Positions 1 to 37,123 of a DNA stretch of 37,123 nt are shown piece after piece. Location: assembly GCA_903916195.1 (NCBI GenBank), contig CAIWVP010000171.1, positions 1 through 37,123 on the forward strand, written 5' to 3'. The notes under the pieces were generated by a model that ran no database searches, was not told the origin of the DNA, and saw only the letters and a program-made list of their open reading frames with translations. The position numbers were made by a program, and so were the translations under genes. The DNA is from an uncultured Verrucomicrobiota bacterium (GTDB lineage Bacteria; Verrucomicrobiota; Verrucomicrobiia; Limisphaerales; UBA9464). How positions within the stretch are numbered: position 1 is the first letter of the stretch; every line of letters begins with the position of its first letter.

Positions 1-2
1 GC

Positions 3-95
3 GGCAACTACCACTACATCACCTACATCGCCACCGCACAGGCGTTGAAGGCGTTCGACCTTTGCGGCGAACTGCCTGCTGTCTCGAAGGACTGA
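3..95 (+). CDS. C-terminal end of an unidentified protein (5' truncated)
   Basis: An open frame enters from the left edge and gives 30 residues ending in ELPAVSKD before TGA at 93-95. Codon use (mostly G/C third positions) fits a real gene. The fragment is too short and has no motif, so I cannot name the product. It reads toward the minus-strand alcohol dehydrogenase, so the two are convergent. Confidence 0.5.
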   Translation, partial: GNYHYITYIATAQALKAFDLCGELPAVSKD

Positions 96-224
96 CAGGT
101 AGACATACCTTGCCCGTGTCCGATTTTGGAGGCTCAGGCTTGAGGTGGGGGCCAAAGTCACGGGTGCCACCGTTGGGCTGGGGATCACCGCTTCGATGAA
201 CTCCACGGGCTTGGTGCGTGGACG

Positions 225-268
225 GCCCTGCTTCGGAGGCGTGCACGCGGCCCCCTCAGAAGCAGGGC
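225..268. repeat. Inverted repeat with 10-bp arms in a convergent intergenic region
   Basis: GCCCTGCTTC (225-234) is exactly complementary to GAAGCAGGGC (259-268) across a 24-nt loop. It lies between the convergent ends of the first gene (95) and the alcohol dehydrogenase (369). It could act as a bidirectional terminator, but no T-tract follows on either strand. I see no convincing gene in the rest of 96-368. Confidence 0.4.
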
Positions 269-368
269 GCATTTCAACACGACCCCGTTGAAGCTGGCGG
301 CGAGTCCACCTTCCTTGCCTGCCGGGCTCCCGTGCCGATGGGGGGCGACTGGGCGGAGGGACGGGGAG

Positions 369-1586
369 TCAGGCCTTCGGGCCGGCCGCGACGCGGGGAA
401 CGGTGGCCGCCGTGTACAAGGCGATGAACTCGGCGACGCCGGCCGGGCGCGGATTGAAGGTCGCGGTCCATTGGCGCGCCGCCTCGGCCGCCAGGTCCGG
501 GATGCCGGCAGGATCCACGCCGGCTTCGGCGAGTGATCGGGGGGTGCCCGCGTGGTCGAGCAACGCCTCGATCCGGGCGAGCAGCGCCCGGACGGCGGAG
601 GCCTCGTCCTCGCCCGACACCGCGATGCCCGAAGCGACCGCGAGCGCGGCGTAGGCCGCGCGGGCGCCGGGATCTCCGGTGGCATTGAATCGGACCACGT
701 GGGGCAGCATCAGCCCCACGGCGGCGCCGTGGACGACGCCGTGGTGCGCGGTCAACGGATTGGCGGCGGAGTGGGCGGCGCCGAGCATCGAGTTCTCGAT
801 GGCGATCCCGGCGAAGGCGGCGCCGAGCGACATCCGTCCGCGGGCGTCGATGTCGCCGGGGAAGCCGATCACCCGCGGAAGGGCAGGAGCCAGCAGCTTG
901 AACGCTTCGCTCGAATACATCTCCGACACCGCGTTGCGCTTCCGGGTCACCAGCGTCTCGACCGCGTGGGCGATGGCGTCGATGCCGGTGACGGCCGTGA
1001 CGCGTCGCGGCTGCGAGACGGTGAGCTCGGGATCGAGCAGGGCGATGCGCGCGGCGGCCTTGGGGTCCAGGCAGGCCATCTTCTGGTGCGTCGCCTCGTC
1101 GGCGATCAGCGCGGCCGATTGGCATTCGCTGCCGGTTCCCGCCGTGGTCGGGATGGCGATGAGCGGGAGCATCGGTCGCGTCGCCTTGCCGACGCCCCAG
1201 TAGTCCTTCATCTCGCCGCCGTTGGTCAGGATGAAGTTGGCGCCCTTCGCGGTGTCCATCGAGCTGCCCCCGCCGAGGCCGATGAAGATGTCGGCCCGGC
1301 CGGCGCGGGCCGCGGCCAGGCAAGCGGCGACGTCGGCGGTGGTCGGGTTCTCACGCACGCCGTCGAACACGGTGACGGCGATGCCGGCGCCGGCGAGGAG
1401 GTCCATCGTCCGGCCCGCGTGGCCGGCGGCCACGATGCCGCGGTCGGTGACCAGGAGCGCACGCGTGCCGCCGAGGCCCTTCGCGAGGTCGCCGACCTTG
1501 CGGAGCTCACCGGCGCCGAACACGAGGCGGGTGCGGACGCTGCTGTCGAAAGGCGTCAACGGAGCGGTAGGGGCCACGTGCATCAT
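369..1586 (-). CDS. Iron-containing (group III) alcohol dehydrogenase
   Basis: A 405-residue cytosolic NAD(P)-dependent dehydrogenase, the usual length for the family. The nucleotide-binding loop GGGSSMDTAKG lies at residues 105-115 and the signature IPTTAGTGSE at 145-154. The metal ligands expected from FucO-type enzymes are D203, H207, H272 and H286. In the motif HSAANPL the second histidine found in FucO-like HxxxH motifs is Asn, so this is a distinct subfamily and the physiological alcohol or aldehyde cannot be told. Two adjacent ATGs (1586, 1583) are possible starts and neither has a clear Shine-Dalgarno sequence. It lies 34 bp downstream of the SDR gene on the same strand and may share its transcript. 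No sequence context identifies the substrate. Confidence 0.9.
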   Translation of the reverse strand: MMHVAPTAPLTPFDSSVRTRLVFGAGELRKVGDLAKGLGGTRALLVTDRGIVAAGHAGRTMDLLAGAGIAVTVFDGVRENPTTADVAACLAAARAGRADIFIGLGGGSSMDTAKGANFILTNGGEMKDYWGVGKATRPMLPLIAIPTTAGTGSECQSAALIADEATHQKMACLDPKAAARIALLDPELTVSQPRRVTAVTGIDAIAHAVETLVTRKRNAVSEMYSSEAFKLLAPALPRVIGFPGDIDARGRMSLGAAFAGIAIENSMLGAAHSAANPLTAHHGVVHGAAVGLMLPHVVRFNATGDPGARAAYAALAVASGIAVSGEDEASAVRALLARIEALLDHAGTPRSLAEAGVDPAGIPDLAAEAARQWTATFNPRPAGVAEFIALYTAATVPRVAAGPKA

Positions 1587-1620
1587 GAGCGGCGACAGAC
1601 TCGCGCATGGCGGCGGTTGT

Positions 1621-2547
1621 TCAAGTTCCGGTTGGACCGGTTCCGGTCGGACGGGCCGCGGCCACGGCTTCCGCGTAGCCTTCGCGGAAACCCGGGAACC
1701 GCGGTGACCATCCGAGCGCGCGGAGCTTCGCGTTGCTCACCCGCTTGTCGGTGAGGCCGCGTTTGCGGGCGGCGACCTCCGCTCCGGTGGCATGCGGGGG
1801 CAGGGGACGGCCCAACTCGCAGGATGCCCAACCGAGGAATCCCAGCTGCGTGACCGGCGTATCGTCGACGCAGTTGTAGATCCCACCGGCTTCACCGTGG
1901 TCCAGGACGGCGGCGATCGCGGAGGCGACATCGTCGCGATGGATCATGTTCATATGGCGGGTCCCGCCTCCGGAGATCCGGGCTTCGCCGCGGACGAGCT
2001 GTTGGAAGAGATGCCCGCGGCCGGGGCCGTAGATGCCGGCGACGCGGAGGACGACCGCCGGGAAGCCGTGGTCCCGGGCGGCGGCGACCAAGAGGTCCTC
2101 TGTATCGCGGAGCAGTCGGCCGGTGTCGCCCCTCGGCGCGGCCGGAGAACCTTCGTCCACGACCGAGCCGTCGTCCTGCGCGTAGACGCTGGTGCTGCTG
2201 GTGTGGACATACTTGGAGGGCGGATGGATCCGCAGCCAATCCAGCAAGGTGCGGGTACCTTCGAGGTAGACCTCGCGGTATTCCACCGCGCCGCCGCGCG
2301 AGGACGACGCGCAGTTCACGACGCGGTCGAAAGGACCCGGGAGCCGGTGCAGGTCGTCGCGGCGCGTCAGGTCGCCGAGCAGCGGCGTGATGCCCGCGGC
2401 GCGGAGCGCATCGCTTCCGTCCGCGGACCGGCGGAGCCCGAAGACGGCATCGCCGGCGGCAGCGAGCAACGCGCCGGTGGCCAGACCGACGTAGCCGCAC
2501 CCGATGATGAGCGTCCTCCGGGAGGTGGCGGTCGACATGCGCACCAT
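1621..2547 (-). CDS. Extended SDR-family NAD(P)-dependent epimerase/oxidoreductase (YeeZ-like)
   Basis: A 308-residue Rossmann-fold protein. The dinucleotide-binding motif GCGYVG lies at residues 16-21 and the family continues with SSTSVYAQDDG, LRVAGIYGPG and HRDDVASAI blocks, the layout of NAD-dependent epimerase/dehydratases. The active-site tyrosine is present, but the lysine expected four residues later is Asp (YAQDD), as I recall for the YeeZ-like subgroup. The chemistry is therefore uncertain and may differ from classical epimerases. Two starts are possible, 2547 and 2538, and no Shine-Dalgarno sequence is visible. It is divergent from the large exported protein at 2630 and upstream of the alcohol dehydrogenase, with which it could form a two-gene unit. 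Confidence 0.85.
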   Translation of the reverse strand: MVRMSTATSRRTLIIGCGYVGLATGALLAAAGDAVFGLRRSADGSDALRAAGITPLLGDLTRRDDLHRLPGPFDRVVNCASSSRGGAVEYREVYLEGTRTLLDWLRIHPPSKYVHTSSTSVYAQDDGSVVDEGSPAAPRGDTGRLLRDTEDLLVAAARDHGFPAVVLRVAGIYGPGRGHLFQQLVRGEARISGGGTRHMNMIHRDDVASAIAAVLDHGEAGGIYNCVDDTPVTQLGFLGWASCELGRPLPPHATGAEVAARKRGLTDKRVSNAKLRALGWSPRFPGFREGYAEAVAAARPTGTGPTGT

Positions 2548-2593
2548 CTATGTGGTGGAAGGCAAAAACTGCAACCCGCGAAGGGGAAACTCC

Positions 2594-2622
2594 TTGCGGA
2601 CGGCCGATGCGGCTTTGATATA
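2594..2622 (+). promoter_or_regulatory. Candidate sigma-70-type promoter, leaderless for the exported Ig/LamG gene
   Basis: TTGCGG (2594-2599), a 17-bp spacer and GATATA (2617-2622) precede ATG 2630 by only 7 nt. Transcription would begin at or next to the start codon. No Shine-Dalgarno sequence is possible in that layout and none is seen. Confidence 0.45.
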
Positions 2623-2629
2623 TCCCGTC

Positions 2630-5600
2630 ATGCGACCCTTCTTCGGAGACGTCCCGGCATCGCGCATCCGCTCCTTCTCGACGGCCGTTGCGACCTGTCT
2701 CGTCCTTTTCGTGGCGACCGCGGCCGGAAGGGGGGTCACGGTGGACACCGAGGACAACTCCAGCACCGTCGCCGACGGCAAGACGTCGCTGCTCGAGGCC
2801 CTCCAAGGCCAGCAACCCGGCGACACCATCCGGTTCGCCATCCCGGGCGCGGGCCCTCACCGGATCAAGACCCCCGTCGGCGGCTACCCGCTCGTGACCC
2901 AGGACGGCATCACGATCGACGGCTATTCCCAGCCCGGTGCGAAGCCGAACACCCGCGACATCCTGTCCGGCAACGACGCCGTCCTCGCCATCTATCTCGA
3001 CTCGACGGACGACACGTCGGCGGGCGATCCCAGCCAGCCCGACCGATCGTCCACGAGGCTTCCCTTTTCCGGTTACGGTCCCAGCGAGAACGCGGTCCTG
3101 GCCGTCCATGGCGCGGACCACGTCCGGATCAAGGGCCTCGGGTTCCTCGCGCGCCACACCGAGGGTTCGAGGGCCGATCCCTCGATCTATTGCGTGGCGC
3201 TGGTCGATGGCGCGGAGGATTGCCGGGTGCAGGGATGCCGTTTCGGTCTCGACCCGGACGGGACGACCTTGCGCGGCGGCGCCTCGGCGGTCGCCGGTTT
3301 CCGCCATCGCGTGGAGAACGACCTGGGCGACATCGTGGACTCGTTCTCCGGCGGGCTCGTGTTCGGGACCGACGGCGACGGCGTCGCGGACGTCTCGGAA
3401 CCGAACGTCGCCGTCGACATGCACATCACCCTCGCGCTCGAGCTGCCGAGAGCGAAGATCGCCGGCAACTACTTCAACGTGCTCCCCGATGGCGTGACCT
3501 TCGTCCCCGTGGACCAGATCCGCCGGCACCTGCTCGCGGTCGGCCGCACGGGAGGCGACGCCACGGTGGAGAACATCGAGAACGGGCGCTTCACCGACGG
3601 GACCGTCATCGGGACCGACGGGGACGGCGTCAGCGACGCGGCGGAGCGCAACGTCTTCGATACCGCCTTCCATGACCATCTCATCGAGTTCTATGGCGAC
3701 GCCAAGGACATCGTGGTCGCCGGCAACTATTTCGGCGTGGGCGTGGACGGCACGACCCGGGCTCCGGCGGCCACCGGGGTCGCGCCGGGCCTGCTCGCGT
3801 TCGCCGGGGCGGGGAACGTCCGCATCGGCTCGGACGGGGATGGCAGGAGCGACGCGCTCGAGGGCAACCGGATCGTCGGCATCCCCGGGAGCCGCTTCGT
3901 CGACGCGCCGCCGGGCCTGCGCATCCTCGCGCGACGGAACGAGGTGGTCGGCTGCGCGTTCGCCGGGTTCCCGTTCGCGGACGGCGATGTGAACGGGCTG
4001 TATTCCGACCACTATTCCGATGTTTTGGCCGATGCCTTCAGCTCTTTTCCAGTCGTGACCTCGACGGCGGAAGGGTTCCTTGTGGGAACCCTTCCGGGGG
4101 TGCTCACAGATCAGTATCCGCTCTCGGAGGTGGATGTGTACCTCGCCGACCCCGCGTCGGTGACGAACGGCCCGGCGCTGCCGGGCCTCTATCTGATGTC
4201 GTTCCGCGACAACGGTGCGGTCGACCTGGATCCGGCAGCCGATGCCTTCAAGGTGCCGCTCGGAGGCCTGGCCATCCCGCCCGCGTCCCGGCTGGTCCTG
4301 GCGGTCGGCTATTCCCGGACCGTTGACGGCTTCGGGCCCGCCGGCACGCCGGTGACCGGACCGCTTTCCGCGGCGGTGGCGGCGACGGCCGTCGAGGTCG
4401 CGGCGCCGGTGTTCACGGAGCAACCGGTCGGTGCCACGCGTCCCGAAGGTGCCGGGATCACGTTCAGCGCGGCGGCGGCGGGCAGCGGCGTGATCTTTCA
4501 ATGGAAGCTCGACGGCAAGCCGGTTGTCGGAGCGACGGACGCCACTTACACGATCGCGGCGGTCGGATCGGCCGACTCCGGCGACTACACCGTCGTGGCG
4601 AGCAACGGCGGCGGGTCGGTGACGAGCCGGCCGGCCAAGCTGACGGTGGTGGTCGTGGCGCCGGTGTTCACGCTGCAACCGGTCGCGGCGACACGGCTCG
4701 AAGGCGTCGGTATCACGTTCAAGGCCGAGGCGGCCGGCAGCGGCGTCGCCTATCAGTGGCGGCATGGCGGGACGCCGATCGCCGGGGCGACGAACTCCGT
4801 CCACGCGATCACCGCGGCCAGCGCGGCCGACGCCGGCGACTACACCGTCGTGGCAAGCAACGGCGGCGGCTCGGTCACGAGCCAGGCGGCGAGGCTGACC
4901 GTGGTCGTGGTGGCGCCGGTCTTCACGGTCCAACCGGTCGGTGCGAGACGCGTCGTCGGCACATCGGTCGTCCTCACCGCGGCGGTCGATGGCATCGGCC
5001 TGAGCTACCAGTGGAGGCTCGGCGGGAAGCCGGTCCCCGGGGCGACGAACATCAGCCACACCATCGCTGCGGTCGCTTTGGCCGACGCCGGCGACTACAC
5101 CGTCGTGGCGAGCAACGGCGGCGGGTCGGTCACGAGCCAAGCGGCGAAACTGACCGTGGTCGTCGCGCCGCCGGTCTTCACGTTGCAGCCCGTCGGTGCG
5201 ACGCGCGCCCTCGGTGCATCGGTCGTGTTCACTTCGGCGGCCGAGGGCACCGGCGTGACCTACCAGTGGAGGTTCGGCGGGAGACCGATCGCCGGCGCGA
5301 CGAAGGCCAGCCACACGATCGCGTCGGTCACGGCGTCGTCGGCTGGCGACTACCTGGTCGTCGCGAGCAATCCCGGCGGCTCGGTGGCGAGCCAGGCGGC
5401 GAAGCTGACCGTGGTGGTGCCCGCACCGGTCTTCACGATCCAACCGGTCGGCGTCACGCGGCCCGAAGGCACGGCGGTCGTGTTCACGGCGTCGGCCGAT
5501 GGCGTCGGCGTGACCTACCAATGGGAACGGGGCGGCAACCCGATCCTTGGGGCGACGAAGTCCGTTCTCGAGATCGCGGCGATCGCCTCGGCCGACGCCG

Positions 5601-6871
5601 GGGACTACACCGTCGTCGCGAGGAACCTCGGAGGGTCGGTCACGAGCCAAGCGGCGAGATTGGTCGTTGCCTCCTTGTCGCCGATCTTCACGGTGGAGCC
5701 GGTCGGATCGATGCGTCTCGAGGGCGACGGCGTCGTGTTCACGGCGTCGGCCGAGGGCGTCGGCGTGACCTACCAATGGAAGCTCGACGGGAAACCGGTC
5801 CCCGGAGCGACGGCCGGCACCTACACGATCGCGGCGGTCGTCTTGGCCGATGCCGGTGACTACACGGTCGTCGCGAGCAACAGCGGCGGGTCGGCGACGA
5901 GCCGGCCGGCGAGTCTGACGGTCGTGCCGTCGACCGATGTCCGGCCGGGGCTGGTCGCCCACCTCAAGTTCGACGACTCCTACGCCGATGCGTCCGGAAA
6001 CGGTTCCGACGCCCGCGGGAAAGGGACGAAGAACCAGCCGATGTTCGAGGGCGGGAGGATCGGCAAAGGCGTGCGGATCACGAACAAGAAGGACGGCACG
6101 GCGGACGCCTATGTCTCCCTGGGATATCCTGCGCCGCTGAGATTCGGGGACGGCTCCACCGGTACTGATTTTTCCCTGTCGATGTGGGTCAAGATCATCA
6201 GCCAAGCGGACGACCAGGCCTTGGTCTCCAACAAGGACTGGAGCAACATCGGCAACCGCGGGTGGGGTCTGTTCTCTCAGGAAGACGGGGCGTTCCGGGT
6301 GAACGTCGCCAGCGCCAACGGCACGGTTGCCGATCGCCCGAAGGCCGGCCTGAAGGATGGCGACTGGCATCTCCTCACGGTCTCGGTCTCGCGCAGGGGA
6401 AGCGTGGATTCCTACGTCGACGGTCTGCCGATCTCTTCCGCGCGCGTGCCGGTGCTCGGCGACATAGACACCGATGGGCTCGGCCTTTCGGTCAACATCG
6501 GCCAGGACGGCACGGGCACCTACACCGACTTCGGGAGCGCGGAGATCGACATGGTGGTGGACGACCTCGGTCTGTGGCGCCGCAAGCTGGAGGCTCCGGA
6601 GATCCTTGCCATCTACCTCCGTGGGCTCGCCGGGAAGAGCCTGGATCAACCGCCGGCGCCCAGGCCGCTGGTGTTGACGTCTCCATCGGTGAAGACAGCC
6701 GGTCTGGTGCTGGAATGGAGCGGCGGCACCGGCCCGTTCATCGTGCAAGGCAAGCTGGGCCTGACCGATGCCTGGTCCGATCTCAAGACCACGACCGAGC
6801 GGACGGCAGTGCTCCCGGTGTCCGCGCAGAGCGGGTTCCTCCGGATCGTGGACGGCACGACGGACCGGTGA
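2630..6871 (+). CDS. Secreted beta-helix / six Ig-like repeats / LamG-fold surface protein
   Basis: A 1413-residue protein. I start it at ATG 2630 because it begins with a short basic stretch and the hydrophobic segment STAVATCLVLFVATAAG, a signal peptide; upstream ATGs in the frame would bury this. Residues about 30-560 resemble a right-handed parallel beta-helix, with GNYFGVGVDGTT-type turns and GTDGDGV motifs. Residues 593-1102 are six tandem Ig-like domains of exactly 85 residues. From about 1103 a LamG/concanavalin-like jelly roll follows (LVAHLKFDDSYADASGNG, FSLSMWVKI, DGDWHLLTVSV). The last 75 residues (LVLEWSGGTGPFIVQGK) form a C-terminal module often seen on secreted Verrucomicrobiota proteins. 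It probably acts at the cell surface in adhesion or glycan binding. No catalytic motif was recognised. Confidence 0.88.
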   Translation: MRPFFGDVPASRIRSFSTAVATCLVLFVATAAGRGVTVDTEDNSSTVADGKTSLLEALQGQQPGDTIRFAIPGAGPHRIKTPVGGYPLVTQDGITIDGYSQPGAKPNTRDILSGNDAVLAIYLDSTDDTSAGDPSQPDRSSTRLPFSGYGPSENAVLAVHGADHVRIKGLGFLARHTEGSRADPSIYCVALVDGAEDCRVQGCRFGLDPDGTTLRGGASAVAGFRHRVENDLGDIVDSFSGGLVFGTDGDGVADVSEPNVAVDMHITLALELPRAKIAGNYFNVLPDGVTFVPVDQIRRHLLAVGRTGGDATVENIENGRFTDGTVIGTDGDGVSDAAERNVFDTAFHDHLIEFYGDAKDIVVAGNYFGVGVDGTTRAPAATGVAPGLLAFAGAGNVRIGSDGDGRSDALEGNRIVGIPGSRFVDAPPGLRILARRNEVVGCAFAGFPFADGDVNGLYSDHYSDVLADAFSSFPVVTSTAEGFLVGTLPGVLTDQYPLSEVDVYLADPASVTNGPALPGLYLMSFRDNGAVDLDPAADAFKVPLGGLAIPPASRLVLAVGYSRTVDGFGPAGTPVTGPLSAAVAATAVEVAAPVFTEQPVGATRPEGAGITFSAAAAGSGVIFQWKLDGKPVVGATDATYTIAAVGSADSGDYTVVASNGGGSVTSRPAKLTVVVVAPVFTLQPVAATRLEGVGITFKAEAAGSGVAYQWRHGGTPIAGATNSVHAITAASAADAGDYTVVASNGGGSVTSQAARLTVVVVAPVFTVQPVGARRVVGTSVVLTAAVDGIGLSYQWRLGGKPVPGATNISHTIAAVALADAGDYTVVASNGGGSVTSQAAKLTVVVAPPVFTLQPVGATRALGASVVFTSAAEGTGVTYQWRFGGRPIAGATKASHTIASVTASSAGDYLVVASNPGGSVASQAAKLTVVVPAPVFTIQPVGVTRPEGTAVVFTASADGVGVTYQWERGGNPILGATKSVLEIAAIASADAGDYTVVARNLGGSVTSQAARLVVASLSPIFTVEPVGSMRLEGDGVVFTASAEGVGVTYQWKLDGKPVPGATAGTYTIAAVVLADAGDYTVVASNSGGSATSRPASLTVVPSTDVRPGLVAHLKFDDSYADASGNGSDARGKGTKNQPMFEGGRIGKGVRITNKKDGTADAYVSLGYPAPLRFGDGSTGTDFSLSMWVKIISQADDQALVSNKDWSNIGNRGWGLFSQEDGAFRVNVASANGTVADRPKAGLKDGDWHLLTVSVSRRGSVDSYVDGLPISSARVPVLGDIDTDGLGLSVNIGQDGTGTYTDFGSAEIDMVVDDLGLWRRKLEAPEILAIYLRGLAGKSLDQPPAPRPLVLTSPSVKTAGLVLEWSGGTGPFIVQGKLGLTDAWSDLKTTTERTAVLPVSAQSGFLRIVDGTTDR
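4406..5935 (+). repeat. Six in-frame 255-bp tandem repeats encoding Ig-like domains
   Basis: Units start at 4406, 4661, 4916, 5171, 5426 and 5681, each exactly 255 bp. Every unit begins with P-[VI]-F-T, carries a core tryptophan in a (Y/F)QW motif, and contains (D/S)AGDYTVVAS or a close variant. The units are diverged by point changes with no length change, which points to old duplications kept in register. Confidence 0.95.
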
Positions 6872-7036
6872 CGCGGCGCAAGGTGCCCTTGGGTGGAGAG
6901 GACGCGCGTCCTTCGAGGTCGTGCGGCTGCGGCACGACGGCCCGGTGCCGGCATCCGCTTCCGGGGTTCCGGAACGTGGACGGATCTCGACAGATCCTCG
7001 CCCTCGGGTGGGGCCTTGGTTAGGCTCCCCGTCCCC

Positions 7037-10000
7037 ATGGGTGATGTTCAGCTCAATGATGCGTTCTTCCAGAAGACGGCCGGCTGGGAGGCCGTGCAAC
7101 TTGCCCGCGCGCTGCTCGCGGCGGGGAAGGTCTTGTCCTCCAACTGGACGCCGCCGCTGCTCAAAGGCGTCGTGATGGCGGGCGAGACCAGCTACCGAGC
7201 CGGGTTGGTCATCAACAGCAGCTTCGACGTCGAGAACATCTGCACCTGCCGCCCGTCGCGCGAGGACGGTTCCATCTGCGCGCACTCCGTCGCGGTCGGT
7301 CTGCACCTCCTGAAGCCGGTGGCGCAGAACGCGGCGGGCAAGGGGACGCTGGCCACGGTGACGCCGGCGGCGGCGGCCAAGGAGTCCGTCCAGCTCCGGC
7401 GCTCGGACGCGGGCGAGCCGCTCGAGGTCCACGTGATCTTCCCGCCGAACCTCGCGGATGCCGTGGCCCGCGGCCGCGCGGTGGTGGTGTTCGAAGGCGT
7501 CACGCGGCGTGGTCGGTCTCCGCTCAACGCCTTGGCCCGATCCGGTCCGTTCGCGCTCTCGGCGCAGGACGCGGCGCTCTTGGACGCGGCGGAGCTCTTG
7601 GCCGGTGGCGACACCCCGGGGATGGTGCAGCTGCCGGCGAAGGACCTGCTGGCCTTGTTCCCCAAGATGGCGGGGCATCCGCGGATCTCGGTGGGTCGCG
7701 ACCAACCGCTGGTGGTCTCGCGCGATCCAGCCCCGTTGCCGTTGCGCGCGGGGCTGGAGGACGACGGCGAGATCACGCTGTGGATGAAGCCGGGCGTGAA
7801 GCCGCCGGTCGTGTTGACCGACGGGACGACGGCCTGGGCGCTCGGGCCCGGATCGCTCCGTCCGCTCGCGCTCGCGCCGCAGTTCCGCGAGGTGCTGCGC
7901 CGGGAGATCCGCGTGCCGCGGGCGCAGGTGCCGCAGTTCCTCTCGCAGGATTGGCCGAAGCTCGCCGCGGTGAGCCCGGTGGAATGCAACTTCACCCTCG
8001 AAGATTTCTCGCTCTCGCCGCAGCCGCCGAAGTTCATCTTCAACCTGGCGGGCGGGCTGGCGCAGCTGACCGGCACGCTGCAATGCGCCTACGGCCCGCG
8101 GATCATGACCGTCGGCGTCACGGCGAAGGATGAATCCGCGTGGCTGCCGGACCCGATGGACCCGCGCCGCTACTCGACGCGCGACCTGCTCGCCGAGCAC
8201 GACTCTCTGATGCGCCTGCGGGCCGCCGGCTTCGTCGGACCGGATGCGCAGGGCAAGTGGCAGATGGCCGGACAGGACCGGGTGATCGCCTTCTTCTCGC
8301 GGGAGTATCCGCGGATGGAACGGGAGTGGGAGGTGTCGCTCGAAGAGCGGCTGGAGCGCAGCACGGAGAAGAACTTCGAGCGCATCACGCCGCAGTTCCG
8401 CGTGCTGCCGAGCGGCGAGCAGTGGTTCGACCTGGAGGTCGGCTACGTGTCCGGCGCCGGCGAGCGCTTCAGCCCGGCGGATATCCAGCAACTGCTCCAG
8501 GGCGGCGGGCGCAAGCTGAAGAACGGTAAGTTCGCGCTGCTCGACACGGGTGCGGTCGAAGAACTGCAGGAGGTCATCCTCGACTGCGCGCCGCAACAGC
8601 GGGCCGGCGCGGGCGACGCCGGGACGACGCGGTACCGGATGGGCGCGGAGCAGGCGGGGTTCCTCGATTCGACGCTGCAAGAGCAGGGCTTCGCGGTGAC
8701 GGCACCGGCGGCGTGGCGCGACCAGGTCCGCCAGCAGACCGGCGAGACGAAGCTCGTCTGTCCTCCGCTCGGCGACCTGGACGCCGTGCTGCGCCCTTAC
8801 CAGAAGCACGGCGTCGCGTGGCTGCGTTTCCTCCGCGACCACCATTTCGGGGGCGTGCTCGCCGACGAGATGGGTCTGGGCAAGACGTTGCAGGTGCTGA
8901 CCCACCTTGATTCGGTCGGACGGCAGGCGAAGCCGTCGCTGGTGATCTGTCCGACGTCGCTGGTCTTCAACTGGGCCGCCGAGGCGGTGAAGTTCACCCC
9001 GAAGCTGCGGGTGCTCGCGTTGAACGGTCCCGACCGGCACGTGCTGTTCGACCGGATCCCCGGGAGCGACCTCGTCATCACGAGCTACGCGTTGATCCGG
9101 CGCGACGCGGAGCGGTACCGCGGGCTGGAGTTCGACACCGTCGTGCTCGACGAGGCGCAGCACATCAAGAACCGCCAGACCCAGAACGCCGTCGCCGTGA
9201 AATCGATCCGCGCCGCCCATCGCCTGGTGGTCACCGGCACGCCGCTCGAGAACTCGGTGCTCGACCTGTGGAGCCTCTACGACTTCCTGATGCCGGGCTA
9301 TCTCGGCACCGCGCAGGATTTCCGCGAGCGCTACGAGATGCCGATCACCAAGGAGCGGGACGCCGCGTGCATCGCGCGGCTCGGCAAACGCGTGAAACCG
9401 TTCCTGCTCCGCCGCCTCAAACGGGACGTGGCGAAGGACCTCCCGGCGAAGCTCGAGCAGATCGCCTGGTGCGACCTCACGCAGGAGCAGGCCGCCGTGT
9501 ACCAGCAACTGCTCGCCCACACGCGCAAGGAGGTCATGGCCGCGGTCGGTGAACAGGGTCTGGCCAAGAGCCGGATGCTCGTGCTGACCGCGCTGCTGCG
9601 GTTGCGGCAGGTCTGCTGCGACCTGCGCCTGCTGGCGAAGAAGGACGACGCGGAGGCGAAGGGCCCGGCCGATCCGAGCGGCAAGCTCCAGCTCTTCGGC
9701 GAGCTGCTCGACGAGATCGTCGACGGCGGTCACCGGGTGCTCGTGTTCAGCCAGTTCACCTCGATGCTCGCGCTGCTGCGCGAGGAGCTGGCGGCGCGTG
9801 GATTGGACCACTGCTATCTCGACGGCTCGACGAAGGACCGCGGCGCGGTGGTGGAGCGGTTCCAATCCGATGAGAAGGTGCCGGTGTTCCTCATCTCGTT
9901 GAAGGCCGGCGGCGTCGGCCTCAACCTCACGGGCGCCGACACGGTCGTCCACTTCGACCCCTGGTGGAACCCGGCGGTGGAGGACCAGGCGACCGACCGC

Positions 10001-10183
10001 GCGCACCGCATCGGGCAGACGCGCGTGGTGACGAACTACAAGCTGATCACCCGCGGCACGGTGGAGGAGAAGATCCTCAACCTGCAGCGCAAGAAGCGCG
10101 AGGTCATCGCGGCGACGCTGTCGGGCGAGGAGGCGTTCACCGAATCGCTCAGCTGGGACGAGATCCAGGAGCTGCTGGGGTGA
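7037..10183 (+). CDS. SWIM-finger SNF2-family helicase (bacterial RapA/HepA-like Swi2/Snf2 ATPase)
   Basis: A 1048-residue DNA-translocating ATPase. An N-terminal SWIM zinc finger uses C69, C71, C81 and H83 (CTC...CAH). A long central region of about 500 residues follows, the extension typical of bacterial SNF2 proteins. The ATPase core has motif I DEMGLGKT (K616), motif II DEAQ (705-708), TGTPLEN, and the C-terminal lobe motifs SQFTSMLALL, GGVGLNLTGAD and AHRIGQTR (around 989). I chose ATG 7037 because the upstream in-frame stretch looks non-coding. TAGGCT at 7021-7026 lies 10 nt before the ATG and could be a -10 element, but no good -35 was found. It probably remodels nucleoprotein or stalled polymerase; the precise role is unknown. 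Confidence 0.93.
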   Translation: MGDVQLNDAFFQKTAGWEAVQLARALLAAGKVLSSNWTPPLLKGVVMAGETSYRAGLVINSSFDVENICTCRPSREDGSICAHSVAVGLHLLKPVAQNAAGKGTLATVTPAAAAKESVQLRRSDAGEPLEVHVIFPPNLADAVARGRAVVVFEGVTRRGRSPLNALARSGPFALSAQDAALLDAAELLAGGDTPGMVQLPAKDLLALFPKMAGHPRISVGRDQPLVVSRDPAPLPLRAGLEDDGEITLWMKPGVKPPVVLTDGTTAWALGPGSLRPLALAPQFREVLRREIRVPRAQVPQFLSQDWPKLAAVSPVECNFTLEDFSLSPQPPKFIFNLAGGLAQLTGTLQCAYGPRIMTVGVTAKDESAWLPDPMDPRRYSTRDLLAEHDSLMRLRAAGFVGPDAQGKWQMAGQDRVIAFFSREYPRMEREWEVSLEERLERSTEKNFERITPQFRVLPSGEQWFDLEVGYVSGAGERFSPADIQQLLQGGGRKLKNGKFALLDTGAVEELQEVILDCAPQQRAGAGDAGTTRYRMGAEQAGFLDSTLQEQGFAVTAPAAWRDQVRQQTGETKLVCPPLGDLDAVLRPYQKHGVAWLRFLRDHHFGGVLADEMGLGKTLQVLTHLDSVGRQAKPSLVICPTSLVFNWAAEAVKFTPKLRVLALNGPDRHVLFDRIPGSDLVITSYALIRRDAERYRGLEFDTVVLDEAQHIKNRQTQNAVAVKSIRAAHRLVVTGTPLENSVLDLWSLYDFLMPGYLGTAQDFRERYEMPITKERDAACIARLGKRVKPFLLRRLKRDVAKDLPAKLEQIAWCDLTQEQAAVYQQLLAHTRKEVMAAVGEQGLAKSRMLVLTALLRLRQVCCDLRLLAKKDDAEAKGPADPSGKLQLFGELLDEIVDGGHRVLVFSQFTSMLALLREELAARGLDHCYLDGSTKDRGAVVERFQSDEKVPVFLISLKAGGVGLNLTGADTVVHFDPWWNPAVEDQATDRAHRIGQTRVVTNYKLITRGTVEEKILNLQRKKREVIAATLSGEEAFTESLSWDEIQELLG

Positions 10184-10193
10184 ACGGCGCGTA

Positions 10194-10331
10194 GTGATCA
10201 GTGGTCAGTGGTCCGCCGTCCCCGATCGGAGAACGCGTTCTGCTTACTGCTTACTGCTTACTGCTTACTGATCACTGGCTACTGATCACTGGCTACTGAT
10301 CACTGGCTACTGATCACTGGCTACTGATCAC
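10194..10331. repeat. Heptad-repeat inverted element, copy 1
   Basis: The left end holds GTGATCA, GTGGTCA and GTGGTCC (10194-10214). The right end holds 13 contiguous heptads of the form TGNNNAC (10241-10331): TGCTTAC four times, then TGATCAC alternating with TGGCTAC, ending in TGATCAC. The outermost heptads, GTGATCA and TGATCAC, are perfect reverse complements, so the 138-bp block can fold back on itself. It fills the space between the convergent SNF2 and cytochrome genes. A related element lies at 19095-19217. Confidence 0.9.
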
Positions 10332-10349
10332 TCTTCCCCTCTGTCGTCA

Positions 10350-13001
10350 TCACGGGATCCGCAGCAACTCCGCCTGGGTCCAGGAATCCTCGCGCTTCGC
10401 GGTCGCGGCGCGGGCGGCCTTGATGGTGGCTTCTGTCACGGGCGGGGCGGCGTGGCCCCATTCGCGGCGGATGTAGGTCAGGGCGTCGGCGATCTGCTGG
10501 TCGGTGAGCGCCTCGGCGAGCGCGGGCATGTTGAGCAGGTAGTTCACGCCCTTCACGGAGATCTCGTCGCGGACGCCGTGCAGCACGATGCGCGCGAGGC
10601 GTTGCTCGCTGCCGAGCGTCCACTCGGAATCGCGGAGCGGCGGTGCCAGGCCTTCCTGTCCGTTGCCGTGCGGCTGATGGCAGGCGCCGCAGACCACGGT
10701 GTAGAGCTCCTTGCCGCGGGCGAAGCTCGCCGCGTCGTCGTCTCCGAGCGCGGCGGCGGCGGGCGCGGGCGCGGCCATCCCTGGTTTGCCCGGCCACGCG
10801 AGCAACGGATCGACCCGTGCGACGAGGGACATCACTTCGGGGGATCCGATGGTCCGCAACTGGGCGACCGCTTTGGGCTCGGCGGGGAACCGGACCGGTC
10901 GGACGAGCGGCGCCGGTTGTCCGGGCTTCGCCAGGGGCACGGTCCCGGCGATGCCGCCGAGGATGGCGACCTGTTGCCAATCGCCGGGCTTCGGCATCGC
11001 GGCGAGGTCGAGCAGCCTCGCGATCTTTCCGGGGTCGCCTCCCAAGGCCACGCATCGGGCCAGGCCGGCGAGCAGCTGGGCGTGGCCGTTCTTCATGGTG
11101 GCGCAGACAGGGTCCTGGACCAGCGAGGCGAGGAAGTCGACCTCGCGTCCGGCAAGGCCGCTGATCACGGCGTCGAACCGCAGCGGGCTGGGCGCGGCGT
11201 TCATGAGCAGCACGCGGGAGATCGCCTCGGTCGCCGGCGTCCGGATCTCGCCGAGCGTGAGCAGGAGCTGGAGCTGCTCCTCGAGCGGGACGAACCCGGC
11301 GCGTTGGAGCACCAGGTTGATGGCGGCCTCGCGTTGCGGGCCTCCCAGGAATCCTTCGCTCAGCCGGAGCGCGGCGCCGCGGATCTTCGGTGCCGGATCG
11401 TCCAGCGCGGTCGCCAACGTCGCGAGGTCGAGTTCGCCGAGCCCTTCGAGCGTCCACAAAGCGTGGAGGCGTCCGGTCAGCGGCGCGGCGTCGCCGGCGC
11501 CGGCCAGCTTGCGGAGTTGCGGCACGGCCCCCGTGGCCCGGCGTTCGACGAGCATCTGCTGCGCGCGATCGCGCCACCAGCCGTTGGGATGCGACAGCTT
11601 CGCGACGAGGTCGCCGTCGGTGGGCCGGGCACCCAGCCGGTCGCGTCCGACCGGCCGGCCCTCCCGGACGACGCGCCAGATGCGGCCCATGTCGACGGGC
11701 GATTGCAGGCCGCGCGACTCGATCTGCTTGCGGAGATAGCTGGTGAGGTAGATGTGGTGCTGGATCAGGCCGCGGTAGAGGTCGACGATGTAGAGCGCGC
11801 CGTCGGGGGCGTTGTGCAGGTTGACCGGACGGAAACGTTCATCGGTCGAGGTGAGGAACTCGGCGCCCGGATAGGCGTTGGTGGCGGTGAGGAGGCCGTC
11901 CTGGTTGGTGATGCGCTCGCGGCGGACCATGTTGCCGGTCGGTTCGCAGAGGAACACGTCGCCGGTGAACTCGGGGCCGAACTGGTCACCGCGGTAGACG
12001 ACCGGTCCGCAGGCGCCGGTGAAGGTCGCGAGCTTGCCTTCGGGGGTCAGCTGGCCGGGCTGGTAGCCGCGGTTGACGCCGGGGTTGACGCGCGCGGTCC
12101 AGACCCTCAGGTCCTTCTCGATCTGCACGTTCGCGCCGAAGCCCGGGCGAAGGTCCGGATTGCGCGCGAGGTACCGGCTCTCCACGAGGTCGGCGCGGAG
12201 CGGGTCGGAATTGGAGTTGTGGAAGAGCCGGCCGTGGTCGTCCTGGGAGAGCCCCCATTGTCCGCGGGAGAGGGTGGGTTCTTTGGCCCAGTGGGTGACC
12301 GATCCGCCGAGCCATCGGTAGCGCCACGCGTGGTTGGCGGAGTAGACCCAGTTGTCGAGCCCCCAGGTCGGGCTGTTGCTGGCGTGCTCGGGGTTGGCCT
12401 TGCGGCCGAGGCGCGGGTCGTCCTGGGTCGCGTAATCGTCGGCGATCATCACCTTCTCGTCGGCCTTGCCGTCGCCGTCGGTGTCGCGCGCGAACCAGAG
12501 CCGCGGCGGTTCGGCGACGACCACGCCGTCCTGGAAGAGCATGAGCGAGCGGGGCATCACGAGGCCGCCGAGGAAGACCGTCCGCTTGTCCATGCGGCCG
12601 TCGCCATCGGTGTCCTCGAGCACGACGATGTTGCCGCTCGGTTGTTGTTCGCCGGTGCCGTCGGGTGTGGGCATGTAGCCGGTCATCTCGACGACCCAGA
12701 GGCGGCCCCGCGCATCGGCCTGCATGGCCACGGGCGAATGGACCAGCGGCTCGGCGGCGACGAGCTCGACCCGGAACCCCGGCGCGACGGCGAAGGTCTT
12801 GGCCTCCTGCTCCGGGGTGAGGACCGGGGCAGGCGGGATGATGTCCCGGGGCACGAGTTCGCGCTGGAGTTCGTTGGTCTTGTCGCCGTTCTGCGCCGCG
12901 GCCGTGAAGGCGAGGAAGACGGCGGCGAGCAGGCGGTGGATCGGTTTCATGGACATGGCGAGATACGGGCGACCGACGCCGCGAGACGCGAAAGGCTTCA
13001 T
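10350..13001 (-). CDS. PVC-type membrane-bound dehydrogenase with HEAT-like repeats and C-terminal c-type heme
   Basis: An 883-residue exported protein. A basic N-terminus and LLAAVFLAFTAAAQ form a signal peptide. Residues about 45-440 match the beta-propeller dehydrogenase domain common in Planctomycetes and Verrucomicrobia (LVAAEPLVHSPVAMQADARGRLWVVE is its opening block, with DTDGDGRMD Asp-rich loops). A helical, HEAT-like region follows to about 740. The C-terminus is a monoheme cytochrome c with C771-G-A-C774-H775 and an axial methionine candidate in LLNMPALAEALTDQQI. It probably oxidises a sugar or alcohol in the periplasm and passes electrons on through its own heme; the substrate is unknown. 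ATG 13001 has AAGGA four bases upstream; ATGs at 12956 and 12950 are alternatives that keep the signal peptide. Confidence 0.9.
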   Translation of the reverse strand: MKPFASRGVGRPYLAMSMKPIHRLLAAVFLAFTAAAQNGDKTNELQRELVPRDIIPPAPVLTPEQEAKTFAVAPGFRVELVAAEPLVHSPVAMQADARGRLWVVEMTGYMPTPDGTGEQQPSGNIVVLEDTDGDGRMDKRTVFLGGLVMPRSLMLFQDGVVVAEPPRLWFARDTDGDGKADEKVMIADDYATQDDPRLGRKANPEHASNSPTWGLDNWVYSANHAWRYRWLGGSVTHWAKEPTLSRGQWGLSQDDHGRLFHNSNSDPLRADLVESRYLARNPDLRPGFGANVQIEKDLRVWTARVNPGVNRGYQPGQLTPEGKLATFTGACGPVVYRGDQFGPEFTGDVFLCEPTGNMVRRERITNQDGLLTATNAYPGAEFLTSTDERFRPVNLHNAPDGALYIVDLYRGLIQHHIYLTSYLRKQIESRGLQSPVDMGRIWRVVREGRPVGRDRLGARPTDGDLVAKLSHPNGWWRDRAQQMLVERRATGAVPQLRKLAGAGDAAPLTGRLHALWTLEGLGELDLATLATALDDPAPKIRGAALRLSEGFLGGPQREAAINLVLQRAGFVPLEEQLQLLLTLGEIRTPATEAISRVLLMNAAPSPLRFDAVISGLAGREVDFLASLVQDPVCATMKNGHAQLLAGLARCVALGGDPGKIARLLDLAAMPKPGDWQQVAILGGIAGTVPLAKPGQPAPLVRPVRFPAEPKAVAQLRTIGSPEVMSLVARVDPLLAWPGKPGMAAPAPAAAALGDDDAASFARGKELYTVVCGACHQPHGNGQEGLAPPLRDSEWTLGSEQRLARIVLHGVRDEISVKGVNYLLNMPALAEALTDQQIADALTYIRREWGHAAPPVTEATIKAARAATAKREDSWTQAELLRIP

Positions 13002-13112
13002 CGGATCCTTCGGTCGGCTGGCGGCTGGCGGGAGTTAGGTACCCGCGTTCGGCGACCGAGCCAAGCCCGGTCGATCCGCGCGGTGCACGATCTCCGATCT
13101 TCAAGAATGGTT

Positions 13113-13142
13113 TTGACACCTCGCCGGCCGTTCCGGCATCCA
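13113..13142 (+). promoter_or_regulatory. Candidate promoter of the SAM-riboswitch operon
   Basis: TTGACA at 13113-13118 is a perfect -35 hexamer. About 18 bp later CATCCA (13137-13142) is only a weak -10 match. A start near 13150 would place the riboswitch P1 stem (13168) close to the 5' end of the RNA, as expected. Confidence 0.4.
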
Positions 13143-13167
13143 TTGCCCGTCCCGGGCGACCGGGACA

Positions 13168-13289
13168 CTCATCAAGAGTGACGGAGGGAACGGCCCGTTG
13201 ATGTCACGGCAACCGGTCGGACGGCAGTCCGATGACCAGGTGCCAAATCCGGTCCGGGACCCCAGCGATGGGGCGACGGCAAAGATGAG
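13168..13289 (+). promoter_or_regulatory. SAM-I (S-box) riboswitch aptamer
   Basis: The conserved SAM-I core is read directly: ATCAAGAG, then GGAGGGA, CGGCCC, GGCAACC and GGTGCCAAATCC in the right order and spacing. Stems can be drawn: P1 CTCATC (13168-13173) with GATGAG (13284-13289); P2 GTGAC (13178-13182) with GTCAC (13203-13207); P3 GGTCGGAC with GTCC-GAT-GACC around a GGCA loop; P4 CCCC with GGGG near 13260-13272. It binds S-adenosylmethionine and normally switches off methionine or sulfur genes. It lies 100 nt upstream of the threonine-synthase-like gene and controls four genes. Confidence 0.96.
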
Positions 13290-13323
13290 GAGAGCTGCTC
13301 CGCGTTTTCGCCCTCTTCTCATC
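13284..13323 (+). promoter_or_regulatory. Antiterminator pairing of the SAM-I switch
   Basis: GATGAGGAGAG (13284-13294), which contains the 3' strand of aptamer stem P1, is complementary over 11 bp to CTCTTCTCATC (13313-13323) with one G-U pair. When P1 is not formed this helix can form, and it consumes the 5' arm of the downstream terminator. Confidence 0.8.
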
Positions 13324-13344
13324 CGCACGGGAAGCGGGCTTTTT
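13310..13344 (+). terminator. SAM-dependent intrinsic terminator in the riboswitch expression platform
   Basis: GCCC-T-CTTC (13310-13318) pairs with GAAG-C-GGGC (13331-13339) across a 12-nt loop, followed directly by TTTTT (13340-13344). Its 5' arm overlaps the antiterminator strand 13313-13323, so the two are mutually exclusive. This is the standard OFF arrangement: SAM stabilises P1, frees CTTC, and transcription stops before the coding region. A second hairpin, ACGGGA..CGGGC with GCCCG..TCCCGT (13327-13360), can also form. Confidence 0.8.
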
Positions 13345-13389
13345 CATGCCCGGGTCCCGTCGCCGCGGCGAGAGCGCGACAGGATAGCC

Positions 13390-14652
13390 ATGAGCGACAA
13401 GCAAGGTTTCATGAAGGCGTTGAAGTGCCGTGAGTGCGGCCGCGAGGTCCCGCTCACCGCCACGCACGTCTGCGAGTTCGACTTCGGTCCGCTCGAGGTG
13501 GCCTACGACTACGAGCTGATCAAGAAGTCGTTGACCCGCGAGGTCATCTGTTCGCGTCCGCAGACGATGTGGCGCTACCGTGAGCTGCTGCCGATCGCGG
13601 GCGAGCCGACGGTCGGCCGGCAGGTCGGCTACACACCGCTCGTCAAGGCGGACCGTTTGGCCAAAGCGCTCGGCATCCGCGAGCTCTGGGTGAAGAACGA
13701 CGCGGTGAACTACCCGACGCTGTCGTTCAAGGACCGCGTGGTCTCCGTCGCGTTGAGCCGTTCGGTCGAGCTGGGCTTCAAGACCGTCGCCTGCGCCTCG
13801 ACCGGCAACCTCGCCAATTCCGTCGCCGCGAACGCGGCCGCGGCCGGCCTCGACGCGTACGTCTTCATCCCGTCCGACCTGGAGCTGGGGAAGGTCGTCA
13901 ACTCGCTCGTCTACGGCGCGAACGTCATCAGCATCAAGGGCCACTACGACGAGGTGAACCGGCTGTGCGCCGAGATCGCGGGCAAGTACGGATGGGCCTT
14001 CGTGAACGTCAACATGCGGCCCTACTATGCCGAGGGCAGCAAGAGCATGGGCTTCGAGATCGCCGAGCAATCGGGCTGGCGGGTGCCTGAGCACACGGTG
14101 GTCCCGATGGCCTCGGGATCGCTGCTCACCAAGATCCACAAGGCGTACCAGGAGTTCACCAAGCTCGGGCTCGTCCCGGAGTCGAAGTGGAAGGTCCACG
14201 GCGCCCAGGCCACCGGCTGCTCGCCCATCAGCGTCGCGCAGAAGGCGGGCCTGGATTTCTTCAAGCCGGTCAAACCGAACACCATCGCCAAGTCGCTGGC
14301 CATCGGCACGCCGGCCGACGGCTTCTACGCGCTCAAGGTGATGAAGGAGACGGGCGGCCATGGCGATGACGTGAGCGACGACGAGATCCGCGACGGCATC
14401 CGCCTGCTGGCGGAGAACGAGGGCATCTTCGCCGAGACCGCCGGCGGCGTGACGGTCGGTGTCGCGAAGAAGCTCATCGCTTCCGGCAAGATCCCGGCCG
14501 GTTCCAGCGCGGTGCTCTGCATCACCGGCAACGGCCTGAAGACGCTCGAGGCCATGACCGGCCACGTCGGCAGCACCCGCGAGATCCGGCCCAGCCTCCG
14601 CGAGTTCGAGGCCGTCATGGCGCAGGACAAACCGGAGCTGGTGGCCCGATGA
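13390..14652 (+). CDS. Threonine-synthase-like PLP enzyme under SAM-I control (candidate homocysteine-forming enzyme)
   Basis: A 420-residue fold-type II PLP enzyme closest to threonine synthase. The N-terminus has a small zinc-ribbon-like set of cysteines (C13, C16, C28). The PLP lysine is K114 in PTLSFKDRVVS, and ASTGNLANS (136-144) is the phosphate or substrate loop. Threonine synthases act on O-phosphohomoserine, the branch point to methionine. Start ATG 13390 has AGGA six bases upstream, and the earlier in-frame ATG lies in the riboswitch. The stop overlaps the next gene (ATGA), implying translational coupling. Threonine synthesis is not normally repressed by SAM, and the partners are sulfur carriers. 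I therefore infer that it may add sulfur to activated homoserine to form homocysteine. Ordinary threonine synthase activity remains the alternative. Confidence 0.88.
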   Translation: MSDKQGFMKALKCRECGREVPLTATHVCEFDFGPLEVAYDYELIKKSLTREVICSRPQTMWRYRELLPIAGEPTVGRQVGYTPLVKADRLAKALGIRELWVKNDAVNYPTLSFKDRVVSVALSRSVELGFKTVACASTGNLANSVAANAAAAGLDAYVFIPSDLELGKVVNSLVYGANVISIKGHYDEVNRLCAEIAGKYGWAFVNVNMRPYYAEGSKSMGFEIAEQSGWRVPEHTVVPMASGSLLTKIHKAYQEFTKLGLVPESKWKVHGAQATGCSPISVAQKAGLDFFKPVKPNTIAKSLAIGTPADGFYALKVMKETGGHGDDVSDDEIRDGIRLLAENEGIFAETAGGVTVGVAKKLIASGKIPAGSSAVLCITGNGLKTLEAMTGHVGSTREIRPSLREFEAVMAQDKPELVAR

Positions 14653-14921
14653 TCTCCATCTCCATCCCGCCGACGCTGCGGCGCTTCTGCGGGGACCAAT
14701 CGACCGTGGACGTCTCGCCGGGGACCGTCGCGACGGCCGTCGGCGAACTGCACGACCGCTTCAACGGCATCCGCGACCGGTTGCTCGACTCCGGCGGGAG
14801 CATCCGCGGCAGCGTGCTCATCTTCGTCAACCAAGAGGACATCCGCTTCCTGCAGGGGCAGGAGACCCCGCTCAAGGAAGGCGACGAGGTCAGCATCATC
14901 CCCGCTTTCGCCGGAGGCTGA
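14649..14921 (+). CDS. ThiS/MoaD-family sulfur-carrier protein, first copy
   Basis: A 90-residue beta-grasp protein of the MoaD/ThiS ubiquitin-like family. It ends in IIPAFAGG, the free C-terminal Gly-Gly that is adenylated and converted to a thiocarboxylate in family members. Core blocks are VDVSPGTVATAV, VLIFVNQEDIRFL and LKEGDEVSIIP. The ATG overlaps the previous stop by 4 bp. It is clearly a paralogue of the next gene, with the C-terminal half most alike. No adenylyltransferase (ThiF/MoeB type) is encoded in the window, so activation would rely on an enzyme elsewhere. Molybdopterin synthase small subunit is a less likely reading, since no other Mo-cofactor gene is nearby. Confidence 0.9.
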   Translation: MISISIPPTLRRFCGDQSTVDVSPGTVATAVGELHDRFNGIRDRLLDSGGSIRGSVLIFVNQEDIRFLQGQETPLKEGDEVSIIPAFAGG

Positions 14922-14980
14922 AGATTTCACGCCTTGCCCGGGCCGCATCCATCTCCGACACTCCTCCCACCGAAACCGAT

Positions 14981-15256
14981 ATGTCTGTCAAAGTCCGCAT
15001 CCCCACACCTCTCCGGAAACTCACCAACGAGCAGGAGCTCGTCGAGGTCGCGCCCGGCACCGTCGCCGCGGCCATCAAGGAGTTGCAGGAGAAATTCCCC
15101 GGGATCCAGGAGCGCTTGGTGGACGACGCCGGGCAGGTGCGCCGCTTCGTCAACGTCTACGTGAACGAGGAGGACATCCGCTTCCTCCAGAACAACGACA
15201 CCGTCCTCAAGGATGGTGACGAGGTCAGCATCATCCCCGCGATCGCCGGGGGTTGA
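14981..15256 (+). CDS. ThiS/MoaD-family sulfur-carrier protein, second copy
   Basis: A 91-residue beta-grasp protein ending in IIPAIAGG, so it can also form a C-terminal thiocarboxylate. It shares most of its C-terminal half with the preceding protein, including a near-identical EDIRFLQ segment and GDEVSIIPA, while the N-terminal half (LRKLTNEQELVEVAPGTVAAAIKELQEKF) is closer to the usual MoaD-like pattern. It lies 59 bp after the first copy, in the same transcript. The two may load different partners, or one may have taken over a scaffold role. The sequence alone does not say which. Confidence 0.92.
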   Translation: MSVKVRIPTPLRKLTNEQELVEVAPGTVAAAIKELQEKFPGIQERLVDDAGQVRRFVNVYVNEEDIRFLQNNDTVLKDGDEVSIIPAIAGG

Positions 15257-15295
15257 ACCGTTCCGGCTCCGATCCCGATCCCCGCCCTTACTGCC

Positions 15296-15583
15296 ATGGC
15301 CGCCTCCAAAAAAACCAAGCCCGTCGCCAAGAAAACCGCACTGCAATCGTCGCGGATGTGGCTGATGTATCCGCCGAAGCTGATCAAGCATCCGGTGATC
15401 TGGGAGCTGGGCCATAAGTTCGCGGTCACCACCAATGTGCGGCAGGCGAGCGTCACCGACGAGATCGGTATCGTCTGCCTGGAGCTTGAAGGACCCGCTT
15501 CCGAGCTGACCGCCAGCGTCAAGTGGCTCAAGAAGCTCGGCGTGAACGTCGAGCCCGTGGAGCTCAGCACGATGGAGTCCTGA
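15296..15583 (+). CDS. Stand-alone NIL-domain protein
   Basis: A 95-residue protein. A basic Lys-rich tail (KKTKPVAKKT) of about 15 residues leads into a NIL domain: PVIWELGHKF, VTTNVRQASVTDEIGIVCLELEG and WLKKLGVNVEPVE. NIL domains are ACT-like modules known from the C-terminus of the methionine importer ATPase MetN, where they sense methionine, and from ferredoxin-fused proteins linked to homocysteine formation in methanogens. As the last gene of the SAM-controlled operon, 39 bp after the second carrier, it may sense methionine or help the sulfur transfer. Which one is inference. Confidence 0.88.
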   Translation: MAASKKTKPVAKKTALQSSRMWLMYPPKLIKHPVIWELGHKFAVTTNVRQASVTDEIGIVCLELEGPASELTASVKWLKKLGVNVEPVELSTMES

Positions 15584-15634
15584 CCTCGTCGCGCGGTCCT
15601 CCTTCCAGGTCTTCTATCCGGCCGGCCCCCTCGG

Positions 15635-15690
15635 ACGTTGATGCTTGTCAACGTGTTCCCGTGGGCGTCCGTTCCCAAGACTCTGTCTTG
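15635..15690. other. Two short hairpins between the NIL gene and HU
   Basis: ACGTTGA (15635-15641) pairs with TCAACGT (15648-15654) over a 6-nt loop. CAAGAC (15676-15681) pairs with GTCTTG (15685-15690) over TCT. Neither is followed by a T-tract, so a simple terminator is doubtful. The second overlaps the candidate HU -35 hexamer and could be an operator. Confidence 0.45.
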
Positions 15691-15716
15691 ACCGCCGTGT
15701 GCGACCGTCTTATCAC
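15688..15716 (+). promoter_or_regulatory. Candidate promoter of the HU gene
   Basis: TTGACC (15688-15693), a 17-bp spacer and TATCAC (15711-15716) would start transcription near 15723, leaving a leader of about 50 nt before ATG 15776. The -10 match is only fair. The -35 lies in the second hairpin. Confidence 0.35.
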
Positions 15717-15775
15717 GCTGCGCAGGCAGAGCCCCTAGGAAGACACCCCTTCAACCCCCCAGACCTTTATCCACT

Positions 15776-16069
15776 ATGACGAAGCGCGACCTGGTCGTCC
15801 GCATCGCGGCTGAAACTGGACTCACCCAAGAGCAGATCTTGGATGTCGTCCAGAAGACGTTGGACTACATCTCCGGCTCCGTGGCCGAGGGTGAGACGGT
15901 CGAGCTCCGCAATTTCGGAGTGTTCGAGGTGAAGATCCGCAAAGCCCGCATCGGCCGGAACCCGAACTCGCCCGAGGACGACGTGCCCATACCGCCGCGC
16001 GCCGTGGTGAAGTTCAAACCCGGCAAGGAGATGCGGGAATCGGTGCTGAAGCTCACGCCCAAACGCTGA
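15776..16069 (+). CDS. HU/IHF-family DNA-binding protein
   Basis: A 97-residue nucleoid protein of normal HU/IHF length. MTKRDLVVRIAAETGLTQEQ forms the dimerising helices, ELRNFGVFEVKIRKARIGRNP is the family signature with the start of the DNA-binding arm, and FKPGKEMRESV the C-terminal helix. The arm tip has NPNSP-EDDVPIP; the acidic EDD insertion next to the intercalating proline region is unusual. It probably compacts and bends DNA as a dimer. The signature does not separate HU from IHF subunits. It is convergent with the VWA gene, with 137 bp between them that contain GC-rich imperfect inverted repeats but no clear terminator. Confidence 0.93.
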   Translation: MTKRDLVVRIAAETGLTQEQILDVVQKTLDYISGSVAEGETVELRNFGVFEVKIRKARIGRNPNSPEDDVPIPPRAVVKFKPGKEMRESVLKLTPKR

Positions 16070-16206
16070 GCCGATCGGTGGCCGATGCGCGGCCCCGTCC
16101 GGTGGACCTCGACCGCATCGGCGCGGCCACCGTACTCGATCTATCGTCGGGAACGGGCATGTGACGTCTGCGGGATCCGCGTATGCCGGAGAAATCCCGA
16201 GGAAGT

Positions 16207-19083
16207 TCAACGCTTCCGCTGGGCGCGCTTCTTGGCCTCCAGCAACCGGCTTGCGGTGCCGGCTTGTTCCGCTGGAGGTTCCACGACGACGACCGGGGTC
16301 CCGCCGTCGTCCTTTCCTTGGACGGCAGACGGGGTGTCCGATGGAAGGGGAGACGCCTTCGGGTTGAACAGATCCGGTGACGGGAGGGGGGCCGGGGTGC
16401 TCGCGGCGCCGGCCGCGGTCCGGGTCCCGCGCACCTGCCCGCGGCGTGCGAGCAGCGGACCAAGCGATTCCTGCGCGGCGGTGGCGCGGCTGCCGTCCCC
16501 GAGCCCGAGTTGGACGCGGACCTTCTGCCACCAACGGCTCCATTCCTCCCGGTCGACGTCCACGCGGCGGACACCGACGTCCAGGACGAAGAGCACCACC
16601 AACAGCCGCAGCATGGCTTCCCAGAGATCGCGCGGCTGGAAGGTCTTGAGGCGGCCGAGCAGGAAGGGGTTGTCCACCGCCATGTCGAGCACCTTGCCTC
16701 CCCCGGCCTCGGCGAGCCGTCGTAGCAGGTCGAGGTTCGGCTCGGCGGCGTTGAACTCCGGCGAATAGTTCACGCTGGCGCCGAGGACCTGCGATCCGAC
16801 GAGCTTGCCGCCGCGGGTCTCCGTGAGGTTCAGCAGGTAGGCACCGACCTCTTTGGTCGGGAACTTCGCCTCGTAGCGACCGGGCCCCGTCTGCACCAGC
16901 GCGACGTCGACGCGCGCGCCCTTGGGGCTGACCACCGTCGTCCGGAGGTCGAGGAAGTTGCGGTAGTTCCCTTGTGCGTCGAGCGCCTCCACCGAGATGA
17001 CGCCCTGACCGTTCTCGACGGAGACCTCCGTGTTGAAATCCGCGGTGTCCACGCGGCGCAGGGCCCAGTTCGCCGTCTGCGACCAGAACTGCTGGAACTG
17101 GCCCCAGGCCATCCAGTCCTGCGCCCACTTGGGCCGCGCGTCGCTGGTGAAGGCCACCGCGCGCCCGAGGCCGAACTGCCAGTGCGCGAGGACCGGATCG
17201 CCCTTGTCGCTCACCAGCGGCACCTCCGCGCGCGGCTTGCTGGTCGTGGCGACGTAGCCGCGGAGGACCGGATAGGAACCTCCGCCGATGCCCCGGACCA
17301 GTTCGGTCGCCGCGGCGAGCTGCGGCTTGAACGGGTCCTCGATGATGGCCGATTTGAGGATGACCGCGGCTTCCTTGATGAAGATCTGCGGGAGTTGCGC
17401 GGCGGACTTCACGTCGTAGAAGCGACCGTTCCCCAGCTCCGCCATCTTGATCATCGTGGTCGGCTGGACGTGGCCGCCGATCATGACCGTGCTGACGGTG
17501 ATCTTGTGCGCCGCGAGGTCCTTCATCAGCGTGTCGCTGGGGGCGCCCGGGTCGCCGTCGCTGAAGACGATCAGGTGCTTGATGTTGGCCGTCGATCTTT
17601 GGAGAGCCTCATCGGCCAGCGTCATCAGGCCCTGGAAGCTCGGCAGGTCGCCCTGGTTCATCCCGGCGATGGCGGAGGCGAGCTTCCCCTTGTCGCGGAC
17701 CGGCTGGAGGTCGAACAGGGCCTTGTCCACGCCGTCCCAGAGCCACACGCCCATCTCGTCCTGCGGCCCGAGCGCGTCGAGCGCGGCGATGCCGATGTCG
17801 CGGGCGACCTGGTTGCCGTTGGCGAACTCCATGCCGTGCATCACCAGGCCGAGCGCGCCCTTCGGCAGGACCTTCTTGGAGCTCAGCTCCATGTCGAGCG
17901 GCAGCGCCTCCTCGAGAGGCGTGTGCCGGTAGCCGCCGGCGGCGAAGGACTGGTCGCCGCCGATCACGACGAGGCCGATGCCGAAATCCCGCACCGCGCT
18001 CTGCAACAGCTGCATCAGGTCGCGGCCGAGGTCGCCCGCCGCGATGTTGCTCAGCACGATCTCGTCGTAGCTCTGCATCTCGGCGAGGGTCGAGGGGACC
18101 TTGTCCGGCCCGACCAAGGAGACCTCGAGTTTCCCGCTGCCCAGCGCGGCCGCGAGCGTGCGGTCCTGTGCCGGGTCGGAGGACACGATGAGCACCCGCG
18201 GGTCGCCGCGCACCGAGACGAAGCTGCTCGCCTTGTTGTTCTGCGGGACCGTGTCGCCCTCGACCTCGACCTGCACGCTGTAGCCGTAGAAGCCCGCGTC
18301 CTTGAGCGTCTGCGGGAAGGTGAACAGGTTCTTGCCGGCCTCGAGCCGGACCTTCTGTTCGCCCAGCAGCTGGTCGTTGCGGAAGAGCCGGACCTTCGCC
18401 GCTTGCGCTTTGTCCGAGTTGGCGAAGATCTTCGCGTCGAACGTCTGGCCCTTCTTGATGTTCGCGGGCAGGCCCAGCTTCTGTACCGACACGTCGCCGG
18501 TGCGCTCGACGCCCAGCGGCACCACATCGAGCGACACACCGAGAGGTCTCGCGGCGAGCAGCGCGGCGATCGAGTCACCGATGTTCTCGTTGCCGTCGGA
18601 GAAGAGCACGAGCCGCTTCTGCCCGGCCTCGGGGAACGCCGCGGTCCCCAGCCGGATCGCGCCCGCGATATCGGTCCGCTCCCCGCCGACGACCGCCTGG
18701 ATCTTCTCCGCTTCGGCGACCTTGGTCACCGTGGTCTCGAGCGCGGCGTCCGTGCCGAACACGAGGAAGCCCGCGTTGTCCTGCGATTTCTTGGCCTTCG
18801 CCCACTTGTTGGCGGAATCGCGTGCCTGCTCCTGCTGCGGAGACGGGATCGAATCCGACCGGTCGAGCATGAAGAAGGTGTTCATGCCTTCCATCGGCTT
18901 CTTCCACTGCGCGCCGGCGATGCCGAGGACGAGCAGGGACAGGACGACCATCCGGATCATCGTCGACGTCCAGCGGCGCCAGTGTGTGAGCGACACGTCC
19001 GATCGCCAGGCCAGCCACAACGTCCACGCCGTGGCGGGGAGCAGCAGCGTGAGCAGGATCGGATGGGTGAAGGTGAAGCGCAC
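16207..19083 (-). CDS. Membrane-anchored VWA / glutamine-amidotransferase-like domain protein
   Basis: A 958-residue protein of the kind often annotated as VWA domain-containing, class I GATase-like. Two N-terminal membrane helices (about 7-26 and 42-58) are followed by a von Willebrand A domain with an intact MIDAS motif D74-R-S76-D-S78. A GATase-like flavodoxin fold (VRDFGIGLVVIGGDQSFAAGGY) follows, then a second VWA-like segment with LIVFSDGDPGAPSD. Another hydrophobic segment (LLVVLFVLDVGV) lies near residue 835, before a cytosolic Pro/Ala-rich tail. The start codon is GTG (19083), without a clear Shine-Dalgarno sequence. Such proteins often accompany MoxR ATPases, but none is in the window. 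The biochemical role is not known. Confidence 0.85.
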   Translation of the reverse strand: MRFTFTHPILLTLLLPATAWTLWLAWRSDVSLTHWRRWTSTMIRMVVLSLLVLGIAGAQWKKPMEGMNTFFMLDRSDSIPSPQQEQARDSANKWAKAKKSQDNAGFLVFGTDAALETTVTKVAEAEKIQAVVGGERTDIAGAIRLGTAAFPEAGQKRLVLFSDGNENIGDSIAALLAARPLGVSLDVVPLGVERTGDVSVQKLGLPANIKKGQTFDAKIFANSDKAQAAKVRLFRNDQLLGEQKVRLEAGKNLFTFPQTLKDAGFYGYSVQVEVEGDTVPQNNKASSFVSVRGDPRVLIVSSDPAQDRTLAAALGSGKLEVSLVGPDKVPSTLAEMQSYDEIVLSNIAAGDLGRDLMQLLQSAVRDFGIGLVVIGGDQSFAAGGYRHTPLEEALPLDMELSSKKVLPKGALGLVMHGMEFANGNQVARDIGIAALDALGPQDEMGVWLWDGVDKALFDLQPVRDKGKLASAIAGMNQGDLPSFQGLMTLADEALQRSTANIKHLIVFSDGDPGAPSDTLMKDLAAHKITVSTVMIGGHVQPTTMIKMAELGNGRFYDVKSAAQLPQIFIKEAAVILKSAIIEDPFKPQLAAATELVRGIGGGSYPVLRGYVATTSKPRAEVPLVSDKGDPVLAHWQFGLGRAVAFTSDARPKWAQDWMAWGQFQQFWSQTANWALRRVDTADFNTEVSVENGQGVISVEALDAQGNYRNFLDLRTTVVSPKGARVDVALVQTGPGRYEAKFPTKEVGAYLLNLTETRGGKLVGSQVLGASVNYSPEFNAAEPNLDLLRRLAEAGGGKVLDMAVDNPFLLGRLKTFQPRDLWEAMLRLLVVLFVLDVGVRRVDVDREEWSRWWQKVRVQLGLGDGSRATAAQESLGPLLARRGQVRGTRTAAGAASTPAPLPSPDLFNPKASPLPSDTPSAVQGKDDGGTPVVVVEPPAEQAGTASRLLEAKKRAQRKR

Positions 19084-19094
19084 GGGTGGGGGCG

Positions 19095-19217
19095 GTGACC
19101 AGTAGGTCAGTGGTCAGTGGGTCAGTGCTCCGAGGGGCGTCGTCGGGTGGCGAGATCGGTGCTGGGCAGCGAGATCCATCGTTCGCGACTGTTCACTGTT
19201 AACTGATCACTGGTCAC
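19095..19217. repeat. Heptad-repeat inverted element, copy 2
   Basis: Left arm 19095-19131: GTGACCA, GTAGGTCA, GTGGTCA, GTGGGTCA, GTGCTCC. Right arm 19190-19217: TGTTCAC, TGTTAAC, TGATCAC, TGGTCAC. The outermost units GTGACCA and TGGTCAC are perfect reverse complements, as in copy 1. The element lies between two minus-strand genes; its last heptad contains the stop codon of the permease/NHL gene, and its left edge is 12 bp from the GTG start of the VWA gene. Confidence 0.88.
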
Positions 19218-21655
19218 TTCCTTGTCCTCAGCAGCTTCTGCACCCGGTGGTTCTGGGAATCGGCGACGTAGAGGTCGCCCTTCGAATCGAGCGCCACGGC
19301 CCACGGGTTCGCGAACCGGCCCGGTGCCGCCCCGGGACCGCCGATGGTCTCGACGAGCCGGTCCTGCGCGTCGAAAAGGCTCACGCGGCTGTTGCCGAAT
19401 TCACACACGAACTGGAGTCCTTGGGCATCCACGCGGATATCGTACGGGTAGCTGAGAGCACCGGCAGTTGACCCCGCCCGGCCGTGCGTCCGCAAGAACT
19501 TGCCGTCCGCATCGAAGACCTGGATCCGATGGTTGCACGAGTCGGCCACGAAGACCTCGTCGCGCGGACCGATGCCCAGCCCCTCCGCCCGGTTGAATTC
19601 TCCTGCCGCCAACCCCGGGGCACCCCACACCTGCAGGAACGCCGGCGGAGGGAGCGTCGCGCCCGGGGAGTCCGGAGGTGTCGCGGTCTTGGATCCGTGC
19701 AGCGGTCCGAACCGTTGCACGCGGTCCACGACGGTGTACTCGCTCACATAGAACTCGCCGCGCGAGCTCACCGCGATCCCGCGCGGCAGGATGAAGCGGC
19801 CCGCCTCCGTGCCTTTCACGCCCCATCGGGCCACCAGCTTGCCCTCCGGCGTGAAATGGTTCACCCGCATGTAGTGCGGCTCGACGACGATGATGTTGCC
19901 GGCCGGGTCGAGACCCATGCCCTTCGGTTTGCCGAGATCGGTCTGCGGCATCTGCCACTGGAGCAACCAACGTCCGTCCGGGCTGAACTTCTGGATCCGG
20001 CCGGTGATGTCGGCGACGTAGAGGTTGTCGTCCCGGTCGCAGACGAGCGACCGCGGTTTGTTGAACTGCCCCGGCGCCACGCCGCGCGTGCCGATGACCT
20101 GCACGGCGGAGAAGATCCGGGAGTCGATCGGCGTGGTGTCGGAAGCGGGCCCCTGCGAACAACCGCAGAAGGTGCCGGCGGCGAGTCCAATGGCCCCGAG
20201 AGCCGGCCCGGTTCCAAACCGCGTGGAACGTCGGACGTCGAGCTTCCGCCAAACGTACCCAACCGCCAACGGCGCCATCGCCAGGCCGAGCATGACCACG
20301 CAAAGGGCGTTCACCTGCGCCGCATGGCCGTAGTGGAGCAGGTTGAAGATGCGCAGCGCGAGCGTCTCGCCACCAGGCGGCTGGATGAGCACCACGGTCT
20401 CCACATCCCAGAGGCAGAGCAGATAGACGGCGTACCACGCCGCCGCGACACCCCCGCGCATCTGCGGCCAAAGCACGTCCTTGAACACGCGCCAACGCCC
20501 GGCCCCCGCCGACCGCGCGGCGTCCGCGAGCTCCGTGTCGATCGAAGCCGCGGCCTGCCGGACCAAGGCCCGGGCCGGCGCAAAGTGACGCACCGCCAAC
20601 GACGTCAGCACGATGCCGGTCGAGTGGTAGAGGCCGTCCAGCACGGGCCGGTTGAACACCCAGATCAGCGCGACCCCGAGTACGACGCCCGGAAGCAGGA
20701 AGACGATCCAACCGGCGCCAGCGACAGCCGTCCCGAGCCGGCGGACGAGGCGAGAGGACCCGGGACCCGGGCCGTCGGCCATCCGGCCCGCGGATATCAA
20801 GGACAACGCCGTCAGCAACGTCGCCGTGCCGGCCGCGGCGACCACCGAGTTGGTGAGTGCGTTGCCGCCGGCATCGATCGCTCCTGGAAGCTCGGTCCAG
20901 GTGCGCTTCGCGAACGACAGCTTCGCCAGCGGCAAACCGAGCCCCACCGCGGTCCAGAGCACCGTGACCACCGCCGCGACCGGCTGCCAACCGCCGAGCT
21001 GCCGGGCCAGCAGGTCGGTATCGACGGCGGGACGACGGCGCAGCCACATCAGGTCACGGCCGCGCATCAGCACGAGCAGGGCGAGCGGCAGGAGGAGCAG
21101 CGGCCACGCGGCCCGCAGCGCGCCCGGGGTGTCGAACTGTGTGTTGAAGCGGATCCAGAACTCCTCGGTGAAAACGCGCACCTGGAACAGCGTGGGCACC
21201 GTGAAGTTCGCGAGGGCGAGCGCGAGCGTCGTGACCGCGGAGATGCCCAGTTCGCCGGACGCGGCCGGCAACAGCAACCGTCGGACGAGCCTTCCACCGC
21301 GCATGAGGGGCTCGGCTTCCAGATGCTCGGTCCGGAGCTTCGACCACGCTCCGAGGACGAGGAACGTCGTGATCGGCCAGAGCAAGGTCGCGAGCACCCA
21401 GGCGGTCATCGGCAGCGAACGGAGAGCGACCGTTTCCGGCGACCCGGTCGCCCGCCAATCCGCGGTCAGGTCGAGCCAGGCGTTGGCTGCGAGGAAGGGC
21501 GGCATCGCCAGGCTCGCCGCGGCGCAGGCCAGGACCGTGCCGCGCCAGCGTGCGCTCGCGGCCGCGGCCATCGCGATCGCGAAGCCGGCGCCGAGCGCCA
21601 GCACCGTCGCGCCGGTCCCGACACCGAGCGAATGGATGAGGAGCGTCCAGCTCAT
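19214..21655 (-). CDS. ABC transporter permease fused to an NHL-repeat beta-propeller
   Basis: An 813-residue protein in one uninterrupted frame. Residues 1 to about 470 are a two-domain importer permease of the iron/thiamine/sulfate type, with about 12 membrane helices and two cytoplasmic coupling loops; the second, ADAARSAGAGRWRVFKDVLWPQM, is a good EAA motif. A further hydrophobic stretch ending GLAAGTFCGCSQG (about 480-500) looks like a degenerate lipoprotein signal. Residues about 510-813 are NHL repeats (FNKPRSLVCDRDDNLYVADITGRIQKF, YPYDIRVDAQGLQFVCEFGNSRV, FANPWAVALDSKGDLYVADSQNHRVQKL). The start at ATG 21655 overlaps the binding-protein stop (ATGA). No ATPase gene is adjacent. It looks like two formerly separate proteins joined; the propeller would sit outside the membrane and could bind a ligand. 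Confidence 0.82.
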   Translation of the reverse strand: MSWTLLIHSLGVGTGATVLALGAGFAIAMAAAASARWRGTVLACAAASLAMPPFLAANAWLDLTADWRATGSPETVALRSLPMTAWVLATLLWPITTFLVLGAWSKLRTEHLEAEPLMRGGRLVRRLLLPAASGELGISAVTTLALALANFTVPTLFQVRVFTEEFWIRFNTQFDTPGALRAAWPLLLLPLALLVLMRGRDLMWLRRRPAVDTDLLARQLGGWQPVAAVVTVLWTAVGLGLPLAKLSFAKRTWTELPGAIDAGGNALTNSVVAAAGTATLLTALSLISAGRMADGPGPGSSRLVRRLGTAVAGAGWIVFLLPGVVLGVALIWVFNRPVLDGLYHSTGIVLTSLAVRHFAPARALVRQAAASIDTELADAARSAGAGRWRVFKDVLWPQMRGGVAAAWYAVYLLCLWDVETVVLIQPPGGETLALRIFNLLHYGHAAQVNALCVVMLGLAMAPLAVGYVWRKLDVRRSTRFGTGPALGAIGLAAGTFCGCSQGPASDTTPIDSRIFSAVQVIGTRGVAPGQFNKPRSLVCDRDDNLYVADITGRIQKFSPDGRWLLQWQMPQTDLGKPKGMGLDPAGNIIVVEPHYMRVNHFTPEGKLVARWGVKGTEAGRFILPRGIAVSSRGEFYVSEYTVVDRVQRFGPLHGSKTATPPDSPGATLPPPAFLQVWGAPGLAAGEFNRAEGLGIGPRDEVFVADSCNHRIQVFDADGKFLRTHGRAGSTAGALSYPYDIRVDAQGLQFVCEFGNSRVSLFDAQDRLVETIGGPGAAPGRFANPWAVALDSKGDLYVADSQNHRVQKLLRTRK

Positions 21656-22713
21656 CGGCGGAAGATCTCCTGGAGCCGGGCGGTGCTCCGGTCGAGTTCG
21701 CGCAGCAACACCGGCCAATCTGGCTGCAGCGTCGCTTCGTCCGCCGCTCCGTCCTCCAGCGCTGCGACGGCGACCAGTTCCGCGCGCACCTCCGGAGACG
21801 TGAGGTGATCGGACAACCTCTGGGCCGCCTCCGGATGCGGGGCGCCGCGGACGATGCCGACGGTGTTCGGGATGGTCAGCATCTCCGGTGAGACGGGCAG
21901 CGCCGCCACGGAGAATCCTTCGCGCCGACCCGCCCCGATGTCGTCCGAATCGGTGAGCCCGATCCACGCCTCTCCGCGCGCGACGCGGCGGACGACCTGC
22001 GAGTTGCCTTCTTCCAGGAAAGGCCGGTTCGCCGCGAGCGCCCGGCACCACGTCGTCCAGTTGCTTTCGCCCCAATGCTGACGCAACGCGTGGAGGTGCG
22101 TGGCGGTCGTGCCGAACAGCGGGAACGCGAGCGAGACCTTGCCGCGCCAACGCGAGTTCGTGAGTTCGAGAAGCGAGGCGGGTGGAGTGATCGGTGGACC
22201 CTTGGCCGGTGGATCGATGACGATCGTGCCGCCTTGTCCCGCTGGCTCCAGATCCACGGAGGACGGATCTCCGACCCGCCGTGTGTCCACCACCAGCCGT
22301 CGGGTGCGCCGGCCGAACGCCGTCCAGCCGTCCGGCTCGCGGAAGATCCCGGCCGCGGCGAGCTGGCGCGTGCGGAATTCTTCGTTGCCCCAGAAGACAT
22401 CGCAGGCCGGATGGCTGCGCTCCGCGAGCAAACGGTTGGCCAGGCCGACGGTCTTGACCGCCTCGCTGTCGAACACCGCCTTCACCCGGATGCCGGTCCG
22501 CCGGGTGAACTCGGCGAGGATGGGCTCCGCGAAGACCTGGTCCTGCGCGCAGTAGAGGATGACCTCGGAGGCCGGCTGGCCGGCGGACCGATGCAGCAGC
22601 AACGACACCCCACCTGCGATGGCTACGATGGTCGCGATAGCGACCGCCACGGATGCGGAAAGTCTCCACGGATCCCGCTCACGGGTGTCGGAAGCCTGTC
22701 GGTTCGCGGGCAT
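21652..22713 (-). CDS. Extracellular solute-binding protein of an iron-type ABC importer
   Basis: A 353-residue protein from ATG 22713 (alternative 22770). An N-terminal hydrophobic anchor SASVAVAIATIVAIAGGVSLLL is followed by SEVILYCAQDQVFAEPILAEFTRRTGIRVKAVFDSEA, the start of FbpA/ThiB-type periplasmic binding proteins. Later blocks VFWGNEEF and GEAWIGLTDSDDI fit the same family. It delivers a small ligand, perhaps an iron chelate or thiamine-like compound, to the permease encoded directly downstream with a 4-bp overlap. The ligand cannot be read from sequence. AAAGG lies about 9 nt upstream of the chosen ATG. Confidence 0.85.
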   Translation of the reverse strand: MPANRQASDTRERDPWRLSASVAVAIATIVAIAGGVSLLLHRSAGQPASEVILYCAQDQVFAEPILAEFTRRTGIRVKAVFDSEAVKTVGLANRLLAERSHPACDVFWGNEEFRTRQLAAAGIFREPDGWTAFGRRTRRLVVDTRRVGDPSSVDLEPAGQGGTIVIDPPAKGPPITPPASLLELTNSRWRGKVSLAFPLFGTTATHLHALRQHWGESNWTTWCRALAANRPFLEEGNSQVVRRVARGEAWIGLTDSDDIGAGRREGFSVAALPVSPEMLTIPNTVGIVRGAPHPEAAQRLSDHLTSPEVRAELVAVAALEDGAADEATLQPDWPVLLRELDRSTARLQEIFRR

Positions 22714-23209
22714 CAACGTGGCCTTTGTGTTTCGAAAGGGATCCAATCGGGCTGCGGATCGATGTCCCATGCCCGTCCATCAGCAAGGCAAGCGCAGCAG
22801 CGGACGGTGGCCATCACCGGGCACTCACGCGGGCCGATGTCGCGTCGTTGGTTGACGACGGAAGATAAGCCGGTCGGACCCGGCGCGGATCCCGGCCACC
22901 CATCGCATGCCGTGGATCGCCACCTCCGGATCGGCCGATACGGCAGGCGTGGTGGACTTCATGGAAAGAATCTGTCAGCGGTGTTGACGGGCGTCAACGA
23001 ACCCGTTGGAAGCGCGTTGTCGGGAATGGGTCTGCCTTGGTTTTCGGACCGGTTTGGCGGGATGCGACAGATCGGACTGCCTGGGATCCGAGATGGACCG
23101 GTGGTCGAAGTCGGTGTGGAGGCGCCCTCGCCGTCATCGGCGGATGCCGCGTTCGATGGATGTGCCCCTTCCAAGGAGGTCGATATCGATCCGCCGGACG
23201 AGGCCGACG
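22714..23209. other. Gene-poor 0.5-kb region between the binding protein and mutM
   Basis: No open frame here shows a recognisable domain or a ribosome-binding site. It must hold the promoter of the binding-protein operon on the minus strand. The only structured site I see is the short palindrome at 22983-22998. Confidence 0.5.
22983..22998. promoter_or_regulatory. Perfect palindrome, possible operator
   Basis: GTTGACG and CGTCAAC are exact reverse complements separated by GG. The size and symmetry fit a dimeric repressor site, and TTGACG inside it could also act as a -35. It lies 270 bp upstream of the binding-protein start and 248 bp upstream of mutM. Confidence 0.35.
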
Positions 23210-23237
23210 TTGCGCGTCCTCGGCACCGACCTACCGT
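23210..23237 (+). promoter_or_regulatory. Candidate leaderless promoter of mutM
   Basis: TTGCGC (23210-23215), a 16-bp spacer and TACCGT (23232-23237) end 8 nt before ATG 23246. The bases between (CGCGACCC) contain no Shine-Dalgarno sequence. Confidence 0.4.
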
Positions 23238-23245
23238 CGCGACCC

Positions 23246-24106
23246 ATGCCGGAACTGCCCGAAGTCGAAGTCCTCGTCCGCCATCTGGATCCGCTGCTCC
23301 AAGGGAAACAGATCCGCGGCGTGGCGGTCGGGCGCGCGAAGATCGTGCGGCCGGAGACTTCCGCGACCTTGGCCGACCGGCTCGTCGGCGCGACGTTCGG
23401 CGCGACGACGCGGCGGGCGAAGTATCTGCTCTTCGAACTGCGCCACGGGAAGGCCGCGGACCCGTTCTCCTTGGTTGGGCATCTCGGCATGACCGGACGG
23501 ATGTTCCTCCAACCCGCCGCCGCTCCGCTGCCCAAGCACACCGCGGTGTCGCTCGACCTCGGCGAGCAACGCTTCGTGTTCGAGGACCCGCGATGTTTCG
23601 GCCGCTTCAACCTGGATCTGGCGTCGCTGGCCGAGCTCGGTCCGGAGCCGTTGTCGGACGACTTCACCGTCGATGCCTTCTCCGTGGCGCTCGGGCGCTC
23701 GTCCCAGGCGGTGAAGGTGAAGCTGCTGGACCAGTCGCTGGTCGCCGGCATCGGCAACATCTACGCGAGCGAGGCGCTGTTCCGTGCCGGGATCTCGCCG
23801 TTGCGCGGTGCCCGGTCGCTCCGGCGCGATGAGATCGGCCGCTTGCTCGACCGGATCCGGGAGGTCCTGGCCGACGCGATCCGCTTCGGCGGCTCGGTGC
23901 CGCTGGATTGGAGCGGGGAAGGGAAGGGCGACGCGCTGTTCTACTACGGCGCGAAGGAGACGGGACCGGCCACACGGTCGGCGGAGGAGCGCTTCGCGGT
24001 CTACGGACGCGACGGCGAGCCGTGCACGCGGTGTGCCGGGAAGGTGGTGCGCTGCGTGCAGGCTGCGCGGAGCACCTTCCATTGTCCCGGCTGCCAGCCC
24101 GCCTGA
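23246..24106 (+). CDS. mutM: Formamidopyrimidine-DNA glycosylase (Fpg)
   Basis: A 286-residue base-excision repair enzyme that removes 8-oxoguanine and formamidopyrimidines and cuts the abasic strand. The start is certain, because the catalytic proline must become residue 1 after Met removal: MPELPEVEVLVRHL, with the catalytic glutamate next to it. The LVGHLGMTGRM strand with the conserved His-Leu-Gly-Met, the GIGNIYASEALFRAGI helix-two-turn-helix block, and a C-terminal zinc finger (CTRC...CPGC, with CVQAARSTFHCPGC) are all present. It is close to the usual length of about 270-290. It is followed by the MFS gene on the other strand, 21 bp away. Confidence 0.97.
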   Translation: MPELPEVEVLVRHLDPLLQGKQIRGVAVGRAKIVRPETSATLADRLVGATFGATTRRAKYLLFELRHGKAADPFSLVGHLGMTGRMFLQPAAAPLPKHTAVSLDLGEQRFVFEDPRCFGRFNLDLASLAELGPEPLSDDFTVDAFSVALGRSSQAVKVKLLDQSLVAGIGNIYASEALFRAGISPLRGARSLRRDEIGRLLDRIREVLADAIRFGGSVPLDWSGEGKGDALFYYGAKETGPATRSAEERFAVYGRDGEPCTRCAGKVVRCVQAARSTFHCPGCQPA

Positions 24107-24127
24107 GCGGGTCTCCGGCCGCGGGTA

Positions 24128-25357
24128 TCAGTCGACGACTTCTTCGGTGACCACCTCGCCTTTGCGCTTGGCGCGGTTCCGGCCGATCTCGGGCAGCAGC
24201 AGCAGCGTGGAGACGATGATCATCCCGGCGCTGGCCCAACCGAGCGACGCGAGCGGATAACGTTGCACGAGCTGGAAGGCGACGAGCGGCGCCGCGACGC
24301 CGCGGACGCCGGTGAGGAACGTGTGCACGCCCATGTAATCCGCGACGCGTCCGGGCGGAGCGAATTTCGTCACCCAAAGGCCCCACGCGACGTCGCCGCC
24401 CGCGTTCGAGATCCCGTAGATGATGGCGCCGACGACCAGGCCGGTCGTGGTGTCGCTGGTGAAGAAGGCGAGGATGCCCAGCGCGAAGCCGACGTTCAGC
24501 GTGGTGCGCAGCGCGAAGAAATCCATGCGGTCGAAGAGCCGGCCCCAGACCGGGTTCATCACCAGGCGCGCAAGGTTCGGGACGACGCCGGTGAGGAAGG
24601 CGATCTCGGCGGCGGACCGCGCGAGCCCGTGGCGAGGATTGCCCAGGAACTCCACGCGCATCGGCAGCATCATCAGGTTCGCGAACCCCATGAACATCCA
24701 CACGATGAGCGTCTGGCGGAACACGCGGTCCTCGCGCACGAAGCGCATGGCGTGCAGCGGATGCGCCGCACCGTCGTCGTGCAGCGGACGGCTGGGGATG
24801 CGACGGGCGCACCAGGAGGCCACGGCGAAGGCCGCGCCGAAGGTCAGCAGCAGCGCCGGGAACGCGTCGGGCCGCCAGTCGAGGAGACGTCCCCCGGCCC
24901 ACGCGGAGAGCATCGCGCCGGCGATGCGGAGCGTGAAGGCGCGCGCGTAGAGCTTGCCCCGCATGTCGGCGGGGTAGTTGGCGTGGTAGGTCTCCGTCAT
25001 CAGCGGGATGACCGCGGAACTGAGCGTCATCGCCACCACGCACAGGGGCACGTAGATCCAGAGCACCGGTGCCGCGGCCATCAGGACGAAGCACGCGGCG
25101 CCGATCGCGAAGAGGCGCGAGACGCCGAGCGTCGCCGGCCAGCGCAGCCGTTGCACGAGCGTGACCGCGACGGGTGACAGCAGCAGGCCGACGCTTCCCG
25201 CGGCGGCGATGAAGGACTTCGGCAGCGGACCCGCATGGAAGTGCTTCACCGCGATGAGCAGCAGGAAGGTGTTCGCGGCCGATTCCAGGATCCCGGCGCA
25301 GAACATCCGTCCCGAGTCGAAACGGAACGTGGTGCGGGCGCGGTCGGCGGGCGACAT
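24128..25357 (-). CDS. Major facilitator superfamily transporter
   Basis: A 409-residue integral membrane protein with 11-12 hydrophobic segments. Family-like features include GKLYARAFTLRIAGAMLSAWAGGRLLDWRPDAFPALLL in the middle and LVMNPVWGRLFDRMDFFALR, an MFS loop motif, in the second half. The C-terminus is charged (NRAKRKGEVVTEEVVD) and cytosolic. I start it at ATG 25357 (MSPADRARTTFRFDSGRMFCAGILES), because the longer open frame upstream to 25612 encodes Pro/Gly/His-rich non-membrane sequence and overlaps the cysK start region. The transported substrate is unknown. It is divergent from cysK. Confidence 0.85.
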   Translation of the reverse strand: MSPADRARTTFRFDSGRMFCAGILESAANTFLLLIAVKHFHAGPLPKSFIAAAGSVGLLLSPVAVTLVQRLRWPATLGVSRLFAIGAACFVLMAAAPVLWIYVPLCVVAMTLSSAVIPLMTETYHANYPADMRGKLYARAFTLRIAGAMLSAWAGGRLLDWRPDAFPALLLTFGAAFAVASWCARRIPSRPLHDDGAAHPLHAMRFVREDRVFRQTLIVWMFMGFANLMMLPMRVEFLGNPRHGLARSAAEIAFLTGVVPNLARLVMNPVWGRLFDRMDFFALRTTLNVGFALGILAFFTSDTTTGLVVGAIIYGISNAGGDVAWGLWVTKFAPPGRVADYMGVHTFLTGVRGVAAPLVAFQLVQRYPLASLGWASAGMIIVSTLLLLPEIGRNRAKRKGEVVTEEVVD

Positions 25358-25431
25358 CCCCGCGAGGATGCGGCCGGCGCGACCCGGGTGTCCAACCGTC
25401 TGCGCGCCGTCCGCTTCCCGCGCTCCGGGGT

Positions 25432-25447
25432 GGGGATGCCCATCCCC
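25432..25447. repeat. Perfect 7+2+7 palindrome in the MFS/cysK divergent region
   Basis: GGGGATG (25432-25438) and CATCCCC (25441-25447) are exact reverse complements separated by CC. It lies 75 bp upstream of the MFS start and 155 bp upstream of cysK. It could be an operator or one arm of a repeat. A weak cysK promoter candidate (TTGCCC 25532, TAATAG 25557) lies further right. Confidence 0.35.
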
Positions 25448-25601
25448 TCGGCGAACAGGATGCGGGCAATGGGACGACCGGGGCACCGACGACCACGGGC
25501 CATTGGATCCCGGACCGAGGGTAAAACCCGCTTGCCCGGCCCCGGCCGGTCCGCCGTAATAGGTGGCGTCCAGAGCACTCCGCATCCTGAAACCGCATCC
25601 T

Positions 25602-26585
25602 ATGGGCCGCATCTACAACAACATCGTCGAGACCGTGGGCCGCACCCCGCTGGTCAAACTCAACCGCGTCACCGCCGGCCTGGAAGCCACGGTGTTGCTC
25701 AAGTGCGAGTTCTTCAACCCGCTCGGCAGCGTGAAGGACCGCATCGGCATGGCGATGATCGAGGACGCGGAGCGCCGCGGCGTGCTCAAGCCGGGCACGA
25801 CCATCATCGAGCCGACGTCGGGCAACACGGGCATCGCGCTCGCGTTCGTCGCGGCCGCCAAGGGCTACAAGATCATCCTCACGATGCCCGAGACGATGTC
25901 GCTCGAGCGCCGGACGTTGCTCGCGCTGCTCGGCGCGAAGCTGGTGCTCACGCCCGGCACCGAAGGCATGAAGGGCGCCATCGCCCGTGCTGAACAGCTC
26001 GCCAAGGAGACGCCAGGATCCTGGATCCCGCAGCAGTTCGAGAACCCGGCGAATCCAGCGGTCCACTCGGCAACGACCGGGCCCGAGATCTGGGAAGACA
26101 CCGACGGCGCGGTCGACATCTTCGTCGCCGCGGTCGGCACCGGCGGCACCATCACCGGCGTCTACGAGTTCATCCATCCCAAGAAGGCGGGCTTCACGGC
26201 CATCGCCGTCGAGCCGAAGGATTCACCGGTCATCACCCAGACCTTGAAGGGCGAGCCCGTGAAACCCGGCCCGCACAAGATCCAGGGCACCGGCGCCGGC
26301 TTCGTGCCGAAGAACCTCCACCTCAAGGACGCCGCGGGGAACCCGCAGATCGTCGAGGCCATCCAGGTCGCGAACGACGACGCCTTCGCGATGGCCCGCC
26401 GACTCGCCAAGGAGGAGGGACTGCTCGTGGGCATCTCCACCGGCGCGAACGTCGTCGCCGCGATCGAGGTCGCCCAACGCCCCGAGAACAAGGGCAAGAC
26501 CATCGTCACCATCGCGTGCTCGACCGGCGAACGCTATCTCTCGACCGCGCTCGCGGCCGAGGCCCGTGCCGAGGTCGGCGGCTGA
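25602..26585 (+). CDS. cysK: Cysteine synthase (O-acetylserine sulfhydrylase)
   Basis: A 327-residue fold-type II PLP enzyme that makes cysteine from O-acetylserine and sulfide. [18 protein letters not shown] is the family opening. The PLP lysine is K45 in GSVKDRIG, the substrate loop is TSGNTG (72-77), and the phosphate-binding loop is GTGGTITG. The C-terminal block [15 protein letters not shown] is typical. The length matches CysK. A cystathionine-beta-synthase-like role cannot be excluded, but no extra CBS domain is present. It is followed after 141 bp by sufT, which has its own promoter-like site; ACCGGCGCCGGT plus TTTT near 26621-26636 may terminate it. Confidence 0.95.
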
Positions 26586-26689
26586 GCCCAGGGCCCAGGT
26601 CTCCGGAAGGACCAGGGAAGGGGACCGGCGCCGGTTTTGGTGGCCGGTACCCGGCGCGCGGAGAAGTTTCCGCGCGCTTCCTTCCTTCC

Positions 26690-26717
26690 TTGGCACTCCG
26701 GCGTCGCCGTCTACATT
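26690..26717 (+). promoter_or_regulatory. Candidate leaderless promoter of sufT
   Basis: TTGGCA (26690-26695), a 16-bp spacer and TACATT (26712-26717) end 9 nt before ATG 26727. The bases between (GCGCCCGAC) contain no Shine-Dalgarno sequence, so a very short or absent leader is expected. Confidence 0.5.
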
Positions 26718-26726
26718 GCGCCCGAC

Positions 26727-27272
26727 ATGACTTCAGTCCAGACCGTCACGCTCAGCCGCGACACCGAAGCGGTGCAGATCCCCGCAGGCCACGTGGTCAC
26801 CCTCCCAGCCGGCTCGGATGTGGATATCACGCAGACCCTCGGCGGGACCTACACCGTCCATGCGAACGGCGGCCTGTACCGCATCGGTTCCAAGGACGCG
26901 GACGCGCTCGGGCTCAAACCCGACGAACAGGTCGGTCGCGCGTTCGCGGCGGACGAACTGGTGAACGAGCAGATGGTCTGGGAGACGCTGCGGTCCTGTT
27001 ATGATCCGGAGATCCCGGTCAACATCGTGGACCTGGGGCTTGTCTACGACATGGGCATCGAGCCGCTCCCGACCGGTAACAAGAAGGTGTTCGTCAAGAT
27101 GACCTTGACCGCCCCCGGTTGCGGCATGGGAGCGACCATCGCCGGCGACGCCCAGCAGAAGATCCTCATGCTGCCCGGCGTCGAGGACGCAGGCGTCGAG
27201 ATCGTCTGGGACCCGCCTTGGCACCAGAGCATGATCACCGCCGAAGGCCGCAAACTGCTCGGCATCGAATGA
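26727..27272 (+). CDS. sufT: SufT-like iron-sulfur cluster assembly protein (MIP18/DUF59 family)
   Basis: A 181-residue protein. The N-terminal half (about 1-70) is the small beta-rich extension specific to SufT (SRDTEAVQIPAGHVVTLPAG, GGTYTVHANGGLYRI). The C-terminal half is the MIP18 domain with C91-Y-DPEIPVNIVDLGLVYDM and the conserved P-G-C132-G-M-G, the cysteine thought to matter for Fe-S maturation, then VWDPPWHQSMIT. It acts in cytosolic maturation of iron-sulfur proteins. No other suf gene is in the window. It ends in its own strong terminator. Confidence 0.93.
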   Translation: MTSVQTVTLSRDTEAVQIPAGHVVTLPAGSDVDITQTLGGTYTVHANGGLYRIGSKDADALGLKPDEQVGRAFAADELVNEQMVWETLRSCYDPEIPVNIVDLGLVYDMGIEPLPTGNKKVFVKMTLTAPGCGMGATIAGDAQQKILMLPGVEDAGVEIVWDPPWHQSMITAEGRKLLGIE

Positions 27273-27300
27273 TCCGCGCCTTTCGACCGATATGAAGAAC

Positions 27301-27327
27301 AATCCGGGCCTCCGTGCCCGGATTTTT
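27301..27327 (+). terminator. Intrinsic terminator after sufT
   Basis: AATCCGGGC (27301-27309) pairs perfectly with GCCCGGATT (27316-27324) over a CTCCGT loop, and T residues run to 27327. It lies 28 bp after the sufT stop and isolates it from rho. Confidence 0.92.
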
Positions 27328-27349
27328 CATGTCCGGCACAAACAAAGGG

Positions 27350-27378
27350 TTGCGGTGAGCCAGATCAGCCGTTAATAA
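27350..27378 (+). promoter_or_regulatory. Promoter of rho
   Basis: TTGCGG (27350-27355), a 17-bp spacer and TAATAA (27373-27378) form the best promoter match in the window. It predicts a leader of about 130 nt before ATG 27515, room for the autoregulation known for rho in other bacteria. I could not identify a specific leader structure. Confidence 0.65.
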
Positions 27379-27514
27379 AAGCAGGTCCGAGGTCTGACAG
27401 GCCGTGAGAAGTCTCTCCCGGCACTGCTTCCCCAAGTTCGAACTTCCCGCGGCTTTCTTGTGTTCGCCGCCTTTCCTGGGTCCAGATCCTTCCGGACGAC
27501 ACAACGCGCAACGT

Positions 27515-29029
27515 ATGAGTGAAAGCAATCCGCAGGCATCCCAGACCCGCCCTTCTTCCGGCGATTGGTCGCCCGGGAACGACGGTCCGTCCAACTCTCC
27601 TGGCCAATCCGGTCCGGACCAAGGCGGCAATGGTGGCAACGGAGGCAATCCTGGGGGGAACCCCGGCGGCAACGACAACAGCGGAGGCAATCAGCAGAAT
27701 TTTAGCCCACATCGCCAACAAGGGGGTGGAGGTGGCGGTTTCCATCCGCGGGGTGGCGGCGGTCGCAATAACCAGCAGCGCCGACAAGGCGGTGGCCGGC
27801 AACAGCAGCACAACCAGCAACGCGGCGGCGGTGGTGGAAACGGTGGCGGTGGGAACGGTGGTGGCAACAACCAGCAGCAGCAGCGGCCTATGCCGCCGCA
27901 AGGCCCGCAGCTCGATGCCGACGGCAAGCCCGTCCTCCAGGAGGGCTATCTTGAGATCTCCGAGAAGGGCTTCGGTTTCCTGCGCTCGGCCAAGGGCCAT
28001 TATGCGCCAAAACCGGTCGACGTGTTTCTGACGCCGGATTCCATCAAGCGCCTCGGTCTCCGCGAAGGCTGCTTGATCGAGTGCACGGTCAACCCGCCGC
28101 ACAAGGGCAACAGTCCGCAGCTCCGCGAGGTGCTGAAGGTGAACGGCAAGTCGTACCAAGAGTACCTCCATTCTCCCCGCTTCGAGCTGCTGACCACCAT
28201 CGATCCGATCGAGAAATTCCGCCTCGAGACGACTCCCGACCTCATCGAGGCGCGGATCATCGACCTGGTCACGCCCATCGGCAAAGGCACCCGCGGCCTC
28301 ATCGTCGCGCCGCCCCGCACGGGCAAGACCACCATCCTCAAGCAGATCTGCAACGCGATCACCACGAACCATCCCGAGGTCATCGTGATCGTGCTGCTCA
28401 TCGATGAGCGCCCTGAGGAGGTCACTGATTTCCAACGCAGCGTGAAGGCCGAGGTCGTCGCCTCCAGCAACGACCAGGATCTCGAGACGCACGTGCGACT
28501 CAGCCGTTTCACCATCGAGCGCTGCCGCCGCATGGTCGAGGCGGGCAAGGACGTCTTCGTGCTGCTCGATTCCATCACCCGCGTCGCCCGCGCCTACAAC
28601 TCGGTCCACGGCGGCTCCGGCCGGACGATGACCGGCGGCGTGGATGCCCGCGCGTTGGAGATCCCGCGCAAGATGTTCGCTTCGGCCCGCAAGATCGAGG
28701 AGGGCGGTTCGCTGACCATCCTCGCGACCGCGCTCGTCGACACCGGCAGCCGCATGGACGAGCTGATCTTCCAGGAGTTCAAGGGCACCGGCAACATGGA
28801 GCTCATCTTGGACCGCAAGCTCTCCGAGCGCCGCCTGTTCCCGGCCATCGACATCCCGAAATCCGGCACGCGCAAAGAAGAGAAGCTCTTCGCGGCGCAG
28901 AACATCGATGCCATCCGCAAGCTCCGCCGGATGATGACCGACCTCCAGCCCGTCGAGGCCATGGAGACGCTCATCGCCGCGCTGAAGAAGCACAAGACCA
29001 ACGACGAACTGCTGACCAAGCTGGCCTGA
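27515..29029 (+). CDS. rho: Transcription termination factor Rho with a low-complexity N-terminal tail
   Basis: A 504-residue ring ATPase-helicase that ends transcription on unstructured RNA. Residues 1 to about 130 are disordered and dominated by Gly, Asn, Gln, Arg and Pro, with runs such as NGGNGGNPGGN and poly-Gly; the usual helical Rho_N domain is not seen. Residues about 140-215 are the cold-shock-like RNA-binding domain (GYLEISEKGFGFLR). The ATPase core has the Walker A APPRTGKTT (K271), VIVLLIDERPEEV, VFVLLDSITRVARAYN and the Q/R-loop region RTMTGGVDARAL. ATG 27515 is preferred, since upstream in-frame sequence is leader-like. The core looks complete, so normal termination activity is expected. 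The tail may drive condensation, as shown for Rho of Bacteroides thetaiotaomicron. Confidence 0.97.
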   Translation: MSESNPQASQTRPSSGDWSPGNDGPSNSPGQSGPDQGGNGGNGGNPGGNPGGNDNSGGNQQNFSPHRQQGGGGGGFHPRGGGGRNNQQRRQGGGRQQQHNQQRGGGGGNGGGGNGGGNNQQQQRPMPPQGPQLDADGKPVLQEGYLEISEKGFGFLRSAKGHYAPKPVDVFLTPDSIKRLGLREGCLIECTVNPPHKGNSPQLREVLKVNGKSYQEYLHSPRFELLTTIDPIEKFRLETTPDLIEARIIDLVTPIGKGTRGLIVAPPRTGKTTILKQICNAITTNHPEVIVIVLLIDERPEEVTDFQRSVKAEVVASSNDQDLETHVRLSRFTIERCRRMVEAGKDVFVLLDSITRVARAYNSVHGGSGRTMTGGVDARALEIPRKMFASARKIEEGGSLTILATALVDTGSRMDELIFQEFKGTGNMELILDRKLSERRLFPAIDIPKSGTRKEEKLFAAQNIDAIRKLRRMMTDLQPVEAMETLIAALKKHKTNDELLTKLA

Positions 29030-29053
29030 TCCGTCCCTGGCCTCATCCGCTCC

Positions 29054-29083
29054 GACGCCCGTTCCCGAAAGGGGACGGGCGTC
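29054..29083 (+). terminator. Hairpin terminator after rho
   Basis: GACGCCCGTTCCC pairs over 13 positions with GGGGACGGGCGTC (one T-G pair) around a GAAA tetraloop. It lies between the convergent ends of rho (29029) and the MEKHLA gene (29131). The T-tract is poor. Confidence 0.7.
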
Positions 29084-29130
29084 CTGCTTCCAGCCGGCCC
29101 CGGCCGGATGCCTGGCGCGTCAAGGGTGGC

Positions 29131-29640
29131 TCAGATGAATTCCCAGCGATCGAAGGTCGCCGCCTGTCCTACCACGGCACCGTCGTCGCCGACGAGGTTC
29201 CAGACGGTCGCCTGCGCGATCTGGAAACGCCGGCCGGTGCGGGTGACGCGGATCCCCGTGTAATCCGCGATGAACCCGTGGCGGGTCACCTGGTCGAGCA
29301 GGCGCGCGCGTTCGGCGCGGTCCGGGGCTTCCGCCGTGAAGCGGGAAGGGGTCCGCACGAAGTCGCCCCACGGCATCTCCCAGAGCGCCAAGGCCGCGTC
29401 GTTGCCGTAATCGAGCACCGGATCCGCTTCAGGCCCGTGCGACACGACGACGAATGGCACCTTTGCCAAGCGCGCCGCGTTCTCCCCGTCATCGGAAGAC
29501 ATCGGGAGAAGGTCGCGTCCGGTCCATCGCCGATGGTTTTCAAGCAACCGCCGCGCGTGGCGCCGGAGCGCAGGGGTGTCCCAAGGAGGGACGATTGCCC
29601 GAAGACCGTTCCCGGTCGAGGGAACGGAGAAATCCCCCAT
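29131..29640 (-). CDS. MEKHLA-domain protein
   Basis: A 169-residue protein almost wholly made of one MEKHLA domain, a PAS-related module first noted at the C-terminus of plant class III HD-Zip factors and present as single proteins in cyanobacteria and other bacteria. Diagnostic stretches are VVSHGPEADPVLDYGNDAALALWEM, PSRFTAEAPDRAERARLLDQV, GFIADYTGIRVTRTGRRFQI, ATVWNLVGDDG and GQAATFDRWEFI. There is no signal peptide. The fold suggests small-molecule or redox sensing, but no ligand is known for this group. Its start lies 3 bp after the stop of the small membrane protein, so both are probably translated from one RNA. Confidence 0.9.
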   Translation of the reverse strand: MGDFSVPSTGNGLRAIVPPWDTPALRRHARRLLENHRRWTGRDLLPMSSDDGENAARLAKVPFVVVSHGPEADPVLDYGNDAALALWEMPWGDFVRTPSRFTAEAPDRAERARLLDQVTRHGFIADYTGIRVTRTGRRFQIAQATVWNLVGDDGAVVGQAATFDRWEFI

Positions 29641-29643
29641 GGC

Positions 29644-29802
29644 TCAGTGTGTCTGGCAGCCGTAGCGGGTCAGCAGGCCGATATAGCCGACCACGCCGGC
29701 CAGCAGCAGCCACAGCGACCCCTTGTCGACGGCCATCCACATGCCGATTCCGAGGATGAGGGTCGTGGCCAAGAAGAAGAGGAACGCCAAGAACGGTTTC
29801 AC
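29644..29802 (-). CDS. Small two-helix membrane protein, function unknown
   Basis: From a GTG at 29802 the frame gives 52 residues: LAFLFFLATTLILGIGMWMAV, a short DKGS turn, then LWLLLAGVVGYIGLL and a polar end TRYGCQTH. Two membrane helices are clear. No ATG precedes the first helix within reason, so GTG is the best start; a longer frame exists but adds basic low-complexity sequence. It ends immediately before the MEKHLA gene. I do not recognise a family. Confidence 0.55.
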   Translation of the reverse strand: MKPFLAFLFFLATTLILGIGMWMAVDKGSLWLLLAGVVGYIGLLTRYGCQTH

Positions 29803-29947
29803 GGAGAACTTGATACCGGATCCAAAGGCTGAAGACAAGCGGCGAGGGAGAGCGTGGCAGAGCGTAGGGACGGCATCTTGATTCTTCAATGTCGCTCGCT
29901 GGAATTTCGATTCACGCGTCCGGCGTGCCGGCCGCGACGCTGGGCGC

Positions 29948-30565
29948 ATGGAAATGATCATTGTTTGCGGTCTTGTCGCTGTCCAGGTCGTCGCCCTCGT
30001 GCTGGCGGCCGATCTCATGGGCGGGTTCTTCCACTGGCTCGAGGATGCCTACGGCGATCCGGACATGCCGGTGCTCGGGGCGCGGGTCATCCGGCCGAAC
30101 ATCCTGCATCACCACCATCCCCGGCTGTTCCTCAAGAACAACTGGTGGCAGAGCTCGTGGGACCTCCTGCTGATGGCGGCGGTGGGCGTCGTGGTCGCCG
30201 GGTGGGCGGGCGTGCTGACGTGGAGGGTGGGGCTGTTCGCCGCGCTGACGGCCAACATGAACCAGTTCCACAAATGGGGGCACGGCACCCGGAAGGAGAA
30301 CGGCCCGGTCGTGACGTTCCTCCAGGGCATCCGTCTGCTCCAGACGGTCCGCCAGCACTCGCGCCACCATACCGACCCGAAGGATTCCGCCTACTGCGTG
30401 GTCACCGATGTCCTCAACCCGGTCTTGGACCGCATCCGGTTCTGGGCCACGTTGGAGTCGTTCATCTGGAAGACCACGGGTATCCGCCGGCGGCCCGACA
30501 CTTCTGTCCGGGGCCAAGGGCCGGCCCCTCAGTGGGTTTCCCAGATCGCGAATCAAAGGAACTGA
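29948..30565 (+). CDS. CarF/TMEM189-type lipid desaturase (plasmanylethanolamine desaturase family)
   Basis: A 205-residue membrane enzyme of the Kua/TMEM189/CarF lipid desaturase family. All the histidine blocks of the family are present: FHWLED (H29), NILHHHHPRLFLKNNWW (H54-H57), NMNQFHKWGH (H108, H112) and RQHSRHHTDPKDSAYCVVTD (H137, H140, H141). These bind the di-iron centre. Family members (human PEDS1, Myxococcus CarF) introduce the vinyl-ether double bond that turns plasmanyl into plasmenyl lipids, using oxygen. At least two hydrophobic helices flank the motifs. The start may be ATG 29948 or 29954. A possible promoter is TTGATT (29878) with GAATTT (29902). It lies 2 bp from the LplT-like gene and is surely co-transcribed with it. 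Confidence 0.9.
   Translation: MEMIIVCGLVAVQVVALVLAADLMGGFFHWLEDAYGDPDMPVLGARVIRPNILHHHHPRLFLKNNWWQSSWDLLLMAAVGVVVAGWAGVLTWRVGLFAALTANMNQFHKWGHGTRKENGPVVTFLQGIRLLQTVRQHSRHHTDPKDSAYCVVTDVLNPVLDRIRFWATLESFIWKTTGIRRRPDTSVRGQGPAPQWVSQIANQRN
30555..30560 (+). promoter_or_regulatory. Ribosome-binding site fixing the LplT-like start
   Basis: AAAGGA lies 7 nt before ATG 30568, inside the last codons of the desaturase. It decides this start over the longer open frame. Confidence 0.75.
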
Positions 30566-30567
30566 TC

Positions 30568-31848
30568 ATGAGACCGACCCGCAACTACCCGCTCCTGCTG
30601 ATCAGCCAGTTCCTCGGGGCTTTCGGCGACAACGCCATCCTCGCGGTCATCGTCGGCCAGCTCACCCTGATGCAGAAGGCCGGCCAGATCACCCAGGAAG
30701 AGCTGCGGCAGCGGGGCACGATCTACACGAGCATCCTGTTCATCCCGTACGTGCTGCTCGCGCCGCTCGCCGGCTACCTCAACGACCGCCATGCCAAGAC
30801 GTCGTGGCTGCGCGGCGGCAACCTGATCAAGCTGATCGGCACGTTGGTCTGCAGCCTCAGCATCGGGTTCGGCTACTCGTGGCAGGCGGTCGGGTACTTC
30901 ATCGTGGGCATCGGATCCACGTTCTACGGACCGGCCAAATACGGGATCCTTCCGGAGATCCTGCCGCGCGAACGTCTGGTGAAGGCCAATGGTACGGTCG
31001 AACTGCTCACCTTGCTGGCCATCCTCTTCGGGGCCATCGGTGGCGCACTCATCGTGGACCGCCTGTCGCTGACCGCTTGCTACGGGGTGTTGATCGGCAT
31101 CTTCGCCGCCTCGTTCGCGCTGAATCTACTCATGACCCCGACGCAGGCCAATCCCGAGGTCGAGCTCAGCGCGAGCGTCGGTGAATTCTTCGGGCATTTC
31201 CGCGGATTGCTCACCGCGGCGAGGCTCGGGAAGGTGCTGCTCGGGACCGCGCTCTTCTGGGTCTGCGGCGCGGCGATGAAGATCAACTTCCAGCCTTGGG
31301 GCCTCGACGTGCTCAAGCTGCCGGACAACACCCAGATCGCCCTGCTCGGTCTCTGGCTCAGCGTCGGCGTGATGGCCGGGAGCATCGCCGCCGGCATTCT
31401 CTATAAGGTCGGCGACCTGCGGCACACGCGCCATGCGGGCTTCGCGTTGGCGGGTTTCTTGGCGCTCCTGTTCGCGGTGGAACCGCTCGGACTCGGCGCG
31501 CTCGGCCGGACGGCCATCGAGTCCGCCGGCCCGGCCGGGACCAAGACCGTGATGCTGGCGGTGTTGCCGGCGGTGATGTTGCTGCTCGTCGCCTCGGGCG
31601 TGGCGGCGGGATTGTTCCTCATCCCGCTCAACGCCGCGCTCCAGGCTGAATCGGATCCGCAGAAGCTGGGCAAGACCATCGCCGTGCAGAACTTCTGCGA
31701 CAACTGCGGCATGATCCTCGCCGGCCTGCTGGTCTTCGCCTGCGTGAAGGCGCATCTGTCCGCGTCCCAGGTCTTCCTCGTGCTCGCCGTGCTGGTGGTC
31801 GTGGTGGTGGCGTGGCTGAGGATCCCGGGGAAGAAGAGCGCGGCCTGA
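30568..31848 (+). CDS. LplT-like MFS lysophospholipid transporter
   Basis: A 426-residue protein with about 12 membrane helices. It matches the LplT group of the major facilitator superfamily: PLLLISQFLGAFGDNAILAVIVGQL at the N-terminus, LAPLAGYLNDRHAKTSWLRGGNLIKLIG, and GIGSTFYGPAKYGILPEILPRERLVKANGTVELLT are its hallmark blocks. LplT flips lysophospholipids across the inner membrane so they can be re-acylated. Unlike the LplT-Aas fusions or pairs of enterobacteria, no acyltransferase is adjacent. Immediate coupling to the plasmanyl-lipid desaturase suggests it moves ether lysolipids, which is inference. Siderophore or drug export remain possible, since the family is wide. Confidence 0.85.
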   Translation: MRPTRNYPLLLISQFLGAFGDNAILAVIVGQLTLMQKAGQITQEELRQRGTIYTSILFIPYVLLAPLAGYLNDRHAKTSWLRGGNLIKLIGTLVCSLSIGFGYSWQAVGYFIVGIGSTFYGPAKYGILPEILPRERLVKANGTVELLTLLAILFGAIGGALIVDRLSLTACYGVLIGIFAASFALNLLMTPTQANPEVELSASVGEFFGHFRGLLTAARLGKVLLGTALFWVCGAAMKINFQPWGLDVLKLPDNTQIALLGLWLSVGVMAGSIAAGILYKVGDLRHTRHAGFALAGFLALLFAVEPLGLGALGRTAIESAGPAGTKTVMLAVLPAVMLLLVASGVAAGLFLIPLNAALQAESDPQKLGKTIAVQNFCDNCGMILAGLLVFACVKAHLSASQVFLVLAVLVVVVVAWLRIPGKKSAA

Positions 31849-31858
31849 GACGCAGCCG

Positions 31859-32455
31859 ATGCATCCTGCTTCCCTCATCTCCGAGATCCTGCCCGGCGTG
31901 CATCGCTGGTCGGCCTTCTCGCCGGAGCACAAGGTCGAGCTGACTTCCCACTCGGTCTGGGACGGCCGCTCGTTGCTCGTCTTCGATCCGATTCCGCTCA
32001 CGGCCGAGGTCTCGGACTGGTTCCCGACGCCCTGCGCGCCCGATGCCGTGGTGCTCACCAACGAGAACCATGAGCGCGACGCGACCGCGTGGCGGGAACG
32101 GTATCCGCTCGCCATCTGGGCCGCGCCCGAGGCGCTGCTCTCCCTCTCTGGTGTGCGGAGGTGGGACCCGACGCGACCGCCGTTCGCAGGTTGGGAGATC
32201 GTGCCGTTGCCCGGCGGTGCCGGCGGCGAAACAGCGTGGTTCCATGCCGGAAAATCGCTGGTGGTCTTCGGGGATGCGGTGGTGAACCTGCCCGGCCGTG
32301 GACTCGAGGTGCTGCCGGCGAAGTATTGCCGCGACCAACCGTCACTCCGCGCATCGCTCAGGACTCTTCTTCAACGGCCATTCGAGAACGCGGTCTTCGC
32401 GCACGGCGATCCGCTGCTCGGCGATGCAGCGTTCCGTATCGCAGCGATGTTATGA
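31859..32455 (+). CDS. Metallo-beta-lactamase-fold protein with a substituted metal site
   Basis: A 198-residue protein. The fold is suggested by the N-terminal EILPGVHRWSAFSPEHKVELTSHSVWDGRSLLVFDPI, the central VVLTNENHERDA, the VVFGDAVVN strand and the end NAVFAHGDPLLGDA. In true enzymes the central motif is HxHxDH; here the same position reads N68-E-N70-H71-E-R73-D74, so the two-metal site is unlikely to be normal. It starts 10 bp after the LplT-like stop and probably belongs to that operon. It may be a binding protein or a hydrolase with altered chemistry. The alternative that it is an unrelated fold cannot be excluded. Confidence 0.6.
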   Translation: MHPASLISEILPGVHRWSAFSPEHKVELTSHSVWDGRSLLVFDPIPLTAEVSDWFPTPCAPDAVVLTNENHERDATAWRERYPLAIWAAPEALLSLSGVRRWDPTRPPFAGWEIVPLPGGAGGETAWFHAGKSLVVFGDAVVNLPGRGLEVLPAKYCRDQPSLRASLRTLLQRPFENAVFAHGDPLLGDAAFRIAAML

Positions 32456-32488
32456 AACGATGAGCACTGAGCCGACGGCCGCGGGCGG

Positions 32489-32611
32489 GATGCTCGCAGC
32501 GCGAGCATCGCCACCATCGGACCGCCCGCTGGACGCGGGCTGTTTTGTCGCAGCGCGACAAAACCCACCGCGTTGGAAACCCGCGGTAGAACGGCTCGCG
32601 ATGCGAGCCGT
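32489..32611. repeat. Cluster of hairpins with a shared TCGC-NNN-GCGA core
   Basis: Three perfect 9-bp hairpins: outer arms GATGC/GCATC (32489-32509), TTTTG/CAAAA (32543-32563) and ACGGC/GCCGT (32591-32611), each around the core TCGC-AGC-GCGA or TCGC-GAT-GCGA. Between them lie GCCCGC-TGGAC-GCGGGC (32524-32540) and a CCGCG/CGCGG pair (32568-32586). A direct repeat GCACTGAGCCG (32464-32474 and 32651-32661) flanks the cluster. I see no gene in 32456-32908. Confidence 0.88.
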
Positions 32612-32693
32612 GGTCCGGACGGTAGTCGTCGCCGTCTGGCGTCGACGGAAGCACTGAGCCGCAAGCAAACCGACGGTGCGCCAACCGGATCAG

Positions 32694-32738
32694 GCCGACG
32701 GCTTCGACGTCGGCTGGAACCTGACGCTCAGCGGTTCC
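32694..32738. repeat. Two further hairpins in the same intergenic region
   Basis: GCCGACG (32694-32700) pairs with CGTCGGC (32708-32714), and GGAACC (32716-32721) pairs with GGTTCC (32733-32738) across a loop holding CGCTCAGC. They stand back to back, like the other palindromic units around them. Confidence 0.7.
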
Positions 32739-32770
32739 GGCGCGGTCGGCACCGATACGGAGACACCAAC

Positions 32771-32820
32771 GCCCAGCGGGTTGCCAACCCGCGATACAGC
32801 AGACTGCCAGTCTGCGCTAC
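32771..32820 (-). repeat. 50-nt double-hairpin element, copy 1
   Basis: Read on the minus strand: GTAGCGC, a 13-nt hairpin (AGACT-GGC-AGTCT), GCTGTATCGC, a second 13-nt hairpin (GGGTT-GGC-AACCC), GCTGGGC. The flanking GC on each side extends both stems to 7 bp. The scaffold is shared base for base with the copy at 33915-33964 except one position, while the stems differ and remain paired. Confidence 0.9.
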
Positions 32821-32908
32821 CTCACCCGCCGGGGCCGCCTCTTCCGATCACACCATCGACCGGACATCGGGCTTGCGCGGCCGGGCCGGATCCAACATCA
32901 ACCTCGTC

Positions 32909-33283
32909 ATGCAACCGAGCGACCTCGCCATCCCGACGCTGCCCAGCCGGTCGGTCGAAGCCACCTTGGAGTTCTATCGGAAGCTGGGCTTCGACGGCAA
33001 GATCTGGGGCGCACCCTATCAGTATGCCATCCTGTCCCGCGGCACATTGGAGATCCACTTCTTCACCCACGACACGCTGTTGCCCGAGAAATCATCGGCC
33101 GGCTGCTACCTCCGCGTCGGGGATGTGGAGGGTCTCCACCAAGCGTTCGCCGTGGCGCAGCTCCCGGGGAAGGGGATCCCGCGGATGGATCCCCCCGAGG
33201 ACAAGCCGTGGGGCATGAGGGAATTCGCTGTGGTCGATCCGGACGGCAATCTGCTGCGCATCGGCCAGGTGCTCAGCCGCTGA
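32909..33283 (+). CDS. VOC-family (glyoxalase / bleomycin-resistance fold) protein
   Basis: A 124-residue single-domain protein with the vicinal-oxygen-chelate pattern: SDLAIPTLPSRSVEATLEFYRKLGF at the start, YAILSRGTLEIHFFTH in the middle and MREFAVVDPDGNLLRIGQVL at the end. The closest described type is bleomycin-resistance-like binding proteins, but no resistance can be claimed from sequence. The acidic residue in the last strand usual for metal binding is not obvious. ATG 32909 is the only sensible start and has no strong Shine-Dalgarno sequence. It is enclosed on both sides by palindromic repeats, so it may be a cassette moved or bordered by them. Confidence 0.85.
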   Translation: MQPSDLAIPTLPSRSVEATLEFYRKLGFDGKIWGAPYQYAILSRGTLEIHFFTHDTLLPEKSSAGCYLRVGDVEGLHQAFAVAQLPGKGIPRMDPPEDKPWGMREFAVVDPDGNLLRIGQVLSR

Positions 33284-33320
33284 CGACGCCTGACCTCAGG
33301 ACGCGAAGGCGGCAACTCGA

Positions 33321-33327
33321 AGGAAGG
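33321..33327 (+). promoter_or_regulatory. Ribosome-binding site of the following small gene
   Basis: AGGAAGG is a strong Shine-Dalgarno sequence. ATG 33328 is too close to it, so ATG 33334 (spacing 6) is the start used. Confidence 0.7.
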
Positions 33328-33333
33328 ATGACC

Positions 33334-33885
33334 ATGATTTCGTCGCGGAGCGATCGAGGTTTCCGGATCGCGGTGATCGCGGTCGTGGTGTGCTTGGTGG
33401 TCCTCGTGGTGCTCCTCGTGCCCAAGCGGAACGCGCTGACGCCTGCGGCACCGCCCGCGACCTTGTCCTTCGCCGGGCTCTCGAACCTGCCTCCGTTCGG
33501 GACCATGACCGCTTTCCGTTTCAGCAACTCCAGTCCGGCCACCCTTGCGTTCGTACCCAAAGGGGTCCGGTATCGTGACCAAGAACGGACGATCAGCGTC
33601 CCGGTGTCAGGGATCGTGCAATGCAACGGGGAGCTCCCGCCCGGTGGCTCCTACGTCTTCTATATCCCCGCGATCGTGACCAACGGATCGCTCGAGGTCG
33701 TCCTCGAATGTCGGGGAAAGGCGTCTCCGGGAAGCTTAGGCGACACCTTGGACCGTTGGATCAAGAAGGTCGATGGCAGGACGGGCGTGTGGCTCGGGGA
33801 CCATTACTCCGGCGTCATCACCGAGGCGGGCCGGTCCCGGTCCCAGGGAAGACCGGCGGAGGGAGGAAGCGACTCCGTGCGGTGA
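33334..33885 (+). CDS. Membrane-anchored protein of unknown function
   Basis: A 183-residue protein. A short basic start (MISSRSDRGF) precedes one long helix RIAVIAVVVCLVVLVVLLV, then an outer part with beta-rich sequence (FRFSNSSPATLAFVPKGVRYRD, SGIVQCNGELPPGGSYVFYIPAIVTNGSLEVVLEC). The two cysteines C110 and C140 could pair. The tail is polar. The topology is one anchor with the rest outside. I do not recognise a family. It lies 50 bp after the VOC gene and right before two palindromic elements. Confidence 0.7.
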   Translation: MISSRSDRGFRIAVIAVVVCLVVLVVLLVPKRNALTPAAPPATLSFAGLSNLPPFGTMTAFRFSNSSPATLAFVPKGVRYRDQERTISVPVSGIVQCNGELPPGGSYVFYIPAIVTNGSLEVVLECRGKASPGSLGDTLDRWIKKVDGRTGVWLGDHYSGVITEAGRSRSQGRPAEGGSDSVR

Positions 33886-33914
33886 ACCGGGTGTGACCGG
33901 AAGCGGCACCATAA

Positions 33915-33964
33915 GTAGCGCCGATTTCCAATCGGCTGTTTCGCCGAGTTGCACTCGGCTGGGC
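33915..33964 (+). repeat. 50-nt double-hairpin element, copy 2
   Basis: GTAGCGC, hairpin CGATT-TCC-AATCG, GCTGTTTCGC, hairpin CGAGT-TGC-ACTCG, GCTGGGC. Every module length (7, 13, 10, 13, 7) equals that of the copy at 32771-32820, in the opposite orientation. The stems share no sequence with that copy but are perfectly paired. Confidence 0.92.
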
Positions 33965-33996
33965 AGCGACAAGGCCGCTACGCTCATCGGTCGTGG

Positions 33997-34046
33997 CGCC
34001 GGCGGATCCCAGACCCGCGATACAGCGGAGTCCAACTCTGCGCCAC
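33997..34046 (-). repeat. 50-nt double-hairpin element, copy 3, partly decayed
   Basis: Read on the plus strand: CGCCGGC, GGATC-CCA-GACCC (one mismatch), GCGATACAGC (identical to copy 1), GGAGT-CCA-ACTCT (one G-T pair), GCGCCAC. Module lengths are again 7, 13, 10, 13, 7. It faces copy 2 at a distance of 32 bp, so the two form an inverted pair like REP pairs in other bacteria. Confidence 0.8.
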
Positions 34047-34113
34047 CTTCGCAACCGTGCCCGCCATTTCTGATCACCCCCCGGTGAACCCGCACGGTTC
34101 CGGCCCACTCATC

Positions 34114-35409
34114 TCACTGCACCGCGGTGAGGGTCAGGGTGTGCGCCACGGGGACGCGGGCCTTGAGGATGGCGGCCGCGAGCGGGGCCCGGACCTTCTC
34201 GGTGAGGGCGACGGTCGCCTTCATGTCGATCTTGCCTTCTTCGCCGTGGAAGAGGGTCTTGATCTGCCGGGTCTCGTAGTTCTGCTTCTTCGCCACCGCT
34301 TCATCGACCGCCTGGAACGCGGCGTCGAACGGCGTCTTGGCGAACTCGGCGGGCAGGTTGATCCCGGCCGCGAGCTGGTCCGCCCCGAAGGTCTTCGATC
34401 CGCCGGCCCAAGTCACCGAGCAGCCCTTTGCCGGCGCGTTCTTCACGACGAGACGCAGGCGGTTGAAGCGGTCGTTGAAATCGGTCAGCGCCATGCCCGA
34501 GCGGATGGAGTTGTCGTCCTTGAGCTCGCCAGGCGCCGCGCAGAAGGGATATCGCGTGCTCTTCAGCGACAGCTCGCCGCCCTTGAAGGACACGACCTCG
34601 TGGCCGGCGGTGGCCGACGCCTTGCCCGCGGCGAAGTCGACGGTGAACGCACCGAGGTCGCCGTCCAGTCCGAGCGATCTGAGGAAGGCGGTGGCCATGA
34701 CCACGTGGCCGGCCCAGCCCGGATGCACCGCGTCCTTGCCGGCGATGGCGTAATCGACGCCGAACTGGTGGGTGGCCTTCCAGCCCAAGGTGAGCATGGG
34801 CCAGAAGACGTCCGCGAAGGCGACCTGCTCCTGCCGGGCCAGCTCGATATCGATGTCCCGGAGCTCGCAGAGGTTGAGGTTCATCTCCTCCGAGCCGGCC
34901 TTGCTCCACGGCACCTTCGGCCCGACGCATCCGGGCGATCCGAGCACGAAGCGTGCGCCGGCCGCCTTGAAGGCGCGGACGATGGCCAGCTGGTTCTCGC
35001 GGTACCATGCGCCGTTCTTCGGGTCGTACGCCGTGTAGCGGTGGTCGTTCATGCCGTAGCACGTCGTCGCGATGGTCGGCTTGAAGCGCAGCGCGTCGGC
35101 CGCCATGCGGCCTTTGAAGCCTTCGGCCGTCTCGCCGCCCCAGCCGTATTGTCGGACCGTCACGCCAAGCTGGGGCGCACAGGCGGTGAGGTACGTCTCG
35201 ATGATCCGCGAGTACATCTTCTGCTCGGTGATCGAGTCGCCGATGATCGCCAAGCGGTCGCCTTTCTTGAGCAGCAACCCGGCCGGCGCGGGCGCTTTCT
35301 TCGGATGGAACTTGGCGAACACCACTTCGTCCGGCCGCGCCTCGAAGTCTTGGGCGAGGACGGCGGTGGCGATGGCTGCGAACAGTGAGGTGGCGAGGAG
35401 GATGCGCAT
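34114..35409 (-). CDS. Secreted SGNH/GDSL-type hydrolase
   Basis: A 431-residue protein with signal peptide RILLATSLFAAIATAVLAQ. The SGNH blocks are all visible: block I IIGDSITE (nucleophile S59), block II GWGGETAEG, block III GMND (N121) and block V D226-A-V-H229. Such enzymes hydrolyse ester groups, often acetyl groups on carbohydrates. The C-terminal about 180 residues form an extra region without a recognised motif. ATG 35409 is chosen because the signal peptide starts there; a longer open frame upstream runs antisense to the serine hydrolase and is not real. It is divergent from that gene, with 156 bp between them. Confidence 0.88.
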   Translation of the reverse strand: MRILLATSLFAAIATAVLAQDFEARPDEVVFAKFHPKKAPAPAGLLLKKGDRLAIIGDSITEQKMYSRIIETYLTACAPQLGVTVRQYGWGGETAEGFKGRMAADALRFKPTIATTCYGMNDHRYTAYDPKNGAWYRENQLAIVRAFKAAGARFVLGSPGCVGPKVPWSKAGSEEMNLNLCELRDIDIELARQEQVAFADVFWPMLTLGWKATHQFGVDYAIAGKDAVHPGWAGHVVMATAFLRSLGLDGDLGAFTVDFAAGKASATAGHEVVSFKGGELSLKSTRYPFCAAPGELKDDNSIRSGMALTDFNDRFNRLRLVVKNAPAKGCSVTWAGGSKTFGADQLAAGINLPAEFAKTPFDAAFQAVDEAVAKKQNYETRQIKTLFHGEEGKIDMKATVALTEKVRAPLAAAILKARVPVAHTLTLTAVQ

Positions 35410-35528
35410 GGCGTGGAGTACGGCGAGACGGTGGGCCGGTGTCGCGCGACGGGTCAAGCGCGGGTGTTTTTCGGGGTGTGATCGGAAGTGGCCGCCGATC
35501 CCGGACTTGACCAGAGCCATCGCTGGCA

Positions 35529-35558
35529 TTGACGTCCGATCGGGCCCAGGTCGAACCT
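35529..35558 (+). promoter_or_regulatory. Candidate leaderless promoter of the serine hydrolase
   Basis: TTGACG (35529-35534), an 18-bp spacer and GAACCT (35553-35558) end 7 nt before ATG 35566. No Shine-Dalgarno sequence fits between. Confidence 0.4.
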
Positions 35559-35565
35559 GTCGCCC

Positions 35566-36751
35566 ATGCATCCCCGTCTTCTCCTCGCCGGTTGGGCGTT
35601 CTCTGCCGCGCTGGCGGCTCTCTCCGCTGCACCGGAGCTCGCCGGTGTCGGCGCGGCGATGGAGGCCATGGTCGCGAAGCACGAGGTCGCCGGCGCGGTG
35701 ACGATGGTGGTCGACAAGGACAAGGTGCTGCATCTCGGCACCACCGGTCTCGCGGACATCGGCACGGGCCGGAAGATGGCGCCCGATACGCTGTTCTGGA
35801 TCGCCTCGATGACCAAGCCGGTCACCGCCGCCGCGATCCTGATGCTCCAGGATGAAGGCAAGCTCCGGGTCTCCGATCCGGTCGCCAAGTACCTGCCGAA
35901 GTTCGCCGACCTGAAGACGCCTTCCGGCAAGCCCGCCGACCTCACCATCGCGCAGATCCTCACCCACACCTCCGGTCTCGGCGAAGCCGCGGGCCCCGGC
36001 GCGCAGAAGGCCCGGACGCTCGCGGAACTCGTCCCGTTCTGGCTTGCCGCGCCGATGCAGTACGAGCCCGGCGAGAAGTGGCGCTACACGCAGAGCGGCA
36101 TCAACGCCGCCGCGCGGATCGTCGAGGTCGTGAGCGGGATGAGTTTCGACGTCTTCCTCAAGAAACGACTCTTCGGCCCGTTGGGCATGAAGGACACGAC
36201 CTTCTACCCCGATCCTCCGCACCGGCTCCGCATGGCGACGGCCTACGCCTTGGACAAGGACGGCGCCCATCTGGAGGCCGTCCCGCCGCGGCCCGAGTTC
36301 GGTCCGCGCGACCGTCCGCCGCAGGGCAACGGCGGCCTCTACTCCACGACGGTGGACTACGCGCGTTTCTGCCAGATGCTGGTCAACGGCGGCTCGCTCA
36401 GCGGGCGCCGCTATCTCAGCGCGGCGGCGATGAAGTTCCTCTCGACGCCCCAGACCGGCGACCTGCCGACGGGATTTTTCCAAGGCGGGACCTTCGGTCA
36501 GCACGGCATGGATTATGGCTGGGGGGCTCGGCACCTGCGTGCTGCGGCATCCGCACGAAGGCGTCGCGGCGATGCTCTCGCCCGGCAGCTTCGGCCATGG
36601 CGGCGCGTGGGGCACGCAGGCGTGGATCGATCCGGTCAAAGGCGTGGCCTACGTGCTGATGGTCCAGCGGTCGAACTTCCCGAACAGCGACGCCAGCGAG
36701 GTCCGACGCGCCTTCCAGCAAGCCGCCGCGGACGCACTCGCGAAGCGATGA
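35566..36751 (+). CDS. Serine hydrolase of the class C beta-lactamase/esterase fold, with a +1 frameshift in a G6 run
   Basis: An exported protein (LLLAGWAFSAALAALSAA signal). The nucleophile motif is S81-M-T-K84, followed by ILTHTSGLG, and Y174-T-Q176 in the Y-x-N position (Asn replaced by Gln). At GGGGGG (36521-36526) the frame breaks. In frame the protein runs on to 36789 with an Arg-rich tail unlike the family. If one G is removed it continues as LGTCVLRHPHEGVAAMLSPGSFGHGGAWGTQAWIDP, which supplies the third motif (HGG), and stops at 36751, giving 394 residues. A sequencing error in the G-run or a real mutation are both possible. Function: an esterase or peptidase-like hydrolase, substrate unknown. 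Confidence 0.85.
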
Positions 36752-36778
36752 ATCGGCGAAGCGGACCTGCCCGGCGGC

Positions 36779-37123
36779 TCACCGCGTGATGGGCTGCGAG
36801 ATGCGCAGGTAGGCGAACAGGTCGCGGAGTTGCGGATCCGCGAGGCCGTCGAGCAGGCCCGACGGCATGAGGCTCCGGCCGAGCGGCCGCATCTCGGCGA
36901 TGTCCGTGGCGCGCAGCGTCACGTTCTCGCCGTCGAGGCCGCGGAGAACCGTGACCTGGTTGTCGCGGTCCACGAAGAAGCCGCTGAGCGTGCGGCCATC
37001 CCGGGTCTCGACCGTGTGGCACTGGAAGCCTTCGCGTATCTCCGCGTCTGGATCGACGATGCTCGGGAGCAGCGTCGCCAGGTTGTCGCGTTGGTAGGGC
37101 GTGAGGTCCGGGCCGACGGCGCC
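36779..37123 (-). CDS. C-terminal part of a PVC-type heme-binding protein (5' end outside the window)
   Basis: 114 residues are visible up to the TGA at 36779-36781. GPDLTPYQRDNLATLLPSIVDPDAEIREGFQCHTVETRDGRTLSGFFVDRDN, then EMRPLGRSLMPSGLLDGLADPQLRDLFAYL, is the end of the cytochrome c domain common in large PVC dehydrogenases; GPDL follows the heme CxxCH, which lies beyond the right edge, and LMPSGL supplies the axial methionine. It is convergent with the serine hydrolase. It differs from the C-terminus of the protein at 10350-13001, so it is a second, separate cytochrome. Confidence 0.85.
   Translation of the reverse strand, partial: GAVGPDLTPYQRDNLATLLPSIVDPDAEIREGFQCHTVETRDGRTLSGFFVDRDNQVTVLRGLDGENVTLRATDIAEMRPLGRSLMPSGLLDGLADPQLRDLFAYLRISQPITR

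Follow-up and report, generated by a model that had tools for sequence, protein, structure and literature searches.

The window, the 37,123-nucleotide stretch that was analyzed, carries on its forward strand a SAM-I (S-box) riboswitch aptamer followed by four genes. The preliminary description had claimed a clear SAM-I riboswitch ahead of these genes, and a match to RF00162 at 13166–13291 (+) bore this out: its covariance-model score of 70.8 bits (E = 8.9e-15) is well clear of the gathering score, 44.4. This was the sole Rfam match at the gathering threshold within the window and the single RF00162 match in the whole window genome (G000). The four-gene set described earlier was likewise recovered, all on the + strand. 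The first gene (13390–14652; PF00291 and TIGR00260) encodes a threonine-synthase-family, fold type II PLP enzyme, here called ThrL, which we propose as a homocysteine synthase. It is followed by two ThiS/MoaD-like carriers with a C-terminal Gly-Gly, namely carrier 1 (14649–14921; PF02597, 51.3 bits), whose start overlaps the end of the ThrL gene by four bases, and carrier 2 (14981–15256; PF02597, 70.8 bits). The last gene encodes a stand-alone NIL-domain protein (15296–15583; PF09383, 34.0 bits against a cut-off of 24).

Downstream of the aptamer, a putative antiterminator hairpin at 13284–13323 (+) pairs 13284–13294 with 13313–13323, and its 5′ strand, as read off the sequence, shares bases with the 3′ strand of P1 in the aptamer. 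A putative intrinsic terminator lies at 13310–13344 (+), with a hairpin at 13310–13339 (−16.4 kcal/mol) and then TTTTT. The minimum-free-energy fold of 13280–13400 had a z-score of −1.81, with 8 of 200 shuffles folding equally well, and two terminator-like sites were observed in 13000–13450 against 0.4 expected. A simple terminator rule was satisfied by all 30 homologous leaders examined, where shuffles predict 5.0, and also by the window leader, as it was by 23.5% of that leader's shuffles. By sequence and fold, the leader holds an expression platform that could halt expression when SAM is bound. Across the 97 genomes of the order, 60 of 62 SAM-I matches shared a strand with ThrL and lay 72–250 nt upstream of it, and outside the order SAM-I also precedes ThrL in genomes G138, G150, G168, G174, and G217.

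ThrL, scored as present at no less than 77% identity to the window protein, was found in 63 of the 97 genomes of the order. Neighborhoods were read for 60 of these, with G006, G055, and G095 left out for a broken ThrL. A carrier adjoins ThrL downstream in 60/60, and the NIL gene lies downstream of the carrier in 57/60; in the remaining three, the contigs end 163–296 bases past ThrL. This arrangement of ThrL, carrier, and NIL is not chance. The conserved co-occurrence of families that the preliminary description had put up for checking therefore held for ThrL with a carrier, for NIL, and for SAM-I, but not for the two-carrier pair, which occurs in only 5/60. A single carrier is usual, the pair seen in the window being a minority arrangement; in most of the other neighborhoods, the carrier after ThrL is of the carrier 2 type. 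NIL, also claimed as an operon member, kept this place within the order but is not beside ThrL in G132, G153, and G217, and therefore stands outside the invariant core.

ThrL is a member of the threonine synthase family by profile. It scored 224.1 bits to PF00291 and 270.1 bits to TIGR00260 (threonine synthase, cut-off 167.1), and all four ThrL proteins scanned were above the TIGR00260 cut-off and are named threonine synthase by NCBI. With ThrC it shares, besides the family, the motifs SFKDR (with the PLP lysine), STGN, and TGNGLK; lysine 114 in SFKDR was invariant across 27 aligned rows. ThrL is set apart from ThrC by its pocket motifs, the operon it belongs to, the way it is controlled, and the presence of a second ThrC alongside it. 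The ThrL-specific motifs occurred in 21/21 ThrL rows and 0/9 ThrC rows. In all 21 ThrL rows, NPTGSFKDR of ThrC is replaced by N[YHFI]P[TS]LSFKDR, and NSVNPHRLEG (test pattern NSVNPxRxEG) by NVNMRPYYAEG or close to it; in six aligned ThrL rows, GNAGN has become ASGSL or AGGSL. Some of the altered positions we take to be phosphate contacts in Thermus thermophilus ThrC. A quick tree of ThrL and ThrC had long branches among the ThrC rows, and a structure prediction for ThrL from 27 close relatives (mean pLDDT 47.8) was too poor for a fold search.

A further ThrC-type match was present beside ThrL in 57/63 ThrL genomes, the window genome included. These were counted by 30–41% identity alone, and the one checked against TIGR00260, that of G000, scored 329.6 bits. 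In the other 6/63, no other ThrC was found at the thresholds used. Judged by sequence, ThrL is an extra paralogue, and not the cell's sole threonine synthase, in the 57 genomes.

Both window carriers end in a free C-terminal Gly-Gly and passed the beta-grasp domain test (ThiS PF02597 cut-off, 22.5). Across copies, Gly-Gly is C-terminal in 68 of 71 complete carriers, three bearing short extensions after it; a further three copies truncated by contig ends are left out of this count. The closest solved structure to carrier 2 was Mycobacterium tuberculosis CysO (chain 3dwg_C, E = 1e-20). A ThiF-type E1 was found in 10/10 genomes searched, including G000, and a rhodanese domain was present in all four E1 proteins scanned with Pfam (G000, G132, G138, and G217). 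According to PMC3227635, the thiocarboxylate on M. tuberculosis CysO is generated by MoeZR, and MoeBR, an E1 with two CXXC motifs, does not load CysO. The G000 E1 contains CYRC and CPVC and, by that two-CXXC mark, is of the MoeBR type. The window NIL protein is 95 residues long and matches PF09383 only, with no ferredoxin fusion. A single cysteine lies within the last 85 residues in 52/63 NIL proteins, and the comparison with solved structures gave only a weak match to MetN (E = 0.21). Because NIL stands outside the core, a regulatory or accessory role seems more likely for it than a catalytic one.

The standard enzymes of homocysteine synthesis were largely missing where ThrL was found. PF01053 (MetB/MetY/MetZ-type) had no match in G000, with 13/14 controls matched. 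In nine genomes outside the order that carry ThrL, there were only partial matches of 26.5–31.2 bits, and five of these open reading frames, when scanned, were DegT or class I/II aminotransferases. The absence of metY, metZ, and metB that the preliminary description had proposed to look for was thus found. The combination that it had set against its own reading was a normal MetY/MetZ route in a genome lacking a second threonine synthase; G000 holds the reverse. MetX was called by E-value in the 97 genomes of the order, since the model cut-off of 500 bits was reached by no genome or control (7/14 controls match); it was not found in G000. After a 109-bit partial match in G019 was dropped, the raw tally of 31/97 became 30. 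MetX was present in 7/63 ThrL genomes versus 23/34 others (Fisher P = 1.7e-8), or 7/42 versus 15/20 at family level (P = 1.3e-5), and so anti-correlates with ThrL. MetX and PF01053 were both missing in 48/63 ThrL genomes; ThrL occurred together with both in seven, and with PF01053 without MetX in eight. Twelve of the 97 genomes had neither ThrL nor the MetX–PF01053 pair.

MetA was found in 0/72 genomes searched, G000 among them (controls matched, 6/14), and DUF39 (PF01837) in 0/97, again including G000 (controls matched, 3/14). The homocysteine methyltransferase domain PF02574 was present in 63/72 genomes, G000 included, and was not found in G132 and G153. G000 probably encodes MetH. Cysteine synthesis is already covered, because CysK is encoded inside the window (25563–26585; TIGR01139, 435.9 bits against a cut-off of 350.95).

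Beyond the order, ThrL and a carrier occurred in nine of 239 other genomes in the phylum sample, and the system is therefore not phylum-wide; the carrier adjoins ThrL in 9/9. Three of these genomes were identified, two as strains of Methylacidiphilum and one as an endosymbiont of nematodes. In a contig scan, the best 80 of 354 relatives were listed under verrucomicrobial or unspecific names, or bore labels (e.g., Proteobacteria) that we read as misassigned.

From these data, we think it likely that ThrL forms homocysteine from an activated homoserine and a carrier thiocarboxylate, in an operon that feeds methionine and SAM synthesis and that SAM switches off. The interpretation offered in the preliminary description is thereby supported, since those of its proposed checks that genomes can answer came out in its favor. 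The activated homoserine is probably O-phosphohomoserine, though this substrate is uncertain because motifs beside the ThrC active site are changed, among them the presumed phosphate contacts. In the proposed pathway, an E1 of the MoeB/MoeZ type, which carries a rhodanese domain and whose gene lies outside the operon, would adenylate the carrier Gly-Gly and convert it to the thiocarboxylate. On PLP, ThrL would bind the activated homoserine, with O-phosphohomoserine the likeliest, and expel the leaving group in the manner of threonine synthase. The carrier thiocarboxylate would then add at the gamma carbon, in place of water at the beta carbon, and the product would be homocysteine, either free or carrier-bound first, which a MetH-type enzyme would methylate. 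By analogy with MetN, the methionine importer, NIL would probably sense methionine, or an amino acid related to it, and tune the enzyme.

Parts of this scheme have counterparts in known systems. Homocysteine sulfur from a protein thiocarboxylate, as proposed here, is also a feature of HcyS–MetY in Wolinella succinogenes, in which the PLP enzyme is reportedly the O-acetylhomoserine sulfhydrylase MetY (fold type I, PF01053) and MetX makes O-acetylhomoserine. G000, in contrast, has neither PF01053 nor MetX, and ThrL has the unrelated ThrC fold. HcyS–MetY is presented as a protein-thiocarboxylate methionine pathway in the account given in PMC6271081. With the CysM–CysO–MoeZ–Mec system of M. tuberculosis, as outlined in PMC3227635, the ThrL system shares a fold type II PLP enzyme of the PALP family, a Gly-Gly CysO-like carrier, an E1-rhodanese, and a phosphorylated amino acid as the likely acceptor. 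ThrL, however, falls in the threonine synthase group and not with CysM, is under SAM-I control, and is expected to catalyze gamma- and not beta-replacement, with homocysteine as the product. Nor was a Mec-type protease found nearby: one JAMM query against the collected ThrL loci matched itself alone. The DUF39 and NIL/ferredoxin pathway of methanogens and Desulfovibrio (PMC5764234) likewise involves a NIL domain in making homocysteine, but DUF39 is absent from all 97 genomes and NIL here is the short, PF09383-only protein.

Other readings of ThrL were weighed against the same evidence. It is improbable that the database name is right and ThrL is simply another threonine synthase, one under SAM regulation, with the carriers and NIL serving some other role. 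The score of 270.1 bits against a cut-off of 167.1 and the six ThrL genomes without another ThrC at the thresholds used speak for this, yet 57/63 have another ThrC-type match, that of G000 being ThrC by TIGR00260, and the active-site surroundings are changed in 21/21 ThrL rows and 0/9 ThrC rows. It is not apparent what threonine synthesis would gain from SAM-I control and an invariant link to a CysO-like carrier, and the absence of MetX and PF01053 accompanies ThrL. We regard as very unlikely a carrier-dependent cysteine synthase of the CysM–CysO kind, acting on O-phosphoserine or O-acetylserine with SAM-I reflecting general sulfur economy. Such chemistry is published (PMC3227635), and CysO is the nearest solved structure to carrier 2, but CysK is already present in the window, and ThrL scored just 36.8 bits to the cysM model TIGR01138 (cut-off 394.2), its best profiles being threonine synthases. 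This reading would also leave genomes such as those of Methylacidiphilum, with no MetA or PF01053 enzyme, without a homocysteine route that we could find.

Alternatively, ThrL might make homocysteine from free sulfide, or from another activated homoserine supplied by an unknown acyltransferase, with the carrier as a chaperone or delivery protein. Many PLP sulfhydrylases accept sulfide, and the ThrC motifs presumed to hold the phosphate are altered in ThrL. Against this, every ThrL neighborhood read has the carrier in it (60/60 and 9/9), the carrier's C-terminal Gly-Gly is kept in 68/71 complete copies, and MetX is absent in 56/63 and MetA in 72/72 genomes, so that we hold this version to be improbable. 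On the evidence given under each, the cysteine, threonine, and plain-sulfide readings rank below formation of homocysteine via the carrier.

The wider claim, to which we incline by a narrow measure, is that a ThrC-derived fold type II PLP enzyme uses a protein thiocarboxylate for gamma-replacement on O-phosphohomoserine and is thereby a kind of homocysteine synthase not described before. It would be the only de novo homocysteine route in Methylacidiphilum, across much of a large order of Verrucomicrobia, and in a 0.9-Mb nematode endosymbiont. No description of a ThrC-type homocysteine synthase was recognized in open-licence PMC, the scope of the search, outside which lie subscription journals and preprints. 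The portions of PMC12452182, PMC7311316, PMC7857596, and PMC9026213 that were covered make no mention of the ThrL–carrier system.

If true, the proposal would extend enzyme chemistry by a gamma-replacement with thiocarboxylate that is built on the scaffold of threonine synthase, and the naming of ThrL as threonine synthase through TIGR00260 would be a misannotation to correct. Methionine and SAM synthesis are core metabolism, and a published survey names free-living organisms for which none of the known routes to homocysteine could be found (PMC5764234). In part of Verrucomicrobia, a gap of this kind would be filled by the conserved operon under SAM control. Methylacidiphilum strain Kam1 was cultivated on methane as its sole carbon and energy source (PMC6688271). 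The ThrL route would account for methionine synthesis in methanotrophs growing on methane, and it would suggest that the nematode symbiont, reported to be without methionine steps, retains the core of this route.

The genome that carries the window (4.39 Mb in 211 contigs, 96% complete, with the window as contig C171) contains a single SAM-I riboswitch match, at 13166-13291 of the window (70.8 bits), which is also the sole Rfam match there at the gathering threshold. It is followed by ThrL, assigned by profile to the ThrC family of PLP enzymes (13390-14652), two ThiS-family carriers, each with a C-terminal Gly-Gly (14649-14921 and 14981-15256), and a NIL protein of 95 residues (15296-15583). 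The next gene encodes an HU-type DNA-binding protein (15776-16069).

ThrL appears not to be an ordinary threonine synthase. A second enzyme of this kind, ThrC, is encoded elsewhere in the same genome (contig C37, 6400-7392; TIGR00260, 329.6 bits) and is 36% identical to ThrL. Threonine-synthase-type proteins other than ThrL, counted as matches at 30-41% identity plus the ThrC2 N-terminal domain PF14821, occur in 57 of 63 ThrL genomes; at these thresholds, no other ThrC was found in the remaining six (G027, G038, G057, G059, G078, and G092). ThrL retains the lysine of SFKDR, the STGN motif, and TGNGLK. The ThrC motif NPTGSFKDR reads N[YHFI]P[TS]LSFKDR in ThrL, LAN comes after STGN, the NSVNPHRLEG region becomes NVNMRPYYAEG or close to it, and GNAGN becomes ASGSL or AGGSL. 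The first three of these changes were present in 21/21 ThrL rows of our alignment and 0/9 ThrC rows, and a quick tree placed all 21 ThrL rows on one side of a branch (SH-aLRT 100), with some long branches on the ThrC side. Some of the altered residues correspond to substrate-phosphate contacts in the ThrC of Thermus thermophilus.

ThrL orthologues, 77-100% identical to the window protein, were present in 63 of 97 genomes of the order. From these we took 60 neighborhoods, the window included. A carrier lay downstream of ThrL in all 60, two carriers were present in 5 (the window among them), and NIL was found in 57; the remaining three contigs stop <300 bases after ThrL. Gly-Gly forms the C-terminus of 68 of 71 complete carriers. 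Three others (loci L146, L148, and L238) extend past it by QNES, TR, and ITEKFQI, and would need trimming before thiocarboxylation.

The leader in the window has the predicted layout of an OFF switch acting by termination. Pairing is possible 3′ of the aptamer between 13284-13294 and 13313-13323 (fold z-score −1.81, equaled by 8 of 200 shuffles), and an alternative hairpin at 13310-13339, followed by five T, encloses the stretch 13313-13323. By sequence, the 5′ strand of the 13284-13323 hairpin includes GATGAG, the partner of the CTCATC (13168-13173) that closes the aptamer. A simple terminator rule was satisfied by 30/30 homologous leaders, those with loci given among 62 SAM-I matches, where shuffles predict 5.0; the window leader also satisfies it, as do 23.5% of its shuffles. 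The 62 RF00162 matches came from 61 of the 97 genomes, and for 60 of these matches ThrL starts 72-250 nt downstream on the same strand, so that within this sample SAM-I is in effect the switch of the ThrL operon. Of the two exceptions, one (G074) ends exactly at a contig end and the other, additional to the regular match of G024, precedes an AAA-type ORF. The setting of the latter (contig C57, locus L270) is unusual: the match slightly overlaps the AAA-type ORF as called, and the ORF after it has a weak metallopeptidase-domain match. Three ThrL genomes had no adjacent SAM-I match (G055, G080, and G093); the ThrL piece of G055 starts at contig base 1, and G093 gave none on a repeat search either.

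In much of the order, ThrL is predicted to replace the usual homocysteine route. Searches of the source genome found no MetX, MetA, or DUF39. PF01053, to which MetB, MetC, MetY, and MetZ belong, gave no match there either, in a search that was positive in 13/14 control genomes. MetX was present in 7/63 genomes with ThrL versus 23/34 without it (Fisher P = 1.7e-8, the genomes being non-independent), or by family in 7/42 versus 15/20 (P = 1.3e-5); for PF01053 the counts were 15/63 versus 22/34. Both were absent from 48 of the 63 ThrL genomes. Replacement is countered by seven genomes with both routes (G043, G047, G069, G080, G084, G086, and G089), eight with ThrL and PF01053 but no MetX, and twelve of 97, four of them ≥90% complete, with neither ThrL nor the MetX-PF01053 pair. 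Including nine ThrL genomes outside the order, MetA was found in 0/72, and PF02574, the homocysteine methyltransferase domain expected for the following step, in 63/72, within an ORF of MetH-like length (>1,200 residues) in 51 of those; the ORF in the source genome has 833 residues.

These nine (G104, G132, G138, G150, G153, G168, G174, G217, and Methylacidiphilum kamchatkense Kam1, G248) emerged from a profile search of 240 genomes of the phylum, in which they and the source genome scored >650 bits. The next eight matches scored ≤258 bits, and six of these, when examined, had no carrier or NIL beside them. A carrier follows ThrL in 9/9. NIL adjoins ThrL in G174 and five genomes of family f65, and was not beside it in G132, G153, or G217. 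In the eight searched for SAM-I, it lies ahead of ThrL in G138 (Methylacidiphilum fumariolicum SolV), G150, G168, G174, and G217, and was not found at ThrL in G104, G132, or G153. No PF01053 match in the nine exceeded 31.2 bits, where complete enzymes of the order score >180, and five weakly matching ORFs proved on scanning to be DegT or class I/II aminotransferases.

A report on Kam1 describes its cultivation on methane alone for both carbon and energy, and cites growth of Kam1 and V4 without a nitrogen source (PMC6688271), which argues strongly against methionine auxotrophy. For the full set of amino acids, the Methylacidiphilum infernorum genome paper predicts most of the key pathways, methionine being unnamed (PMC2474590). 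For the nematode endosymbiont Xiphinematobacter, the genome paper describes most essential amino acid steps as retained, except methionine (PMC4607532), and a later paper describes several methionine genes as apparently missing (PMC7857533). Its 0.9-Mb genome (G132) retains ThrL, carrier, and E1-rhodanese, with switch and NIL not found at the operon, a pattern that fits NIL being a regulator. PF02574 was not found in G132, and its E1 may serve thiamine too. RNase P RNA lies ~3 kb from ThrL in G132 and G153 (loci L236 and L237).

A ThiF-family E1 scored above cut-off in 10/10 genomes searched (the source genome and the nine), with a C-terminal rhodanese domain in the four scanned (the source genome, G132, G138, and G217). 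In Mycobacterium tuberculosis, MoeZR, similar to E1-rhodanese, is described as loading CysO, whose thiocarboxylate CysM joins to O-phosphoserine; MoeBR, marked by two CXXC motifs, is described there as without CysO loading (PMC3227635). The E1 of the source genome has two CXXC motifs, as in MoeBR, so its pairing with the carriers is tentative. CysO is the closest solved structure to carrier 2 (14981-15256). Near ThrL, no protease that might free a carrier-bound product was seen. In G217, a ThiS-like carrier, the E1, and a rhodanese domain are fused in one 480-residue frame (locus L260, 1171-2610), possibly a compact self-loading system; a JAMM protease gene lies just upstream (451-897).

In threonine synthase, O-phosphohomoserine loses its phosphate by elimination, and water is then added to the beta carbon. 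In ThrL, a thiocarboxylate could instead attack an unsaturated intermediate of this reaction at the gamma carbon, yielding homocysteine. O-phosphohomoserine is to be expected in the source genome because it has ThrC, and neither known family of acyl-homoserine-making enzymes was found there; the altered pocket motifs count against this substrate, which we favor only somewhat. A cysteine synthase role for ThrL is opposed by CysK in the window (25563-26585; TIGR01139, 435.9 bits, cut-off 350.95), a standard cysteine synthase already available. Homocysteine formation is very probably the function of ThrL, and its sulfur is quite probably carrier-borne; the full reaction, from activated homoserine (most likely O-phosphohomoserine) and carrier thiocarboxylate to homocysteine, we regard as probable.

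The system resembles CysM-CysO in its proposed mode of working but has ThrL in place of CysM, and the Wolinella pathway in its expected product but with this PLP enzyme rather than MetY; it belongs to neither. A published survey names organisms without any known homocysteine pathway (PMC5764234), and we found no description of a ThrL-type system in open-licence literature. Amino acid synthesis with sulfur from a protein thiocarboxylate is known; what would be new is the type of PLP enzyme that uses such sulfur for homocysteine.
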